64,000 nucleotides of DNA from positions 806,001 to 870,000 of the forward strand of contig CATQHC010000009.1 of the NCBI GenBank assembly GCA_958295775.1, read 5' to 3'. The DNA is from Chloroflexota bacterium. Lineage in GTDB: Bacteria > Chloroflexota > UBA11872 > VXOZ01. Below are positions 1-64,000 of the stretch, piece after piece (within the stretch, counting starts at the first letter, position 1; each line of letters begins with the position of its first letter). A model generated the notes under the pieces. The model worked only from the letters and a program-made list of their open reading frames with translations, did no database searches and was not told the DNA's origin. Both the position numbers and the translations under genes were made by a program.

Positions 1-78
1 CGAATGGAAGATGCTGACCAGTGCCTTGCGAATTCCCTTCCTGTCCCCGGGGAGCGGAGACACAGGCCGCCGCTGCGT

Positions 79-903
79 CTACACCTGCACTACCAGTCCA
101 TCGTACGCAGGCTCGATGCCGTGGGGCGCAAAGAAGTCCACGCATTCCAGATAGGGCGGCGTGCGGTTATGGGAGAAGTGGGTGGCGAAGCGTCTTGCAC
201 CAGGCTGCAGCAAACCCTCGCTCTCCAGCTTCAGTTGGTGCTCAACGCATTGGTGCATGGAGAGGTGGTGGGTCCCCGGCGGGCCGATCCCCATAGTGGA
301 CTCGACAATGGCGCAGTCAAATTTGAACTCACGGAGTTGCAGCCACGTTTCCTCCGGGAAAGGGCCGGTATCGGACGCATAGAGCAGCGTGCGGCCGCCT
401 TCCTCAATGGCGAAGAAAACCGGTTCCAATTCTTCCGCGTGCATCGCCCGCAACGCGGTAACGCGGTACCGTCCCGCCTGCCAGGAATCGCCCGGTTGGA
501 TGGTATTTAGGCGCAGGTGAAACCCCTCTTCGGATAAGTTTCGCTCATTGGCCGCAGTCATGATCGCCCCAGTAGTGGGAGGAGTGCCATAGACCTCCAT
601 CTGCGCGGGTGTCGTGGCGCAAAAATTGCTCCGGCGCATATAGAGATTGGCCGGGTGGAAGTGATCACCGTGGCTGTGGGTGATGAGCATAGTGGAAACC
701 CGCCCGAAGTTCGCGCCCGTGCCGTGCATGCTCGCCATCAGATCGGGCCCCATGTCTATCAGGAGGTCGTCGTTCACCATGAGCGCGGAGCGGCGGCGCA
801 GGTTGCGCCCGCCGCGCGCACGCGCCGTCGTACAGTGCGCGCATTCGCAGAAGATCGCCGGATAGCCTTCGGCGGCGCCGGTTCCGAGAAAGAGCACTCG
901 CAT
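79..903 (-). CDS. MBL-fold metallohydrolase, PhnP-like
   Basis: The protein has 274 residues. It opens with a GTGAAEG strand, then a short Cys-containing segment (CECAHC), as in PhnP-type phosphodiesterases. The metallo-beta-lactamase metal motif THSHGDH lies near residues 74-80, followed by later His/Asp ligands (SDTG near residue 177, HFSHN near residue 243). The family hydrolyses cyclic phosphate or phosphodiester substrates with two metals in the cytoplasm; the substrate here is unknown. The ATG start is supported by GAGGTGAG about 5 bases upstream. The gene lies 9 bases downstream of moaB on the same strand, so the two are probably co-transcribed. It could equally be another PhnP-like or PqqB-like hydrolase. 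Confidence 0.8.
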   Translation of the reverse strand: MRVLFLGTGAAEGYPAIFCECAHCTTARARGGRNLRRRSALMVNDDLLIDMGPDLMASMHGTGANFGRVSTMLITHSHGDHFHPANLYMRRSNFCATTPAQMEVYGTPPTTGAIMTAANERNLSEEGFHLRLNTIQPGDSWQAGRYRVTALRAMHAEELEPVFFAIEEGGRTLLYASDTGPFPEETWLQLREFKFDCAIVESTMGIGPPGTHHLSMHQCVEHQLKLESEGLLQPGARRFATHFSHNRTPPYLECVDFFAPHGIEPAYDGLVVQV

Positions 904-912
904 CGGCTCACC

Positions 913-1728
913 TCACCTATTCATTTCGCGGAGAATGTGCGCTAACTCCGGTATGAGAATTTCGCTCAGCGCCAAACGCACGGCGCCTGACGACCCAGGG
1001 CAGCAGACGACGAACTTATTCCCAATGCGGCCGGCCGTGGCCCGGCTCAGGATGGTGGCCGCGCCAATCTCCTCATAGCTCAAAATGCGGAAAAGCTCGC
1101 CGAATCCAGTAAGCTCTTTTTCCAGCAGCGATTGCACGGTCTCGACCGTGATGTCCCGCGTGCCGGGACCCGTGCCGCCGGTGAGCATGACAAAGCGCGC
1201 GCGTCCCGCCAGCATGTGGGTGAGCGCCTGCGTGATCTGCTGGGCGTCGTTCTTGACCAGCCGGTAGCCCACTGTCTCGTGCCCGGCCTCCTGCAGCATG
1301 CTTTGGATGAGCGCGCCGGACTTGTCGTCAAGTTCCGTGCGCGTGTCGCTCACCGTAACCACGGCGCACTCGATAGTGGGGAATTGCTGCGCGCCGGCCT
1401 GACGATGCTCGTCGGGGGAGGACATTGCGGCCGCCTCGCCATGCGCGTGGGCATCGTGGTCATGCTCTTCGGCTGGGGACGCATGCTGGTGCTCGTCGTG
1501 TGCGTGGTCCTCGCCTTCTCCGGCATGGCCGTGAGCGTCGGCATGGCCGCGGTCGTCGGCGTGGCCGCGCTCGCCCGCTTGGGCGTGTGCCTCATCTTGC
1601 CGGCGTGCCGCTGCTTCCGCCTCATTGTCATCGGCCTCGCACGGCGGCGGCCGATACGGCTGCCGGGCAATGAGCGAGCGCCCCTCGTTATGCTCGTGGT
1701 CGTGATCGTGAGTCTTCTCATCACTCAT
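913..1728 (-). CDS. moaB: MoaB/MogA-type molybdopterin biosynthesis protein with long His-rich N-terminal extension
   Basis: The C-terminal ~160 residues form a MoaB/MogA domain: CAVVTVSDTR start, then TGGTGPGTRDIT and a CCPGSSGAVRLAL end. This family adenylylates molybdopterin during molybdenum cofactor synthesis. The first ~110 residues are unusual: low-complexity, acidic and packed with His (HDHDHEH near the start, then HADDRGHADAHGHAGEG and DHDAHAHGE), which suggests metal binding. The start is placed at the internal ATG at 1728 because GGAGGA sits about 10 bases upstream; an in-frame upstream start would add 16 residues with no such support. The MBL hydrolase follows 9 bases downstream. 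The enzymatic call is strong; the role of the extension is not known. Confidence 0.85.
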   Translation of the reverse strand: MSDEKTHDHDHEHNEGRSLIARQPYRPPPCEADDNEAEAAARRQDEAHAQAGERGHADDRGHADAHGHAGEGEDHAHDEHQHASPAEEHDHDAHAHGEAAAMSSPDEHRQAGAQQFPTIECAVVTVSDTRTELDDKSGALIQSMLQEAGHETVGYRLVKNDAQQITQALTHMLAGRARFVMLTGGTGPGTRDITVETVQSLLEKELTGFGELFRILSYEEIGAATILSRATAGRIGNKFVVCCPGSSGAVRLALSEILIPELAHILREMNR

Positions 1729-2308
1729 GCTACAAGTTCCTCCAAGAATCCGAGTGCTGTCACAGTATTTTTCCATTCTACGCGGAGTTGCGCCAGTTCA
1801 TTGCGCGCCGCCAGCGCCCATAGCGCACACTTGACACTAACCCTGGAACTAGCTTTCACCCACACTTTCGCTTGACGGCCGGTACGTACTATTGTACCGC
1901 GAATGGGTTGCCGTTCCTGCGCGCACAGGCGCGCTAGCTGACGAATTGCTAGTATGTACATCCGAGAATCGACGACCGTTCATGCTTCGACAGGCTCAGC
2001 ACGAACGGTACATGGCTATCTCAGCTTCATCGGCCTCATCGTACGCCGTCATTCGGCCTTGTGGCCCTGCGCCATTCCTGGGTTACGCCGCCGTTCGGCC
2101 TGCGCTCCCGCGACATTCCTAGGTGAAGCAAGCTCAGTACGTTCATTGGTAGCGGCTCTGGATTTCTCAGATCCAATAACTCCCACCGTTCGGCCTGAGC
2201 TTGACGAAGGGTGGAAAGCTGAACGGATTGCGCGATTCTCGTCCTGCACTGGGCTGTAAAGCAGTGCCAGAACCTGCCCATCCCCGCACGGACCATGCGC
2301 CTGGGTGC
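1729..2308. repeat. Intergenic region with REP-like inverted repeats
   Basis: I see no convincing gene in this stretch. It holds an inverted pair of a 24-base element: CTTCGACAGGCTCAGCACG at 1985-2008 (with the end GAACGG) and its complement-type copy starting CCGTTCGGCCTGAGC at 2186-2209, with about four mismatches between the arms. Two partial copies of the CCGTTCGGCCTG core lie at about 2046 and 2090. Such elements are common dispersed repeats between genes in many bacteria. Confidence 0.6.
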
Positions 2309-2905
2309 TTACCCAATAAGCCCTTGCAGGAAGGGATTTGTGGCTCGCTCCGTGCCGATGGTCGTGCGGTCGCCGTGGCCCGGCAACACGTGGGTCGCAT
2401 CGGGCAGCGGCAGGATCTCTTCCGCAATGGCCTTTAGGAGTGCCGCACTATCACTATCCGGGAAATCGCTCCTGCCGATCGATCCGGCAAAGAGCGTATC
2501 GCCCGCAAACAGGTGGTCATCCACCAAGAAGCACATCCCGCCTGCAGAGTGACCGGGTGTGTGGAGCGTCCGTATGGTGAGACTACCTAACGCTAACTCC
2601 TCGCCACCATGCAGGAGTATGTCCGGGGAAATACCAAACTCTGTTGCGAGCATTGCCGCATCGTCGTGGTGCAACACGATGGGAGCGCCCGTCTGCTCGC
2701 GGTAGAATCCATCGTTATCTACGTGATCGAAGTGGCGGTGGGTGTTGAGAATGTAGCGCAGGCGGAGTTGCAGGTCCTGGATGTGCTTGAGCAGATCGTC
2801 GCTGCCAATACCGGGATCGATAATTGCCGCTTCGTTGCTGTGCTCGTCCCACAGCAGGTAGACGTTATTGAGGAGCGGCCCCCGGACGAAGGTCTCCACC
2901 CTCAT
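2309..2905 (-). CDS. MBL-fold hydrolase, glyoxalase II-like
   Basis: The 198-residue protein matches the short glyoxalase II-like branch of the metallo-beta-lactamase superfamily: THRHFDHVDN at about residues 55-64 (metal motif HxHxDH, here HRHFDH), HTPGHS near 115, GDTLF near 135 and LPGHGD near 175. Such enzymes hydrolyse thioesters or act on sulfur compounds in the cytoplasm; the substrate cannot be read from sequence. Its ATG overlaps the stop codon of the upstream TatA/B-like gene in an ATGA arrangement (2902-2905), so the two are probably translationally coupled. Confidence 0.8.
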   Translation of the reverse strand: MRVETFVRGPLLNNVYLLWDEHSNEAAIIDPGIGSDDLLKHIQDLQLRLRYILNTHRHFDHVDNDGFYREQTGAPIVLHHDDAAMLATEFGISPDILLHGGEELALGSLTIRTLHTPGHSAGGMCFLVDDHLFAGDTLFAGSIGRSDFPDSDSAALLKAIAEEILPLPDATHVLPGHGDRTTIGTERATNPFLQGLIG

Positions 2906-4239
2906 GGGGCGGTCTCTTTTTTGGTTACTTCGGCATTGCCGGCGACCTCGGCATTGCCGGCGACTTCGGCGTTGCCGGCAATGCCGAGGTCGCCGGCAGG
3001 CTCGTCAGTACCATCCGCGTCGCCGTCTTCCGACGCTTCAGCAGCCGCCGCTTCCGTATCGGCCGCCTGCGCGGAAGCAACGCCGGATCCCGCTGCTTCG
3101 ACCCCTGGAGCTGGATCAACCGCGACCGGTGTTTCCGCAGCGGCAGGCTCAGGCGAGTCCGCAGCTTCCGTCGCACTACCATAGGACTGCGCGAGAGAAC
3201 CAAACTCCGAGCCCGCAGTGGCGGAGTCGACTGCGCCAGCCACCGCTTCCTGCGGCGCCGAAGACTGCGCTGCGTCTTCAGGAGCTGCCGCTCCTTTGCC
3301 ATTGGCGGTTGCGGTAGGCTCTGCTTCGGCTGCTACAGGCTCCGGCTTTGGCGGTGGCGGCGGTTTGGCGAAGACCAACTCGCACCAGGGATCGCCAGCC
3401 GTGAGATGGGCCCCCCACTTCACGTCGGCGGCGCGCTCCTGCAGGAATGCCAGGTCGTATGCCCCGCACGACTCGCACAAAGCCACGTCGTCAGTCTCGG
3501 CGAAGCTAAACGGACACTGGCGCATGCGGACACGGTAGTCTCTGCCGGTCTCGATGATTTGCAGGCTGCCGTCGGGCAGTGAATTCCGATGCATGTCCGC
3601 CCAGGTGCGCACAAGCGCCGCAATATCCTGATCTTCGCCGGCCCTTCTCTCAGCGGCGCGTGTGCCCAGGTCGCGGTAGATTTCCGCCTGTTCGATGAGC
3701 CAGTCGTCGCCGAGCCGCGCCTTGAGACTGCGCATCAGCCCGGCGAAGAGGTCTTGCTGCACCGGTGAACCGCCGCCGGCCTGGGCGCCCTGGGGCGTCC
3801 ATGCGGGGCCGCGCTCGCTCAGATTAGGGCGCGCCGTCGTCTCGGCTGCGGCGGCCGGCGCCGGGGCTTCGGCTTCCGCGCCGACCTGGTCGGGGCGCGT
3901 CGCAGCAGCTTCCGCGGCCGTTGCTTGGAGACCTTTCTCTATTTCCGTACCGGCGGTCTTTACCTCGCCCTGCACTTCCTCCACGTCCTTCTGGACGTCT
4001 TCCGCAGTGGAGCGCACTTCGCCCTGAATGGATGAGATTTCACCCCGAATAGCGTCGATGTCACCTTGAACGTCGCCAAGCTGGTCCTTAAATGTAGCGA
4101 TGGCATCGCCATAGCTGGACCGGAGTTGTCGTATCACCCCCGTCACCTGTCGAATCACCCCGGGCAATCGGTCCGGCCCCAAGAGGACCAGGCCAAGCAC
4201 CAGGATGATCATAAGTTCCGGCAGGCCGATGTCAAACAT
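2902..4239 (-). CDS. TatA/B-like membrane anchor fused to a Cys-containing ATC-hydrolase-like domain
   Basis: Residues 1-50 look like TatA/TatB: MFDIGLPELMIILVLGLVLL, then GPDRLPG and an amphipathic helix. Residues ~50-115 are a predicted coiled coil rich in Q/E/D with repeated V-heptads. After a Pro/Ala linker, residues ~170-300 form a globular domain with MRQCPFSF, CESCGAYDLAF and GDPWCELVFA, which resembles the ATC-hydrolase/V4R type of small Cys-containing domain. The C-terminal ~140 residues are low-complexity Ala/Glu/Pro and end in a short tandem repeat (GNAEVA units, DNA 2935-2990). TatA/B proteins are normally 60-180 residues, so 445 is very long. A role in twin-arginine export is possible but unproven; the fusion could be a membrane-tethered enzyme or sensor. 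Confidence 0.7.
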   Translation of the reverse strand: MFDIGLPELMIILVLGLVLLGPDRLPGVIRQVTGVIRQLRSSYGDAIATFKDQLGDVQGDIDAIRGEISSIQGEVRSTAEDVQKDVEEVQGEVKTAGTEIEKGLQATAAEAAATRPDQVGAEAEAPAPAAAAETTARPNLSERGPAWTPQGAQAGGGSPVQQDLFAGLMRSLKARLGDDWLIEQAEIYRDLGTRAAERRAGEDQDIAALVRTWADMHRNSLPDGSLQIIETGRDYRVRMRQCPFSFAETDDVALCESCGAYDLAFLQERAADVKWGAHLTAGDPWCELVFAKPPPPPKPEPVAAEAEPTATANGKGAAAPEDAAQSSAPQEAVAGAVDSATAGSEFGSLAQSYGSATEAADSPEPAAAETPVAVDPAPGVEAAGSGVASAQAADTEAAAAEASEDGDADGTDEPAGDLGIAGNAEVAGNAEVAGNAEVTKKETAP

Positions 4240-4554
4240 ATTTGCTCTTTTCCTACGTCAATCGCGCATACCATTGCACAGTGCGCGCACGCCTTGGCGT
4301 GGCTCGCGCAGTCTGCGCGCCCACTGCGCACGGTCTTTGCGCTTCCTGCGCAAGCTTCCGCGCACAGCACGAATCGCTTCTTCGCTTTATTCTATCCCGC
4401 ACGGCGTGTCGGGGCAAAAGCTGTACGTAGCATGTACCGCACAGTATCATGTCTGATGAGTATCCTGTGTTCACCTTCACCCCCGATTCAAGCATGGGGC
4501 AAGCTCTTACCCTCGTCCAATGTGGAGAGGGGACAAGAGAACGGAGCATGGCCG

Positions 4555-4851
4555 ATGGCGATACAACAGAAGGTCTGGCAACCCGAGCAACCGTGGCGCG
4601 CTTTTCGCAAGGAGCTGCCCAATGACTGGTGCCTACGCATCAATGAGCGCTACACGATACCGTTTGCCAATGGGTATGTTCTTCAGATCACGCGCGCCGA
4701 ACATAACGATGATGGCTGGGAGTGCGCGCTCCAACGCGGTGGGCGTGTTGCCAAGCACGCGGATTTCCCACATGGACCGCAACTAATCATGGAAGAAGCT
4801 GCGGTAGACGCGCTGGTGGAGCGTGTTGCTCGCTATCCCACCACCGGGTAG
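4555..4851 (+). CDS. Hypothetical protein, 98 residues
   Basis: This is a small soluble-looking protein without a recognised family. It begins MAIQQKVWQPEQPW and has a mixed alpha/beta composition with several Trp and a C-terminal helix. An open frame continues far upstream antisense to the TatA-like gene, but the ATG at 4555, with CGGAG about 8 bases before it, is the sensible start. It lies between the divergent TatA-like gene and the dehydrogenase cluster. Coding is likely but not certain. Confidence 0.5.
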   Translation: MAIQQKVWQPEQPWRAFRKELPNDWCLRINERYTIPFANGYVLQITRAEHNDDGWECALQRGGRVAKHADFPHGPQLIMEEAAVDALVERVARYPTTG

Positions 4852-5028
4852 ACCTATGCAGGGCAGTCGCGTAGGAGTTTGTCTCCCGCCTGAAAAGACT
4901 TTGTACCGCAGCGACGCTTGGCAGGCTGATCCGATTCCCTGCCTTCTTGACTCGCCGTTTGGCTCGCAATCCACTAAGCCGTAGTACCTGTGCCGATACG
5001 TCTCTTGTGATGCCCAAAGGAGCCGCTC

Positions 5029-6090
5029 TTGCCTACAATCACCGCAGACGCTCTGCGCTGCATCGGCCAAGACTTCTTCACTGCACTAGGCTGTTGTCCT
5101 GACGACGCGCAGATTGTGGCCGACCACCTGGTGCAATCAAGTCTCTACGGCCATGATTCTCACGGCATACTGCGCATGTACGAGTATGCGCATGCCGTGA
5201 GCGAAGAGCGCGTCCATCCTCAGCATGCGCCTGAAATCGTGAGGGAAAGCCCCTGCACGGCGGTTATAGACGCCAACAACGGGTTTGGGCAGGTGGGGGC
5301 GGCCCTTGCCACGAACCTGGCAATTCAGAAAGCACAGCAACATGGCATGGCGAGCGTGTCGCTGCGCAGGGCGAGTCACATTGGCAGGGCAGGCGCATAT
5401 CCCATTATGATGGCCCAGGCCGGCCTGATTGGCACGGCCTTCGTCAATTACGGTCGCTTGGGAATTCAAGTTGCGCCGTTCGGCGGCCTTGACGGCCGCC
5501 TGGCGACAAATCCGTTAGCTTTTGCCGCGCCGCGCCGGGCCGACCCGCCCATCATGGTGGACATGACAACGAGCACCGTCGCCGACGGCAAGATCCGCCT
5601 TGCCACCAACCTCGGCAAGTCACTGCCGGAAGGGTGGATCATCGATGCGGCCGGCAATCCCAGCACCGATCCACAGGACTACTGGGCCGAACCTCGCGGC
5701 GCCATTTTACCGCTGGGCGGTCCGCTCGGCCACAAAGGCTATGCGCTGGCTATGATGATGGAACTCTGCGCCGGCGGACTGAGCGGTCAGGGCATGGCTG
5801 CCGGCGACAGTCGTGCGCCCGCTAACGCGGTCCTGTTTACGGCCTACAATATCGGGCACTTCACGGACATGGACTCCTACTACGACGAGGTGGAGGCCCT
5901 GGTCAGGCACGTCAAATCCAGCCGTACGGCGCCCGGTGTCGCTGAGATTCTGGTTCCCGGCGAACCGGAATTCCGCACTGAGCGCGAGCGCGAACGGACG
6001 GGCATTCCCATTGACGACACCACGTGGGAGAGAGTTTGCGCCTCCGCGCGCGACATCGGTCTCGATCCAACCGCCTGGGAACTTGCCTAG
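5029..6090 (+). CDS. Ldh-family (malate/L-lactate/ureidoglycolate-type) NAD(P)-dependent oxidoreductase, copy 1
   Basis: This 353-residue protein belongs to the Ldh/MDH type 2 family (unlike classical Rossmann dehydrogenases), which oxidises 2-hydroxy acids such as malate, sulfolactate, ureidoglycolate or 2,3-diketogulonate. Visible family motifs are GHDSHG near residue 42, SHIGR near 118, TNPLAFAAPR near 160, VDMTTSTVADGKI near 178 and GGPLGHKGYAL near 228. The start is TTG, chosen because AAAGGAGCCG precedes it, as it precedes the starts of the three following paralogues. It is most like copy 4 (RIGQ-type start, ELCAGG, EFRTERERER). It is the first of four tandem copies. Confidence 0.88.
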   Translation: MPTITADALRCIGQDFFTALGCCPDDAQIVADHLVQSSLYGHDSHGILRMYEYAHAVSEERVHPQHAPEIVRESPCTAVIDANNGFGQVGAALATNLAIQKAQQHGMASVSLRRASHIGRAGAYPIMMAQAGLIGTAFVNYGRLGIQVAPFGGLDGRLATNPLAFAAPRRADPPIMVDMTTSTVADGKIRLATNLGKSLPEGWIIDAAGNPSTDPQDYWAEPRGAILPLGGPLGHKGYALAMMMELCAGGLSGQGMAAGDSRAPANAVLFTAYNIGHFTDMDSYYDEVEALVRHVKSSRTAPGVAEILVPGEPEFRTERERERTGIPIDDTTWERVCASARDIGLDPTAWELA

Positions 6091-6262
6091 CGCGGTCCCA
6101 CAGGTCAGCCCTGGGTAGACGAGGCGGGTGGCTGCAGGGTTCTAGGTGCGATCCCACCTGCACTTGTGGCACGATAATTGCGTCAGATGTCGTTGCTGGC
6201 GGATCGCTCCCTCGAACAGGATGAGACTTTCAGTACGTACGTGAAGCCGAAAGGAGCCGTCT

Positions 6263-7327
6263 GTGCCTTCCGTTACCGCGGACGCTTTGCGCCGTATTGG
6301 CTACGAATTCTTCACCGCCGTGGGCTGTCGTGCCGCTGATGCCCGCACTGTCACCGATCATTTGGTGCAGTCCAACCTCTACGGGCATGACTCCCATGGC
6401 GTGGTGCATATGGAAAGGTATGGGCGCGCCGTATGGGACGAACATCGCGTTGACCCGCGTGCCGTACCGGAAATCGTGCGCGAACATCCCTGCACAGCGG
6501 TGGTGGACGCGCACAATGGCTTTGGTCAGGTGGGCGCGACCTTCGCAACCCAGCTCTTGCTGCGGAAGGCGCAGCAATTCGGGGTGGCCAGTGTCTCACT
6601 GCGCAATACGAGCCACATTGGCAGGTTGGCCGCATACCCACTCATGGTGGCGCAGGCCGGCATGATCGGCCTGGTCTTCGTCAACGCCGGTCGGATGGGC
6701 TTTCAGGTAGCGCCCTTTGGCGGCATCGACGGTCGCCTGGGCACGAATCCGCTGGCCTTTGCCGCCCCCCGCCGCGCCGACCCACCGATTTTTGTGGACA
6801 TGAGCTCCTCCACTGTCGCCGACGGCAAGATTTACATCGCCGCCAACCAGGGAAAGCCGGTGCCTGAGGGCTGGTTCGTCGATGCGGAGGGCAAGCCCAG
6901 CACAAACCCCCATGACTACTTTGGCGAACCGCGCGGGGCCGTGCTCCCGCTGGGCGGCCCCCTGGGGCATAAGGGCTTTGCGCTGAGTCTCATGATGGAG
7001 ATTTGCGGAGGCGGGCTGAGCGGTCAGGGCATGTCCCAAGGCGACATGCGCTTTAGCAGCAACGGCGTCCACATTACGGCCTACGATATCGCACAGTTCA
7101 CCGAGCCAGAGTCCTTCTACGCTGAAGTTGAAGCCCTGGTCGGCCACGTAAAGTCGAGCCGCACGGCGCCGGGCGTCGCGGACATACTCATTCCCGGCGA
7201 GCCGGAGTACCGCGTCGAACGCGAGCGCGCGCAGACGGGCATCCCTATTGACGACACCACTTGGGAGAAGCTCTGCCAGGCAGCGCGAGAAATCGGTCTC
7301 GATCCAACCGCCTGGAAATTCGCCTAG
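6263..7327 (+). CDS. Ldh-family oxidoreductase, copy 2
   Basis: This is the second tandem paralogue, 354 residues, with the same motif order as copy 1 (GHDSHGVV, TSHIGR, TNPLAFAAPR, VDMSSSTVADGKI, GGPLGHKGFAL). It starts at GTG behind GAAAGGAGCCG. It groups by eye with copy 3: both have VGY/IGY starts, FVNAGR-GFQVAPFGG and MEICGGG/NEICGGG, whereas copies 1 and 4 have ELCAGG. The 172-base gap before it is the longest in the cluster and could hold its own promoter. The exact 2-hydroxy-acid substrate is not predictable. Confidence 0.88.
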   Translation: MPSVTADALRRIGYEFFTAVGCRAADARTVTDHLVQSNLYGHDSHGVVHMERYGRAVWDEHRVDPRAVPEIVREHPCTAVVDAHNGFGQVGATFATQLLLRKAQQFGVASVSLRNTSHIGRLAAYPLMVAQAGMIGLVFVNAGRMGFQVAPFGGIDGRLGTNPLAFAAPRRADPPIFVDMSSSTVADGKIYIAANQGKPVPEGWFVDAEGKPSTNPHDYFGEPRGAVLPLGGPLGHKGFALSLMMEICGGGLSGQGMSQGDMRFSSNGVHITAYDIAQFTEPESFYAEVEALVGHVKSSRTAPGVADILIPGEPEYRVERERAQTGIPIDDTTWEKLCQAAREIGLDPTAWKFA

Positions 7328-7428
7328 CGTGAGTCCGCAAACCTGAACGGTAAGCCGACCGGCTTACGCAAAACCAAACCGAAGTTACAGCTCAGATACG
7401 ACTAGCAAAGTGCCGCAAGGAGCCGCCT

Positions 7429-8493
7429 GTGCCTACCGTTACTGCAAACGCCCTCCGCCGCGTTGGCTACGATTTTTTCACCGCTCTGGGCTGTCGCCCC
7501 GCTGACGCCCGGATCGTCACCGATCACTTGGTGCAGTCCAACCTCTACGGGCATGACTCCCACGGCGTGGTGCGCATGGAGCAGTATTGGCATGCCGTGC
7601 GGGAGGAAGGTGTCGTAGACCCGCAAGCGGTACCGGAGATTGTGCGCGACAACCCGTGCACCGCGGTCGTCGACGCCAACAACGGGTTCGGTCAGGTGGG
7701 CGCGGTCTTTGCCACGAAGCTCTTGATCGAAAAAGCCCAGAAATACGGCATCGCCAGCGTTTCGCTGCGCAATACGAGCCACATTGGCAGAGTGGGAGAG
7801 TATCCCCGCATGGTGGCGCAGGCCGGCATGATCGGCCTGATTTTCGTCAACGCCGGCCGGCTGGGCTTTCAGGTAGCGCCTTTTGGCGGCATCGACGGCC
7901 GTTTGGGCACCAATCCGCTGGCATTTGCCGCGCCCCGCCGCAACGACCTACCATTTTTCGTAGACATGACCACGTCTACCGTCGCCGACGGCAAAATCAA
8001 AGTTGCCGCCAACCAGGGCAAACCGCTGCCGGAGGGTTGGATCGTCGACGCGAAGGGCAATCCGAGCACCAATCCGGCAGACTACTGGGACGAACCCCGC
8101 GGCGCTGTGCTGCCGCTCGGCGGCCCTCTCGGGCATAAAGGCACTGCGCTGAGCATGCTGAATGAAATCTGCGGCGGCGGGCTGAGCGGTCAGGGCATGT
8201 CCGCCGGCGACATGCGGGTGGACAGCAACGGCGTCCACCTGACAGCCTATGACATCGGTCAGTTTGTAGACCCCGATTTCTTCTACGATGAAATCGATAC
8301 ACTCATCAACCACGTAAAGACAAGCCGCCCTGCTCCCGGCGTTAATGAGGTCTTGGTCGCCAGTGAGCCGGAGTACCGCGCCCAGCGCGAGCGAGAACAG
8401 ACGGGTATCCCCATCGACGAGACCACCTGGGGCAAGCTCTGCGATTCGGCCCGTGACCTGGGCTTGGACCCAGAAGTCTGGAAACTCGCGTAG
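7429..8493 (+). CDS. Ldh-family oxidoreductase, copy 3
   Basis: This is the third tandem paralogue, 354 residues, GTG start behind CAAGGAGCCG. Family motifs are intact (GHDSHGVVR, TSHIGR, LGTNPLAFAAPR, VDMTTSTVADGKI, GGPLGHKGTAL). It differs from its relatives at the region that follows GGPLGHKG, where ALSMLNEICGGG replaces ALSMMMELCAGG. Small changes of this kind near the active-site loop could reflect a changed substrate. It is 101 bases after copy 2 and 23 bases before copy 4. Confidence 0.88.
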   Translation: MPTVTANALRRVGYDFFTALGCRPADARIVTDHLVQSNLYGHDSHGVVRMEQYWHAVREEGVVDPQAVPEIVRDNPCTAVVDANNGFGQVGAVFATKLLIEKAQKYGIASVSLRNTSHIGRVGEYPRMVAQAGMIGLIFVNAGRLGFQVAPFGGIDGRLGTNPLAFAAPRRNDLPFFVDMTTSTVADGKIKVAANQGKPLPEGWIVDAKGNPSTNPADYWDEPRGAVLPLGGPLGHKGTALSMLNEICGGGLSGQGMSAGDMRVDSNGVHLTAYDIGQFVDPDFFYDEIDTLINHVKTSRPAPGVNEVLVASEPEYRAQREREQTGIPIDETTWGKLCDSARDLGLDPEVWKLA

Positions 8494-8516
8494 CAAACTG
8501 TCTAAAGGAGCGAACT

Positions 8517-9578
8517 GTGCCTACCATCACCGCTGATGCCTTGCGCCGCATCGGCCAAGAGTTCATTACTGCGCTGGGCTGTCGTCCCGACGACGCACAG
8601 ATTGTGGCCGATCATTTGGTCCAATCTAATCTCTTTGGACATGATTCCCACGGCGTCTTGCGTCTGTATGAGTATGCGCGCGCCGTGAACGAAGGACGCG
8701 TCAACCCGTTGGGCTCGCCGGAAATAGTGCGTGAACACGCCTGCACCGCGGTTGTGGACGCGAATAATGGGTTTGGGCAGGTGGGCGCCGTACTCGCCAC
8801 GAACCTGGCAATGCAGAAGGCGCGGCAATACGGCCTGGCGAGCGTGTCGCTGCGCAGGGCGAGCCACATTGGCCGGGCGGGCGCATACCCCATCATGATT
8901 GCCCAGGCCGGCTTGATCGGTGTCGCTTTCGTCAATTCCGGCCGCACGGGCACTCAGGTAGCGCCGTTCGGCGGCATTGACGGCCGTCTGGGCACAAATC
9001 CACTGGCTTTCGCCGCGCCCCGCCGCGCCAACCCGCCCATTATGGTGGACATGACGACCTGCACGGTCGCTGACGGCAAGATCCGCGTTGCCACCAATCT
9101 CGGCAAACCGCTGCCGGAAGGTTGGATCATCGATACGGAAGGTAGACCCACCACGGACCCGCAAGTGTACTGGAACGAACCGCGCGGGGCGATTTTGCCT
9201 CTGGGCGGCCCGCTCGGCCACAAGGGCTATGCGCTGAGCATGATGATGGAGCTCTGCGCCGGCGGGCTGAGCGGCCAGGGCATGTCTGCCGGCGACAGGA
9301 GTTCGCCCGGCAACGGCGTGCTGTTCACCGTCTACGACATCGCGCACTTTGGGGACTTGGAATCATACTATGACGAGGTGGAGGCCCTGGTAAGACACGT
9401 CAAATCAAGCCGCACCGCGCCCGGCGTGGCTGAGGTGCTCGTGCCCGGTGAACCGGAATTCCGCGCCGAGCGCGAGCGTGCCCAGTCGGGTATCCCCATC
9501 GACGAGACCACCTGGGGCAAAATCTGCGCTTCAGCCCGCGACGTGGGCCTAGACCCCAACGCCTGGAAGACTAGCTAG
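8517..9578 (+). CDS. Ldh-family oxidoreductase, copy 4
   Basis: This is the fourth tandem paralogue, 353 residues, GTG start behind AAAGGAGCG. It is visibly closer to copy 1 than to its neighbour copy 3 (RRIGQEFITALGCRPDDAQIVADHL, AYPIMIAQAGLIG, MELCAGG). The 23-base spacing from copy 3 suggests co-transcription. The pattern 1/4 outside, 2/3 inside suggests that a pair was duplicated and then rearranged or that conversion occurred. No transporter or regulator gene stands next to the cluster. Confidence 0.88.
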   Translation: MPTITADALRRIGQEFITALGCRPDDAQIVADHLVQSNLFGHDSHGVLRLYEYARAVNEGRVNPLGSPEIVREHACTAVVDANNGFGQVGAVLATNLAMQKARQYGLASVSLRRASHIGRAGAYPIMIAQAGLIGVAFVNSGRTGTQVAPFGGIDGRLGTNPLAFAAPRRANPPIMVDMTTCTVADGKIRVATNLGKPLPEGWIIDTEGRPTTDPQVYWNEPRGAILPLGGPLGHKGYALSMMMELCAGGLSGQGMSAGDRSSPGNGVLFTVYDIAHFGDLESYYDEVEALVRHVKSSRTAPGVAEVLVPGEPEFRAERERAQSGIPIDETTWGKICASARDVGLDPNAWKTS

Positions 9579-10154
9579 CAAGCAATTCTTGTTGCAAGCG
9601 CGACCCAACGTCCTTTCACAAATGGACGACTAAACCGCCCTTCTCTAGAGAAAGACGCGCAGAGGGACAATATGCCTGGCGAATGGCCAGTTAGCTCCCT
9701 CTCCTGTGGAGACTCTTCCTAACCCCCGTCTTTCCGACGCAAGCCGGAATCCAGAGGGATGTGGGCGGTTGGAGTTGCCAGTCGTGAAGCCATTCTTCAT
9801 CCCCATCCCAACTTACACCCCGTCTAGGAGAAAGTGGTTTCGCCAGGGCCTTCTGAAGGAGAGGGTTTGGATGAGGGTGGCTCTAGGACGAGTCAAGTCC
9901 AAATGGGCGAGCTTGCCGGCAAAGCGCAGAGCAGCTTTTGTCAACTCTGGCCGAGGAGAGGCACGCAACCGGAACCGAGCACCCGCTAGCCGCAGTATAA
10001 GCCCTCTCCTGGGGGAGAGGGTTTGGGTGAGGGCGAATCTTTGCCAATGCCAATCCCACGGGGCACATCAGCCTAGGTAGCCTGAGAATTCCGGTTGCCT
10101 ACTCACTAGGCGCGCGCAGGCAGTAAGGGAGCCCCCAAGTCTAACGCCTCACGG
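9579..10154. repeat. Intergenic region with two repeat families
   Basis: No convincing gene is present. It carries a copy of the GCCGGAATCC-type element at 9728-9755 and two or three copies of the GAGAGGGT-TGGGTGAGGG family: a partial copy at about 9857-9882 and a full palindromic copy at 10002-10034 (CCCTCTCC, loop, GGGAGAGG, then GTTTGGGTGAGGGC). A short perfect palindrome, TTCTCTAGAGAA, lies near 9641. Confidence 0.6.
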
Positions 10155-11066
10155 CTACACGCTGGCCTCGGCGGCGATGTCATCGATCTCCCGCATCTGC
10201 TGCGAGGTGAGTTCCCAGTCGCCCGCGCCCAGCCAGCCATCCACCTGCGCGGGACTCTTCGCGCCGACCAACGCCGTGGTCATCGCCGGATGCGCCAGTA
10301 CCCATGCGATGTCGAGTTCGATGAGCGTATGCCCGTGGTCGGCGGCGTAGGCCGCGAGCTTCTTGGCCATGCGAATAGTCCGCCTGAACTGCTCGCCCGT
10401 AAAGCGCGCATTCTCGCTGCGGATGTCGTTTGCGTTGAAGACGTGGTCTTCTTCGTAACTGCCGGTGAGCAGACCCTGACCCAGCGGCGCATAGGCCAGC
10501 ACACCGATGCCCTGTTCCTGACAAAACGGCAGCACGTCCGCCTCGATTTCGCGATCAAGCAAATTGTAGCGCGGTTGGTCCGAATCCACGTGCCGCACCT
10601 GCAAGCATTCCTGCATTTGCTCTGCCGAGAAATTCGAAACTCCCGCGTAGCGCACCTTGCCCTGCTGGATCAAATCAGCGATAGCCTGCATGCTCTCGCC
10701 AAAGTCCATCTCGTCGAGCGGCCAGTGGATCTGGTAGAGGTCGATATAGTCGGTGTGCAGGTGGCGCAGGCTGCGCTCGGCGGCGGTCAGCAAGTCATCG
10801 CGGCGCCAATTCTCGGGCAAGACCTTGGTGGCAATGAATACCCGGTCGCGCCGGTCGCCCACAGCCTTGGCGACCAACTCCTCTGAGACACCGAACCCAT
10901 AGGCCTCCGCCGTATCGATGAGCGTCACGCCGCCGTCAACCGCCCGCTGAATTGCCGTCACCGCGTCCTGCTCTGCCACCGGTCCCAGCTTGCCCGCAAT
11001 CGGCCACGCGCCAAAGCCGAGCACCGAGACTTCCGGGCCGTTCTTGCCTAGTTTCCGTGTGCGCAC
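10155..11066 (-). CDS. Aldo/keto reductase
   Basis: The protein has 303 residues and the aldo/keto reductase (TIM barrel, NADPH) signatures: LGFGAWPIAG near residue 16, DTAEAYG near 51-57 with the catalytic Asp and Tyr, FIATKVLPEN near 78-87 with the catalytic Lys, QIHWPLDEMD near 113-122 with the catalytic His, and GVSNFS near 142. All four tetrad residues are present. It starts at GTG with a strong AGGAGG about 7 bases upstream. It is transcribed away from the divergent aldolase-SDR gene. The physiological substrate is unknown; these enzymes often reduce sugars or aldehydes. Confidence 0.88.
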   Translation of the reverse strand: MRTRKLGKNGPEVSVLGFGAWPIAGKLGPVAEQDAVTAIQRAVDGGVTLIDTAEAYGFGVSEELVAKAVGDRRDRVFIATKVLPENWRRDDLLTAAERSLRHLHTDYIDLYQIHWPLDEMDFGESMQAIADLIQQGKVRYAGVSNFSAEQMQECLQVRHVDSDQPRYNLLDREIEADVLPFCQEQGIGVLAYAPLGQGLLTGSYEEDHVFNANDIRSENARFTGEQFRRTIRMAKKLAAYAADHGHTLIELDIAWVLAHPAMTTALVGAKSPAQVDGWLGAGDWELTSQQMREIDDIAAEASV

Positions 11067-11295
11067 ACTCTTGCCTCCTGCCGTACATGCGTTTTTCCTA
11101 GCTTACCCCATTTGACACATGGATATGGGAATTGCTCCAGCCGGCGGAGTCGGAGTCTGCGTAATACGGAGGCGGTTGCGGTATCTCTAGGCTCCCACAG
11201 GAGACTCGTGTTGTATCCGATTAGGCGCGTGTTCGCGCGGGCACCAGCGGCTCTCTCAAAGCATGCTATGTATAGGTTCTTCGCACTCCCCCTGC

Positions 11296-11301
11296 TATAA
11301 T
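11296..11301 (+). promoter_or_regulatory. Candidate -10 box upstream of the aldolase-SDR gene
   Basis: A perfect TATAAT stands here, followed by a ~65-base leader to the ATG at 11367. The best -35 at 17 bases spacing is TAGGTT, which is weak. The call rests on the -10 alone. Confidence 0.4.
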
Positions 11302-11366
11302 CGGGGTGCCATACCGCAGTTCTGGGTTTCCTCGTTTTCCACTTGCAGATAAAGGGCAACAGCAGC

Positions 11367-13448
11367 ATGGCCGCAAACACGCAAATTCCAAATTACTGGG
11401 ACGATGCTGAAGCCGCGCGGCATACCGGCGTGGGCGAGGTAGTCTACCGTTCGCGGATGCTGGGCAAAGACCCGTCAATCGTGAACTGGGGCGGCGGCAA
11501 TACGTCTATGAAGCTCGTCGAGACGGACTTTCGCGGGCGTGAGTTGCAGGTGCTGCGGGTGAAGGGCAGCGGCTACGACCTGGCTACCATCGTGCCCGAG
11601 GGCTTTACCGGACTCTATCAAGACGCCCTGGAAGACATGCTCCGCTTCGACGACATGACCGACGCAGCCATGGCGACGTACTTGGCGCATAGCTACGTCG
11701 ATCTCGATCCGCCCCGGCCCTCGGTGGAGACCACCATGCACGCGTTCCTGCCGTTCGCCCACATCGACCACACGCACCCGGATGCGGTTGTGTCGCTCTG
11801 CTGCACGGAGGACGCGGTAGCGCTGGTGGAGCGCATCTATGGGATGGAGGCCATCTGGATGCCGTTCTTCCGGCCCAGTTTCCGCAGCGCCAAAGAGATG
11901 ATGCGCCTGGTGGCGGAGAGTCCCAAGGCCCGCTGCGTTCTCATGCAGAAACACGGGTTGGTGACCTGGGGGGAAACGTCGCAAGAGTGCTATGCCAACA
12001 CCCTGGAGATGGTGGCACGGGCCCAGAGCGCGGTGGATGACGCCGCCCGGGGCAAGCGCGTCTTTGGCGCAGTTGCGGTCGAGATGCCGAGCGCAGACGA
12101 ACGCCGCCGGATCGCCCGGCAGGTCCTGCCCGTGCTGCGGGGCGCGGTAAGCCAGCAACAGCGCATGCTCCTGCGCTACGACGATTCGGCTGAGGTGCTC
12201 GACTTTGTGAACAGCGCCCACGCGCCGGAGCTCTCGCAACGCGGCGCGGCCTGTCCCGATCATCTCGTGCACACCAAGCATCGCCCGCTCTTTGTGGACT
12301 GGGACCCGGCCGGCCAGAGCGTGGCAGAACTCTGCGCCCGCGCGCGCAGCGGTGTTGACGACTATGCCAAGGACTACACGCAGTACTTCACCGCCAACGC
12401 TCAGGACGGCGAGACCATGCTCGATCCTTACCCGCGCATTGTCCTCATTCCGGGTCTGGGTATGGTGACTACGGGCAAGGACCTCAAGTCCGCGGTCGTC
12501 GCGGGCGGTCTCTATCATCGGGCCATCGCCGACATTGCCAGCGCCGAAGCGCTCGACCGCTATACCTCCATGACTGATCCGGAAGCATTCAGCATAGAGT
12601 ACTGGCCGCTGGAGTTGCTCAAGTTGACGCTCGCGCCGCCGGAAGCGGAGTTTTCCCGCCGCGTGGCGCTAGTGACCGGCGCTGCCGGCGGCATCGGGAA
12701 GGCCATTGCCGAGCGCTTAGCGGCGGCGGGCGCCCACGTGGTGATTCTCGATATCGATGAGGAAGGCGCCGCACAGACCGCTGCCGCGCTCAACGAGGCG
12801 CACGGTAAAGGCTGTGCGCTGGCCGTGCCAGCCGACGTACGTGATGAGGCGAGCGTGCAGGCTGCCTTTGACTCCGCGGTGTTGGCGCACGGCGGCGTGG
12901 ATGCGGTAGTGTTTTGCCCCGGCCTGGCAGTCGCCCATGCAGTGGAAGAGACGACGCTCGCGGAATGGGACCACACCTACGCGCCTCTCATTCGCGGCTA
13001 CTTCATTCTGGCGCGGGAGGCGTCGCGCCTCATGCGGCAGCAAGCGCTGGGCGGATCATTGCTCTTCATCGCCTCCAAGCACGCGCTCGCGGCAGAAATC
13101 GACACCAGCGCTTTCAGCGCTGCCATGGCGGCGCAATTGCATCTGGCCCGCTGCATTGCCGAAGAAGGCGGCGCGAACGGTATCCGTGTCAATACAATCT
13201 GTCCTGAAGCGGTCATGCCGGATTCTGACCTTTGGACACCGGCATTCCGCGAATCCCGGGCCCGCGACCACGGCATTTCCCCGGACAAGCTTGAAGTCTT
13301 CTACCGCGACCGCACCGCCCTCAAGGTCAACGTCACACCCGCCGACGTTGCCGAAGCCGCCGCCTTTCTGCTCTCCGACCGCGCCGCCAAGACCACCGGC
13401 GCCACCCTCACCGTGGACGGCGGCATTGCCACCGCCTACGTGCGGTAA
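11367..13448 (+). CDS. Bifunctional class II aldolase / short-chain dehydrogenase fusion (RhaD/RhaE type)
   Basis: Residues 1-~410 are a class II (zinc) aldolase domain: NWGGGNTSMK near 42, metal motif HIDHTHPD near 132-139 and QKHGLVTWG near 195. Residues ~425-693 are a short-chain dehydrogenase with VTGAAGGIGKAIAERLAAAG and a C-terminal TGATLTVDGGIA. This architecture is that of rhamnulose-1-phosphate aldolase/lactaldehyde dehydrogenase fusions. The SDR catalytic motif is unusual: where family members read YSAAKA this protein reads FSAAMA, so Tyr is Phe (residue 583) and Lys is Met (587). The NAD site is intact but the dehydrogenase may be inactive. The start is the ATG at 11367 (AAAGGG about 12 bases upstream); an upstream TTG adds eight residues. 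Confidence 0.85.
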   Translation: MAANTQIPNYWDDAEAARHTGVGEVVYRSRMLGKDPSIVNWGGGNTSMKLVETDFRGRELQVLRVKGSGYDLATIVPEGFTGLYQDALEDMLRFDDMTDAAMATYLAHSYVDLDPPRPSVETTMHAFLPFAHIDHTHPDAVVSLCCTEDAVALVERIYGMEAIWMPFFRPSFRSAKEMMRLVAESPKARCVLMQKHGLVTWGETSQECYANTLEMVARAQSAVDDAARGKRVFGAVAVEMPSADERRRIARQVLPVLRGAVSQQQRMLLRYDDSAEVLDFVNSAHAPELSQRGAACPDHLVHTKHRPLFVDWDPAGQSVAELCARARSGVDDYAKDYTQYFTANAQDGETMLDPYPRIVLIPGLGMVTTGKDLKSAVVAGGLYHRAIADIASAEALDRYTSMTDPEAFSIEYWPLELLKLTLAPPEAEFSRRVALVTGAAGGIGKAIAERLAAAGAHVVILDIDEEGAAQTAAALNEAHGKGCALAVPADVRDEASVQAAFDSAVLAHGGVDAVVFCPGLAVAHAVEETTLAEWDHTYAPLIRGYFILAREASRLMRQQALGGSLLFIASKHALAAEIDTSAFSAAMAAQLHLARCIAEEGGANGIRVNTICPEAVMPDSDLWTPAFRESRARDHGISPDKLEVFYRDRTALKVNVTPADVAEAAAFLLSDRAAKTTGATLTVDGGIATAYVR

Positions 13449-13841
13449 GCGCGTAGTACTCTTGCCTGAATTGCCGAAGGCCATCCTGAGATTTGCTTTG
13501 TCCTCACCGCCACAGGCCGAGCTGCGCTCGCTTTGCTCTGAGAAGGGTACAAGGCACGACAGGTCCCACGATACTAGCTGACCGTGGCAATCAGGCACAC
13601 TGGCAACATCTCGCTCCAATCTTCTTCTACCAAATCTACTACGGCGTTGCCGGAACCCGTCAGTGACCATTACACCAAAGTTAAACAGTGCTTGACACTG
13701 GCATGTTAGTATGCTGCGTAAGTATTCACGATTCAGTGCTGAAGACTCTTGCATGATCGTTGCCGCATTCTGTTTGTAATGGTGCAGTTTGGCGCGGCGT
13801 TTTCCAGTTAGCAGACCATGCAAGTAGCTAAAAGGACCTCC
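13449..13841. other. Intergenic region before the LRR genes
   Basis: This 393-base gap separates the aldolase gene from the LRR pair. I see no gene. A TTGACA at about 13692 could be a -35 element, but no -10 at proper spacing follows it. Confidence 0.3.
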
Positions 13842-15854
13842 ATGCCCGCCAGGCGAATGGCTCACACACCTTGGGGCGGAAAGGGCCCAAACCTTGGGCT
13901 GCGTCTCGTAACCGTAGTAGTGGTGCTCCTCGCCTTACTGCTGGCAAACGCTGGCGCGGCCCTGGCGCAGGGCAGCCACGGTTGCGCCACGCGGGGCGCA
14001 GTTTCCGATCCGGCCAGAAACCCCGGCTTGGTTGCCGACTGCGAAACGCTGCTGGGGTTGAAAGACACGCTGCGCGGCGCCGCCCCGCTGAATTGGAGCG
14101 CGGACCTGCCGATCTCGAACTGGGACGGCGTCGAAATAAAATTCATGTTCACGGACGGCACGACGAGAGTGACTGGGATAGGGCTTACCGAGAGAGGTTT
14201 GAACGGCAGCCTTCCCAGCGATTTGGCCAAGTTAGATCACTTGGAGGGCCTCGTGTTCGACTTCAACCACCTCAACGGCACAATTCCCTATCAATTGGGC
14301 GACCTTGGAAAACTGGAAACACTGAGTCTGGCCCTAAATCAACTTAGTGGCACAATTCCAAATTCCCTTGGTAACCTCACGGAGCTTAAGAGTATCTCTT
14401 TGTTCAGCAACCGGTTGAACGGACCAATTCCTGCCAGCCTCGGCAACCTTACCCAACTGGAGTACATGAGCCTTACGGGAAACATGCTGAGCGGCAGTAT
14501 TCCCGGCACGTTTGGCAACCTCACTAAACTGAAAGAGTTGCGTCTTAGTTACAACCAACTTGGCGGCAACATTCCCTCCGAGTTAGGCCGCATGTCTGGC
14601 CTAAATTTCCTTGAATTGAGCCGTAATCAGCTCACCGGCGGCATACCAAGCACGCTTGGCAGTCTCACTAACTTGAGCTACTTGGCGATGCACGAAAACC
14701 AGCTCAGTGGGGCGATACCGCCTGCGCTGGGCTACCTCTTCTATCTGGAGGACCTCAGGTTAGGCAACAACCAATTGACTGGGGCCATACCCGCTGAAAT
14801 GGGCAATCTCATTTACTTGAATAATCTGCAACTTGGGGGCAACCAGCTAAGCGGCGGAATCCCAAGCACTTTCGGCAATCTTACAAGTCTCAGTCGGCTA
14901 TCCCTTGCTGGCAACAATCTAAACGGAGCTATTCCAGTCTCATTTGGCAATTTTCTCAGCTTAGAATCCTTGGATTTGAGTGGCAATGAATTCAGCGGGA
15001 TCATACCCAGCGAACTGGGCAACCTTACTCTTCTGGGAAGTCTTAACCTGGGGAACAACCAACTTAGTGGCACTATTCCGGTCACTCTCGGCAATCTCAC
15101 CGGCTTGGAAAGTCTCTATCTCCACGATAATCAACTCAGCGGCGCCATACCCTCTGATCTTGGCAATCTCACTAAGCTAGAGGCACTCTGGCTCCAAGAC
15201 AATCAACTCATCGGCACGATACCAACCACCCTCGTCAACCTTACAAAACTAAACCAATTCATCACGTTCGGAAACCAACTTTCCGGCGACATCCCTACCG
15301 CTCTCGCCGTCGCCATCGAACTGCCGGGCGACAAAATCCGCATCCAGCGCAACGACAGGCCCGAGGCATCGTTCGAACTCGGCATCGGCTGGGTCTCCAG
15401 GGACGGCTCTCAGGTCGTCCTCGCCGGCGTCATTCGCGACCAAACCCGCGGCCAGACCTACTACATCGCACGCCTGGAGGGCAGCCCCCGCGTCGTCCGC
15501 CGCTGGATCTCGCCCACCAGTCCATTGGTCTACTCCGTCAACTGGCCCCTCGTCAACTCCCAGTTCACCGTGCCGGTGGAGATCGTCCGCGTGATCCCCT
15601 TGGACGAGCGCCTGCCGGAGCACAATATGCTCGTGCGCCGCTTCGATGGGGGCGACGAGCGCATCTTCGCCTACGATGCCACAATCCAACAATGGCGCCA
15701 CATACCCAACTGGTCGACCTTTCAAGCCCTCGGCTTCTTCTGGTGCGACGTGACCGCCGCGGACTCCGACTTCTTCAACCGCATCACCGAGGGGCCGCCC
15801 TACCCCGTCACGACCGCACCGGCGCGCGACGACTATCCCAATTGCCGGACGTAA
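13842..15854 (+). CDS. Secreted leucine-rich-repeat protein 1
   Basis: The protein has 670 residues from the ATG at 13842, chosen because AAAAGGA lies 5 bases upstream. It has a signal peptide (hydrophobic LVTVVVVLLALLLANAGA, likely cleaved after AQG). A conserved N-cap follows (HGCATRGAV, NPGLVADCETLLGLKDTLRG, LNWSADLPISNWDGV). About 15 plant-like 24-residue LRRs (N-L-G-IP-LGNL-LE-L-L pattern) span residues ~100-480. The last ~180 residues are a beta-rich domain, DKIRIQRNDRPEASFELG to DDYPNCR, almost identical to the same part of the next gene. There is no sortase motif or C-terminal membrane segment, so it is probably secreted or cell-wall bound. It overlaps no neighbour and is 11 bases before LRR protein 2. 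Confidence 0.85.
   Translation: MPARRMAHTPWGGKGPNLGLRLVTVVVVLLALLLANAGAALAQGSHGCATRGAVSDPARNPGLVADCETLLGLKDTLRGAAPLNWSADLPISNWDGVEIKFMFTDGTTRVTGIGLTERGLNGSLPSDLAKLDHLEGLVFDFNHLNGTIPYQLGDLGKLETLSLALNQLSGTIPNSLGNLTELKSISLFSNRLNGPIPASLGNLTQLEYMSLTGNMLSGSIPGTFGNLTKLKELRLSYNQLGGNIPSELGRMSGLNFLELSRNQLTGGIPSTLGSLTNLSYLAMHENQLSGAIPPALGYLFYLEDLRLGNNQLTGAIPAEMGNLIYLNNLQLGGNQLSGGIPSTFGNLTSLSRLSLAGNNLNGAIPVSFGNFLSLESLDLSGNEFSGIIPSELGNLTLLGSLNLGNNQLSGTIPVTLGNLTGLESLYLHDNQLSGAIPSDLGNLTKLEALWLQDNQLIGTIPTTLVNLTKLNQFITFGNQLSGDIPTALAVAIELPGDKIRIQRNDRPEASFELGIGWVSRDGSQVVLAGVIRDQTRGQTYYIARLEGSPRVVRRWISPTSPLVYSVNWPLVNSQFTVPVEIVRVIPLDERLPEHNMLVRRFDGGDERIFAYDATIQQWRHIPNWSTFQALGFFWCDVTAADSDFFNRITEGPPYPVTTAPARDDYPNCRT
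15315..15851 (+). repeat. 537-bp duplicated C-terminal segment, copy 1
   Basis: This segment recurs at 17405-17941 (offset 2090). By eye the two differ at only three positions (15326, 15455, 15681), while the LRR-coding DNA upstream has diverged strongly. Confidence 0.9.
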
Positions 15855-15865
15855 GGAGTAAGCGC

Positions 15866-17947
15866 TTGCAACCTCTAAACACATCGCGGCTTGGCATAGT
15901 CAAATGGTTTGCAGCGAGCGCGCTGCGTTTCATTCGCAACGGTTTCATGCTCGTCGCCCTTTTGCTTGCATGCCCGCAAGCCGCACTGGGGCAGAGCACC
16001 CATGGCTGTGCTACAAGGGGAGCTGTTTCCAATCCTGCTAACAATCCCGGCCTGGTGTGGGACTGCGAAACACTGCTGGGGCTGAAAGACACCTTGCGCG
16101 GCACCGTCCCGCTGAACTGGAGTGCAACTCTCCCTATCTCTCAGTGGCAGGGCATCACCGTGTCCACAGTCAGCGGCGCGCAGAGGGTTACAGTCTTGGA
16201 ACTCGATGAAGAGCGACTAAACGGCACAATACCGCCGGCATTGGGCAGGCTTAACAAACTTCGCAGACTAAGCTTCGACTACCATAACTTTGGTGGATTC
16301 ATTCCGCCGGAACTGGGCAACCTCCAAGATCTGCAAGAGTTACACTTGCCCGGAAATCTGCTTACCGGCAGTATTCCCGCTACGCTCGGCAACCTCACTA
16401 AGCTGGAGGTCTTGTATCTCGGGGACAACAACCTCAAAGGAAACATCCCAGCCTCGCTGGGCAGACTTGCCCATCTGAAGAGGCTGGGTCTATTCGACAA
16501 TCAGCTAAGCGGGGCTATCCCGCCGGAGTTGGGCAAGCTTGGCAACTTGCAGACCCTAAGCTTGGGATACAACCGTCTCAGCGGCGGCATTCCCAGCTCA
16601 TTGGGGAATCTTGCCGCATTGGAAGACCTGGTTCTCAGCAACAATCAGCTCAGCGGCGGCATTCCGCCGGAGTTGGGCAACCTCAGCCGACTGCAGAGTT
16701 TGTCCATATACGATAATAATCTCTCCGGCACCATCCCGCCCAGTCTTGGCAACCTCACACGCCTGCGATCGCTCGACCTGAGAGGCAACCGGCTAAGCGG
16801 CCGCATTCCCGCCACACTTGGCAATCTTACCTCTCTCACGCACATGGCATTCCATGACAATCAGCTCGGCGGTCAGATTCCTGGCGAACTAGGAAAGCTA
16901 GGGAGCATTTACAGCCTGGATCTGTCCAAGAATAGACTCGCCGGCAGCATTCCCAGTGAATTGGGAGACCTCTCCAGCCTGCAATGGCTAAACCTCGATG
17001 AAAACCATCTCAGCGGGTCTATTCCACCGGAACTAAGCAATCTCCCAATCTTGCTTGGGCTGAATCTGTCAGAGAACCAACTCAGTGGCCACATCCCGGT
17101 CGAACTCGGAAACCTCACAACGTTGGGCATTCTGTATCTTTACGATAATCAGCTCAGCGGCGCTATTCCCGAATCATTAGGCAATATCACTCGTCTGGCA
17201 GAGCTGCGCCTGCAGAACAACCAATTGACCGGCGCCATTCCCGCCGCCCTGAGCAGACTCACTAACCTGCAGGTATTGTATTTGCAGAACAACCGGCTTA
17301 CCGGCACCGTCCCGCCCACGCTTATCAATCTCACAAGCCTGCATGACATTCGGCTCGAAGGCAACCAGCTTTCCGATGGTTTCCCCGCGGCGTTCGCCAC
17401 CCTTATCGAACTGCCAGGCGACAAAATCCGCATCCAGCGCAACGACAGGCCCGAGGCATCGTTCGAACTCGGCATCGGCTGGGTCTCCAGGGACGGCTCT
17501 CAGGTCGTCCTCGCCGGCGTCATTCGCGACCAAACCCGCGGCCAAACCTACTACATCGCACGCCTGGAGGGCAGCCCCCGCGTCGTCCGCCGCTGGATCT
17601 CGCCCACCAGTCCATTGGTCTACTCCGTCAACTGGCCCCTCGTCAACTCCCAGTTCACCGTGCCGGTGGAGATCGTCCGCGTGATCCCCTTGGACGAGCG
17701 CCTGCCGGAGCACAATATGCTCGTGCGCCGCTTCGATGGGGGCGACGAGCGCATCTTCGCCTACGATGCCGCAATCCAACAATGGCGCCACATACCCAAC
17801 TGGTCGACCTTTCAAGCCCTCGGCTTCTTCTGGTGCGACGTGACCGCCGCGGACTCCGACTTCTTCAACCGCATCACCGAGGGGCCGCCCTACCCCGTCA
17901 CGACCGCACCGGCGCGCGACGACTATCCCAATTGCCGGACGGGCTGA
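15866..17947 (+). CDS. Secreted leucine-rich-repeat protein 2
   Basis: This is a paralogue of the preceding gene, 693 residues. The start is a TTG at 15866 with GGAG about 8 bases upstream, only 11 bases after the stop of LRR protein 1; the open frame continues upstream inside that gene and is not coding there. Signal peptide (FMLVALLLACPQAALG), N-cap (HGCATRGAVSNPANNPGLVWDCETLLGLK) and about 16 LRRs follow. The LRR part differs from LRR 1 in repeat number and sequence, whereas the last ~178 residues match it with one visible change (DATIQQ/DAAIQQ). The two probably form one operon. Plant-like LRRs of this type are typical of bacterial adhesion or ligand-binding proteins; the ligand is unknown. 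Confidence 0.83.
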   Translation: MQPLNTSRLGIVKWFAASALRFIRNGFMLVALLLACPQAALGQSTHGCATRGAVSNPANNPGLVWDCETLLGLKDTLRGTVPLNWSATLPISQWQGITVSTVSGAQRVTVLELDEERLNGTIPPALGRLNKLRRLSFDYHNFGGFIPPELGNLQDLQELHLPGNLLTGSIPATLGNLTKLEVLYLGDNNLKGNIPASLGRLAHLKRLGLFDNQLSGAIPPELGKLGNLQTLSLGYNRLSGGIPSSLGNLAALEDLVLSNNQLSGGIPPELGNLSRLQSLSIYDNNLSGTIPPSLGNLTRLRSLDLRGNRLSGRIPATLGNLTSLTHMAFHDNQLGGQIPGELGKLGSIYSLDLSKNRLAGSIPSELGDLSSLQWLNLDENHLSGSIPPELSNLPILLGLNLSENQLSGHIPVELGNLTTLGILYLYDNQLSGAIPESLGNITRLAELRLQNNQLTGAIPAALSRLTNLQVLYLQNNRLTGTVPPTLINLTSLHDIRLEGNQLSDGFPAAFATLIELPGDKIRIQRNDRPEASFELGIGWVSRDGSQVVLAGVIRDQTRGQTYYIARLEGSPRVVRRWISPTSPLVYSVNWPLVNSQFTVPVEIVRVIPLDERLPEHNMLVRRFDGGDERIFAYDAAIQQWRHIPNWSTFQALGFFWCDVTAADSDFFNRITEGPPYPVTTAPARDDYPNCRTG
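17405..17941 (+). repeat. 537-bp duplicated C-terminal segment, copy 2
   Basis: This is the second copy of the segment at 15315-15851, ending just before the stop codons of both genes. Near-identity limited to this part suggests recent gene conversion or unequal exchange. Confidence 0.9.
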
Positions 17948-17981
17948 CACCAATAGTCTTCCTTTGCGGCGAGACACCTGT

Positions 17982-19007
17982 CTATGGCCGCCCTGCCGCG
18001 GCGACGATTTGCTCACAGAGCTTGATGTCCGCCAGGCCTTCCGCTGCATTGGGGGTGGGCGCGACGCCCTGCTGTACGCAGCGGAGGAAGTAGCGGATTT
18101 CTTCGGTGAACCCTTCACGGGAGGGCACATGCAGGCGCGTGGCGCCGGCCGGCGTGTGCAGGGTTACGGCGGAGGGTTGGCGGAAGAGCAGCGGCGGCGC
18201 GTGCACCAGGTCAATGCGCCCGTGGGTGCCGTAGATGGTCGCTGCCTGGTCCCAGGGCGCGTTCGCGTACGTCAACTGCCCAACTTCCAGCACCGTTTCG
18301 TGCCCGCCATAGTCGAGGACGGCCAAGCGCGGCGGCCCCAGCGAGGCGTAGCACACACCGGTTGGGTCGCCCAGCAAGTGACGCATGAGATTGACGTCAT
18401 GCACCCACACTTCGATCCACTCCAGCAACGTCCGTGCGCGTGACTCCTGCGGGGGAGCCGGAGCGCCTGAATTCGTGGATGTTGCCGCCGGTTCGGGAGT
18501 GATGGGCAGCGAGTGAAGCGTGGCCGCGCCCATCTGCCAGTTGCCGCCAAAATCGCGGACCTGGGCAAAGCGCACCTCGCCGATGCTGCCTTCCGCGAGC
18601 AGCTTCTTGGCAGCCTGCACGCCGGGATCGAACTGGCGCATGTAGCCCACCATAACCGGCGTGCCCGTGCGGTCACTGGCCGCGCAAATCTTCTCCGCAT
18701 CTGCGCGCGTGGCAGCCAGCGGTTTCTCGGTAAAGACCGGGACACCGGCTTCCAACAGCGGGATGATGGCAGCCGCGTGCACTTCCTTTTGCGTTACGAC
18801 CACCGCGCAGTCGAGCTCATGCGCATGGGCGGCGAGCTCTTGAGCGCTACTAAAGATGTGCGGTATCCGGTACGCCGCCGCCAGCTCTTCGGCGCGGGCA
18901 CGATCAAGTTCGGCGACGGCAACGAGCTCAACCTCCGCTATCTGCAAGAGTGACGGCAGATGCGTGATCTGCATCATGTGTCCTGCGCCAACCAGACCGA
19001 CCCGCAT
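17982..19007 (-). CDS. Gfo/Idh/MocA-family oxidoreductase
   Basis: The 341-residue protein has the N-terminal NAD(P) fold (RVGLVGAGHMMQITHLPSL, LVAVAELD) and the EKPLAAT motif near residue 94 whose Lys is the usual catalytic residue. Its C-terminal alpha/beta domain contains HDVNLMRHLLGDP (near 208). The family oxidises or reduces sugars, inositols or similar polyols. The ATG start follows AAGGAGGG at ideal spacing. It is convergent with the LRR genes, and on the same strand as the aminotransferase upstream. A 30-residue Pro/Ser/Ala-rich stretch near 175-195 is a small oddity. The substrate is unknown. Confidence 0.88.
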   Translation of the reverse strand: MRVGLVGAGHMMQITHLPSLLQIAEVELVAVAELDRARAEELAAAYRIPHIFSSAQELAAHAHELDCAVVVTQKEVHAAAIIPLLEAGVPVFTEKPLAATRADAEKICAASDRTGTPVMVGYMRQFDPGVQAAKKLLAEGSIGEVRFAQVRDFGGNWQMGAATLHSLPITPEPAATSTNSGAPAPPQESRARTLLEWIEVWVHDVNLMRHLLGDPTGVCYASLGPPRLAVLDYGGHETVLEVGQLTYANAPWDQAATIYGTHGRIDLVHAPPLLFRQPSAVTLHTPAGATRLHVPSREGFTEEIRYFLRCVQQGVAPTPNAAEGLADIKLCEQIVAAAGRP

Positions 19008-19166
19008 AGTTCCCTCCTTGACGACTGATCCGTGCCCCTACTACAAGGTCAAATGAGTCTTCAGCAACACTTGCCGCCATGGTGCGACCTAGACCTTGCA
19101 GTTCCAGTGGGGCGAAAGATTTTAGTCTCCTGTTCAGGTCCCTGGAGCTCGAAGCCTTGTACGCCA

Positions 19167-20288
19167 CTATTGACTTGACCGAAACTCGTCTATCCCCGCA
19201 AGCAAGCGGTCGATGTCCTCACGGTTATTGAAGATGTGCGGGTCAACCCGGAAAAGGTTGCGAAGGAAATACGTATCCACGCCGATGGAGGTGAGAAACG
19301 GCTGCAGCGCGCCGGCTTCTTCGATCTCAGCCGCAATCACACCCGCCCGTTGCGTGGGATTGCGCGGCGTGCGCACCGTAATGCCCCGTTTCTGCAAACC
19401 ATCGATGCAGTAGCCGGTCAGATCGAGCATGTGCGCTTCCACCGTATCCATGCCGGTTTCCAGGAGGATTTCGATGCCCGGCAACGTGGCGGCGACGCCC
19501 ATCAGGTTCGGCATGCCGAGCTGGAAACGCTCCGCGCTGGGGAGCAGCCTAAGCTGTTCCATGTCCGTCTGCACCGTGCTCACCCAGCCTGCCGTCGGCG
19601 GCTGCCGCTCCAGGTGGCGCTTGGCCACGTAGAGAAAGCCCACACCGGCGGGGCCTAACAGCCACTTCATGGCCGTGGTGGCAAAGAAGTCGATATCGGT
19701 CGCGTGGAGATCGATGTTCAGGCCGCCGGCCGACTGCGCGCCGTCTATCAGAAGCAACGCGCCATGGTCATGCGCAATTCTTGCCAGTGCGGCAATATCG
19801 TGGCGAAAGCCCTGGGCAGGAGTTACGTGGGAGACGCTCACGGCGACGGTGTTGTCGTCGATGGCCCGCTCCATGTCTTCCAAGTGGATAAGACCGGCAC
19901 GCGGCTGCACGAAACGGCGTTCCAGCATGTCGCGCGGCGGCAGCATCCAGGGATAGACGCTGGAGGGGTACGGAAAGCCGTCGAACACGACGTTGCCGCC
20001 GGGTTTGGGCGCGATCAAGCTGACGGCGAGACTCGACCCGGTCGACGTGCTGTCGTTGACGACAATCTCATCCTCAGCGGTGCCCAGCAACGCCGCAACA
20101 CGTTCGCGCAGTGTGCGGGTTTCGTCCATGAACCGCGGATACAGATCGCCGGTGTTGTAGGTTAGCGCGGCAAGATGGTGTTCGAGCGCAGTCCGCATCG
20201 GCGTGGACGCAGGGGCGATGCCGCCGCTGAAGAGATACGCCCGCTCGTTGAGTATGGGAAAGAGGCTGCGTACGTCCGCCGGCGTCAT
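19167..20288 (-). CDS. Class V aminotransferase (cysteine-desulfurase/isopenicillin-epimerase-like)
   Basis: The protein has 373 residues from the ATG at 20288 (GAGGAG 6 bases upstream; an in-frame upstream codon would add 15 poor residues). It is a PLP-dependent fold-type I enzyme. STSTGSSLAVSL lies near 78, SHVTPAQGFRHDIAAL near 158, the cofactor-binding LLIDGAQSAGGLNID near 178-192 (Asp), and the Schiff-base Lys in FFATTAMKWLLGPAGVGFLYV near 201. No catalytic Cys loop typical of NifS/IscS is evident, so a lyase or epimerase-type role is as likely as cysteine desulfuration. Confidence 0.82.
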   Translation of the reverse strand: MTPADVRSLFPILNERAYLFSGGIAPASTPMRTALEHHLAALTYNTGDLYPRFMDETRTLRERVAALLGTAEDEIVVNDSTSTGSSLAVSLIAPKPGGNVVFDGFPYPSSVYPWMLPPRDMLERRFVQPRAGLIHLEDMERAIDDNTVAVSVSHVTPAQGFRHDIAALARIAHDHGALLLIDGAQSAGGLNIDLHATDIDFFATTAMKWLLGPAGVGFLYVAKRHLERQPPTAGWVSTVQTDMEQLRLLPSAERFQLGMPNLMGVAATLPGIEILLETGMDTVEAHMLDLTGYCIDGLQKRGITVRTPRNPTQRAGVIAAEIEEAGALQPFLTSIGVDTYFLRNLFRVDPHIFNNREDIDRLLAGIDEFRSSQ

Positions 20289-20555
20289 ATGTTGCTCCTC
20301 GGATTGCGCTAATGGGGCCACCAACACCCTCAAAACCTTAGACTAGCTATTCATCTGCTACCAGACACTTCCAACAGACAAGAGAGACACACCTAACCTA
20401 CATGCTGCCAAGCCCTCTGTGCCAGCTACCTTCAGCCTCTAAGCGTGCGGCTTCGTTATCCCAAACGCCGGCATGCGAATGCGCTTGTGCAATGCCGGTT
20501 GGCCGGCGCCAGAGTAACAGCAGCGCGGGCTACGTGGATCGGCTTCCCTAAGTTC

Positions 20556-20999
20556 TTACTCGTCCGCGGCCTCAGCCGCGGTCGGGTCGGTGAATACGAT
20601 GCCCGCTTCCTGCACCTCCTGGTAGGGCAGCAGCCACACCAGCGACTCATCGTGCAGATCCACCACCTGGATGCGGTTGCCCCACGGGTCGCGAAAGTCG
20701 CAGCGAATATAGTCATTCGACATTACGTCGAGATTGTACTTCGTGCGCAGCTTGTCGCGTACACTCGCGAGTTGCTCCTCATCGCGCACCATGATGCCGA
20801 TATGACGAGACCGCTCCGGCTGCAACTCTTCCACCTCGAAGATGGCGAGAAACTGGTGATTACCCAACTGGCACCAAGCGGCTCCTTCTCCCCCGCGCAA
20901 CATCGCAAGATTGAAGACATCTTCGTAGAAGGCCACCGCTTTCTCTACGTCATCTACCTCAATGCCGACGTGATTGACGCCGTATACTTGGACATCCAT
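20556..20999 (-). CDS. VOC-superfamily protein (glyoxalase I/dioxygenase fold)
   Basis: The protein has 147 residues from the ATG at 20999, with AGAGGAGAA about 7 bases upstream. It has the single-module glyoxalase/extradiol-dioxygenase fold: YGVNHVGIEVDDVEKAVAFYEDVF at the start and DPWGNRIQVVDLHDE near 110. His12 of the first strand and the late Glu/Asp are plausible metal ligands. The last ~25 residues are acidic. The family covers metal-dependent isomerases, dioxygenases and resistance proteins; no choice is possible here. Confidence 0.78.
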   Translation of the reverse strand: MDVQVYGVNHVGIEVDDVEKAVAFYEDVFNLAMLRGGEGAAWCQLGNHQFLAIFEVEELQPERSRHIGIMVRDEEQLASVRDKLRTKYNLDVMSNDYIRCDFRDPWGNRIQVVDLHDESLVWLLPYQEVQEAGIVFTDPTAAEAADE

Positions 21000-21673
21000 G
21001 TATGGGTTCTCCTCTAATGCGTTGTTTGCAGGCAACTCTGAATCTCACTATATCCCAACGCTATACATAACGTTTAAAGTGAGGAGCGCAGTTGCTCCCA
21101 TTCAGATTGACTGACATAACGGCAGACTCTACAACGTAAATGGGATTGAGTTGAAGTCTCTGTCTATTTCTGAGATTCACATACGCGTCATTCCGAGCGT
21201 AGCGAGGAATATAGAGCTCCAGCCAAGAAATAGCTCTGGACACAGTGTCCGGTATGGATGACTGCCAGCGGAGGACAAGCCCCAACGCTGTCGCACCAAA
21301 CAATGAAAAGGGCAACCAGATGGTTTTCCCCGTGCCCGGTAGCGCGGGTTCATGTCCTTGTTGCCACTCATTAGTCACCGCAGATGCACTTCTTTGGGCG
21401 GACGCAGGTTGCAAACCTGCGCTACCGGAGGATGACGCCACACTGCTCCTTGTGTCTTGGGCGCAGCGGCTAATGTGACAACATCAAGGACACGCCCCCG
21501 CGCTTCGCCCGGCTGTTGCACATGTCGTGCCAGCGAGTGCAGTGTGAAAAGTAACGAAAAGCCTGAGGATGAATCTCCTGGACTACGGTTGCATTGGCGA
21601 ATAAGGGCCGCGCTAGTCTCAATCCCTCGGGGAACGCAGTTAGCAGTGGCGAATCAGGCCTCAAGAGGTTGAA
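21000..21673. repeat. Intergenic region with dispersed repeats
   Basis: I see no convincing gene in this 674-base stretch. It includes a TCATTCCGAGCGTAGCGAGG-type element at ~21188-21210. An inverted pair, CCGGTAGCGCGGGTT at ~21338-21352 and AACCTGCGCTACCGG at ~21414-21428, flanks about 60 bases. Both look like dispersed short repeats. Confidence 0.5.
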
Positions 21674-22771
21674 CTATTGAAGCTCAAGCGAGTCTTCCAG
21701 CCCTGTTGCCGCTCTGCGTACTTCATCCTCAGCGTCGCCCCGTAGGGTGATGTGACCCAACTTGCGGCCGGGGCGCGGTTCTTTGGCGTACAGATGGGCA
21801 TGGGCGCTGGGCAAGGCAAGGACAGCGGCAAGCTCGGGGATCTCGCCGATGAGGTTGAGCATCACCGCGTGGCCGCGCGGAGCGGTCGCGCCGAGCGGGA
21901 GACCGAGCACGGCGCGCAGGTGGTTCTCGAATTGGCTGGTCTCCGCTCCTTCTATGGTCCAATGGCCGGAGTTGTGTACGCGGGGCGCCATCTCATTGGC
22001 GAGCAGACGGTCGCCCTGCTGGAAGAATTCAATTGCCAGCACGCCCACGTAGTCCAGCGCCTCCAGCACCTGCCTTCCGTACTCTTCCGCTTGCGCCTGC
22101 AATGCGGGCGGAGTAGACGGAGCGGGGGCGATAGACCGCCGCAGGATTCCCTCGTGGTGGTAGTTCTCAATCAAAGGGTAGAAGGCGGTGCTGCCGTCGC
22201 GCCCCCGCACGGAAAGCAACGAGACCTCGCGGTCAAACGGCACGAAAGACTCAAGGATAAGTGTTTGGCCGTGTAACGCCTCCCAGGCAGGCTGCACGTC
22301 AGCCGCGCTGCACAAAATGCGCTGTCCCTTGCCGTCGTAGCCCAGCCGCCGCGTCTTGAGCACGGCGGGACTCCCGAGCTCGTGTAGTGCGAATTCAAGC
22401 GCTTCTCGGGAATCTACCGCTTGAAATCCTGGTGTAGGGACACCGAGTTCGTTGAAGAAGGTTTTCTCCGTCAGGCGGTCCTGAGACGCGGCAAGCGCCT
22501 GGGGCGGCGGCAAGACCGGCACCTGCGCGGCCAGGAATTCAGCCGCAGCTACCGGCACGTTCTCGAACTCGTAGGTGACGAGTTCCAAACCTTCAGCGAA
22601 ACGCGCCAACGCCTCCCTAGCGTCGAAGCTATCACCGACAACGAGCTCTGCCATCGCGCCGGCCGGTGCATCGGCATACGTGTCGAGCACACGAAACCGC
22701 AGACCCAGCGGATGCCCCGCCAGCGCCAGCATGCGACCGAGCTGTCCGCCGCCCAGAATGCCGACTCTCAT
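21674..22771 (-). CDS. purK: 5-(carboxyamino)imidazole ribonucleotide synthase
   Basis: This 365-residue ATP-grasp enzyme converts AIR plus bicarbonate to N5-CAIR in purine synthesis. It starts [22 protein letters not shown] and has [12 protein letters not shown] near 141, [13 protein letters not shown] near 175, and the ATP-grasp metal/substrate segment [30 protein letters not shown] near 255-285. Its ATG overlaps the stop of purE by 4 bases (ATGA at 22768-22771), so purE and purK are translationally coupled. The end falls just before a repeat-rich gap. Confidence 0.95.
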
Positions 22772-23274
22772 TCCGACTCTCGCGGGTCGGGATGGGCAAG
22801 CACGGCGCCGGTCTGCCGCTCGCGATATTTCTCATAGGCAGAGCGGAACTGAGGGTGCTTGCTGCCCAGAATCGCAGTAGCAAGCAGCGCCGCGTTCACG
22901 GCGCCGGCGCGGCCGATTGCCAATGTGCCCACCGGTATGCCTGCCGGCATCTGTGCGATGGAGAGGAGCGAATCCATGCCGTTGAGGGCCCGTGACTGCA
23001 CCGGCACGCCGAGCACCGGCAGGCTCGTCTTGGCAGCCGTCATGCCGGGCAGATGCGCCGCGCCACCAGCGCCGGCGATAATTACTTGAATGCCGCGCGC
23101 CGCTGCCGTTTCCGCATAGGCAAACATCTGATCCGGCGTCCGATGGGCGGAGACGACGCGCACCTCATGCGGCACACCCAGTTCGTGTAGGGTCGCCACC
23201 GCGTGGCGCATGGTGTCCCAATCTGACTTGGAGCCCATGATGATACCGACAAGAGGTTGACTAACTTCGGTCAT
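22768..23274 (-). CDS. purE: N5-CAIR mutase, class I
   Basis: This 168-residue protein carries the PurE signatures [16 protein letters not shown] near the start, [11 protein letters not shown] near 40 (with the catalytic His), and [25 protein letters not shown] near 68-92. It converts N5-CAIR to CAIR, the next step after PurK. The pair with purK indicates the bacterial two-step pathway rather than the class II enzyme. It is the first gene of the purE-purK operon; the R-M genes upstream share its strand (30 bases away). Confidence 0.95.
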
Positions 23275-23304
23275 TTCTTGAAAACCACTCCGCGCAAAAC
23301 GCGG

Positions 23305-23919
23305 CTAATCTGGGGCTACGCCAACAAGGATAAGTGGAACAGCAGGCACTCCGCGTCCCTCACGGATTAGATTGTAGAGTTCGCGTTCAAAGTATGATGG
23401 TCCTGATGACATATTGGATTGCAGTTCTTTCATCGGGAGAATCTCGACTCCCACGTCAATTATGTCTCCCACAAAGAACGCCATATGCTTTACAAAGAGA
23501 TCATAGGCTACAAAGGAGTACTTTCCAAACTGCACCTCAACAGCGACTCGCTCTTTTACAAAATCAGTCTGATTGTAGGAGCGAAAAGGCGTTAGATTTG
23601 CCTCTTCAATAACTCTCTTCTGTTCGTCTGGTGTCATGTGCATCGTCTTTCGGATAAGACGAGCGTCCTCTGTAACCCAGTAGTTCGTCCTTCTTTCTTC
23701 CCAACGCGCTTTCTCGAACTGATCTTTCATTTTCTTGTTCATCTCGATCGGCGCGAACAGCACCTTTCCCCGCATCGGCTTTTCGGCAGAGACCTTTGTT
23801 CGACACTCCTCAGCATCAACAGCAGCGATTGCTGCTTCTATCTCATTCCAAAGCTGAGGTTTGTGGACGAGCAAAAACTCAAGCCCATTGAGGTGTGAGT
23901 ATGAGGTAACGATTCTCAC
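23305..23919 (-). CDS. BglII/BstYI-family type II restriction endonuclease
   Basis: The open frame extends to a TTG at 23964, but the start is placed at GTG 23919 because the protein then begins VRIVTSYSHLNGLEFLLVHKP, matching the start of BstYI as I remember it. The product is 204 residues. The BglII active-site triad D-x8-E-x-Q is present as D119, E128 and Q130 in QTDFVKERVAVEVQFGKYSF. From family membership it should cut a palindrome with a GATC core; R^GATCY is my guess by closeness to BstYI. Its methyltransferase gene lies 57 bases upstream, on the same strand. Confidence 0.85.
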   Translation of the reverse strand: MRIVTSYSHLNGLEFLLVHKPQLWNEIEAAIAAVDAEECRTKVSAEKPMRGKVLFAPIEMNKKMKDQFEKARWEERRTNYWVTEDARLIRKTMHMTPDEQKRVIEEANLTPFRSYNQTDFVKERVAVEVQFGKYSFVAYDLFVKHMAFFVGDIIDVGVEILPMKELQSNMSSGPSYFERELYNLIREGRGVPAVPLILVGVAPD

Positions 23920-23976
23920 TTGGTTTCCACCGAAGAACACCAGAATGCAAGACTGCAATGGCAATCGCCAGATAAA

Positions 23977-24945
23977 CTATTCATTCGACGAAGGGTGTTG
24001 TTCAGAATCACTGTAGCCAACGGGCCTTTCAAACAATCTGTCTTGAGAGGATAGGTTATTAAGATTCACACTTTGTGGTGGAACTTGGTTGCCAGGATTG
24101 GCTGGATCGTAGACGGCTCTTTCCAGTGGACGAATGCGCAGTTTTCCTCTCTCTGCTTCCCGAATGCGGTCTTTGGCAATGCCTACATAAACGGGTTGTA
24201 TTTCTGCGCCAATGGCTTTGCGCCCGTGCATGAGCGTTGCAATAGCCGCTGTGCCGACGCCCATGAACGGATCAAGTACCCAGTCTCTTTCATCCGTCAT
24301 GCAAAGTACCAAACGTTCAATAAGCTCAACTGGGAATTGGCAGGGGTGAGTGGTCTTTTCAACATGATTGGCCTTGACGTTTGGAATGCTCCATAGGTCA
24401 CCTGGGTTTTTCCCCAAAGGATTGCCAGAATACTGACCCTTCTTAGGGCCCTTGAAATGCTTCTTCCTCGGATATTTCTGCGGTACGCGAACTGCATCTA
24501 GATTGAATGTGTACTCATCACCTTTGGTGAACCACAAGATAACCTCATATCGCCCTGAGAATCTCTTGGAGGAGTGGAGGCCATGTTCAAAATGCCACAC
24601 AACTCGGTTTCGCAAGTGTAGTCCCAACGAGTCGAAAATTGGATACAGCGCAATATCCAGTGGGGTGATCTTCCCCTTGTCCACGTAGTTTCCAACCTGC
24701 CAGCAGAGACTACCTTGCTCGTGGAGAACCCGTACACACTCTTCGATAACTCTGCGCTGTTGCTCCACGTAGGCATCCAATTCCAGGCGTCTCTCATAAG
24801 ATTTCCCCAAGTTATACGGGGGTGAGGTAACAATCAGTTTTGCAAGACCAGAGGGAAGTCCTCTAAGGAGATCCAGGCAGTCACCCTCGTGAAGAACGAA
24901 GTCTGCATTGTAATCAAACTCTGAGGCAATGTTGACAGTGCTCAC
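23977..24945 (-). CDS. Beta-class amino DNA methyltransferase (m4C or m6A), partner of the BstYI-like nuclease
   Basis: The 322-residue protein has TSPPYNLGKSYE (motif IV) near residue 40 and the AdoMet motif DPFMGVGTAAIATLMHGRKAIGAEI near 224-248. The order motif IV before motif I marks a beta-class amino methyltransferase. SPPY rather than DPPY leans towards N4-cytosine. It starts at GTG with AAAGGA about 8 bases upstream. It is the first gene of the pair, so protection would precede the nuclease. I see no C-protein gene. A Pro/Asn-rich C-terminal tail of ~50 residues is an oddity. Confidence 0.88.
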   Translation of the reverse strand: MSTVNIASEFDYNADFVLHEGDCLDLLRGLPSGLAKLIVTSPPYNLGKSYERRLELDAYVEQQRRVIEECVRVLHEQGSLCWQVGNYVDKGKITPLDIALYPIFDSLGLHLRNRVVWHFEHGLHSSKRFSGRYEVILWFTKGDEYTFNLDAVRVPQKYPRKKHFKGPKKGQYSGNPLGKNPGDLWSIPNVKANHVEKTTHPCQFPVELIERLVLCMTDERDWVLDPFMGVGTAAIATLMHGRKAIGAEIQPVYVGIAKDRIREAERGKLRIRPLERAVYDPANPGNQVPPQSVNLNNLSSQDRLFERPVGYSDSEQHPSSNE

Positions 24946-25274
24946 AGGCTGTCCTTTCCAGACCTAAGGGCGTTGGGATTTATTCAATCACCCACGAATG
25001 CATTGTACCTGACATTAAATCACTTGCCACATAACCGCGTTTTGTCGCCGACATCACGCTCCTGTGAGTGGCGAACGTGGCTCACGCTCATTCGCAGTGC
25101 TGAAAGGATTCGCCCAGCACTTGGCGTGGGGCTACCAAGCGTGTACAGTAGGTAGTTGGCGCGCTTTTTGGATCATGGAATTGCATTGCATACAGCGTGC
25201 CTTTCTTTATCGTAAGCAAACGGTGAACAACAAGCGATAGGTCGCGCAAAGCGACTCAGGAGTTTAGTGGGCGC
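24946..25274. other. Intergenic region before rplY
   Basis: This 329-base gap holds the divergent starts of the methyltransferase and rplY. I see no RNA gene or clear promoter. Confidence 0.3.
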
Positions 25275-25934
25275 ATGGCCAGACAACATGAACAACTACA
25301 GGCAGACAGGCGCGAAGTCTTAGGCAAGAAAGTGCGGCAGCTCCGCCGCGAGGGTATGGTGCCGGGAAACGTCTACGGCCTCTCCTTGGCTTCAATCCCC
25401 CTAACCCTGGACGGACGCGAATTCATCGCTGTCCATCAACGCGTGGGAGCCACCGGCGTTATTGACTTGGCGGTGAACGGCGGGGATACGGTGCCGGTGC
25501 TGGTGCAAGAGGTACAGCACGATCCGCCAACCAGTCGCGTGCTGCACGTGAGTTTCGTGCAGGTTGACTTGACGAAACCCGTAAGCGCGTTGGTTCCGGT
25601 TTTCCTGACTGGAGAAGCGCCGGCTGTGGAGCTCGGCGCCATCGTCATCCAGCACATCAATGAGGTGTCGGTTTCTGCTTTGCCTGATGATATTCCGGAA
25701 AACTTCGTCGTTGACATCAGTTCGCTTGCCGATTATGACCATTCACTGATCGTCAGCGACCTCGACGTTCCCGCAGAGGTGACCGTCCAGGCAGACCCCG
25801 ACGACCTTGTCGTGCGGGCGGAACGGCCGCGCGTGATCGAGGAAGAGACTCCGGAAGAGGATGAAGAATTAGAAGGTGAAGAGGGCGCTGAAGAAGGCGA
25901 AGAGGGCGCCGCGGAAGAAGAGAGCGAAGAGTAA
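25275..25934 (+). CDS. rplY: 50S ribosomal protein L25/general stress protein Ctc
   Basis: The 219-residue protein has the L25 5S-rRNA-binding domain (ADRREVLGKKVRQLRREGMVPGNVYG, residues 8-33), followed by the long TL5/CTC domain (residues ~95-185, PVSALVPVFLTGEAPAV; SALPDDIPENFVVDISSL). It binds 5S rRNA in the large subunit. A C-terminal tail of ~35 almost entirely Glu/Gly/Ala residues follows, longer than usual and common in some Chloroflexota and Actinobacteria. The start is ATG with CAGGAG ~13 bases upstream. Confidence 0.9.
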   Translation: MARQHEQLQADRREVLGKKVRQLRREGMVPGNVYGLSLASIPLTLDGREFIAVHQRVGATGVIDLAVNGGDTVPVLVQEVQHDPPTSRVLHVSFVQVDLTKPVSALVPVFLTGEAPAVELGAIVIQHINEVSVSALPDDIPENFVVDISSLADYDHSLIVSDLDVPAEVTVQADPDDLVVRAERPRVIEEETPEEDEELEGEEGAEEGEEGAAEEESEE

Positions 25935-26614
25935 GAGCGGGTGCCGCTGCCGCGTGATGGACTTTGGCAGCGTTGTCCATTGCGGCCGGTCTTCCCGCAC
26001 AGGCACTTTGGTAACCCCGCCGGATAGGCGCTGGTTGGCTGGAAAGACAGAGCACATCCCCACTCTCTTCTGGAGAGCTTTGCGTAACTCTGCCGAGCAC
26101 GCATAATTAGGCTGGCACGGTAAAGTCTCACCCTCACCCCGGCCCTCTCCCTCGAGGGTAAGGGTGCAGAATGCGGAGCCAAGTATAAGCGGAGCGGCTT
26201 CGGTTCCCTCTCCTGGGAGAGAGGGTTAGAGCCTGCTCCGTACTTAATGCGGGGGTGAGGGGAATCTTCTCACCTGCCGGGCCTGAGTTGTGCAAAGGTC
26301 CCCTCTTCTGGGAGAGGGTTTTTTGTATCTGACCGCGGCACGTTTATTCCCCAACAATAGGACAAGGGTCTTCCTCTTGCTCATGTAGCGGCCCGCACGT
26401 GAGACTTGCCGGTACGCAGGACGCACCTCTCCTCAATCGGACTCACTCACCCGCGTGCAGTCTATCGTGCGCTTGGCTCCGCAACCGCCAATACCACCCC
26501 AGGTAAACATGCCAATCTCTTCCGCGATCATGGAAAGATTCCCGGGTTGTGCGGAGTATAATGAGAAAAGAGGACCTCTACGTCTGCACAGTCGTTGGTA
26601 AAGGAGCTCACTTC
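25935..26614. repeat. Intergenic region with dense GAGAGGG/GGGTGAGGG repeats
   Basis: This 680-base gap has no convincing gene. Copies of the GGGAGAGGG-GGGTGAGGG family lie at about 26128-26166 (tandem-like, both orientations), 26207-26262, and 26300-26324, the last acting as a terminator-like hairpin. A TATAAT at 26557-26562 might be a -10 box for the ABC operon, without a good -35. Confidence 0.55.
26301..26324 (+). terminator. Intrinsic-terminator-like hairpin from a repeat copy
   Basis: A CCCTCT/AGAGGG 6-bp stem with a TCTGGG loop is followed by TTTTTT. It is one copy of the dispersed palindromic repeat and may end transcription arriving from rplY. Confidence 0.45.
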
Positions 26615-27517
26615 GTGGCAAGTGCGTTGACTGTTGACGGTGTTTCGAAAACCTTTGGCCGTACCACGGTTGTTGACGGGGTCTCCTTCACGTTAGAGCC
26701 GCAGGAGATCTTGGGCCTGGTAGGCCCCAACGGGGCCGGCAAGACGACCACCATCCGCATGGCCTTGGACATCATCCATCCCGATGCCGGCTCTGTCGCC
26801 TTGTTTGGCAGCGGGCCGACCCGCCGGGCTTTGCAACGGGTTGGCTATCTACCGGAGGAGCGCGGACTCTATCAGAAAGCAGTCTTGACCGACGTATTGC
26901 GGTACCTGGGGCGGCTCAAAGGCTTGAGCGCCAAGGATGCTCAGGCCAGAACAGACGCCATGCTGCAGCGCGTCGGCCTGTACGAGCACCGCGCCAAGAA
27001 GGTGCAAGCGCTGTCACGGGGCATGAACCAGCTTGCCCAGTTTGCGAGCGCGCTCCTGCACCTGCCCGATCTCGTCATCCTCGACGAACCGTTTTCCGGG
27101 CTCGACCCCATCAACGTGCAGGTGATGAAAGACATCATCCACGAACAACAGCAGCGCGGCGCCGCCATCATCTTTAGTTCGCACAACATGGAGGACGTTG
27201 AAGAAATGTGCGAACGAGTGGTGCTCGTCAGCGGCGGCAATGTCTTGCTCTACGGGGCGCTCGACGAATTAAAGCGGGCGCGCGGTATTCAGAACATCCG
27301 GGTAACTGCTCCGCAGCAACCTGCGGCTATGCCCGGTGTCAGCGACGCTACGATCGAGAATGGGCGTTTCGAGTATCTCTTGACGGAGGGTTCCGATCCG
27401 AATGCCGTGCTCCGAGCCTTCCTGGACAGCGGCATTCCGGTGGAACGGTTTGAAGTCGCTCTGCCCTCCCTGCGCGACATGTTCATCGAAGAGGTGAGCC
27501 GTGCCCGCAGCGCTTGA
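26615..27517 (+). CDS. ABC transporter ATP-binding protein (NatA/EcsA-like)
   Basis: The product is 300 residues from GTG 26615, chosen because AAAGGAG lies 8 bases before it; the open frame begins earlier. Walker A GPNGAGKTT is near residue 38, ALSRGMNQLAQ (signature) near 134, Walker B DLVILDEPFSGLDPIN near 153 and the switch His in SSHNMEDVEEMCE near 188. The C-terminal ~80 residues fit the NatA/EcsA subtype. It overlaps the following permease gene by 17 bases. It energises the ABC-2 permeases encoded downstream, probably for export; the substrate (antibiotic, ion or lipid) is unknown. Confidence 0.9.
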   Translation: MASALTVDGVSKTFGRTTVVDGVSFTLEPQEILGLVGPNGAGKTTTIRMALDIIHPDAGSVALFGSGPTRRALQRVGYLPEERGLYQKAVLTDVLRYLGRLKGLSAKDAQARTDAMLQRVGLYEHRAKKVQALSRGMNQLAQFASALLHLPDLVILDEPFSGLDPINVQVMKDIIHEQQQRGAAIIFSSHNMEDVEEMCERVVLVSGGNVLLYGALDELKRARGIQNIRVTAPQQPAAMPGVSDATIENGRFEYLLTEGSDPNAVLRAFLDSGIPVERFEVALPSLRDMFIEEVSRARSA

Positions 27518-28772
27518 CGGCACGCGCATCGTGTTTGCGCACGAGTTTCGCAAACAGATCGGCGGCAAGGGGTTCTTGATCGCCACCCTGGCGATTCCGG
27601 TCATACTTGTCCTCATCTGGATTGCCATACCGGTTATCAGAGGGGTCTTAGAAGATGACGTCGCCGATGCCGGCAGCGCCGCGAGCGCCGCGACCACCGA
27701 CGCAGACCAGGCTGCGCGCCGTGTTCCCATCGGCATCGTCATGCAGGCGCGCGACATTGCCGTAGACTTCAGCCGGTTTCCGGAGTTTCGGGTCTATTCG
27801 GAGACAACGGCAGGCTTGGACGACCTGACGTCCGGGGAAATCAACGAACTCTTCGTCATTCAGCCGGACTACCTTGCCACCGGCAGCGTCGAGTACTATT
27901 TCACCGAGGAAGCCAGTGAGAGCCGCCAGCGACTGCGCCTCATCCTGAGAGGCGCACTCCTGGGTGAGACGCAATCCCCCGAGCTCAGGCAACGGGCGCT
28001 TGCCTTTCCGCAACTCCAGCGTTTCACGGTTGCGGAAGACGGGGAAATTGCCGCAGACAGCGGCGCAGCCGTTGCCGTGTCATTCATAGTGGGACAGGGA
28101 TTCGCCATCGCGCTGATCTTTACCCTGATTGCCTACGGTACAATTCTGCTCCAGACCGTTTCGGAAGAGAAAGAGAACCGCATGGTGGAGGTCCTGCTCA
28201 CCTCCGCCGCGCCACTGGCAATCATGACCGGCAAGGTGCTGGCGTTGGGCCTGGCCGGCCTCATTCAGATGTCGGTATGGATTGCTGCGGTAATCTTGAT
28301 CGTGCCCCGTTTCGCGGGCGTGCTCCCGGATATAGGCGACATTCCCATCGACGCCGGCCTCTTGCTCCTCGTCCTGGCCTTCTTTCTCGCCGGTTACGCG
28401 ATTGCGGCTGCGCTCATGGCGGGCATTGGCGCGGCAACGACCTCAGTCACGGAAGCGGGACCGCTTACTGCCTTGGTCATCATTCCGCTCGCCGCGCCCT
28501 TCTACGCCATGCCGCTCTTCCTCACTTCCACCGACCACTGGCTCACGCGTTTGCTCTCGTTGTTGCCGATTACGGCAGCGACGTCCATGATGTTACGCCT
28601 TGCGACCGGTCGTGTGGCGCCAGGCGAGATTGCGCTCAGCCTCGGCCTGATGATCGTGACCGCAGCCCTCCTGCTCTGGCTGGCAAGCCGTATCTTCCGG
28701 GCGGGCCTGCTGTTGTACGGCCAACGCATGAGCCTGCGAGCGGCCTGGACAGCCTTGCGATACGGTGGTTAG
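27501..28772 (+). CDS. ABC-2 type permease 1 (NatB-like)
   Basis: The 423-residue protein has one N-terminal membrane segment (FLIATLAIPVILVLIWIAIPV), a ~150-residue extracytoplasmic domain, and about five C-terminal membrane helices (e.g. LGLAGLIQMSVWIAAVILIV, LVIIPLAAPFYAMPLFL). The YGTILLQTVSEEKENRMVEVLLTSAAPLAIMTGKVLALG stretch is the classic NatB/ABC-2 cytoplasmic motif. GTG start 27501 overlaps the ATPase gene by 17 bases, giving tight coupling. Confidence 0.9.
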   Translation: MPAALDGTRIVFAHEFRKQIGGKGFLIATLAIPVILVLIWIAIPVIRGVLEDDVADAGSAASAATTDADQAARRVPIGIVMQARDIAVDFSRFPEFRVYSETTAGLDDLTSGEINELFVIQPDYLATGSVEYYFTEEASESRQRLRLILRGALLGETQSPELRQRALAFPQLQRFTVAEDGEIAADSGAAVAVSFIVGQGFAIALIFTLIAYGTILLQTVSEEKENRMVEVLLTSAAPLAIMTGKVLALGLAGLIQMSVWIAAVILIVPRFAGVLPDIGDIPIDAGLLLLVLAFFLAGYAIAAALMAGIGAATTSVTEAGPLTALVIIPLAAPFYAMPLFLTSTDHWLTRLLSLLPITAATSMMLRLATGRVAPGEIALSLGLMIVTAALLLWLASRIFRAGLLLYGQRMSLRAAWTALRYGG

Positions 28773-28861
28773 TAGGCTCCCCTATGACTCTTTGGAAGAC
28801 CAAGTAGGTACAATGTGAATTGGCGGGAATTTAACTCGCGTGAAGCGAGGGAGCATTACCT

Positions 28862-29095
28862 ATGGCTGTATTCGACACGCACAAGGCGTTTACAACGCTC
28901 GTTGAGGCTGGATTCACGGAGCGTCAAGCTCAAGCCCTGCTAGACGTAGGACGCGAGGGATTTGGGGCGTTAGTAACCAAGGACCATTTGGATGCGCGCT
29001 TGCGGGAACTGGAGTTGCGACTCACGCTGCGCCTGGGCGCTATGGTCGCGGCGGGTATTGCGATCCTTGCTGCGCTCGAGCTGCTTTCCAGCTAG
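28862..29095 (+). CDS. Small coiled-coil protein with C-terminal membrane helix (DUF1640-like)
   Basis: The 77-residue protein begins MAVFDTHKAFTTLVEAGFTERQAQALLD, continues with a coiled coil (TKDHLDARLRELELRLTLRL) and ends in one membrane helix (GAMVAAGIAILAALELLS). This pattern is like the small CCDC90/DUF1640-type proteins of bacteria, which anchor a coiled coil to the membrane. It lies between two ABC-2 permease genes and may be part of that operon. Function unknown. Confidence 0.7.
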   Translation: MAVFDTHKAFTTLVEAGFTERQAQALLDVGREGFGALVTKDHLDARLRELELRLTLRLGAMVAAGIAILAALELLSS

Positions 29096-29278
29096 GTTAT
29101 GTGCGCAACTACCGTCCTGCAGAGTGTCCCGAGACTTACGCTCGAAGCCGGCGCAACAATCTTGGAATTACTTGCCAGCTCATCAATTCCCAATATGCTC
29201 CGCAGGTTGGCAGAAGGAAGAGCCAATTACCCCGTGAGGCAAACTGCCTTCACCCACCATCGGCACTAAGGCCAGCGC

Positions 29279-30538
29279 ATGCGAAAACTCTGGTCAGAGA
29301 TTCAAATCGTCCTATCGGAAGAGTTTCGCCGCGGTATTCGCCGCAAGCAGTTCCTCATCGTCACATTCACACCGGTGGTCATTCTGCTGGTGCTGGCGTT
29401 GGCGGTGCCGCTGGCGCGCGGCTTCTTTGCAGACGACGATCAAAGCGGAAGCGACGAAGCTGGCGGCAGGACAATCGCCGTGGTCAACCGCTCTCCCGAC
29501 CTCAGCTTCGCGGCCCAGGACTCTGGCGCAGTGCAAGTGTTCGGTGACCGCGAGGCAGGCATCGCCGCACTGCAGGAAGGACGCGTGGACGATCTCTTCA
29601 TTATTCCCGCGGAATATGTTCAGAGCGGCCGCATTGAATGGCTGCATGCTGACACCGGCTTGAGCAGCATCATTGCGGGGGACGAAAGTGAAGACCGCGT
29701 GCGCGCGCTTGTGCTGCAGGCGCTAACGTCCGCCGACCTCTCCGCAGCGCGCATCGAGCGCTTGCAGGACCCCCTGAACCTCACGCGCTACGAGGTGACG
29801 CCGGCTGGCGACGTGGCTGCGGAGGAAGAAGGGCAAATCCTCACGTTCTTTACGGTGCCGTTCTTGTCGGCGTGGATTATGATCATGGTGATCTACATGG
29901 TAAGCGGCAATCTGCTGCAGAGCGTCTCCGAGGAGAAAGAGAACCGCGTCGCCGAGGTGCTCATCACGTCGGTCTCGCCGTTGGCCTTGATGACGGGCAA
30001 GGTGCTGGGCCTGGGCGCAACCGGGCTTGTGCAAGTTGGCGTCTGGCTGGTCTCACTGGCCGTGCTTGTCCCGCGCATCGTGAGCGCATTCCCGGACATC
30101 GGCGATTTGGCGCTCGCGCCGGGGTTGGCGGCGGCCATCGTGGTGTTCTTCCTCGCCGGGTACTTCGTCTTTGCCGTTGTCATGGCGGGCATCAGCGCTG
30201 CTACGGTCTCGGCGCGTGAAGCATCCTCACTCTCTACGATCGTGCTGCTGCCCGCGCTGGCGCCGCTCATTCTCGCGGCGTTCATCTCGCTGGCGCCCAA
30301 CGGCGTCTTTGCGCGGATCCTCACCTTCATCCCCTTCACCGCTCCCGCCACCATGATGATCCGGCTTGGGGTCACCGACGTGGCGCTCTGGGAGGTCGCA
30401 CTCAGCCTGGGCGTGACCGTTGCGAGCGGCTTCGCGCTTCTGTGGCTTGCGGCACGCGTCTTCCGCGCCGGCATCCTCACCTACGGCCAGCGCATGAGCC
30501 TGCGCGGCCTGTGGACTGCCCTCCGCCACAGCGCCTAA
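29279..30538 (+). CDS. ABC-2 type permease 2 (NatB-like)
   Basis: This 419-residue paralogue of permease 1 has the same layout: N-terminal segment (FLIVTFTPVVILLVLALAVPL), extracytoplasmic domain, then several helices. It shares SVSEEKENRVAEVLITSVSPLALMTGKVLGLG with permease 1, and both end in GQRMSLR-TALR. A heterodimer of the two permeases with one ATPase is likely, by analogy with related exporters. A 506-base segment, with the 77-residue gene, separates the two permeases. Confidence 0.88.
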   Translation: MRKLWSEIQIVLSEEFRRGIRRKQFLIVTFTPVVILLVLALAVPLARGFFADDDQSGSDEAGGRTIAVVNRSPDLSFAAQDSGAVQVFGDREAGIAALQEGRVDDLFIIPAEYVQSGRIEWLHADTGLSSIIAGDESEDRVRALVLQALTSADLSAARIERLQDPLNLTRYEVTPAGDVAAEEEGQILTFFTVPFLSAWIMIMVIYMVSGNLLQSVSEEKENRVAEVLITSVSPLALMTGKVLGLGATGLVQVGVWLVSLAVLVPRIVSAFPDIGDLALAPGLAAAIVVFFLAGYFVFAVVMAGISAATVSAREASSLSTIVLLPALAPLILAAFISLAPNGVFARILTFIPFTAPATMMIRLGVTDVALWEVALSLGVTVASGFALLWLAARVFRAGILTYGQRMSLRGLWTALRHSA

Positions 30539-30807
30539 CCCGCTCCACCACATTTGCGACGATCGTTGCGCCCACGCTCGCAAGCTCTCCATCTTTCTCA
30601 GCCATGTGGACTAGCAGCTATCGCTCCACTCCATACATACGCCTCTTTTGGGCTATGGTTGTGTTGTTTCCCACTGTCTAACGCTAGGACAGCTCTACCT
30701 TGCGCTTGTATTCCTATTTGCGCGGCACGAGGCCGATTGCGACTTGAAGAACCAGTTGCTATTCAAAAGCCGCCTGCGGCCCAACGAGGTGAGGTTTGCA
30801 GCAGGGC
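30539..30807. other. Convergent intergenic region
   Basis: This 269-base gap lies between convergent genes. No gene, hairpin with a T-run or known repeat was seen. Confidence 0.3.
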
Positions 30808-32118
30808 CTAGGGGGACGAGTTGGAGTCTGGCGCAATCGTAAGGCCGGACCAGATGACCATTCTGGCGCTGTTACGGGTCTCACCCAGGGTAGTGAGCGT
30901 GAGCGTGAGGGTCTGACCGGCGTGGGCCGAGAGGTCGAGCGTCTGCGTGATGCGCTGGGGTTTCCCCTGAGCGTCAATGAGGGTCTCCTGCTCGTCCACA
31001 AGCGTGGCGCCGGCAACCGTCGCGGTGACCCGCACGTGAATGGGTCCGTCATCCATCGTCCAAAGGCCCTGATCCACCGCGGACGCCAGTGAGAGCGCGG
31101 CCGCCGGTGGGATGGTGGCGCCGCGCCATGTCACAGTCGTATTGACACTCGTACGCAGCGCTTGGTGACGCACCCCTTCTTCATCGGCCACCGGCTCCAG
31201 CGCAAAGGTGAGATGGCGGTCCCACGTTTGCCGCGGCGCAATCTCCCCGACCGCCTGCTTGCGCAACTCGTTGAGCAGGTCAACGTGTGCCGGCGCCGGT
31301 GTTTCCGTGCCGGGTGGGACTTCGCCAGCCTGTACGACAGGCCGGTGGAGCCGCGGGTCGCCCCAGTACACCGCAATACCTATGAGCGGGAGCAAAGTAA
31401 GCAGCGCGATGAGGTGGGGCGGAGAGCCCAGACGACCGCCCACAGCCCTTACCAGCAAGGTTGGCACGCCAACCAACACTATAGCGAGGCACAGCCACCA
31501 CAGCCAGGCGGGAACTACACCGACCCGCAATCCCTGGAATCGCGCCACGACCGTTTGCACCGCGCCGCCCGCGCCGCGCTGATAGAGCGGCTGCATGAGC
31601 AGATCGCCGTGGGCAGGCTCGCCATCCACACGGAGTTCGCCGAAAGCGAACGATTCGCTCCAACACGACCACACAAAGGGCGCCGCGCCACGGCCGCCTC
31701 CTGGCTCATCTTCCCTACCGGCAGCGCGCACGAGCACGGCATAGTCCCTGTTTGACGAAAACGACTGCGGTGGAAAAACGACGTTGACCGTGTAAAAGGG
31801 ATGGTTGGCGGGAAGTTGAATTACCGCCCCCGCCAGCGGAGCAACCTGATCCTCAGCGCCTACTTCATAGATGTGAACGCCAACCCGCGCGGCCCCGGTT
31901 GTGCGAAATGCCAACGAAACGCCGCTAAGCCCGTGTGACCGCCCTTGCAAGGTCTGTGTCACAGAGTGGCCCGGCAACAAAGGCAAGGCCGCGTGCAGGC
32001 AGCGTTGCGGCGGGTCGTAGGGAATCATATGGTCGTTGCGCAACACCTGCCAGCCAAGCCCTGCCCAGAGCGCGGCGGCGAGCAAGAAGCCAAGTAAGGT
32101 GAGAATGCGGTACGGCAT
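30808..32118 (-). CDS. Predicted membrane protein with extracytoplasmic domains, unknown function
   Basis: The 436-residue protein starts with a membrane helix (ILTLLGFLLAAALWAGLGW), then has a long beta-rich domain to ~205 with a jelly-roll-like composition. Two further helices follow near 210-260 (VPAWLWWLCLAIVLVGVPTLLV, LIALLTLLPLIGIAVYWG) and a second beta-rich domain ends the protein. Domain names were not recognised. It is directly contiguous with the upstream membrane-protein gene (stop at 32119, start at 32118), so they form one unit, probably for envelope glycan work. Confidence 0.65.
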   Translation of the reverse strand: MPYRILTLLGFLLAAALWAGLGWQVLRNDHMIPYDPPQRCLHAALPLLPGHSVTQTLQGRSHGLSGVSLAFRTTGAARVGVHIYEVGAEDQVAPLAGAVIQLPANHPFYTVNVVFPPQSFSSNRDYAVLVRAAGREDEPGGGRGAAPFVWSCWSESFAFGELRVDGEPAHGDLLMQPLYQRGAGGAVQTVVARFQGLRVGVVPAWLWWLCLAIVLVGVPTLLVRAVGGRLGSPPHLIALLTLLPLIGIAVYWGDPRLHRPVVQAGEVPPGTETPAPAHVDLLNELRKQAVGEIAPRQTWDRHLTFALEPVADEEGVRHQALRTSVNTTVTWRGATIPPAAALSLASAVDQGLWTMDDGPIHVRVTATVAGATLVDEQETLIDAQGKPQRITQTLDLSAHAGQTLTLTLTTLGETRNSARMVIWSGLTIAPDSNSSP

Positions 32119-33534
32119 CTACAGGTAATACGTCGGTACGGTATACGCAAAGAGACCAATGAGGTTCAGCACAAACAAGAACGCAAATGCGCACCCCTGC
32201 GCAAGCGGACGGATCACGCTGCCGAGCGGAAGCGCAGTGACGCCCAATGTGAGAAAGAGCACAAACGGCACGATGGCCGGATAGAGATAGCGCCCTTGCG
32301 TAGCAAACGACGTGGTCCACGTTTGCCAGTACACCAGCGCTACCATGCCAAGCGCCAGCAGAGCGAGCAGCAGGAGGGCACTCGGGAGAAACGCTGAACG
32401 CCGCGCGAGCGCTCGCTCCAACGCCGCGGCCGGCTCCTTTGCGCTAACTAACCACTGCAGCAGACCCCATGCCAAGCCCAATCCGGCAGCCAGGCTCATG
32501 AGACCGAGCAGGACATAGTAGGGCCAAAGAAAATACACTTCCAATTGCCCGAATGCACCCCAGAATGTACGGAAAATAGTATAGGGCGCGCCCCCCCGCG
32601 CGACATCGAGGAGAGAGAGCCCAACATCCCGCGGGGCGCGGCGAATCGGGGCAAGCGCGCGCCAGGCCTCCAGATTGGCCTGAAAGCCGATCGGATCGCC
32701 GGTCTGCAGGTAGCTGCGCACGAACCACCAGCCGGAGACAAGCGCGGCAAGCCCTCCCGTAACGAGCAGCCGCCCCAGCACGAAACCGAGGCTGCCGCGC
32801 AGCGAAACCAAAGCCACAAGGAAGGCGAAAGGAATGATCACGTAGCCGGTCAGCCTGCCCAGCAGCACCATCCCCAGCGCTACTCCCAGCCATGCGGCGC
32901 GGCCACGGGTCCAGCCCTCTTTCCAGCCGGCAAGCAGCAGATAGACCGCCCAACTGCACACCGCCATTGTATAGGCATCGTGGTTTACGTAGGCTCCTGT
33001 GAGACTCACCTGGGGAATGAGCACAAGCGCAAGCCCGGCGCCGAGCGCGAGGTGCGGCCGATCTGGAAACAACACGCGCACGGTGCGATACGCCAGGAAG
33101 ACGGTCAGGAGTACGGCTACGGTCGACACCAGGCGCGCTGCGTAGAGCACCACGTACGGGTCGTCGCCGGGCGCCAGCCGCATGGCGAGCGCGGTCAGAA
33201 TATAGCCGCCACCGGGAGTTGAGGCGTACGAAATGTAGGCTTCATTTGCGTTCACCACGTAGCCGTACATGTCGCCGTCAGGCGCGAACACGGGCAAACG
33301 GCCGTTGGTATAGATGAAGTGCGCAACGCGGTAATGCTCAGCCTCATCCGGGCCCCTGTCGAACGGCACCACCGCCATCCAGACGAGCATCAGCGCAAAG
33401 GCTGTGCCAAGGAGCAGCGCCAAGCCAAGCGGGCCTTCGCCATGGTAAAGACCCGGTTGGGGGACATCTACATCGGGTACGTCAGGAAGAGTCTCCGCCT
33501 GGGGGAATTCGCTCACACTCATGCGCTCGTTCAC
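32119..33534 (-). CDS. Polytopic membrane protein, DUF2142/GT39-like
   Basis: The protein has 471 residues with about ten predicted helices. Near residue 60 it has an acidic PDEAEHYRVAHFIYTNGRLPV motif after the first helix, typical of GT-C glycosyltransferases and DUF2142 proteins that use lipid-linked sugars. YASTPGGGYILTALAM follows near 101. It starts at GTG 33534; an ATG four codons on (33522) is equally plausible. A role in transferring sugars to exported polymers is an inference. Its partner is the gene that follows. Confidence 0.68.
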   Translation of the reverse strand: MNERMSVSEFPQAETLPDVPDVDVPQPGLYHGEGPLGLALLLGTAFALMLVWMAVVPFDRGPDEAEHYRVAHFIYTNGRLPVFAPDGDMYGYVVNANEAYISYASTPGGGYILTALAMRLAPGDDPYVVLYAARLVSTVAVLLTVFLAYRTVRVLFPDRPHLALGAGLALVLIPQVSLTGAYVNHDAYTMAVCSWAVYLLLAGWKEGWTRGRAAWLGVALGMVLLGRLTGYVIIPFAFLVALVSLRGSLGFVLGRLLVTGGLAALVSGWWFVRSYLQTGDPIGFQANLEAWRALAPIRRAPRDVGLSLLDVARGGAPYTIFRTFWGAFGQLEVYFLWPYYVLLGLMSLAAGLGLAWGLLQWLVSAKEPAAALERALARRSAFLPSALLLLALLALGMVALVYWQTWTTSFATQGRYLYPAIVPFVLFLTLGVTALPLGSVIRPLAQGCAFAFLFVLNLIGLFAYTVPTYYL

Positions 33535-33755
33535 CCATACTGCGCGTTGAAGCTTGTTGCCATTATTATATGTCGTTGCGCCCTGCGCTACGTCTCCGTT
33601 CGGTCAGTCGCATGCTGTCCCTGAAGAAGCAACGAGCCCTCATCCGTTGCGATGTGCAATGCCGGCGTCAAGCGCTACGTAGATGATATTCCGGACCGGC
33701 AGGGGCGGTTACCAATAGCGTGATTGGCGCCTCTTCTTGGGCAGCAAGAGTCTGA

Positions 33756-33944
33756 CTACGGCCCCCCGGCAGTCAAGGCGATGAGTTCCGGCATCTCTTG
33801 ATACGTGGCGAAGAACACGCAATCGAAACAACTCGCCGGCGCGACAACCTCTGCGATCAGCGCCCTGTAATTGCTGCAGACCCATCGAACCGGCACGCCG
33901 CCATCTACTTGATTGATTGCTTCCCGCCCGCTGAAACCAGGCTT
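33756..33944 (-). pseudogene. Possible gene remnant, ~62 codons
   Basis: In the 548-base gap 33535-34082 I see no intact gene. One minus-strand frame reads VDGGVPVRWVCSNYRALI, then FDCVFFATYQEMPELIALTAGG, ending in TAG. It has no start codon at a sensible place (TAG directly upstream). The composition looks protein-like, but I recognise no family. The rest of the gap shows nothing. Confidence 0.25.
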
Positions 33945-34082
33945 CTATAGAACGTCCTCAGTTAGAGGTTTGAATCAATGCCCCACCGGACGTGGCCAGC
34001 ACATTAGCGCAGGCCGGTGCACCACCGCAACTGCGCCGCCTCTTGCGCGTGACGGCATTTACATTTGGCCGGTTCGCGGTGC

Positions 34083-36026
34083 TCACCGCACCGCAGCTTC
34101 TTGCCGTTGCCGATGGACGTGCACCATCAGCACGGCAATATCCGCCGGTGTTACCCCGGCGATGCGCCCGGCTTGGCCGATTGTGCGCGGCTGGAATTGG
34201 CTCAGTTTTTGACGCGCTTCCAACCGCAAAGAGGGAATCTGCGCATAGTCCAAATTCTCCGGCAATGACATAGATTCCATGCGAGCCATTTTGCGCACTT
34301 GGGCGTGTTGGCGTTCCACATAGCCCGCATAGCGCGCCTCAAGCTCAATTTGCGCAACAACCTCCGGATCCAACGCCTCCACCCGGTCGCCGCTGAGCGC
34401 GGCGACCACCGCGTAGCGCATGCGGGGTCGTTGCAGCAGGCTCAACGCCTTCGTTTGGCTGCTGAGAGGCTGCGCGCCCGCGCTTGTCAGCACCCTATTC
34501 GTGCCGGACGATGGCATAATCCAGTGGCGGCGCAACCGCTCGAGCGCATCCCCAATCTGCTCGCGCTTCGCCATGACTCTGTCATAGCGTTCACGACCTA
34601 TCAGGCCGATCTCATAGCCCAGCGCCGTCAGCCGCAGGTCGGCGTTGTCGTGCCGCAACAGTAACCGGTATTCCGCGCGCGAGGTAAACAGGCGGTAGGG
34701 CTCGCTGTGCTCCTGGCTTACGAGATCGTCGAGCATTACGCCGATGTATGCTTGATCGCGCCCCAGCACGACAGCCGGCTTGTCCCGCGCGCGCCGGGCG
34801 GCGTTGATTCCGGCGATGAGTCCCTGCGCAGCCGCCTCCTCATAGCCGGAGGTGCCGTTGATCTGCCCGGCAAAGAAGAGCCCGGCGACCGACTTGGCCT
34901 CGAGCGTCACGGCGGTTTGGTCCGTAATCACATGGTCGTATTCAACCGCATATCCATGGCGCACTACCTCGGCGGCGCGGAGCGCCGGAATTGTGCGCAA
35001 CATTGCCGTCTGCACGTCCTCGGGCAAGCTCGTGTTCGCGCCCTGCACGTACACCTCATGCGTCGTGAACCCTTCAGGTTCAAGGAAGAGTTGGTGCGAC
35101 TCCTTCTGCGCAAAGCGCACGATCTTGTCCTCGATAGAAGGACAATAGCGCGGTCCCACGCCGCTAATGGCGCCGTTGAACATGGGGGCGCGGTGCAGGT
35201 TTTCACGAATGACGGCGTGGGTCGCGGGATTGGTGTGCACCAGGTAGCAGACCATCTGCCGCCGCCAGGGCGTATCGACCTGCAGGGGGTAAACCGGATC
35301 GGGCTCGTTGCGCAAGATGTCTTGGTCACCCAGGGGAGTGAAAGAGAATTGCAGCGGCCGCGGCGAGCCGGGTTGCGGCGTTGTGGGCGCAAAGTCGATG
35401 CTCTCGGCGAGGACGCGCGGCGGGGTGCCCGTTTTCAAGCGGCGCAGGCGGAAGCCCAGCTTGCGTAAGGCGTGGGAAAGGCCCTGCGCCGGCGCTTCGC
35501 CCGCGCGCCCGCCGCCAATGCGCCGCTCGCCTGTGATCAGCATGCCCTGCAGAAACGTGCCCGTGGTAAGCACAACCGTGTGCCCCTGCAACGTCTGCCC
35601 GCCCTTGGTCTGCACGCCGGTGACGCGGCGGCGGCCGTCAGGCGCTGGCACCGTGACCAAATCTTCAACCAGACCGTCGTGGATCGTCAGGTTCGCCTGG
35701 TTCTCCAGCACGTCGCGCATTGCCTGGGCGTACAGGTGCTTGTCGCACTGGGCACGCAGCGCCTGCACCGCGGGCCCCTTACTGCTGTTGAGCAGGCGAA
35801 TCTGGATGAGGGTGCGGTCGGTGTTCCTGCCCATCTCACCGCCCAGCGCATCGATCTCGCGCACGAGATGACCCTTGGCCGGGCCGCCAATAGAAGGGTT
35901 GCACGGCATGAACGCGATGCGGTCGCGGTCGGCTGTGACGACCAGCGTGTCACACTCAATACGGGCTGCCGCCAACGCCGCTTCGCAACCGGCATGGCCG
36001 GCGCCAACGACAATTACGTCATACAT
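34083..36026 (-). CDS. mnmG: tRNA uridine 5-carboxymethylaminomethyl modification enzyme, FAD subunit
   Basis: The product is 647 residues from the ATG at 36026, where MYDVIVVGAGHAGCEAALAAARI starts the FAD domain; the upstream open frame is not family-like. Family motifs are visible: CNPSIGGPAKGHLVREIDALGGEMGR near 48-73, TGTFLQGMLITGERRIGGGRAGE near 155-177, and SRAEYRLLLRHDNADLRLTALGYEIGLI near 430-457. MnmG with MnmE installs the wobble-U34 modification on certain tRNAs; mnmE is not in the window. No good ribosome-binding site precedes the start, so it could be a few codons off. Confidence 0.95.
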   Translation of the reverse strand: MYDVIVVGAGHAGCEAALAAARIECDTLVVTADRDRIAFMPCNPSIGGPAKGHLVREIDALGGEMGRNTDRTLIQIRLLNSSKGPAVQALRAQCDKHLYAQAMRDVLENQANLTIHDGLVEDLVTVPAPDGRRRVTGVQTKGGQTLQGHTVVLTTGTFLQGMLITGERRIGGGRAGEAPAQGLSHALRKLGFRLRRLKTGTPPRVLAESIDFAPTTPQPGSPRPLQFSFTPLGDQDILRNEPDPVYPLQVDTPWRRQMVCYLVHTNPATHAVIRENLHRAPMFNGAISGVGPRYCPSIEDKIVRFAQKESHQLFLEPEGFTTHEVYVQGANTSLPEDVQTAMLRTIPALRAAEVVRHGYAVEYDHVITDQTAVTLEAKSVAGLFFAGQINGTSGYEEAAAQGLIAGINAARRARDKPAVVLGRDQAYIGVMLDDLVSQEHSEPYRLFTSRAEYRLLLRHDNADLRLTALGYEIGLIGRERYDRVMAKREQIGDALERLRRHWIMPSSGTNRVLTSAGAQPLSSQTKALSLLQRPRMRYAVVAALSGDRVEALDPEVVAQIELEARYAGYVERQHAQVRKMARMESMSLPENLDYAQIPSLRLEARQKLSQFQPRTIGQAGRIAGVTPADIAVLMVHVHRQRQEAAVR

Positions 36027-36451
36027 TGTCTGAATGTGTTCATACAATGGGACTCTCGCCTGCAAAGTCTCTACAAAGGTAGTTTGTCGGACCTGAAGCC
36101 GGGGAACCATGCGCAGGACCAGATTCAGCAGAGCAGATTCCGGAGGAGCGCACGCGCCAGCGCGCATCAACCCTTGCAGCTACCTCTCGTGGACCTGACA
36201 TCTTTTCGAGTATTTCCTCTTCTATCGTCTTCTCATCGAGCGTCTTCTCATCGAGCATAAACGACGCCCAAATAGAATCTCAAGTGATTACCGTGGTTAA
36301 GGGATTCTCACGCCAAAATGCAATTCGCATTCGCAGACCCATCCTTCACGGCTACAGCGCATTGCACTAAGGAACGGAGCAAGGTTGCGCGCAACTGGAT
36401 GATGCCGCCCCCGACCGCGTGCTGCCGCCAAGCAAGCAATGCCCAAGGCAA
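36027..36451. other. Intergenic region between mnmG and thiE
   Basis: This 425-base gap has no convincing gene or RNA motif. It includes a short tandem, TCTTCTCATCGAGCG, at about 36229-36257. Confidence 0.35.
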
Positions 36452-37105
36452 CTAACACTCGTCCTCACTACCGCCCAGGAGCGCGTGTAGCCTGCGGGTG
36501 GCGGCTTCAACGTCCGGTGCTGCCACTACGGCTGAGACCACGGCGATTCCGTCCGCGCCCGCTGCCATAACTGCCGCGGCATTGTCCGCCGTAATACCGC
36601 CGATGCCCACAAGTGGAACGGTTGGCGCGGCCTCACGCACCATGCGGACCATGGCGGGGCCCACCGGCTCGCCGGCATCGCCTTTCGTGCGCGTCGCAAA
36701 CATTGGGCCAACGCCCAGATAATCGGGATTGTGTGGCAGCGCTGCCCTCAATTCTGCCAAACTGCCTGTAGACATGCCAACGATGGCGCCCGGTCCCAGC
36801 ACCTCACGCGCGACGGCAGGGGGCAGGTCGTCTTGTCCTAGATGCACGCCGGCGGCGCCGCTTGCCCGGGCGATATCCACGCGGTCGTTCACGATGAAGG
36901 GAATGCGTGCAGACTTGCAGAGCTGCCCAAGCGCAATCGCCGCGGCCAATACGTCGCGATCAGCAGAATTCTTGTCCCGCAATTGGAGCATCGTGGCCCC
37001 GCCGGCGATTGCCTGCCGGGCAATATCCACCAGTGAGCGCCCCTTGGCAATTGCCGGATCGAGCACTACATAGATTCGGAGGTCGTGTACGCTGAGATTG
37101 CTCAT
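36452..37105 (-). CDS. thiE: Thiamine-phosphate synthase
   Basis: The product is 217 residues from the ATG at 37105, which begins MSNLSVHDLRIYVVLDP; the open frame runs upstream to a less family-like start. Motifs are TMLQLRDKNSADRDVL near 38-53, FIVNDRVDIARASGAAGVHLGQDDLP near 69-94, VGMSTGSLAEL near 107 and VGPMFATRTKGDAGEPVG near 130. It joins HMP-pyrophosphate and THZ-phosphate to thiamine phosphate. No TPP riboswitch was recognised upstream. No other thiamine gene is near. Confidence 0.93.
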   Translation of the reverse strand: MSNLSVHDLRIYVVLDPAIAKGRSLVDIARQAIAGGATMLQLRDKNSADRDVLAAAIALGQLCKSARIPFIVNDRVDIARASGAAGVHLGQDDLPPAVAREVLGPGAIVGMSTGSLAELRAALPHNPDYLGVGPMFATRTKGDAGEPVGPAMVRMVREAAPTVPLVGIGGITADNAAAVMAAGADGIAVVSAVVAAPDVEAATRRLHALLGGSEDEC

Positions 37106-37401
37106 GGTGAAGAGAAAACCGCGGCACACCGCTGCTGCCGTGATGCCGCTATCCCGCCCGGGAGAACAAGCAGCCGATGCACTGGGCGCCTGCTCACGCC
37201 TGCTTTCAGGTGGGCACAAGCAAAAGCCTTGCAACAAGAACCACAGTTCTGCCAATTCGCACCAATAATTATCATGCAAGAATAGTCCCAATGTGCCAAA
37301 GGCAAAGTAGTCGCCCTGTAGTATAGCAGTATGCGTGACCGACACGGGCGGCTAGCGCCAGTGTTGTAATACAACGCGGATGCGGCTCGTCAACCTGTTA
37401 G

Positions 37402-37430
37402 TTGTGGGTGGTAAAACGGTGTGCTACACT
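37402..37430 (+). promoter_or_regulatory. Candidate sigma-70-type promoter of parA-ftsZ
   Basis: TTGTGG at 37402-37407 and TACACT at 37425-37430 are 17 bases apart, 50 bases before the parA start. The match is moderate. Confidence 0.4.
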
Positions 37431-37479
37431 ACGAGGATGTAGCAAAGTCTTGTTCGATAGAAGACTTAGAGCAAAAGGT

Positions 37480-38256
37480 ATGGCTCTTATAATAGCCTGC
37501 GCCAACCAAAAGGGCGGGGTTGGCAAAACGACGACGACTGCCAATCTGGGTGCGACGCTCTCCCGGATGGGAAAGCACATATTGGCGGTAGACATGGATC
37601 CACAAGCCAATCTTACCGCGCACTTTGGCATGGAGCGAGAGTTGGAATCTTCAGTAGCGGGCGCTCTCCGAGACCGCAAGGCAGAGTTGCCCATATACCG
37701 CATTGAAGATGACTCCGGGGCTACGATTGACATTGTGCCTGCGTCATTGGAGCTTGCCAGTGTGGAGTTTCAATTGGCCGCAGTAATTGGACGCGAATTG
37801 CGCCTGCGCGAGCATTTGGAACGGGTGCGCGACAATTACGACTTTGTCTTCATAGATACGCCCCCTTCGCTCGGATTGCTTACTGTCAATGCGCTGGTTG
37901 CGGCGGACTGTGTGCTAATTCCTACCGAAGCGAGGTTCTTCTCCCTTCAAGGGCTGTACATGCTGCAAGAGACGATTTCTGAGGCAGCGGCGCTCAACCC
38001 GAAGATTGAGATATTGGGTGTGATGCTCAGCAAGTATGACCGTCGCCTTCGTGAAGAAAAGGCTGTATGGCAATACCTCCACGAACATTGGGGGGACCGC
38101 GTTTTTACGACAGAAATCGGGACAAACAGCAAGATTTTAGAAGCCGCGTCGGCAGGTGTTCCCGTTAACGCGTATACTGGTGCGAGAAAAGCTGTAAACG
38201 CGTATCAACTGCTAGCCAGAGAGGTGTTAGACCGTGTCGAAACGGCCCGGCTTTGA
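37480..38256 (+). CDS. parA: ParA/Soj-like ATPase
   Basis: The 258-residue product starts MALIIACANQKGGVGKTTTT at ATG 37480, with AAAAGG directly upstream; the longer open frame is not family-like. The deviant Walker A is KGGVGKTTTT, DMDPQANLT follows near 39, and IDTPPS near 121. Such proteins move or position chromosomes, plasmids or protein complexes. No parB gene follows; instead the next gene is ftsZ, with a 23-base overlap. This layout suggests a role in placing the division ring (MipZ-like or Min-like) rather than, or as well as, chromosome segregation. Confidence 0.88.
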   Translation: MALIIACANQKGGVGKTTTTANLGATLSRMGKHILAVDMDPQANLTAHFGMERELESSVAGALRDRKAELPIYRIEDDSGATIDIVPASLELASVEFQLAAVIGRELRLREHLERVRDNYDFVFIDTPPSLGLLTVNALVAADCVLIPTEARFFSLQGLYMLQETISEAAALNPKIEILGVMLSKYDRRLREEKAVWQYLHEHWGDRVFTTEIGTNSKILEAASAGVPVNAYTGARKAVNAYQLLAREVLDRVETARL

Positions 38257-39406
38257 TCCCGAACGGTTAGAGAACGCTAAAGACTCCACGCGGCCCCGAC
38301 CCGTGGTGCCGGACATGGTATCCCCAACTCCAAGTTCCCGCGATGCACGAGGGCTCATCGAAATCCGCATTATTGGCGTCGGTGGGTGCGGCAGCAATGT
38401 AGTCAATCGTATGATCGACTCTCGGGTAGTCGGCGCTTCCTATGCGGTGATCAATACGGATGCGCAGGCGCTGCAGGTCTCACGCGCAGATGAGAAATTG
38501 GCAATTGGGGACCGCGTCACGCGTCTCCGCGGCACCGGCGGGGATCCCGATCTGGGACGGCGCGCCGCGGAAGAAAGCGTGCAGGATATCGAGCAGCTTG
38601 TCAGCGGTGCGGACATGGTCTTTATCACTTCGGGTATGGGCGGCGGCACCGGCACCGGCGCCGCGCCGATTGTCGCTGAGCTTGCCAAGCGGCATGGCGC
38701 GCTCACCGTAGGTGTCGTCACGCTGCCTTTTATATTCGAGGGCAGGCCCCGGCAGCGCAATGCGGCTTCCGGCTTGGAGGCGCTGCAGCCGAATGTCGAT
38801 ACGCTTATCGTAATTCACAATGACCGTCTTCTCGCTGCGGTGCCTGCTTCCGCGCCGATTACGGAAGCCTTTGCCCTGGCGGATGAAATGCTGGTGAACG
38901 GTGTGCGGTCCATCACCGAACTCGTGACCACCACGGGCATCATCAATGTCGACTTCGCCGACGTGCGTTCGGTAATGCAGAACGCGGGCACGGCCATGAT
39001 GGGAGTGGGCATCGGCTCCGGCGAGAACCGCATGCTGCTCGCGGTGGAAGAGGCAATGAAAGACCCCTTGGCCAATGAGGCCGTCACCGGCGCGCGCGGC
39101 GTGCTGCTTAACTTCCGCGGCGGTCCCGACATGACCATTCAGGAGATCAGCGCTGCCGCTGAGACGGTGAGCGCCACGGTGGACCAGGAAGCAAATATAA
39201 TCTTTGGCGCTTCTGTCGATTCCGCGAACCAGGAAGAGGTGCAGGTTACGTTGATTGCCACCGGCCTCCCTGACGAACAGCCACAGCGTGTCAGCCGACG
39301 CCGCCCCAGTCCGGAAGACGCGCCCGCCAGCGCACCGGACGACGAGGAGATTGAGGTCCAGGACTTGGACGTACCGGCATTTCTACGCCGCCGCCGCAGT
39401 CGGTAG
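38234..39406 (+). CDS. ftsZ: Cell division protein FtsZ
   Basis: The 390-residue tubulin homologue has GVGGCGSNVVNRM near 49, the tubulin signature GGGTGTGAAP near 136, T7-like NVDFADVRSVMQNAG near 236, and a variable acidic linker. The C-terminal peptide is DLDVPAFLRRRRSR. An N-terminal extension of ~40 residues precedes the core. GTG 38234 lies within the parA coding sequence (GAGAGGTG upstream), so the two are translationally coupled. No ftsA, mraZ or other dcw genes are near. It polymerises at mid-cell in the cytoplasm. Confidence 0.95.
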   Translation: MSKRPGFDPERLENAKDSTRPRPVVPDMVSPTPSSRDARGLIEIRIIGVGGCGSNVVNRMIDSRVVGASYAVINTDAQALQVSRADEKLAIGDRVTRLRGTGGDPDLGRRAAEESVQDIEQLVSGADMVFITSGMGGGTGTGAAPIVAELAKRHGALTVGVVTLPFIFEGRPRQRNAASGLEALQPNVDTLIVIHNDRLLAAVPASAPITEAFALADEMLVNGVRSITELVTTTGIINVDFADVRSVMQNAGTAMMGVGIGSGENRMLLAVEEAMKDPLANEAVTGARGVLLNFRGGPDMTIQEISAAAETVSATVDQEANIIFGASVDSANQEEVQVTLIATGLPDEQPQRVSRRRPSPEDAPASAPDDEEIEVQDLDVPAFLRRRRSR

Positions 39407-39505
39407 CCAGCGGCATCGCACACCCCCCTCTTGCTTGCCCTTTCAGGCAGTTGAGAGTTCCCTGCGCCTAGGCATACTCCGCCTGCACAGTTCGTTGCGC
39501 TAATC

Positions 39506-40309
39506 CTATGCGCGCGGCTTGAGCGCCCGTATGGAAAACATCTGCGGGAAAGAGTCGTTATTCTCAGGGAAACGCCACCAGCCGTCTTTCCCCTGAACCA
39601 TGTTGGGCAGGGCCTGAAAGTGGCAGAAGGGAAACTCGTGGAGGAACTCGATTCTAAGTCCAGCGCCGGCTAAGGCCGTGACGATCTCGCCAAGGCTATG
39701 CTGCCACTCGTAGTTGGGACTGGCGATAGGTGCGTCGCCGGCATAGGATGGCTCACCACCCGCAAAGAACAATTCATCGCAGAAGTAGCTATAGAATGGG
39801 CGCGCGCCGCCGCTTGCGGCGGGTTCCAGCGTTGTCAGGAACGGGTGGAATTCCACAATGTAGAACGTGCCGCCGGGTTTGAGGCAACGGCAAACCACGT
39901 CGGCCCAGCGGTCGAGGTCCGGTAACCAGACCAAGACGCCATACGACGTAAACACAATGTCGAATTCTTCATCGAGGACGATTGTCAGATCGTACACATT
40001 GGAATGGATGAAGCGCGCGTTCGTTCCGACCTCAGCATTCAACGCGCGTGCGAGTGCAATTGCTTCATCTGAAAAATCAACACCGGTCGCCCGCGCACCC
40101 AGCCGCGCCCACGACATGGTATCCAACCCAAAGTGGCATTGCAGATGGAGCAGCGTCTTACCGGACACGGGACCGACCTCTTCCCGCTCGATGTCTTTAA
40201 GGGTTATCTGGCCCGCTTTGAAGCCGGCCACGTCATAGAAGTTGGAAGCAGCGTGTACCGAGGTCTTTTCGTTCCAGTTGATGCGGTTCGTTTCGAGTCG
40301 TTTATCCAT
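39506..40309 (-). CDS. Class I SAM-dependent methyltransferase
   Basis: The 267-residue protein has the AdoMet fold with LLHLQCHFGLDTMSWARLGARATGVDFSDEAI near 53-84 (motif I), FDIVFTSYGVLVWLPD near 118 and LKPGGTFYIVEFHPF near 144. The C-terminal ~100 residues hold Trp and Phe-rich segments. It resembles UbiE/SmtA-like small-molecule methyltransferases. ATG start. The substrate is unknown and neighbours offer no clue. Confidence 0.83.
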   Translation of the reverse strand: MDKRLETNRINWNEKTSVHAASNFYDVAGFKAGQITLKDIEREEVGPVSGKTLLHLQCHFGLDTMSWARLGARATGVDFSDEAIALARALNAEVGTNARFIHSNVYDLTIVLDEEFDIVFTSYGVLVWLPDLDRWADVVCRCLKPGGTFYIVEFHPFLTTLEPAASGGARPFYSYFCDELFFAGGEPSYAGDAPIASPNYEWQHSLGEIVTALAGAGLRIEFLHEFPFCHFQALPNMVQGKDGWWRFPENNDSFPQMFSIRALKPRA

Positions 40310-40448
40310 GGGGACGGCAAGTCTATTCTAATTCCTTAGTAGGTTTGCTTTCTTAACGCTTTGCCAAGAACGAGAGTATTTTCGTCACCGTCGTAGCCGC
40401 GCAAGCTTGCCCCTGCGGGGCGCGGAGTCCATCTTTTCTGTAATAACT

Positions 40449-40475
40449 GGACTCCGGCTTCCGCCGGAGTGACGG
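40449..40475. repeat. GCCGGAAT-type dispersed palindromic repeat
   Basis: GGACTCCGGCTT and CCGCCGGAGTGACGG form an imperfect hairpin here. It is a relative of the elements at 9728-9755 and 49382-49436. It lies in the gap 40310-40497, which has no gene. Confidence 0.55.
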
Positions 40476-40497
40476 ATGAATGGAAGTCGCGCGCGCT

Positions 40498-41463
40498 TTA
40501 CGTCACGATGTTCTGCGGACGGCCCTCCAGGAATGCAATGGTATTCGAGACCGCGCCTTCGTTGAGCAACTCGATGCCTTCCGGTGTCTGATCGGCAAGG
40601 TGCGGCGTGAGGACGACCTGCTCGCATGCAAGGATGGGATGATCTGGCGGCAGCGGCTCCTGGTCGAACACATCGAGACCGGCGCCCGCCAGGTGTTCGG
40701 AGTGGAGCGCGTCAATTAGGGCAGGCGTATCCACCAAGCCACCCCGACCGGCGTTGATGAAGAGCGCGCCCGGCTTCATCAACTCAAATTCCCGTGCGCC
40801 CATGAGATTCTGGCTCTCGTCGCTCAGGCGTACGTGCAGGCTCACCACGTCGGACTCCCGCAGCAATTCATCGAATTCTACGAACTCGACCCCAAGGTCC
40901 TGCGCCCGCTGCGGGGACGGGTTGAATGTCCATGCCAGACAGCGCATGCCCAGCAGCTTGGCGACGCGCACGACCTCGCGACCTACGTTGCCTGTGCCGA
41001 CGACGCCGAGCGTCTTGCCGCTGAGTGTCACGTTCTGCTTGAGGGTCCAGCGTCCGGCTTTCAGTTCGCCGGTCTGGAACGCCGTCCTCTTGGCGGTGGC
41101 GAACATGAGACCGATGATGTGCTCGGCGACCACCGCCGCAGTTCGACCCGGTTGATTGGTTATCGCCACACCGCATGCCCGCGCCGCTTCAATGTCGTAC
41201 GAGTCGACGCCAATCGAACATGTAGCAATGAGACGCAGGTCCGGTAGGGCTTGGAGCGCAGGCGCGAACCATTTGACCGCGCCGCGCGTATTCAAGATGA
41301 CGTGCGCGCCCTCCACCCGCTTCAGTTGCTCCGCCATGCTCTGCGGCCGGTCGAGATACAGGTCCAGGTCTCCGTACGGCTTGAGACGGTCGAGATGCGG
41401 CGACCCTTGAATTTGGGGCGGGTCATCGCCGGGTACGACAAATTTCAGGCGCTCTTCTACCAT
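40498..41463 (-). CDS. D-isomer-specific 2-hydroxyacid dehydrogenase
   Basis: The product is 321 residues from ATG 41463 with GAGGAAA about 7 bases upstream; an in-frame GTG/ATG further upstream would add 18 residues. It has the C-terminal NAD fold: TLGVVGTGNVGREVVRVAKLLGMRCLAWTFNP near 147-178, and catalytic residues as NAGRGGLVDTPALIDAL near 232 (Arg), VFDQEPLPPDHP near 262 (Glu) and LTPHLADQTPEG near 285 (His). The family includes phosphoglycerate and glyoxylate reductases; it is probably an NAD(P)-dependent oxidoreductase of a 2-hydroxyacid. Confidence 0.87.
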   Translation of the reverse strand: MVEERLKFVVPGDDPPQIQGSPHLDRLKPYGDLDLYLDRPQSMAEQLKRVEGAHVILNTRGAVKWFAPALQALPDLRLIATCSIGVDSYDIEAARACGVAITNQPGRTAAVVAEHIIGLMFATAKRTAFQTGELKAGRWTLKQNVTLSGKTLGVVGTGNVGREVVRVAKLLGMRCLAWTFNPSPQRAQDLGVEFVEFDELLRESDVVSLHVRLSDESQNLMGAREFELMKPGALFINAGRGGLVDTPALIDALHSEHLAGAGLDVFDQEPLPPDHPILACEQVVLTPHLADQTPEGIELLNEGAVSNTIAFLEGRPQNIVT

Positions 41464-41939
41464 GGTAGTTTCCTCGGTTGGGACTTCGTCCTGTCTATGG
41501 GTAAGTGCTGCTCGCATGACGAAAGTGATGCGTTAGCGCGGTTCACTGGTGGTCGAATGCGTGGAGTTGGGGAGACTATTATCGCCAGCACTGGCAACAT
41601 AACCAGTGCCGGGTGGCCGATTGGGCCTTGGCCGATCTCCGCACTTGGTCGGCATGTGTACCTTACCCAAGCCATCATACTGTCTGCAGAATACACCGTC
41701 GAATCTGGGACACTGTCGCAAACTCCGCCGCAGTCCAGGGCGAGACTTCTGCCGCGCCGAGATTCCACAGCGACCGTCGGCGCAGACTAGAATCCGATTT
41801 GGACGAGGCACGGCCCGAGCACGTGTATAATCACTGGTGTGAGGAGTCGCACGGCGAACCCCGCCCTGAATCCAACGACCATTAATCCCACACAAGCAGG
41901 AATCCACTTCATCCAACAAAATCGGGAGTGGCTAAGAAC
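41464..41939. other. Divergent intergenic region before purH
   Basis: This ~476-base gap contains no convincing gene. A perfect TATAAT at 41823-41828 lies ~110 bases before the purH start, with only weak -35 matches (TTGGAC 21 bases upstream). Confidence 0.35.
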
Positions 41940-42512
41940 ATGCGCGCCATTCTGAGCGTATTCGATAAGACCGGCATCGTCGAGTTTGCGGAAGGACTAG
42001 CCGCGCTTGGATGTGAGATCGTCTCCACCGGCGGCACCCAGGCAGCACTGGCAACAGCAGGCGTTCCGGTTACCGGCATCAGCGCGGTAACCGGCTTTCC
42101 CGAGATTCTCGACGGGCGGGTGAAGACCCTGCATCCGGTGGTGCATGCCGGCATTTTGGCGCGGCAGGATGTGCCGGAACACGTGCAAACCCTGCGCACC
42201 CACGGCATTGCTTCAATAGACGTGGTGGCCGTAAATCTCTATCCCTTTGTGGAAACCCTCAAGAGCGGCGCTGGACATGACGAGATTGTCGAGAACATCG
42301 ACATCGGCGGCCCCACGTTGATACGCGCCGCCGCCAAGAACGCAGATTCCGTGCTCGTTGTCGTCGATCCGAGTGACTACACGATCGTGCTCAGCGCACT
42401 CGCCGATGGGCAGGCAGACGCCGCACTGCGCACGCGGCTGGCTGCCAAGGCCTTCCAGCACACGGCAGCCTACGACACGCACATCGCGAGGTACTTCAAA
42501 GAGATCACGTGA
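41940..42512 (+). CDS. purH: IMP cyclohydrolase half of PurH (AICAR transformylase domain absent)
   Basis: The 190-residue product is the N-terminal IMP-cyclohydrolase domain only: ILSVFDKTGIVEFAEGLAALG, GRVKTLHPVVHAGIL near 61, VNLYPFVET near 98 and IDIGGPTLIRAAAKN near 118, carrying the Lys, Tyr and Asp that matter in the family. The protein ends HIARYFKEIT exactly where the AICAR transformylase domain would begin; full PurH is ~510-530 residues. Nothing downstream resembles that domain (the RYGEN-PHQ part is missing). Either it is a true stand-alone cyclohydrolase or a clean truncation. ATG 41940 is preferred (GGGAG 11 bases upstream); a GTG at 41928 is possible. Confidence 0.88.
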   Translation: MRAILSVFDKTGIVEFAEGLAALGCEIVSTGGTQAALATAGVPVTGISAVTGFPEILDGRVKTLHPVVHAGILARQDVPEHVQTLRTHGIASIDVVAVNLYPFVETLKSGAGHDEIVENIDIGGPTLIRAAAKNADSVLVVVDPSDYTIVLSALADGQADAALRTRLAAKAFQHTAAYDTHIARYFKEIT

Positions 42513-42594
42513 AACCCATCGCGCCCCAGAACGAGTCGACGGCCGGAGCGCAAAATTGAAATGAAGCTACCTTTTGTGATTGTGGAAGGACGTC

Positions 42595-42906
42595 GTGCTG
42601 AACCAGGTGATTAGCAATCGGGCTGCCGATTTGGAACAGCTCTGCCGCCGCTTCTCTGTCCGGCGGCTTGCCTTATTCGGCTCAGCCGCGACTGGCCGGG
42701 GCTTGACGGAGGCAAGCGACCTTGACTTTGTCGTGGAGTTCGAACCTCTGCCCCCAGGCGCCTACGCCGACACGTATTTTGGTTTGTTAGAAGCCCTACA
42801 GCAGCTTTTCGATAGACAAGTGGATCTTGTAGTCGAGTCGGCCATTAAGAACCCGTACTTCTTGGAAGCAGTCGAGGCCACAAGGATGCCCCTCTATGAG
42901 GCTTGA
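42595..42906 (+). CDS. mntA: MNT-type nucleotidyltransferase antitoxin (MntA-like)
   Basis: This 103-residue protein has the minimal nucleotidyltransferase motif LALFGSAATGRGLTEASDLDFVVEF (GSx10DxD). The start is placed at GTG 42595 because GGAAGGA lies ~5 bases before it; the open frame begins earlier with a TTG. MntA proteins attach AMP chains to the partner HEPN toxin (HepT) to inactivate it, in type VII systems. It overlaps the toxin gene by 11 bases. Confidence 0.85.
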   Translation: MLNQVISNRAADLEQLCRRFSVRRLALFGSAATGRGLTEASDLDFVVEFEPLPPGAYADTYFGLLEALQQLFDRQVDLVVESAIKNPYFLEAVEATRMPLYEA

Positions 42907-43243
42907 GGTCAAAAAGTACCTCTACGATATCCAACGTGCTGTCAATCTGCTCACAGAATTCACGCTTGGCAAAACATTTGCGGATTATGAGCGTGAAGCC
43001 ATGCTACGCGCCGCTGTAGAGCGGGAGTTCGAAGTCATAGGTGAGGCCATGAATCGACTTGTCAAAGCCGACGCATTGGTGGCGGCCCGCATTAGCGAAT
43101 ACCAACGCATCATTGCTTTTCGCAACATCTTGATCCACCAGTACACTGACGTAGATGACCGCTTGGTTTGGGATGTAGTTGCGACGAAACTCCCAACTCT
43201 CGCCCAAGAAGTCGGCGCCCTGCTAGATGATGGGTGTGCTTAG
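42896..43243 (+). CDS. hepT: HEPN-domain ribonuclease toxin (HepT-like)
   Basis: The 115-residue alpha-helical HEPN protein (DUF86 type) has the conserved RNILIHQY near 97-104, which is exactly the RX4HXY motif. In the studied HepT the Arg and His act in RNA cleavage and the Tyr is AMPylated by MntA. The pair overlaps (ATG inside the mntA end), the usual order. Together with the preceding gene it forms a type VII toxin-antitoxin module, set directly behind the purH half. Confidence 0.88.
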   Translation: MRLEVKKYLYDIQRAVNLLTEFTLGKTFADYEREAMLRAAVEREFEVIGEAMNRLVKADALVAARISEYQRIIAFRNILIHQYTDVDDRLVWDVVATKLPTLAQEVGALLDDGCA

Positions 43244-43279
43244 ACCTGTTAAGGAGTCTCCGAGTTTAGGCCTCGCGTC

Positions 43280-44266
43280 TCAAGCGGGCTCGTAGCACGG
43301 ATTGTCTTCCTGCCGCCCCAGCCAGAAGACGTTTTCGCCGGCTTGCACCGATTGCTGCACCCGCGTGTACAAAATCGCGCCGTCGCGCGGGGCGCTGATT
43401 TCGCCGCACACGGTTCCCCAAAGGTCACGCACGCGCGCGAGGGATTCGCCGCCTTCCACTTCTTGGCCCAGCGTCACCAGGACCTCTAACAGACCGCCGC
43501 AGGGCGCGGTGACGTATTCTTGTGTCCACACCTTTGGCGGCATCGTGACCTCCAGCGGCGGGTCGAGCAGGCCGAGATGGCGCAGGCAGCGATGGATTCC
43601 CCCTTTGTAGAGGTCAATCTCCTCCCGTTCCGCCATGGCGCGGCCGCCTACTTCACAGCCGACGGCGGGAATGCCTTGCTGATTAGCCCAGGTGGAGAGT
43701 GTGCCGGGCGACCAGCGCATCATCCAGTCATATTCCAGCCCGAACGCCGCAGCCGCCAGCGCCGAGCGGCGCGCGCAGTCGTCGCGGGCCTCGCGGAAGC
43801 CACTGAGGGGCACCAAATCGCCTTCGCGGCCTGCGCTATGGAGGTCGATGACCAAGTCGGCGCCATCGGTAACCTGTTGGGTGAGGACATGGGCAATCCG
43901 TTCGCTCGCCGTGCCGCCTTTCTTGCCGGGAAAGATGCGGTTTAGGTCGAGATTATCGTCCGGCGCCTTGCGCCGACCGGCGGCGAATGCCAGCGGATTG
44001 GCGCGCGGTACCAGCACGACCGTACCGCGCAATTCGTTGGGCGGAAGCTCTTGCGCTAATTCGACCAGCGCTTGCGGCCCCACCAATTCGTCACCGTGGA
44101 CACCCGCAACTATGACGACTCTAGGCTGTGGGCACTGCCCAAATATGCGGGTAAGCGGAATTTCTACTCTCGAACCGTCAGTAAGCGGGAAGCCGACCGT
44201 CGCCCGTTGCACGGTCTCGCGCTCGAATCTGTCAATGTCGCATGAAGGATTCTGCTGTTGGGCCAT
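43280..44266 (-). CDS. Succinylglutamate desuccinylase/aspartoacylase-family metallohydrolase
   Basis: The 328-residue protein starts at ATG 44266 (GGGAG ~9 bases upstream); the longer open frame is repeat DNA. Metal ligands occur as VVIVAGVHGDELVGPQ near 49, NLDLNRIFPGKKG near 105, and VIDLHSAGREGD near 137, as in the M14-like AstE/ASPA group. The last ~90 residues carry a biotinyl-lipoyl-like fold (TAPCGGLLEVLVTLGQEVEGGESLARV). The family removes acyl groups from amino acids or forms ring-opening amidases such as those for ectoine degradation (DoeB). Substrate unknown. Confidence 0.82.
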   Translation of the reverse strand: MAQQQNPSCDIDRFERETVQRATVGFPLTDGSRVEIPLTRIFGQCPQPRVVIVAGVHGDELVGPQALVELAQELPPNELRGTVVLVPRANPLAFAAGRRKAPDDNLDLNRIFPGKKGGTASERIAHVLTQQVTDGADLVIDLHSAGREGDLVPLSGFREARDDCARRSALAAAAFGLEYDWMMRWSPGTLSTWANQQGIPAVGCEVGGRAMAEREEIDLYKGGIHRCLRHLGLLDPPLEVTMPPKVWTQEYVTAPCGGLLEVLVTLGQEVEGGESLARVRDLWGTVCGEISAPRDGAILYTRVQQSVQAGENVFWLGRQEDNPCYEPA

Positions 44267-44342
44267 TGGGGGCGCTCCCAATTGAAGCAATCTCACAACT
44301 CGCGAAAGAGGCACAGAATCCCCTCTCCATTGAGGGAGATGA

Positions 44343-45674
44343 TTAGGGTGAGGGTGTCTTTCCCACGCCGCACCAACCGACAAGCTGCAAAGCACATATC
44401 TCAATCGCACGTCCAAAGTCGGCCAGCGATACGTACTCATCCGGGCTATGCGCTTGCGCAATACCGCCGGGACCGAAGAGACAGCCGGGCATATCCGCTT
44501 GGGCGTACCAGGCCAGATCGCTCGCGGCGGAAAAACCCTTGATCTCAGGCTGCACACCGGCGCGCTGCGCGCTTTGCCTGAGTAGTTCAATGAAGGGGTG
44601 ATCGGGTGGGGTCTCGAATGCCGGAAAGGTCACGTGGCGCAGGCCCCAAGTTAACTTTGGCGGGTGCTCCCGCAGCCATTCATCGGTCTGGCACACCGCG
44701 TGCACAAACTCCTCGAAGTCCGCCTTCACCTGCGCGCAGGGTTCGTCCGGGTAGTACCAGATGTTGTACTCGATGGCGCAGTAGTTCGCCATGGTGCCGG
44801 GATTGTTGACCACGTTGAGTTGGCCGTCCTGGCCGCCGCCGGGGCCTGCGATGAAGATGGCGGGCAGCACGGAATTATAGCCAGGCGGGAAAAGCGGATG
44901 TGACTTGCGATTTACCCACTGGCGTTCCAAGTCCTGGATTGCCGTAACCAGTTTCACGCCTTTCTCCACCGCATTGACGCCGGGGCCGTTCTCACCGGGA
45001 GCGAGGTTGCGCCAGCGGCTGCCGGCATGGGCCTCGCGCCCCTCGATCTCGATGCGCAGGTGTTCCAGCCCGCCCTCGGTGGGGATGATCGTCAAGTCGG
45101 TCGGCTCGGCGTCCAGCACGGCGTCGGTAGCCGGAAACTTCTCGATGCAGTCCCGCGTGCCGTGGCCTACCAACTCCTCATCGCTCACCACGTGGAACCA
45201 AACGTCGCCTGCCGGTCGGTAACCGGCCGCCAGCACGCTTTTCACCGCGTAGATCATGCTCACAAGACCCGCCTTCATGTCGGCGGTACCGCGGCCGTAG
45301 AGCTTGCCGTCAATGATCTCTCCCGCCCAGGGGTCCCGCGACCACGCCGACGTATCGCCCACCGGCACCACGTCGATGTGACCGTTGAACGTCAACGACC
45401 TGCCCTTCCCCGCACCGGCAAGCCGCGCGGCGAGGGTGGGGTATCCGTCCTCCGTCTCCCACTCATGCACCTTACAGCCAAGCGACTCGAGCATCGCTGC
45501 AACCAGACTGCGGCACTTAATTGTCTCAGCGAGAAACTCGGGGGTCACGGGGCTCCGCACTGCGGTCTCGCACGCCACGAGCTGCCGCAGGAATGCCGTG
45601 GCTTCGTCCTGGGCACCGGAGGCCTGGCGGGCAATCTCGGCGAGGGCTGCGGCAGACGGGTCCTGCGATGACAT
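44343..45674 (-). CDS. M20-family metallopeptidase (ArgE/DapE-like)
   Basis: The 443-residue protein has the M20 zinc motifs FNGHIDVVPVGD near 94 (His, Asp), GRGTADMKAGL near 127, SDEELVGHGT near 159 (Glu) and AHSPDEYVS near 414 (His), and a dimerisation domain between. It removes acyl or amide groups from amino-acid derivatives. Upstream GGAG ~9 bases before the ATG supports the start. Its stop codon TAA and last residues KTPSP lie inside a copy of the GATTAGGGTGAGGGTG repeat, so the repeat may have replaced the original end. It lies upstream of the AstE-like gene on the same strand. Confidence 0.88.
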   Translation of the reverse strand: MSSQDPSAAALAEIARQASGAQDEATAFLRQLVACETAVRSPVTPEFLAETIKCRSLVAAMLESLGCKVHEWETEDGYPTLAARLAGAGKGRSLTFNGHIDVVPVGDTSAWSRDPWAGEIIDGKLYGRGTADMKAGLVSMIYAVKSVLAAGYRPAGDVWFHVVSDEELVGHGTRDCIEKFPATDAVLDAEPTDLTIIPTEGGLEHLRIEIEGREAHAGSRWRNLAPGENGPGVNAVEKGVKLVTAIQDLERQWVNRKSHPLFPPGYNSVLPAIFIAGPGGGQDGQLNVVNNPGTMANYCAIEYNIWYYPDEPCAQVKADFEEFVHAVCQTDEWLREHPPKLTWGLRHVTFPAFETPPDHPFIELLRQSAQRAGVQPEIKGFSAASDLAWYAQADMPGCLFGPGGIAQAHSPDEYVSLADFGRAIEICALQLVGWCGVGKTPSP

Positions 45675-45758
45675 AGACTGGGCTCCTGCGGTGACTGCGC
45701 TTCGGCGATTTCTTTGGCTGCGTGGTCTTGAAATATGGTTAACAGCTACTGCCGTGCG

Positions 45759-46775
45759 TTAGATTCTTGGCGCAATTGTCACCCGCTGGCCGTCGTACAC
45801 ACGGTGGCTGTAGCGGATAGTCGTGTCGTCGAGCCGCTCGAAAGCGACCGGTTCACGTTCGCCTGCAAGCTCTACGTCTATACCAACTTCCGACCACTCA
45901 CGCGGTATCGAACACGTAAACGTGACCGTATGCCATTGGATCCGGTCCGGTATGGCGGGCGCTGCCAAGCGATAGGTGATAGCGGACGGTGTGCGTTGTT
46001 CGTCAACGACCGTTGTTTCCCGCGCCATGATGAGGTAGTCCACCACCTCTTCGGGCACCGCGAGCCAGACCTCATCCCCGCCGACGCGCGTCACGGCTTC
46101 CAGGCGGCTGCCGAGTTCGGCGGGCGTCAATTCGCGATTGGGTATCACGAGTTCGTCCTGCACGGCGTGGGTGTAGTCCACTATCCACCCGCCGGTTTCG
46201 CGGGCGCGGTACACGAGCCGGTAGGGATCGTAGCCCCGGTTGTAGTCGTCCAACTTGTGGTAGACGACCGGGCGGCAGAGCTGCATCAGGTCGGTATCCG
46301 GGTAGTTGAGCTGGTCGCGCACGCCGAACATGCTCAGGTACCCGGCCTCTTCCGCCAGCGGCCAGGCATATTGCAGGCAGTGGTCGTTGCCGGGCGCGAT
46401 GAACGTGGTCACGAGCGTACCAAGCCGCTCTTCCAGCAACTTTGCGGAGTCTACGACCTCAATGCGCGCGTTCTCCGGCACGGCCATGCTGCCGGGCAGC
46501 TTGTTGTGGGTCATGGAATGCGAGGAAACCGACCAGCCGTAGCGCTGCGCCAGCTTGCACTCTTCAACGGAGACGTGCATATAGGTGGCGTCGTAGCCGC
46601 TGTTGGGCACGTCGCGCGGCTCCCCCATCTGTCCCACGACCACGGTCAAATGACCCGGCGCGCCAAACTGCTCGTGGATGGGAAGCCCGTTTTCTACGGT
46701 CGAGGTGACCACCTCGTCATACGTGGTGGAATAGACCCAGCGTTTGCCAAATTTCCACTGCGTGATGTCTATCAT
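45759..46775 (-). CDS. Polysaccharide deacetylase-like (NodB-like) protein
   Basis: The 338-residue protein has a NodB-type core: SSHSMTH (metal HxxxH) near 85-91, FIAPGNDHC near 121 and RDQLNYPD near 149. The usual catalytic TFDDG is not evident (STTYDEVV instead), so catalytic status is uncertain. The C-terminal ~70 residues (from DRIQWHTVTFTCSIPREW) look like a beta-sandwich domain. It may act on an acetylated sugar, or be an inactive relative. Moderate confidence. Confidence 0.65.
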   Translation of the reverse strand: MIDITQWKFGKRWVYSTTYDEVVTSTVENGLPIHEQFGAPGHLTVVVGQMGEPRDVPNSGYDATYMHVSVEECKLAQRYGWSVSSHSMTHNKLPGSMAVPENARIEVVDSAKLLEERLGTLVTTFIAPGNDHCLQYAWPLAEEAGYLSMFGVRDQLNYPDTDLMQLCRPVVYHKLDDYNRGYDPYRLVYRARETGGWIVDYTHAVQDELVIPNRELTPAELGSRLEAVTRVGGDEVWLAVPEEVVDYLIMARETTVVDEQRTPSAITYRLAAPAIPDRIQWHTVTFTCSIPREWSEVGIDVELAGEREPVAFERLDDTTIRYSHRVYDGQRVTIAPRI

Positions 46776-46806
46776 CTTTACACTTCTCTGTTTGCGTAGT
46801 ACCCGT

Positions 46807-46848
46807 TCGCCCTCACCCTAGCCCTTATATCTTGGAAGAGGGAGATAG
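46807..46848. repeat. GAGAGGG/GGGTGAGGG-family repeat next to the IS110-type element
   Basis: CGCCCTCACCCTAGCCC at 46808-46824 and GAAGAGGGAGATAG at 46834-46847 match the dispersed palindromic repeat in this window. The element that follows may have inserted near this repeat. Confidence 0.5.
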
Positions 46849-46854
46849 AATGGG

Positions 46855-46995
46855 GGCAGGCGTGGCAGACCGGCTGGCCCTGGGTCACAGAAGACCGTGG
46901 GAGAGAATGGTCGTCACGCCTGCCGAGCTCCCCCAGAGCCCGAACAGTTACTCGGAGTGTTAAGTCCGAATGCGTAAGGCTGGGACTGCCGGGGG
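46855..46995 (+). ncRNA. Candidate bridge RNA-like structured region of the IS110-type element
   Basis: Just upstream of the transposase are several hairpins. A perfect 10-bp stem, GGCAGGCGTG (46855-46864) with CACGCCTGCC (46915-46924), encloses a ~50-base loop region that includes GACC/GGTC (46893-46896 with 46909-46912). Then CCCCC (46930-46934) pairs with GGGGG (46991-46995) around two hairpins, CCGA/TCGG and AGTCC/GGACT. IS110-family elements encode a bridge RNA with a 5' stem-loop and two internal loops in this place. This is inference; no covariation was tested. Confidence 0.4.
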
Positions 46996-47007
46996 CACCA
47001 CGCATAG

Positions 47008-47967
<960 letters not shown>

Positions 47968-47991
47968 CAGCCAAGACAGTTTCTCTCCCGT

Positions 47992-49256
47992 TGTATAGAC
48001 CGGGTACATGGGTTACACATGTTCGGGTTGATGGGTTACACCTAAAGGCATGGGAAATCTTGCAGCAGGAGGATGACCATGCCGTGGAAGGAGAGTACGG
48101 TTGTGTCTGAACGCAAGGAGTTCGTTGCCCTGGCACTGACGGACGGATCGAACATCAGTGAACTGTGCCGACGCATGAAGATCAGCCGCAAGACGGCGTA
48201 CAAAACGCTGCGGCGGTATGCGTCGGGGGGAGCGCAGAACCTGCGTGACCGTTCGCACCGTACGCACAGCTGTCCGCACCGGACAGACCCGGAGCTGGAA
48301 GAGAGGATCATCGCGCTGCGCCTGGCGCATCCTACGAAGGGCGCGCATGTGCTGCACAGGCTGCTGCAAGACCAAGGCTGCACCGACGTGCCGGCCAAGA
48401 GCACCATCCAGGCCATTCTCAAGCGCCATGGGCTTATCGATCCCGTGGAGAGCGCCAAGCACACACCCCACGTGCGCTTCGAGCGACCCCAGCCCAACGC
48501 ACTGTGGCAAATGGACTTCAAGGGGCACTTCAGCATGCACCATGACCGTTGCCATCCCCTCACCCTCCTGGATGATCCTTCCCGCTTCAACCTCGCCCTA
48601 CAAGCCTGTGCCAACGAGCGCGGCGAGACAGTCCAAGACCGCCTCACCACTGTCTTCCGCCGCTACGGCCTGCCCCAGGCCATGCTCATGGACAACGGCT
48701 CCCCCTGGGGCAACGACAGCGGCCAGCCCTTCACGCCTCTCACCGTCTGGCTCTTGCAGTTGGGCATCAGCATCCGGCACAGCTGACCCTACCATCCCCA
48801 GACACTCGGCAAACTCGAACGCTTCCACCGCTCGCTCAAGAGCGAACTGCTGCAAAGCCGCGCCTTCACCGACCTGGACCACTGCCAGCTTGCCTTCAAC
48901 ACCTGGCGTGACTTCTACAACCTGGAACGTCCCCATCATGCCCTCGACCTGGACACCCCCATCACCAAATACACCCCCAGTGACCGCTCCTTCCCCGCAA
49001 CCTTGCCTGCCCTCGACTACGGCCCTGACGACCACGTGCGCAGCGTCGATGTCAGCGGTCGCATCTCCTTCCAGGGCAAAACCCTCCCTGTGGGTAAGGC
49101 CTTTCGGCATAAGCAGGTCGCGCTCCGCCCCACCCAAACCGACGGCGTCTGGAACGTGCATTTCTCAATACAACGCATCAAATCCATAGACCTCAGAAAG
49201 CAACATGTGTAACCTATCAACCCGAACATCTGTTACCTATGTCCCCAGTCTGTACA
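47992..49256 (+). mobile_element. IS481-family insertion sequence
   Basis: The element is 1265 bp with 50-bp terminal inverted repeats at 47992-48041 and 49207-49256 (about 43 of 50 positions agree by eye; ends TGTATAGAC and complement of GTCTGTACA). Its transposase is interrupted. The flanks, CTCTCCCGT on the left and CGCCGGGAGAGGG on the right, are the two arms of the GAGAGGG palindromic repeat, so it inserted in or next to the loop of such a repeat. Confidence 0.8.
48079..49212 (+). pseudogene. IS481-family transposase with an in-frame UGA
   Basis: The N-terminal HTH (ISELCRRMKISRKTAYKTLRRYASGG) and DDE catalytic core are visible: QMDFKG near 149 (Asp), MDNGSPWG near 209 (Asp), and GKLERFHR near 246 (Glu). 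After IRHS a TGA at 48784-48786 interrupts the frame, which continues unbroken with PYHPQTLGKLERFHR to the stop at 49210-49212. Relatives read GRPYHPQT there, so a single CGA-to-TGA change is the simplest explanation. The start is the second ATG (48079), 6 bases after AGGAGG. Readthrough cannot be excluded. Confidence 0.85.
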
Positions 49257-49594
49257 CGCCGGGAGAGGGAGTATTTCTCGTCTCGGCAAGGGTTACGCAT
49301 AGGTCTCCCTTGATAGGGGAAGGTCGGGATGGGGGGTGAAGAATCGCTTCACGACAAGCAATTTCAGTCCACCCACGCCTCTTCTGGATTTCGGCCCCGA
49401 ATCAGGTACGGGGCAGGCTTTTCGCCGGAATGACGAGGTTGTACAAAGGTTGCTGCTGGGAGAAGACTGGGGTGAGGGTGATTCCTCGCCCATTGCAACT
49501 GAGTACTGCCTTTTCGGCAGAGCTCCACGGAGATTGATCCCTGCCAGCTCCGGGTCTTAGCCCAAGGAGATGGTAGAAGTAGTGGATTTGGCTG
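49257..49594. repeat. Intergenic region with repeats next to IS481
   Basis: No gene is seen. The GGGAGAGGGAG arm at 49260-49275 is the right arm of the palindrome split by the IS. A GCCGGAAT-type element lies at 49382-49436 (interrupted by a GGGGC hairpin), and a GGGGTGAGGGTGATTCC half-copy lies at ~49468-49486. Confidence 0.5.
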
Positions 49595-50062
49595 CTACGA
49601 GGAAGTATTCACTGTGACTGCGAGGAGTTCGGCTTCGATCTGCTCCAGCCGTTCCCGCACGCGCAGGGAGCGCTCATGGTAACGGTCGCGCAATTCGGCG
49701 ATTTGGCCCAGGCGGCCGTCCAGCACCTCGACCTGCTGCTCCAGAATTTCCAATCCCATCCGCAGCGAGTCTCGTTTCGTTTCCAGGTCGCCGGCTTGCC
49801 GGCTCTCCTGCCGCAAGAGCTTCAGCGACTCCATCGCCTCCACCACCTGCTTGATCTCAGCGAGTGAAAAGCCCAGCAGCCGCTTGAGCTGCACGATGTT
49901 TTCCAGGCGGTTGATATCCGCTGCCGAGTACAGCCGAAAGCCGCCTTCCATACGGGATGGTGGCTCTAGCAAGCCGATTTCCTCGTAATACCGGAGCGTA
50001 CGGGGCGTAAGTTTCAGTTGCTCCGCTACCTCACCGATTTGAAGATAGCGTTCATCAGACAT
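49595..50062 (-). CDS. MerR-family transcriptional regulator
   Basis: The 155-residue protein has the MerR winged HTH at its start (QIGEVAEQLKLTPRTLRYYEEIGLLEPPSRMEGGFRLYSAADINRLENIVQLKRLLGFSLAEI) and a long coiled coil (~80-150). No Cys or other effector-binding motif typical of metal MerR proteins is seen in the tail. The ATG start at 50062 is immediately downstream of the 21-bp tandem repeats at 50107-50283, which may be its binding sites. The target gene is unclear; the PhyH gene lies just upstream on the same strand. Confidence 0.88.
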   Translation of the reverse strand: MSDERYLQIGEVAEQLKLTPRTLRYYEEIGLLEPPSRMEGGFRLYSAADINRLENIVQLKRLLGFSLAEIKQVVEAMESLKLLRQESRQAGDLETKRDSLRMGLEILEQQVEVLDGRLGQIAELRDRYHERSLRVRERLEQIEAELLAVTVNTSS

Positions 50063-50106
50063 GGCAATCCCTTAGCGGTTCCCCCAAAAGACGCGCACCC
50101 AATCTG

Positions 50107-50283
50107 TTCGCACCATGCACCGTTTCCGGTTGCGTCCCGCGACGCTTGCCCGCGCCGCGCATCGTTTTCGGATACACCACGCATCGTATTCGATACGCCG
50201 CGCATCGTATCGGATGCACCGCGCATCGCTTACGGATTCGCCGTGCACCGTACAGGTGCGCCGCGCACCGGAATAGGTGCGCC
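50107..50283. repeat. Tandem array of ~8 degenerate 21-bp repeats
   Basis: Units are 21-22 bp with consensus near GATRCRCCGCGCATCG plus five or six variable bases. The clearest copies start at 50150, 50171, 50192, 50213, 50235 and 50256, with two more degenerate ones before them (from ~50107). A perfect dyad, GGTGCG-CCG-CGCACC, lies at 50255-50269. The array sits between the merR start and the PhyH gene end, 45 bases before the merR ATG. Confidence 0.75.
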
Positions 50284-50320
50284 TTAATCATAGGGTGCAG
50301 TTTCCGTTAAAGTCAACGAC

Positions 50321-51142
50321 TTACGAGTCCAATCCACCCTGGTTGCGAAACGGCTGCGGCAAGCGCTGTATGGAGCCGTCCTCAAAGCGGGCTACCTCCG
50401 GGTCGCTGCCGTGGAGATAGACCGGCCAGACCTTGAAGAAATTGCCCCCCAAGAGCGCGGCGTCGCCAGCGGCAATCTGGTACACCAACGCGCGGCGGGG
50501 CGTATCGCTGTGGTTGGGATGCGTGTAGTGCAGCAGGTTGCCGTGGTGAATGGTCATGCTGCCGGCGGGGCCCACCAAGTCGTACAAGTTGCCGTTGGCA
50601 ACATCGGATGCATAGTCGTCGGCATTGGTACAGCGGCCTACAAATTTGCCGTCCGTATCGTGGTGATTCATCGGTCCCCGCTTATGGCTGCCGGGGATCG
50701 CCTGCAACGCGCCGTTCTGCACAGACGTATCGTCGAGCAAAAACGTCACCGCGAGCACGTCGTAGTTGGTGAGAGGGTGAAAGGGATAGTCCTGATGCCA
50801 GGCCACGGCGCCTTCACCCTTGGCGATGGGCTTCCAGTGGACCCGCGCTTGAATGAGATGCAGGTTTTCGCCGATAAGCTGCACGGAGGCCCCGATAAGC
50901 GCCGGATGGCGCGCGGCTGCCATGAACGCTTCCTGCAAGAAGATCACGTCGTGGATAGCAACAGTGCGCTCCGCGCCGCCGCGACTAAGGCGCTCCTCAT
51001 CCAGCGCGTCAGCGGCTGCCCGCACACCGGCGAGCTCCGGCGCTGACAACACATCAGGGAGCACCAGGTAGCCGTTCTCACGGTAGGAGGCTACTTGGTC
51101 ATCGCTCAGAATTGGTTCGGCTGTGGCCGTTCGCTCCGCCAT
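50321..51142 (-). CDS. Phytanoyl-CoA dioxygenase (PhyH)-family Fe(II)/2-oxoglutarate oxygenase
   Basis: The 273-residue protein begins with LSDDQVASYRENGYLVLPDVLSAPEL, typical of the PhyH family. The iron triad is the HQD motif (H116, D118 in VAWHQDYPFHP) and a distal His in the GSMTIHHGNLLHYTHPNHSDTPRRALVYQI segment, with the 2-oxoglutarate Arg near the end of it. A GGGGAGGAT precedes the ATG at good spacing. It hydroxylates an unknown substrate, perhaps a lipid or osmolyte. The stop is just upstream of the 21-bp array. Confidence 0.85.
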   Translation of the reverse strand: MAERTATAEPILSDDQVASYRENGYLVLPDVLSAPELAGVRAAADALDEERLSRGGAERTVAIHDVIFLQEAFMAAARHPALIGASVQLIGENLHLIQARVHWKPIAKGEGAVAWHQDYPFHPLTNYDVLAVTFLLDDTSVQNGALQAIPGSHKRGPMNHHDTDGKFVGRCTNADDYASDVANGNLYDLVGPAGSMTIHHGNLLHYTHPNHSDTPRRALVYQIAAGDAALLGGNFFKVWPVYLHGSDPEVARFEDGSIQRLPQPFRNQGGLDS

Positions 51143-51259
51143 GAAATCCTCCCCTTCCTTTGACTAGCCCATGGGCTCTCTGTGTTGGGAATTGAGTTGG
51201 GGCTGGATTGCTGATTCACACTCCCACCATACGCCGCCAGTCTACACTAATCGCACGCC

Positions 51260-51295
51260 CACCGTAGGGGCACGATATATCGTGCCCCTACGGTG
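51260..51295. repeat. 36-bp perfect palindrome with GTAGGGGC arms
   Basis: A perfect no-loop palindrome, left arm CACCGTAGGGGCACGATA. It shares GTAGGGGC and GCCCCTAC ends with the 28-bp palindrome at 63824-63851. The rest of 51143-51578 shows no gene. Confidence 0.8.
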
Positions 51296-51578
51296 CAACA
51301 AGCGAGGTGCGCTGCCACAAATGTGGGTGACCGCCGGCCGGTGGCAGCCGGTACCCGCAGTGGTAGAACCAAAATTCGCCGCAATCGCAGAGGAATGCCG
51401 CCGCTCACAGCCGCCGACGGGTTCATGCCAATGCGACCGGAATTTACCGCAAACCTATTAGAGAACGACCGCTGAGACATGGGTGCGTGGCCCGTCACCT
51501 TTTGGATAATGCCCGCGCTGGGGGCTATAATGCTCACGGTAAGGCAAGAGTTGAATCACATGAATAGGAGCACCCACC

Positions 51579-51971
51579 ATGAAGAAAGAACCCCTCCTCG
51601 GCGCAGGCATGTCCCAGCCTTCCGCGCCCTACTCGATGGCCCTGCGCGTGCAAGCCAATGAGATGCTCTACATTGCCGGTCAAGGGCCGACGGCCGGTGA
51701 CGGCAGTATTGTCGGCGCCGGCGACATCGAAGCCCAGGTGCGCCAGGTCTTTGCCAATATCCAGTCGCTCCTCGAGGCCGGCGGCGCAACGTTCAATAAC
51801 GTCGTCTTCATGAACATGTACGTCACCGACATTCGCTTCCGCGAGACCATCACCATGGTGCGCAACGAAATCCTGGAAGCGCCCTTCCCCGCCGCCACCA
51901 TGGTCCAAATCGGCTCCCTGGCCTCCACCGACTGGCTGGTGGAGATCGACGCGATCGCCGCGCTGGATTAG
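51579..51971 (+). CDS. RidA-family (YjgF/YER057c/UK114) protein lacking the catalytic Arg
   Basis: The 130-residue protein has the chorismate-mutase-like Rid fold: PYSMALRVQANEMLYIAGQ near 17-35, QVRQVFANIQSLLEAGGATFNNVVFMNMYVTD near 53-84, and the FPAATMVQI stretch near 103-111. In imine-deaminating RidA this stretch has Arg where Ala106 is found here. So it is probably a non-canonical Rid subfamily with other activity. AGGAG ~8 bases upstream supports the ATG. Confidence 0.8.
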   Translation: MKKEPLLGAGMSQPSAPYSMALRVQANEMLYIAGQGPTAGDGSIVGAGDIEAQVRQVFANIQSLLEAGGATFNNVVFMNMYVTDIRFRETITMVRNEILEAPFPAATMVQIGSLASTDWLVEIDAIAALD

Positions 51972-52044
51972 GCGATTTTCGATTGCCATGTCTGAACGTA
52001 AGCAGGCGTTGCTGACGAATTACGCCTTGCCGCGGCTGAATAGT

Positions 52045-52083
52045 ACCCTCTCCCGTCAAGGGAGAGGGATAGGGTGAGGGTGA
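52045..52083. repeat. Full copy of the GAGAGGG-GGGTGAGGG repeat
   Basis: CCCTCTCCCGTC and AAGGGAGAGGG form a hairpin, followed by ATAGGGTGAGGGTG. This is a complete copy of the dispersed family and matches the arms split by IS481. It lies between the RidA and MFS genes. Confidence 0.65.
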
Positions 52084-52150
52084 ACCGCCGGCCGCGGATG
52101 CATGAACTACACTCCCACTACCACGTCTCGTTTCTGCAGGGCAAACTCCC

Positions 52151-53386
52151 TTGAGCCAAACCGCCACTACCTTTTTTCCGCGACGCCTTGCCGTGTTGGC
52201 GGTGATCGCGGCGGCGTGTCTGATCTCGCTCGTTGGGTTCGGCATTCGTTCCAGCTTTGGGCTCTACTTGGAGCCGATCACGAGTGAGCGCGGCTGGACG
52301 CGGGAGACCTTTGCGCTGGCGCTGGCGATCCAGAACCTCCTGTGGGGCCTGGGCGTGCCGGTGGCGGGCGCGATAGCAGACCGGTTTGGCACTGCCAAGG
52401 TCGTGGCCCTGGGCGCGGCGGTATACGCCGCCGGCGTGGCCGGCATGGCGCTGTCGGACAGCGGGCTCACGCTCTACCTGACCGGTGGGCTTCTGGTTGG
52501 TGTGGGCGTCGCTTTCTGCTCATTCTCGCTCGTGCTGGCCTCCATTGCCCGCGTGATCGGCCCGGACCGGCGCTCCTTGGCGTTGGGACTCGGCACTGCT
52601 GCGGGCTCCATGGGCCAAGTCCTCTTTTCTCCCATCAACCAGACCTTGATAGCCCGTTACGGCTGGTTCGACTCCCTCTTGGTGATGTCTGTCGTCGCCT
52701 TGGTCTTGGTCCCGCTGGCGTTCAGCCTGCCGCGCGGCACGGCAGCCACAGGAGAACCGGCATCGGACCAGGGCTTGACCGCAGCCTTGGGCGAGGCCAT
52801 GCGTCAGCGGAGCTACTTGCTGCTCACGGCGGGATTTTTCGTGTGCGGGTTCCACGTGGCGTTCATCACCGCGCATTTCCCCACGTACGTAACCGACCTT
52901 GGTCTCTCGGCGCGCGCAGGCGCATACGCGCTTTCGCTCGTAGGCCTCTTCAACATCTGCGGTTCGCTGCTGTCCGGGGCGTTTGGGCAACGTTATTCCA
53001 AGAAGCTCGGTCTTTCCGCTATTTATTCGGGCCGGGCGTTGATTATCCTCGGACTGCTGCTTGCCCCGGCTAACGAATTAACCATCTACATCTTTTCGGC
53101 GGCAATGGGACTGCTGTGGCTATCCACCGTGCCCTTGACCACGGGGATCGTGGCGCAGATGTTCGGGCTCAAGTTCATGGCCACTCTGTTCGGCATCGTC
53201 TATCTCAGCCATCAGGTCGGGAGCTTTCTCGGCGTGTGGTTGGGCGGGTTGCTCTACGACCAGACCGGCTCCTACGACGCCATGTGGTGGGCAGGCGTCG
53301 GCTTCGGCATCTTCGCCGCCCTCGTCCACCTGCCGATCAACGACACGCCTCTGGCCCGCCTGCGCACGGCTCAGGCTGAAGGATAA
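52151..53386 (+). CDS. MFS transporter (oxalate/formate antiporter or monocarboxylate-like)
   Basis: The 411-residue protein has 12 predicted helices. GFGIRSSFGLYLEPITSERGWTRE near 26-49 resembles OFA/MCT-type transporters, and ADRFGTAKV near 76 is the MFS loop 2-3 motif. TFAL-AIQNLLWGLGVPVAGAI and GRALIILGLLLAP follow. It starts at TTG 52151; a convincing ribosome-binding site is not seen. It probably moves small organic acids, but this is an inference from similarity of layout. It stands alone between the RidA gene and the ubiquitin-like operon. Confidence 0.85.
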   Translation: MSQTATTFFPRRLAVLAVIAAACLISLVGFGIRSSFGLYLEPITSERGWTRETFALALAIQNLLWGLGVPVAGAIADRFGTAKVVALGAAVYAAGVAGMALSDSGLTLYLTGGLLVGVGVAFCSFSLVLASIARVIGPDRRSLALGLGTAAGSMGQVLFSPINQTLIARYGWFDSLLVMSVVALVLVPLAFSLPRGTAATGEPASDQGLTAALGEAMRQRSYLLLTAGFFVCGFHVAFITAHFPTYVTDLGLSARAGAYALSLVGLFNICGSLLSGAFGQRYSKKLGLSAIYSGRALIILGLLLAPANELTIYIFSAAMGLLWLSTVPLTTGIVAQMFGLKFMATLFGIVYLSHQVGSFLGVWLGGLLYDQTGSYDAMWWAGVGFGIFAALVHLPINDTPLARLRTAQAEG

Positions 53387-53561
53387 CCGACACACCGATG
53401 TCTTCCTTCTCGTTCTGGCGGCCTAGATGCACTTGCCGTAGAGCGTATAGCTTGTGTCGAATGCGACGTTGTTCTTAAGAGTGCTAGTCTTGCGATCCTT
53501 GGAGGGTAAGCCGCATCAGAGCATCAGATCGCCCCACCCGATCAATTGGAATGTGGCACTC

Positions 53562-53978
53562 CTACTTGCGCCAACTTCCAAAAGTCGTAACGCGCCATTT
53601 GCGTCTGAGCCAGGAACGAAGTGTCTCACGCCTCGTTGTTGAGCTAAGCATGCGATCCCGCTCGATGTCCGCATACTCCGAATGGCGACCTGGATCGATC
53701 CTCTTCAACCAGATCACGGAATTGCTTCGTATTTTGTAGTGGCTGCCGCAGCCGGAATTAGCCCATACCGACCCACCCGTAGGGCCGTCCAGGGAGACCG
53801 ACTTCCCATCGAAGTGAATGTGCCATCGACTGGGGTGGAGGGTTAGTACCGTCAGACTGCTACAACCACACGGACAGCGCAGGTTAACGGTCCGATGCTT
53901 GTGGCTGATCCAAAGCTCGCCCTCCTTAATTTCGTCGAACTCGGGCAGTACCTCTACGAAGATAGGACGCAGTTTCAC
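53562..53978 (-). CDS. DUF6527-like Cys-rich protein, third gene of the ubiquitin-like operon
   Basis: The 138-residue protein has a short Cys knuckle, LRCPCGC (C35, C37, C39), and a later GCGSHYKI (C77, H80), a plausible zinc site. A basic C-terminal third (RRETLRSWLRRKWR) follows. It is like the small DUF6527 proteins that accompany multiubiquitin-type operons, from memory. Its GTG overlaps the stop of the E1-like gene by 4 bases (GTGA), so it is translationally coupled. Possible roles are an E3-like or peptidase-like accessory factor; not proven. Confidence 0.6.
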   Translation of the reverse strand: MKLRPIFVEVLPEFDEIKEGELWISHKHRTVNLRCPCGCSSLTVLTLHPSRWHIHFDGKSVSLDGPTGGSVWANSGCGSHYKIRSNSVIWLKRIDPGRHSEYADIERDRMLSSTTRRETLRSWLRRKWRVTTFGSWRK

Positions 53979-55186
53979 GCGCGGGACTCCTGCGAATCAG
54001 TTCCCACAGACGCAATGTGCGGCTTCTCGAGTCGCAACTTATGGAGAAACGAAGACGACTCCGAAACATACTGCTCGGTGCGCCGCCGCCACTCCATCAC
54101 GGCGAGCGATGCCGCCAGCGCGTTCACCTCCGGCAGTTGGACATTGCGATAGCCGGGGGCACGGCCTTCCAGTTTGGCGTTCGGTATGGCGCCCTTCCAC
54201 GCGTCAGAACCTGCATCAAAGGCACTGGTTGTCACAGCGCCTCTAACAGCGCAGTCCTCTAGCGTTATGCTCACACCCGAATCAATGAATGGAACGCCAG
54301 CCTCCATGACAGCGCAGTAAACGGCATCCTGGCGCGCCGAGTCACCGTCAGTGAGCTGGTCAATACACACAAACGCGTAGTCGATAGGATGATCCGCCAG
54401 GAACCTGGCGAACATTGACGGGCTATCCACTTGGAAAGGATGCGGATGGATGCCGGACCGGAAGGCCGCAAACTTGGAATAATAGTAATCGACCTTGAGC
54501 AGCGACCCCGCACGAACGAGTTCAATCTCCTCGGCAGTAGGTGCGCCGGGGGCTCGATTGAGGGTGTGCCAGTCGACTCGATCAGAATCCAGTAAATGGA
54601 TTTCCGAAACGGGCGTCTTGGCAATGAGGTCAAGAAGGTAGGCACCGGTTCCGCCCAAGCCGATAATCGCAATGCGCTGACCGCGGATACGATCCTGAAC
54701 GGGGGCGATGGCGGCCCGTGCCTCAAACGTGTTGGGTATATGGAAGGGGTTGGATATCGCGAGAGCAGCAGGCTCAGTATTGCTGGCAGCCGACACGGCG
54801 CCTACTATGTGCTTTGCGTAGCGGTGGAGCAGATCGTGGGCCGTTTCGTCCGGCTCCGGATGGCCTTGGGCACCTCTCTTGATGGAGATGTTTGACCAGG
54901 TTTGGCCATCACCGCCAACTTGGTTCCCAATAGGCGTTCCGTCCGCATGATACACGCACCCGTCATACTTCCCGTCAGTGGTAATCAGCACCGCATGGAA
55001 GTCTCCGCCTATCCGTTTATCCGGTTTGCCACTGGCGGGGTCGTAGGACGTCTCAATTGTACAAGTGCCAATAGTTCCGTCCTTTAGGAGACAAGGAACC
55101 TCGACGGCCTGGACACTATCGGATTTGACATTGACGGTAAACCCGGCCTGCTCACCGAACGCAGTGAGGCGGTCCTTACGAGACAT
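53975..55186 (-). CDS. E1-like ThiF/UBA-type adenylyltransferase with an extra N-terminal domain
   Basis: The 403-residue product starts at ATG 55186 (the longer open frame overlaps the upstream gene). Residues ~1-140 are a separate domain (DUF6791-like by memory; VEVPCLLKDGTIGTC, FHAVLITTDGKYDGCVYHADGTPIG), possibly an inactive E2 relative. Residues ~165-370 are a ThiF/E1 adenylation domain: GLGGTG at 176-181, LLDSDRVDWHTLNR near 198-211 (with the Asp and Arg of ATP use), and CIDQLTDGDSARQDA near 274. No CxxC zinc pair is seen; Cys 274, 291 and 312 are possible thioester sites. It probably activates the small beta-grasp protein encoded just upstream, with which it overlaps by 11 bases. Confidence 0.8.
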   Translation of the reverse strand: MSRKDRLTAFGEQAGFTVNVKSDSVQAVEVPCLLKDGTIGTCTIETSYDPASGKPDKRIGGDFHAVLITTDGKYDGCVYHADGTPIGNQVGGDGQTWSNISIKRGAQGHPEPDETAHDLLHRYAKHIVGAVSAASNTEPAALAISNPFHIPNTFEARAAIAPVQDRIRGQRIAIIGLGGTGAYLLDLIAKTPVSEIHLLDSDRVDWHTLNRAPGAPTAEEIELVRAGSLLKVDYYYSKFAAFRSGIHPHPFQVDSPSMFARFLADHPIDYAFVCIDQLTDGDSARQDAVYCAVMEAGVPFIDSGVSITLEDCAVRGAVTTSAFDAGSDAWKGAIPNAKLEGRAPGYRNVQLPEVNALAASLAVMEWRRRTEQYVSESSSFLHKLRLEKPHIASVGTDSQESRA

Positions 55187-55424
55187 GTTCCGGGTCGACC
55201 GAGAAACTCGTGCCGTCCTTGACTTTGACGTCCTTTCCGGGCAGGAGAACACCGCTCTCGCCTTTCAAGTCGTCTTCATAGTCGATGCCAGGCGTGCCGA
55301 TGATGTGCTTATTCTCAGGCGCATGTAGCTCGTTCCAGATTTTCACGATCTGCTCGTAGGTAACGAGATTGCCAGGAACTTTGTACTCTCGACCGCTCAC
55401 GTAGATTTGCGTATCGCCATTCAT
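55176..55424 (-). CDS. Multiubiquitin-type beta-grasp protein, single domain
   Basis: The 82-residue protein begins MNGDTQIYVSGREYKVPGNLVTYEQIVKIW, then a loop (ENKHIIGTPGIDYEDD) and a conserved end GVLLPGKDVKVKDGTSFSVDPEHVS. This pattern is that of the multiubiquitin (ubiquitin-like beta-grasp) family. Only one copy of the domain is present and the C-terminus is not GG, unlike classical ubiquitin. The start is ATG 55424 (AAGGGA 10 bases upstream); an upstream TTG adds six residues. It is the first gene of a three-gene operon with overlaps of 11 and 4 bases. Confidence 0.72.
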   Translation of the reverse strand: MNGDTQIYVSGREYKVPGNLVTYEQIVKIWNELHAPENKHIIGTPGIDYEDDLKGESGVLLPGKDVKVKDGTSFSVDPEHVS

Positions 55425-55448
55425 GTGGTAAAATCCCTTCAATTGCTA

Positions 55449-55508
55449 TTGCGATGTCTGGTTGCTAATCTATGATTCTATTATAGGTGGTCGGTTTGAG
55501 AAGTGCAA
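55449..55508. promoter_or_regulatory. Face-to-face divergent promoters and candidate operator
   Basis: Minus strand: -35 TTGCAC (55503-55508) and -10 TATAAT (55480-55485) with a 17-base spacer, for the ubiquitin-like operon. Plus strand: -35 TTGCGA (55449-55454) and -10 TATGAT (55471-55476) with a 16-base spacer, for the XRE gene. The dyad AATC-TAT-GATT (55467-55477) overlaps the plus -10. Any regulator bound here could control both. Confidence 0.55.
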
Positions 55509-55525
55509 CCCCTAAGGAGGCCCAA

Positions 55526-55885
55526 ATGGACCAAAAGCACGGGAAATTCGACAGCAAGGGATTTTACGAGGCACTGGACGCAACGCGCAGGTCAAGGAAC
55601 CTCAACTGGAAGGAAGTCGCCGCCCAGTCGGGGGTCAGCGCTTCGACTCTGACGAGAATGGCCCAAGGAAAGAGGCCGGATGTCGATGGACTAGCCGCGC
55701 TGGTGTCTTGGTCTGGGCTCAAGGCAGACGACTTTGTACGTTCTGAGAACCAGCAAGGCGAGCCCGAGCCCCTGGCGATGATTTCGACCTACCTCAGAAG
55801 CGATAAGAACCTGACGCCGGAAGCAGCGGCAACACTTGATGAGGTAGTAAAGCTGACCTATCAGCGACTGAGAAAACAGGAGTAG
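55526..55885 (+). CDS. XRE-family transcriptional regulator
   Basis: The 119-residue protein (ATG 55526 after AAGGAGG) has an XRE/Cro HTH near residues 10-65 (GFYEALDATRRSRNLNWKEVAAQSGVSASTLTRMAQGKRPDVDGLAALVSW) and a C-terminal helical extension. It is divergent from the ubiquitin-like operon and followed 3 bases later by the ImmA/IrrE gene. It is likely the operon's repressor, and target or partner of the metallopeptidase. Confidence 0.88.
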   Translation: MDQKHGKFDSKGFYEALDATRRSRNLNWKEVAAQSGVSASTLTRMAQGKRPDVDGLAALVSWSGLKADDFVRSENQQGEPEPLAMISTYLRSDKNLTPEAAATLDEVVKLTYQRLRKQE

Positions 55886-55888
55886 CTG

Positions 55889-56485
55889 GTGAAACTACGG
55901 AGGGGATTCAAGTCTGAAGCAACCAAATTGGCTTTGGAAGTCAGGGCTGAACTTGGGCTTGGGCCGCTCGATGGCCTCGACCCTCTCGGCCTTGCCCAAC
56001 ACCTAGAGATTCCTGTTGTGCCAGTAAGCAGTCTCGCACCTGATTCGGCCAAAATCCAGTACTTCCTTTCAGATGAGCGGGAGGCATTCTCCGCCCTAAC
56101 CGCCTTTGATGGCTATCGAAGGATGATCGTCCACAACGATTCTCATTCCAAGGTGCGGCAGAATAGTAATTTGGCACATGAACTTGCCCACGCCCTCCTA
56201 CTCCACGATCCTGAACCCGCTCTTGACCCGGCGACGGGGTGCAGGAATTGGAATGACGATAGAGAAAAGGAAGCACAATGGCTTGGTGGAGAGTTGCTTG
56301 TAACCTCTGACATGGCACTAGCCGTCGCGCGGGGCAAGTTCTCAGAAATAGATGCTCGGGAACGACTTGGCGTGAGTGAAGCGATGCTTAGGTGGCGTAT
56401 CAACGCGACCGGTGCAAGCAAGCGAGTTCAACGTGAGCGGATGCGAAGGCGAGAATCGAAGATTAGCACCACCGCCGCCACGTAG
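55889..56485 (+). CDS. ImmA/IrrE-family metallo-endopeptidase
   Basis: The 198-residue zinc peptidase has the HELAH motif at residues 97-101 (NLAHELAHALLLHD), and a third-ligand Glu region near 128 (EKEAQWLGGELLV). Its GTG start follows AGGAG and lies 3 bases after the XRE stop. ImmA-type enzymes cleave XRE-type repressors to switch on prophage, conjugative or stress genes. Here the likely target is the XRE protein, thereby inducing the ubiquitin-like operon. Confidence 0.9.
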   Translation: MKLRRGFKSEATKLALEVRAELGLGPLDGLDPLGLAQHLEIPVVPVSSLAPDSAKIQYFLSDEREAFSALTAFDGYRRMIVHNDSHSKVRQNSNLAHELAHALLLHDPEPALDPATGCRNWNDDREKEAQWLGGELLVTSDMALAVARGKFSEIDARERLGVSEAMLRWRINATGASKRVQRERMRRRESKISTTAAT

Positions 56486-56642
56486 TTTCGCTCTTTGGCT
56501 AGGTGCTAGGCTGGCCCTGCCCGTACGAGGTGAGGGCAAGTCTTCGTTGGCTTAGCTTGCAAACCATGTCGTAAGGCTTCGGGATATTTCTTCGGTCAAA
56601 GCCATCCGCAGAAGGCGTCCATTCAAACATGTGGCAACTTAC

Positions 56643-56890
56643 TCATAGACGCGGTCTCTCGAAGAGTTGATCAACTTCTCCATCGTTCAGCGCGCGGTTG
56701 TAGAGCCGCACGTTGCTCAGGCTGCTGCTGAAGGGGCCGATTTGGGCGATGCCGATTTGTAGTGGATCCTCTAGCGAGAGGTCGTAGTTGGCGGTGGAAG
56801 GACGAGGATTCCGCTACCTGCGCGCCGTCTACGTGCATCCGTACAGCACCACTGCCGCGGACGGTCGCGGGGTGGTTGCCAGCCGCCGTG
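56643..56890 (-). pseudogene. Degenerate LamG/concanavalin-type fragment
   Basis: The minus strand ends ...LQIGIAQIGPFS, SLSNVRLYNRALND, LFERPRL-stop, which matches the end of the intact LamG protein (59535-61139). Upstream, VDGAQVAES and STANYDLS appear but in another frame, and an extra insertion separates VLY from VDG. So it has at least two frameshifts and lacks most of the gene. It is a remnant of a second copy. Confidence 0.75.
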
Positions 56891-57171
56891 TTTCAGACTC
56901 CTCTGTTCTCTCACCAGCGAGCTTACGAGCAGTCCAATACCAGTGTTGCCGTTGCCCAGTGGGGGGCCAAGGCCGGTCATGGGAGCGCCTGCAGCGTTCA
57001 GACCTGCCCCCAGCCTGGCGACTGCTGCGCGCTGTCTGAGTCCACTGCCGAAGATTGCCTGTACGCTGAAACTTTCCCCTTGCAATACCACAACTCTCGC
57101 GTCAGAATGTATGCTAGTAGCGATTGAACCCAGTGGATTCTTCCCATGACAGCACAAAAGGAGATTCAATC

Positions 57172-57852
57172 ATGGGCACAATATCCGTGAATCGGCTAGC
57201 GGGCCTGTCCCTCATATTCGGCCCGATAATCGCCTTCGTCCTCTTTCTCATAGAGCCGGGTGGACTACTGGTAGATAGCGCCAACGTGTCGGACGCCATT
57301 GGCTCCATTACGGCCAAGAGTACCAACGCCGCACTGACCAACGTAACCAACACCGGGATAATTATTGGCCTAGCGCTCATCCTCTCGGGCCTCTACGCGC
57401 TAATGCGAAACGTGACCCTGCAGGGCAACGGCAAGGCGCTTGCTCAGATGGGATTTTTCATGATCTTCGTCGGACTGACCGGTTGGATTCTGTCCGGCGG
57501 CATTGACTTCATTCTGGCCGATGCCCAGTCCAGTGACCAGATCATGGGGACCGTTCCAGTCTATTCCACTGGCTTAGCTCTCCTCTACGCCGGTGGAATC
57601 GCGCTCGGGTTTGGCGGCTTCATTTTCGCGTTGGGCCTCTCCACGAGAGACGACTTCAACCGGATTGTCTCCCTGTTGGCTGCCCTCGTCAGCCTGGCCG
57701 TGATGGTCTTTTTCGTGTTGGCCGTACTCAGCAACGACGGTCTCGACACCTTCATCTCCCTGGCCCGGAGTTTCTACGTGTTACTGGTTATCTGGTATGG
57801 ATACCTGGGCTTCGGACTGATGAACCGCCCCGACCCCGAACTGTGGCAATAG
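57172..57852 (+). CDS. Polytopic membrane protein, unknown function
   Basis: The 226-residue protein (ATG 57172 after AAAGGAG) has about six predicted helices, e.g. LSLIFGPIIAFVLFLIEPGG, IIIGLALILSGLYALM and YSTGLALLYAGGIALGFGGFIFALG. It has no recognised enzymatic motif. The loops are short and the ends are polar. It lies between two pseudogene remnants, so it could be a survivor of a decayed cluster. Confidence 0.75.
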   Translation: MGTISVNRLAGLSLIFGPIIAFVLFLIEPGGLLVDSANVSDAIGSITAKSTNAALTNVTNTGIIIGLALILSGLYALMRNVTLQGNGKALAQMGFFMIFVGLTGWILSGGIDFILADAQSSDQIMGTVPVYSTGLALLYAGGIALGFGGFIFALGLSTRDDFNRIVSLLAALVSLAVMVFFVLAVLSNDGLDTFISLARSFYVLLVIWYGYLGFGLMNRPDPELWQ

Positions 57853-57897
57853 ACGGAATCTAGGATTTGCCGGCGGCCGACCTATAGTCAGGGGACG

Positions 57898-58092
57898 GTG
57901 GCTGCACACGAGCAACTGCTAAAGGGAGTCTGGAGCCAGGAAAACTCCGGCGGCTCCAGTCCGGAGCGTATCAATGTGAAGAGGCTGCGCCGCAAGCTGG
58001 GCGACGTCGCCGGCAGCCCGAAATAGTTCCTCGCAGAGCCGCGCGTTGGCTACCGCATGCCGAAGGAGAAGAAACCGCAGCACAAAAGTTGA
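57898..58092 (+). pseudogene. Remnant of an OmpR-type response-regulator DNA-binding domain
   Basis: The frame reads LLKGVWSQENSGGSSPERI, then KRLRRKLGDV, a TAG at 58024-58026, then FLAEPRVGYRMPKE to TGA. This is the end of an OmpR/PhoB winged helix (conserved LLRxVW, RRLRRKL, GxGYR). It has an internal stop and no receiver domain upstream. It is a decayed gene. Confidence 0.75.
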
Positions 58093-58359
58093 CTGCCGGT
58101 TGTGCTTGGATAGTCTGACCCAGAATCCTGTCTAGCCCCGGACGGTTCGCACTCACCGGCAGCAGATTGTTACTCAGCGACGGGCTTAGGTACCACCTAC
58201 CGTGCACTATGCTATGGGAAGAGGACAGGGCGCAGTGGAACGGTCCAATTGGCGTTAATCGCCCGAATCCGAGAGCAGAATTTACCCCCGCGTTGGCCTC
58301 CTCGGGTTCATCCTAAATGTAGAGTGTATACGCCAGCTAGCATCAGTGGAGACGGTTCC

Positions 58360-59280
58360 GTGGACTTCGACCGGGATCACGACGCGCGAGTTAGATACGC
58401 GGCCTTTGACTGGCTTACCCGGCAAGTCTCCTTACATGACGACGTACTTCCGCGTGCCACCCTCGCCCAAGGGTTTCAGTTTGATGGGCAACGTGTGCCA
58501 GTAATTGGGCCGCAGGGCATCTTCAAACCACGCTTGATGCAAGTTCCGCTTTCGATCACAACAGCGCCCAAGGGACCGTATGACGATGCGATAGGCCCAG
58601 ACAACCTCATCCAGTATCGATATCGTGGAACCGATCCGACCCATCGGGACAACGTAGGTTTGCGATTTGCAATGTCCAAGGGTCTCCCGCTCGTGTACCT
58701 CCATGGAATCGTCCCGGGTCGATACCTGGCAATGTGGCCCGTCTATGTGATCGGTGATGAACCCGAGACGCTCACCTTCTCGATCGCAATTGACGATGCA
58801 ATCCATGCTGGTCTCTTTCCGCAGACTCAAGAGGCGGTTGGAGGAATTGCTGAAGTCCGACGAGAATACGTTACTTCATTGGCTCGGCACCGACTGCATC
58901 AGAGGGCGTTTCGCGAGCGCGTCCTCCTTGCCTATCGGAACCAGTGTGCTCTTTGTCGTTTGAGGCATAGTGAGTTGCTTGACGCAGCCCACATAGTGCC
59001 GGATGCAGATCCGGAGGGTGAACCTGTAGTGCGAAACGGCATTGCACTATGTCGATTGCACCATGCGGCCTTTGATCGGTACTTCCTGGCGGTGCGCCCC
59101 GATCGGATCATCGAGGTCCGCCAAGACATCCTCGAGGAAAGCGATGGCCCGACTTTACAACATGCAATACAGGGCCTCCACGGCCACTCAATCGTATTGC
59201 CGAGTAAATTGGCGGAACAGCCGGGCATCGAGTTTCTAGCCAAGCGGTACGAGCAATTCCTTGAAATAGTGAGGGCATGA
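58360..59280 (+). CDS. HNH endonuclease with an N-terminal sensor-like domain
   Basis: The product is 306 residues from GTG 58360 (GGAG 8 bases upstream); the open frame reaches further upstream with less credible sequence. The N-terminal ~190 residues contain VLPRATLAQGFQFDGQRVPVIGPQGIF, YRYRGTDPTHRDNVGLRFAMSKGLPLVYLHGI and GRYLAMWPVYV, which is the domain often found before HNH in putative modification-dependent restriction proteins. The HNH is CALCRLRHSELLDAAHIVPDADPEG and NGIALCRLHHAAFDR, near 195-245. No methyltransferase is adjacent, which fits a modification-dependent or other stand-alone defence role. Confidence 0.8.
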   Translation: MDFDRDHDARVRYAAFDWLTRQVSLHDDVLPRATLAQGFQFDGQRVPVIGPQGIFKPRLMQVPLSITTAPKGPYDDAIGPDNLIQYRYRGTDPTHRDNVGLRFAMSKGLPLVYLHGIVPGRYLAMWPVYVIGDEPETLTFSIAIDDAIHAGLFPQTQEAVGGIAEVRREYVTSLARHRLHQRAFRERVLLAYRNQCALCRLRHSELLDAAHIVPDADPEGEPVVRNGIALCRLHHAAFDRYFLAVRPDRIIEVRQDILEESDGPTLQHAIQGLHGHSIVLPSKLAEQPGIEFLAKRYEQFLEIVRA

Positions 59281-59534
59281 CATGCACGCGTGGGAGATCA
59301 CCGCGCCCATGTCAGTGAGTATCTGAATGAGACGACATGATCGAGCGATGGGCATTCGTAGGGACTCTCGTCATGAAGAATGTGGTCAAGCCCGGCAAGG
59401 CCGCCATCATCAATCCCATACCCGGGCCGGATGACAGACCTATAGGGGGAACGGACTTCGCTAAGGTCACCTTGACCGCCGGAGTTCGCAGTTCAGTTTG
59501 TCAGGGTGGGCTTGCTTAGACTCGGAACCTCGCA
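59281..59534. other. Convergent intergenic region
   Basis: This 254-base gap separates the HNH gene and the LamG gene. I see no gene or repeat. Confidence 0.3.
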
Positions 59535-61139
59535 TCACATACGCTGTCTTTCAAAGATAGCGGTGACTTGCGTGTCGCTCAGCGCGCGGTTGTAGAGCCG
59601 TACGTCGGACAGGCTGCCGCTGAAGGGGCCGATTTGGCCGTTGCCGATGTGCAGTGGCTCAGTGGTTGAGAGATCGTAGTCGGCGGCGGTGAACGGCGCG
59701 GATTCTGACGCCAGTGCGCCGTCGACGTACAGGCGTAGCACGCCGTCGGCGCGGATGGCGGCGAGGTGGCGCCAGCCGCCCGGCAGGGCGTGGTCGTGGG
59801 TCACGTTCTTGCCGGCCTCCAGCGAGAGCACGTTGCCCGACGGCAGCGTGCCGCAGAACAGGCGGCCCTGGTAGACGGCCATGGTCCACGCGCGGCGGTA
59901 TTTGACGTCCGGCGTGGTGTCGAGTTGGCCCGTGAACGCCCAATCACCGTCACCCTCGTAGCGATAGACTGAGCCGGTGGGCAGCGTGCCGGCGTAGAGC
60001 TTGCCGTTGTAGACCATCATGCCCATGACTTCCAGTTCCTCGCCCAAGCGGCCGCAATCAAGCCACGGCAGACCGTCGTCCTGGCGGTACACGGAGCCGC
60101 TGGGCCAGACGCCGGTATGCAGCCGGCCCTGGTATGAGGCGAACGAGTATAGCTGGGTCGAGTCGCTCGCATTGCCGCAGAACGACCAGCGTTTTTCTCC
60201 CTCATAGCGGAAGACACCGCCCACGTCGTAGCCGGTGGCGTACAGATCGCCTTGAAAGACGCCCAGCACCGCGACCCGCGTACCGGGATCGCCGCAGGGC
60301 AGCCAGGTCTTGCCGCCCGCGTACCGGAACATGCCCGCGGAGTACATGGCCGAGCCGTAGAGTTCGCCGTTGTAGACCGCCAGGCCGAACACGTCCTCGG
60401 CGTCACCGAGTTGACCGCAGTCCACCCACTCCGTGCCGCCGGCGTAACGGTAGACGTTCCCGCCCGGCCGGCGGTTTGGCGACTCCGGCAGACTGGAGCC
60501 TTGCGCGCGGTAGCAGCTTACTCCCGCGTAGAGGTCGCCGTCGTATACCGCCAGCGTGCTCACGGCATTGCAGCCGGCGGGAGACCCGCAGTCTTCCCAG
60601 GCGCTGCCGTCGAAACGATAGACGTGCCCGGTCTCGCCTGCGCAGCCCTCATAGGTGCCGGCGTACAGCGCGCCCGCATGCACGGCCAGGCCCATGACGC
60701 ACTGCGCGTTGCCGGGCTGCCCGTGGTTAGTCCACTGCGGCTCCACCGTGCCGTCGTCTATGCCAAAGAAGACGTTGCGCCAATTGCTTTGGGAGGAAGC
60801 CACGCCCGCCGCGGACTGTATGCCAAAATTAAACCCGCGGCGCGTGGCGGGGTTGAACCTGCTCAGGATATCGCCGGGGACGTCGGCCGTGATCCGGTTC
60901 GTGTTCACCCACGCCGCCAGGGAAAAGTCGCCGGAGCCAAACGCCAGGGAATCGTTGTGCGGAACCGTGATGCTGGCGCTGCGGCCATCGAACAAGGCTG
61001 CGCCCGGCCCGCCGCCTAAAGGCAGCGGCGCAGTGTAGGAAACGCCACCGTCACTGCGACCGTGATTGCCGTTACCGGAGTGATCGTCGCAGTCGCCGTC
61101 CAGTATCCAGTGTCCAATCAAGCCGGAGTTTACGTCCAC
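59535..61139 (-). CDS. LamG-domain protein split by a propeller-like repeat block
   Basis: This 534-residue protein begins GLIGHWILDGDCDDHSGNGNHG and FSLAAWVNTNRI, the first half of a LamG/concanavalin sandwich. Residues ~125-440 hold about seven short repeats of the type VMGLAVHAGALYAGTYEG-GHVYRFDG-W-CG, resembling beta-propeller blades. Then VTHDHALPGGWRHLAAIRADGVLRLYVDGALASE and FSGSLSDVRLYNRALSDTQV complete the LamG half. So a propeller-like block is inserted in a LamG domain. No signal peptide is visible. GTG start follows GGAGGT. It is probably an extracellular or glycan-binding protein; function unknown. Confidence 0.7.
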   Translation of the reverse strand: MDVNSGLIGHWILDGDCDDHSGNGNHGRSDGGVSYTAPLPLGGGPGAALFDGRSASITVPHNDSLAFGSGDFSLAAWVNTNRITADVPGDILSRFNPATRRGFNFGIQSAAGVASSQSNWRNVFFGIDDGTVEPQWTNHGQPGNAQCVMGLAVHAGALYAGTYEGCAGETGHVYRFDGSAWEDCGSPAGCNAVSTLAVYDGDLYAGVSCYRAQGSSLPESPNRRPGGNVYRYAGGTEWVDCGQLGDAEDVFGLAVYNGELYGSAMYSAGMFRYAGGKTWLPCGDPGTRVAVLGVFQGDLYATGYDVGGVFRYEGEKRWSFCGNASDSTQLYSFASYQGRLHTGVWPSGSVYRQDDGLPWLDCGRLGEELEVMGMMVYNGKLYAGTLPTGSVYRYEGDGDWAFTGQLDTTPDVKYRRAWTMAVYQGRLFCGTLPSGNVLSLEAGKNVTHDHALPGGWRHLAAIRADGVLRLYVDGALASESAPFTAADYDLSTTEPLHIGNGQIGPFSGSLSDVRLYNRALSDTQVTAIFERQRM

Positions 61140-61335
61140 GCAGCTACCTCCCGCGTTTGCTATCCGAATGTCAGCGTTCTCACCGTATTCGCGCTTCCCA
61201 GCATACTACCTGCAATGGCAGGCCTGCACACCGCGCTGATTTCCAACGCCTTGAACCGACACCGCGTTTTGCACTATACTGCCTGCGACACATCAGGCGA
61301 ATCCAAGCGCCAAAACCTGGGAGGTCAAGGGGTCA

Positions 61336-62088
61336 ATGCGGTTTTCCGGCAAGCTCGTCATAATCGTCGCTTTCGCCGTCACTGTGCTGCTTGTCAGCAA
61401 TGTGATCGCTGCCAAACCCCTTTCGCTCTTCGAACTCCCCTTCGAATTTCTCGGCAGCACCAGCTATATCGTATCCATTGCCGTCATTTGCTTTCCGTTG
61501 AGCTACATCATCAGTGACATACTGACGGAGGTATACGGCTTTCGGGTGGCGCGCGGCGTGATCTGGCTGGGGTTTGCCTGCAATTTGCTCATGGTTCTGC
61601 TCTTCTTGCTGGCCGGTGCCATTCCCGGCGCGAGCTTCTGGGAGAACCAGGACGCCTATCAGGTCATTCTCGGCACCACCGGTTGGGTCCTGGCGGGCTC
61701 ATTTGTGGCCTACTTGATTGGCGAATTTGCCAACGCCATAGTGATGGTCGTCCTCAAGAACCGGACGGCGGGCCGCCACCTATGGCTCCGCACCATCTCG
61801 TCGACGTTTGTCGGCCAGGGCGTCGACTCGATCATGTTCTACGGCATTGCCTTTGGTATCTCCGGCATCTGGCCCATGACGGACGTGCTGCGCGCGATGG
61901 TGCTTGCGTGGATCGCCAAGACCGTTTATGAAATCATTGCCACGCCGGTGACGTACCTCGTGGTGGGCTGGCTCAAGCGCACCGAACGCATGGACATCTA
62001 CGATGCGCCTCACTCCCTCAACCCGTTTGGCATTTTCGGCGGCGACCCGGAAACGATGGTCAACAAGGCTGAGACCGCCGAGGCATGA
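61336..62088 (+). CDS. yhhQ: Queuosine precursor transporter (YhhQ/DUF165)
   Basis: The 250-residue protein is the VUT/QPTR (DUF165) type: about six helices, with IAAKPLSLF near 24, FPLSYIISDILTEVYGFRVAR near 54-74, GEFANAIVMVVLKN near 129 and LRTISSTFVGQGVDSIMFYG near 152-171. It imports queuosine precursors such as queuine or preQ1/preQ0. It is convergent with queF 57 bases downstream, and these two are probably functionally linked. Confidence 0.88.
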   Translation: MRFSGKLVIIVAFAVTVLLVSNVIAAKPLSLFELPFEFLGSTSYIVSIAVICFPLSYIISDILTEVYGFRVARGVIWLGFACNLLMVLLFLLAGAIPGASFWENQDAYQVILGTTGWVLAGSFVAYLIGEFANAIVMVVLKNRTAGRHLWLRTISSTFVGQGVDSIMFYGIAFGISGIWPMTDVLRAMVLAWIAKTVYEIIATPVTYLVVGWLKRTERMDIYDAPHSLNPFGIFGGDPETMVNKAETAEA

Positions 62089-62145
62089 TCGCGTGGTTTG
62101 GTCGCAAAGGGCGGCGGGTACGCCAACGGAGAATTCCCTCGAAGA

Positions 62146-62682
62146 CTAGCCTCCGCCAGAGTTCGCCGGCGGATACCCTACGGTCACTACCGTATGCAGG
62201 CCGCCCCGCGGTGTGTAGTCCAGAGACACGGCCATGGAGCGGGGGTCGCAGGCTTGGACGAGATCATCCAGAATGCGGCTGGCCGCATGCTCCTGCACGA
62301 TACCGACCTGCCGGAAGGTAAGTAAGTAGTACTTGAGCGACTTGAGCTCGATGCAGTGCGTGCCCGGCACGTAGGAAATGGTCAGGTCGCCGGTGTCCGG
62401 TAGGCCCGTCCACGGGCAGACCGCCGTGAACTCATGCGTGTCTATCACAATCTCGGCAGGATTGTCGGCGTAATCATAGGGGAAGGCCAGTAGGCTCGCT
62501 GCGTCGATAGCCTCAGGATCGGCGGCTTCCAGTTGCAGATCAAGCGCTGCGTAGCGATCCTTTATGTCATCGAGCGACTCAGGCACGGGCAGCTCCTTTT
62601 CGCGGACTTCATCCGTAGAGCGAAGTGTTGGCTCACTCTCTATTGTAGTATCTCGCGAGGCGCTGCACTTATAGGCCGACAT
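62146..62682 (-). CDS. queF: NADPH-dependent 7-cyano-7-deazaguanine reductase
   Basis: The 178-residue product (ATG 62682 chosen; GGAGAAG directly before) is the short QueF type: DTHEFTAVCPWTGLPDTGDLTISYVP with the catalytic Cys (AVCP) and the Asp region, then LKSLKYYLLTFRQVGIVQEHAASRILDDL and DYTPRGGL. QueF reduces preQ0 to preQ1 in queuosine synthesis. The N-terminal ~60 residues before the conserved core are variable. No other que genes are in the window, so precursor may come by uptake. Confidence 0.9.
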   Translation of the reverse strand: MSAYKCSASRDTTIESEPTLRSTDEVREKELPVPESLDDIKDRYAALDLQLEAADPEAIDAASLLAFPYDYADNPAEIVIDTHEFTAVCPWTGLPDTGDLTISYVPGTHCIELKSLKYYLLTFRQVGIVQEHAASRILDDLVQACDPRSMAVSLDYTPRGGLHTVVTVGYPPANSGGG

Positions 62683-62784
62683 CTTCTCCGCGATGCAAGA
62701 GTAGCATCTTCCGTCCGCAGGACTCCCAGTGTGCAGGTACCATGGACGCAAAGGACACGTTCGCGACAAGGCTGGTTATTCTCG

Positions 62785-63555
62785 TTGCCGCCAGGAATTA
62801 TCGACGTTCACGTGCACTATCGGTCGGAGGCGCAGCTTAAGCAGGCGTTGCGCCAGGCCGCGCGGCTTGACATGGTGCTCTGTGTGAACACGATCAACTT
62901 GGAGGGCACGACCTCGCCGCATTTTCCGTCGGCGGAATTCGTGGCCGCCTGCAATGACCGTACGGAGGCGGCGGCACGGGAGCACCCGCAGCGCGTGATA
63001 CCATTCTGGTATCTAAATCCGGCACATGGAGACGAAGCCTGCGCGGAGCTACGTCGAAGGGTCAAGCGCCACCCGGGCCCGCAAGGGGTCAAGCTCTGGA
63101 TGGCGGTGAAGGGGAACGACCCGCGCCTCGATCCCGTGCTTGACCTCTGCGCGGAGTACGGCCTGCCGGTGCTCCAGCACACCAATATCGAGACTGGCGG
63201 CACGCTTCCCACCGAAACGACGCCGCAGGAAATGCGGGGAATGGCCTTAAGACACCCAGATGTCACGTTTCTGTGGGGTCACGCCGGCAGCGACATCGAG
63301 TACGGCGTGAAGTGCGCCCTGGGTGTACAAAACGTGCTCATGGACATTGGCGGCAACGAGGCGACAAACGGCTACACCGAATCACTCGTCCGCTACCTGG
63401 GCGCGGAACGAGTGGTGTACGGCAGCGACGCCACGGGCAGGTCGTTCGCCTCGCAGTTGGCGAAGGTCTACGGCGCGGACATTACGGAAGACGAGCGCGA
63501 GAAGATTCTTTACGGCAATGCCGCGGCGCTCTTTGACCAACAACGCTATGATTAG
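62785..63555 (+). CDS. Amidohydrolase-family protein (PF04909-like)
   Basis: The product is 256 residues from TTG 62785, where the protein reads (M)PPGIIDVHVHYRSEAQ; the longer open frame upstream is antisense to queF and is not credible. DVHVH (HxH) opens a TIM-barrel amidohydrolase, with KLWMAVKGNDP near 103, LQHTNIETGG near 133 (His), LWGHAG near 165 (His) and YGSDATGR near 212 (Asp). PF04909 enzymes are metal-dependent decarboxylases or hydrolases (e.g. of 2-pyrone or aromatic acids). The Shine-Dalgarno is weak. Confidence 0.8.
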   Translation: MPPGIIDVHVHYRSEAQLKQALRQAARLDMVLCVNTINLEGTTSPHFPSAEFVAACNDRTEAAAREHPQRVIPFWYLNPAHGDEACAELRRRVKRHPGPQGVKLWMAVKGNDPRLDPVLDLCAEYGLPVLQHTNIETGGTLPTETTPQEMRGMALRHPDVTFLWGHAGSDIEYGVKCALGVQNVLMDIGGNEATNGYTESLVRYLGAERVVYGSDATGRSFASQLAKVYGADITEDEREKILYGNAAALFDQQRYD

Positions 63556-64000
63556 ATCGTGTGTCGCGGGAGTCTTGCCCTGGCAGCCGCGTAGTTTGTT
63601 GCCTCGTCCAAGATGTCGTAGATCCTTAGCGCAAAGAGGCGGGGGACAAGCCCCCGCGCTACGACAGGACTCGAAGAGATGGACAATACGCAACCGCGCT
63701 ATGGTCGATACCTTGTTCTATATAGGTCGTCATTCCCGCGGACGTGGGCATCCATCCCATCTGCGCAATGTAATTCAGCCCGGCGGGGGACAAGCCCCTG
63801 CGCTTGGATACATGGCGGCATCCGTAGGGGCGGTTCGCGAACCGCCCCTACCATGCGGGGCCGCTGTTGTCTCGCTTAGTCCTTGACCTATATATCCTTC
63901 TACAGTACGCTTACAAGGCCGCTCGCAAACCACAAGCCGGGTAGCGGCGCCATGGCTGGGTTCTGCGCGATATGGCCGCTGGCCCTTTTGCATGCAGCCG
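63556..64000. repeat. Repeat-rich end of the window
   Basis: No gene is supported. Two near-identical elements, GGCGGGGGACAAGCCCC-type, lie at 63638-63660 and 63782-63804 (22 of 23 bases agree). A perfect 28-bp palindrome with GTAGGGGC/GCCCCTAC arms (63824-63851) is related to that at 51260-51295. Confidence 0.7.

Follow-up and report, generated by a model that had tools for sequence, protein, structure and literature searches.

How much machinery does the activation and transfer of a ubiquitin-like protein (Ubl) require, and could an operon of three overlapping genes supply it? The question is raised by a compact locus in the window, the whole 64,000-nucleotide stretch of Chloroflexota DNA analysed here, in which genes for a Ubl, an E1-like ThiF enzyme and a DUF6527 protein run divergently from genes for an XRE-type regulator and an ImmA/IrrE metallopeptidase. 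We consider it likely, from the sequence comparisons set out below, that the locus is a compact Ubl conjugation operon of the Bub type, held off by a repressor-protease switch of the CapH/CapP type. Bub-type systems are widespread, and among them the operon in the window is exceptionally compact: neither a catalytic Cys nor a tag-removing enzyme can be recognised in it. Such a three-gene version, free of JAB and of a conserved Cys, offers a tractable test of the machinery that Ubl transfer requires, and of whether a Ubl ending in Ser can be activated at all.

Organization of the locus

The three putative conjugation genes lie on the minus strand. The first (55176-55424), which is BubA-like, encodes a single Multi_ubiq beta-grasp domain of 82 aa ending in ...FSVDPEHVS. 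The second (53975-55186) encodes a 403 aa protein that resembles a fusion of BubB and BubD, with a putative E2-like N-terminal domain (residues 1 to about 150) and a ThiF/E1 domain (about 160-403), and the third (53562-53978) a BubE-like DUF6527 protein of 138 aa. The stop of the Ubl gene at 55176 and the ATG start of the E1 gene at 55186 give an overlap of 11 bases, while the E1 stop at 53975 and the GTG start of the DUF6527 gene at 53978 give one of 4 bases. On the plus strand, beyond a divergent intergenic region of 101 bp (55425-55525; 43.6% GC), lie a CapH-like XRE/HTH regulator of 119 aa (55526-55885) and a CapP-like ImmA/IrrE (M78) metallopeptidase (55889-56485). Shine-Dalgarno-like sequences and relatives were used to refine the starts of the Ubl gene, to 55424, which gives it 82 aa as in relatives L017-L019 and L022, and of the HTH gene, to 55526, 3' of AAGGAGG. 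Genes, order, strands, both overlaps and the divergent pair agree to the base with the first-pass annotation, and all five genes have Pfam matches above the curated cut-offs.

The conjugation proteins are 62-88% identical in amino acids to those of L017, L018, L019 and L023. Compared with the same four relatives, the three genes have dN/dS values of about 0.05-0.3 (one dS for DUF6527 was not computable), which indicates that they are real and maintained; they are under purifying selection.

Relationship to Bub and other known operons

The kind of system is already known, the locus being a divergent, compact form of the Bub operon family, a name that reportedly comes from work of Gong in 2025 and Ye in 2026. 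The novelty implied by the first-pass annotation thus falls away, as the layout is that of Bub operons and of a subset of a published operon type. This type, row 6e of Iyer et al. (2006), includes a subset whose E1 carries an uncharacterized N-terminal domain in place of JAB. Among the relatives of the window E1 are matches to DUF6791 (Pfam), and this, together with the description of that subset, makes the window operon a divergent member of it. The subset (PRK06153/DUF6791-ThiF) shares with the window its architecture, one to three Ubl repeats, a metal-site protein and a probably homologous N-terminal domain. The window clade nevertheless forms a separate branch with 100/100 support and a long stem, has diverged too far for the DUF6791 model to match and is missing a Cys that is conserved in the rest of the subset.

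Classic Bub operons differ further. In a Citrobacter plasmid operon, Multi_ubiq plus Prok-E2_E is followed by Prok-JAB plus ThiF and by DUF6527, and its E1 is 88% identical to BubCD over the matched 134 residues; judging by the motif, D104, the residue mutated in the BubCD PDB entries, would be the JAMM aspartate. A Multi_ubiq Ubl, a ThiF E1, DUF6527, the gene order and the class of divergent regulator are common to both. Whereas classic Bub has Prok-JAB fused to its E1, the window operon has no JAB, and Pfam finds none there. Similarly, Prok-E2_E is fused to the Ubl or encoded by its own gene in classic Bub, and the window has no separate Prok-E2_E gene; its E1 bears an N-terminal domain apparently related to DUF6791. 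That a deubiquitinase partner is lacking, as had been claimed, holds at the locus itself, although the genome has one good Prok-JAB match, on another contig and beside a MoeB/ThiF-type gene. Bil and type II CBASS (Cap2/Cap3) share the logic of E1-driven conjugation, and their E1-E2 models match weakly, at the nucleotide site only. Unlike them, the window operon has no JAB, nucleotidyltransferase or Cys-bearing E2 domain.

The E1 domain and its ATP site

The ThiF domain (PF00899) scores 45.4 bits against a cut-off of 28.1. In an alignment of 61 E1 relatives, the predicted ATP-binding residues are invariant in all 61, namely the four glycines (G176/178/179/181) of the GLGGTG nucleotide-binding motif (residues 176-181; 54644-54661, minus strand) and D200, D202, R211, K231 and D276. 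The ATP site is, by these residues, intact. Citrobacter BubCD is the top PDB match of the E1 profile (E 5e-12), and an AF2 model of the whole fusion (pLDDT 82.8) has the BubCD-BubB-BubA complex, 9eav, as its top fold match (E 3e-11), with MccB and MoeB among the next. Of the 403 residues the fold search aligned only about 250 (TMq about 0.43), and its matches were relatives of the E1; it is therefore no test of the N-terminal domain.

The E1 had been described as lacking a clear CxxC zinc site, and indeed no CxxC columns are conserved in the alignment. Apart from the Cys column of the N-terminal domain described below, the only common Cys of the family, C274 (48 of 61), adjoins the invariant Asp276 and may correspond to a structural position of MoeB-type proteins. 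A Tyr precedes the invariant Gln350 by four to five residues in 60 of the 61 relatives; in BubCD a Tyr is found at a similar spacing, perhaps the Tyr370 that is mutated in 9eav, the alignment being uncertain there.

A ubiquitin-like protein that ends in Ser

The Ubl matches Multi_ubiq (PF14452) with 27.6 bits (cut-off 24.5), and a search with the profile of its family retrieves, as the best solved relative, a multi-ubiquitin domain protein, PDB 9cd2 (ZDHYS365), with E 2.3e-20. The latter belongs to the same Ubl family and ends in ...TDKS, but is a chain of 222 residues of which the profile matches the last 82 only, whereas the window Ubl is single-domain. One domain and no GG end was also the initial description, and the terminal residue is Ser. 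This Ser is invariant in all 40 single-domain Ubl relatives, and is found in 85 of 85 DUF6791-type Ubls on the fetched contigs, window included, 54 of which were seeds picked for their Ser end and 31 later, unselected HMM finds; the single exception is an Ala-ended Ubl in one congener. The Ser-terminated Ubl whose gene overlaps the E1 start is a feature recognised here rather than one taken from a published definition. It could have been a by-product of the gene overlap, but the same Ser is kept with overlaps of 26, 11 and 1 bases and with an AGC codon, and this reading was rejected.

Stand-alone Ubls of classic Bub, where E2 is a separate gene, are encoded with an EG end, in contrast to the Ser of the window. 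A Ser-terminated Ubl is an unusual E1 substrate. Since the encoded C-terminus is invariant among relatives, the window-type Ubl is probably encoded in its mature form; the earlier statement that processing, if any, must differ from that of ubiquitin can accordingly be recast as processing probably not being needed.

The N-terminal domain of the E1 fusion

The N-terminal domain (54737-55186, minus strand) is probably homologous to DUF6791: it has no match to the Pfam DUF6791 model, and the link comes from profile alignment with the DUF6791 clade (hhalign E 2.8e-5 over 117 columns). In the AF2 model it runs from a helix through a four-strand meander and two short strands to a long helix, an order that by inspection appears E2/RWD-like. 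Scored locally against Prok-E2_E, the DUF6791 clade exceeds 299 of 300 column-permuted controls and the window clade all 300, and the matching segments are roughly collinear (residues 8-35 in the former, 78-101 in the latter); these local matches are short, with an hhalign probability below 10%, and in global mode the window clade has no significant match to Prok-E2_E. Topology and short profile matches together are suggestive of an E2-like domain standing in for E2. The first-pass annotation had reported no separate E2 gene, and Prok-E2_E (PF14462) is in fact absent from the whole genome; its proposal that the N-terminal domain substitutes for E2 has gained moderate evidence from the model topology, the DUF6791 homology and the scores above the nulls. 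Weak as it is, the link between DUF6791 and Prok-E2_E makes it possible to propose a definite identity for the domain that Iyer et al. (2006) had flagged as unidentified.

Where 48 of 53 other, DUF6791-type relatives have a Cys, all eight members of the window clade have a Tyr (Tyr79; 54950-54952, minus strand). The His-x-Cys of DUF6791 was considered as a classic E2 HPN...Cys site and this reading set aside, the Cys sitting, by eye, near the HPN-equivalent position of Prok-E2_E. Homology of the domain to JAB was also rejected, as DUF6791 scores below the column-permuted controls against JAB.

The DUF6527 protein

The product of the third gene (PF20137; 47.8 bits, cut-off 23.6) carries a CPCGC...CGSH signature in which, among 60 DUF6527 relatives, C35, C39, C77 and H80 are invariant and C37 is conserved in at least 90%, so that Cys35, Cys37, Cys39, Cys77 and His80 form a conserved, predicted metal-site signature. 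A known protease or deubiquitinase fold was rejected: the AF2 model of the protein (pLDDT 88.8) has no fold match of any kind in the PDB (best E 0.51), and the 60-row profile has none by sequence. An eS27-like zinc ribbon was likewise set aside, the weak single-sequence matches vanishing with the profile.

The divergent regulators

The HTH_3 domain of the XRE regulator scores 25.7 bits (cut-off 23) and the Peptidase_M78 domain (PF06114) 58.2 bits (cut-off 22), the latter protein having an HExxH motif (HELAH, 56177-56191). Control by an HTH and an ImmA/IrrE protein is common for Bub operons: CapW or CapH plus CapP accompany 219 of 544 of them, and CapP cleaves CapH upon binding ssDNA (PMC13373217, PMC10904395). 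As with CapH and CapP, the pair here is divergent from its operon, although the PADLOC matches are weak (capH E 7e-4 for the HTH protein, capP E 1.8e-6 for the M78 protein). By analogy, the adjoining pair is a probable DNA-damage switch, and the reading of a Ubl-activation operon under XRE/ImmA control is supported.

With the divergent pair of the classic Bub operon on Synechocystis pSYSX, the HTH and M78 proteins share 63% and 46% identity, and with that of Nostoc 56% and 45%, but with the regulators found in the window's own E1 clade just 31-37%. Being nearer to those of distant Bub operons than to those of its own clade, the switch is modular, and DNA damage is the inducer to be expected of a pair exchanged between Bub operons that are otherwise far apart. 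The divergent placement recurs in L017, L019, L059 and L095, and in the classic Bub operons L112 and L115-L117. Between the two transcription units, 55425-55525 is the probable operator of the HTH protein; it holds weak promoter-like sites on both strands, which are consensus matches only, and scanning the region for promoters and repeats turned up nothing that clearly exceeds chance.

Proposed mechanism and competing explanations

In the mechanism that we favour, the HTH protein would repress the divergent operon until the M78 protease, switched on by ssDNA that arises through damage or infection, cleaves the repressor. The E1 domain would then adenylate the encoded C-terminal Ser of the 82-aa Ubl, unprocessed, and the fused E2-like domain, lacking a conserved catalytic Cys, would help to pass the Ubl to an amine or hydroxyl of target proteins, while the DUF6527 metal-binding protein might act in target recognition, transfer or removal. 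Of all this, the sequence itself shows the gene content and layout, the intact ATP site, the conserved Ser end and the loss of the Cys; the activities are inferred. Tagging might be phage-inducible; phage protection by Bub operons is undemonstrated (2026 paper, PMC13373217). It is possible, though we hold this tentatively and rather doubt it, that the pathway is truly minimal: with no JAB and no catalytic Cys in E1 or E2, a Ser-ended tag would pass from the adenylate either straight to the target or by way of an oxyester, and it would be permanent or else removed by DUF6527. If so, DUF6791 would be a BubB-type E2-like domain fused to E1. Cys-independent chemistry has reportedly been described for Bub by Ye et al.

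Alternatively, activation of the Ubl C-terminus by the E1 might serve a reaction other than protein conjugation, such as MccB-like nucleotidylation or sulfur carriage, with the Ubl as product or carrier. MccB adenylates a peptide with an Asn end, and the fold matches to MccB and MoeB, the clade's want of an E2 catalytic Cys or JAB and a Ubl terminus other than Gly-Gly are all compatible with this. We regard it as unlikely, however, given that BubCD ranks above MccB and MoeB by both profile and fold, that the operon contains no rhodanese, transporter or small-molecule genes, and that Bub operons equipped with JAB and E2 parts have DUF6527 and the same regulators too. It is quite improbable that the system is a stress-inducible scaffold, in which the Ubl acts chiefly by self-assembly or non-covalent binding and the E1 fusion modifies nothing but the Ubl or itself. 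Multi-domain Ubls of the Multi_ubiq family are reported to form filaments (Gong, 2025), but the window Ubl is single-domain, and the fully conserved E1 active site implies catalysis. RWD-like domains of these operons have also been suggested to bind Ub moieties (Iyer et al. 2006), which would suit a scaffold.

A further alternative is that the HTH and M78 genes are an unrelated neighbour, a mobile-element regulator or toxin-antitoxin remnant with no control over the operon. Mobile elements often carry M78/XRE pairs, which serve unrelated elements too, the M78 protein weakly matches the spr1629 antitoxin model, and the exact pair is absent from most of the E1 relatives examined. Against this, the divergent placement recurs beside both window-type and classic Bub operons, and the highest regulator identity is with Bub-linked copies; we judge an accidental neighbour very improbable.

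Distribution and genomic context

An E1-profile scan of GTDB species genomes yielded at least 545 confirmed E1 relatives, and 114 plasmid records carry such relatives. A phage origin was rejected: tblastn returned no match among 50,697 phage records, and viral contigs numbered only three. About 80 relatives from many phyla were examined, and nearly all of them have the order Ubl - E1 - DUF6527. The window's clade of eight spans Chloroflexota, Gemmatimonadota, Acidobacteriota, Pseudomonadota and the marine group Sva0996, a spread that indicates horizontal transfer.

The E1 gene is missing from four other near-complete congeneric genomes. A defence hotspot at the site was considered and rejected, the genes there in the congeners being unrelated by eye: in three of the four, the two flanking genes share a contig and are separated by 4-7 kb of unrelated genes.

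Helicase-fused peptidases and related loci

Alternative architectures of the M78 peptidase occur beside genes for ubiquitin-like proteins (Ubls) of the type found in Bub, the bacterial ubiquitination-like operon family. Immediately upstream of such Ubl genes in three contigs (L037:1453-4848, L101:2932-6324 and L102:1834-5244) lies a gene whose product combines M78 (ImmA/IrrE) peptidase, UvrD helicase and PD-(D/E)XK nuclease domains. Accompanying this gene are one for a conserved hypothetical protein and one for a regulator resembling sigma-70 region 4. This protein could act as a DNA-end-sensing repressor protease and could represent an additional type of Bub switch. Bub-type loci on contigs L051, L118 and L119 likewise have helicase neighbours; the M78 part was not found in the L051 ORF examined.

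A distant DUF6791-type Bub operon (L137:824-3891) is carried by G301, a genome of the same genus as the window, and its regulator unites the HTH and M78 domains in a single protein. Its Ubl terminates in Ala (DKA), the sole departure from the Ser end among the DUF6791-type Ubls seen.

The locus on L004/L014 and L104 (genome G040), comprising a single JAB-motif + ThiF gene followed downstream by DUF6527, with Prok-E2_E located ~1.7 kb away, is a classic Bub operon. An adjoining gene, assigned by eye, resembles an SppA/ClpP-type serine protease and is possibly an extra, putative protease of this operon.

Within the window, an HNH endonuclease gene (58249-59280; PF13391, 43 bits) lies two genes past the M78 gene, its GC content similarly lowered below that of the flanks. 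A dispersed repeat of 40-60 bp at ~52019-52108 has many copies across genomes of the window's genus.
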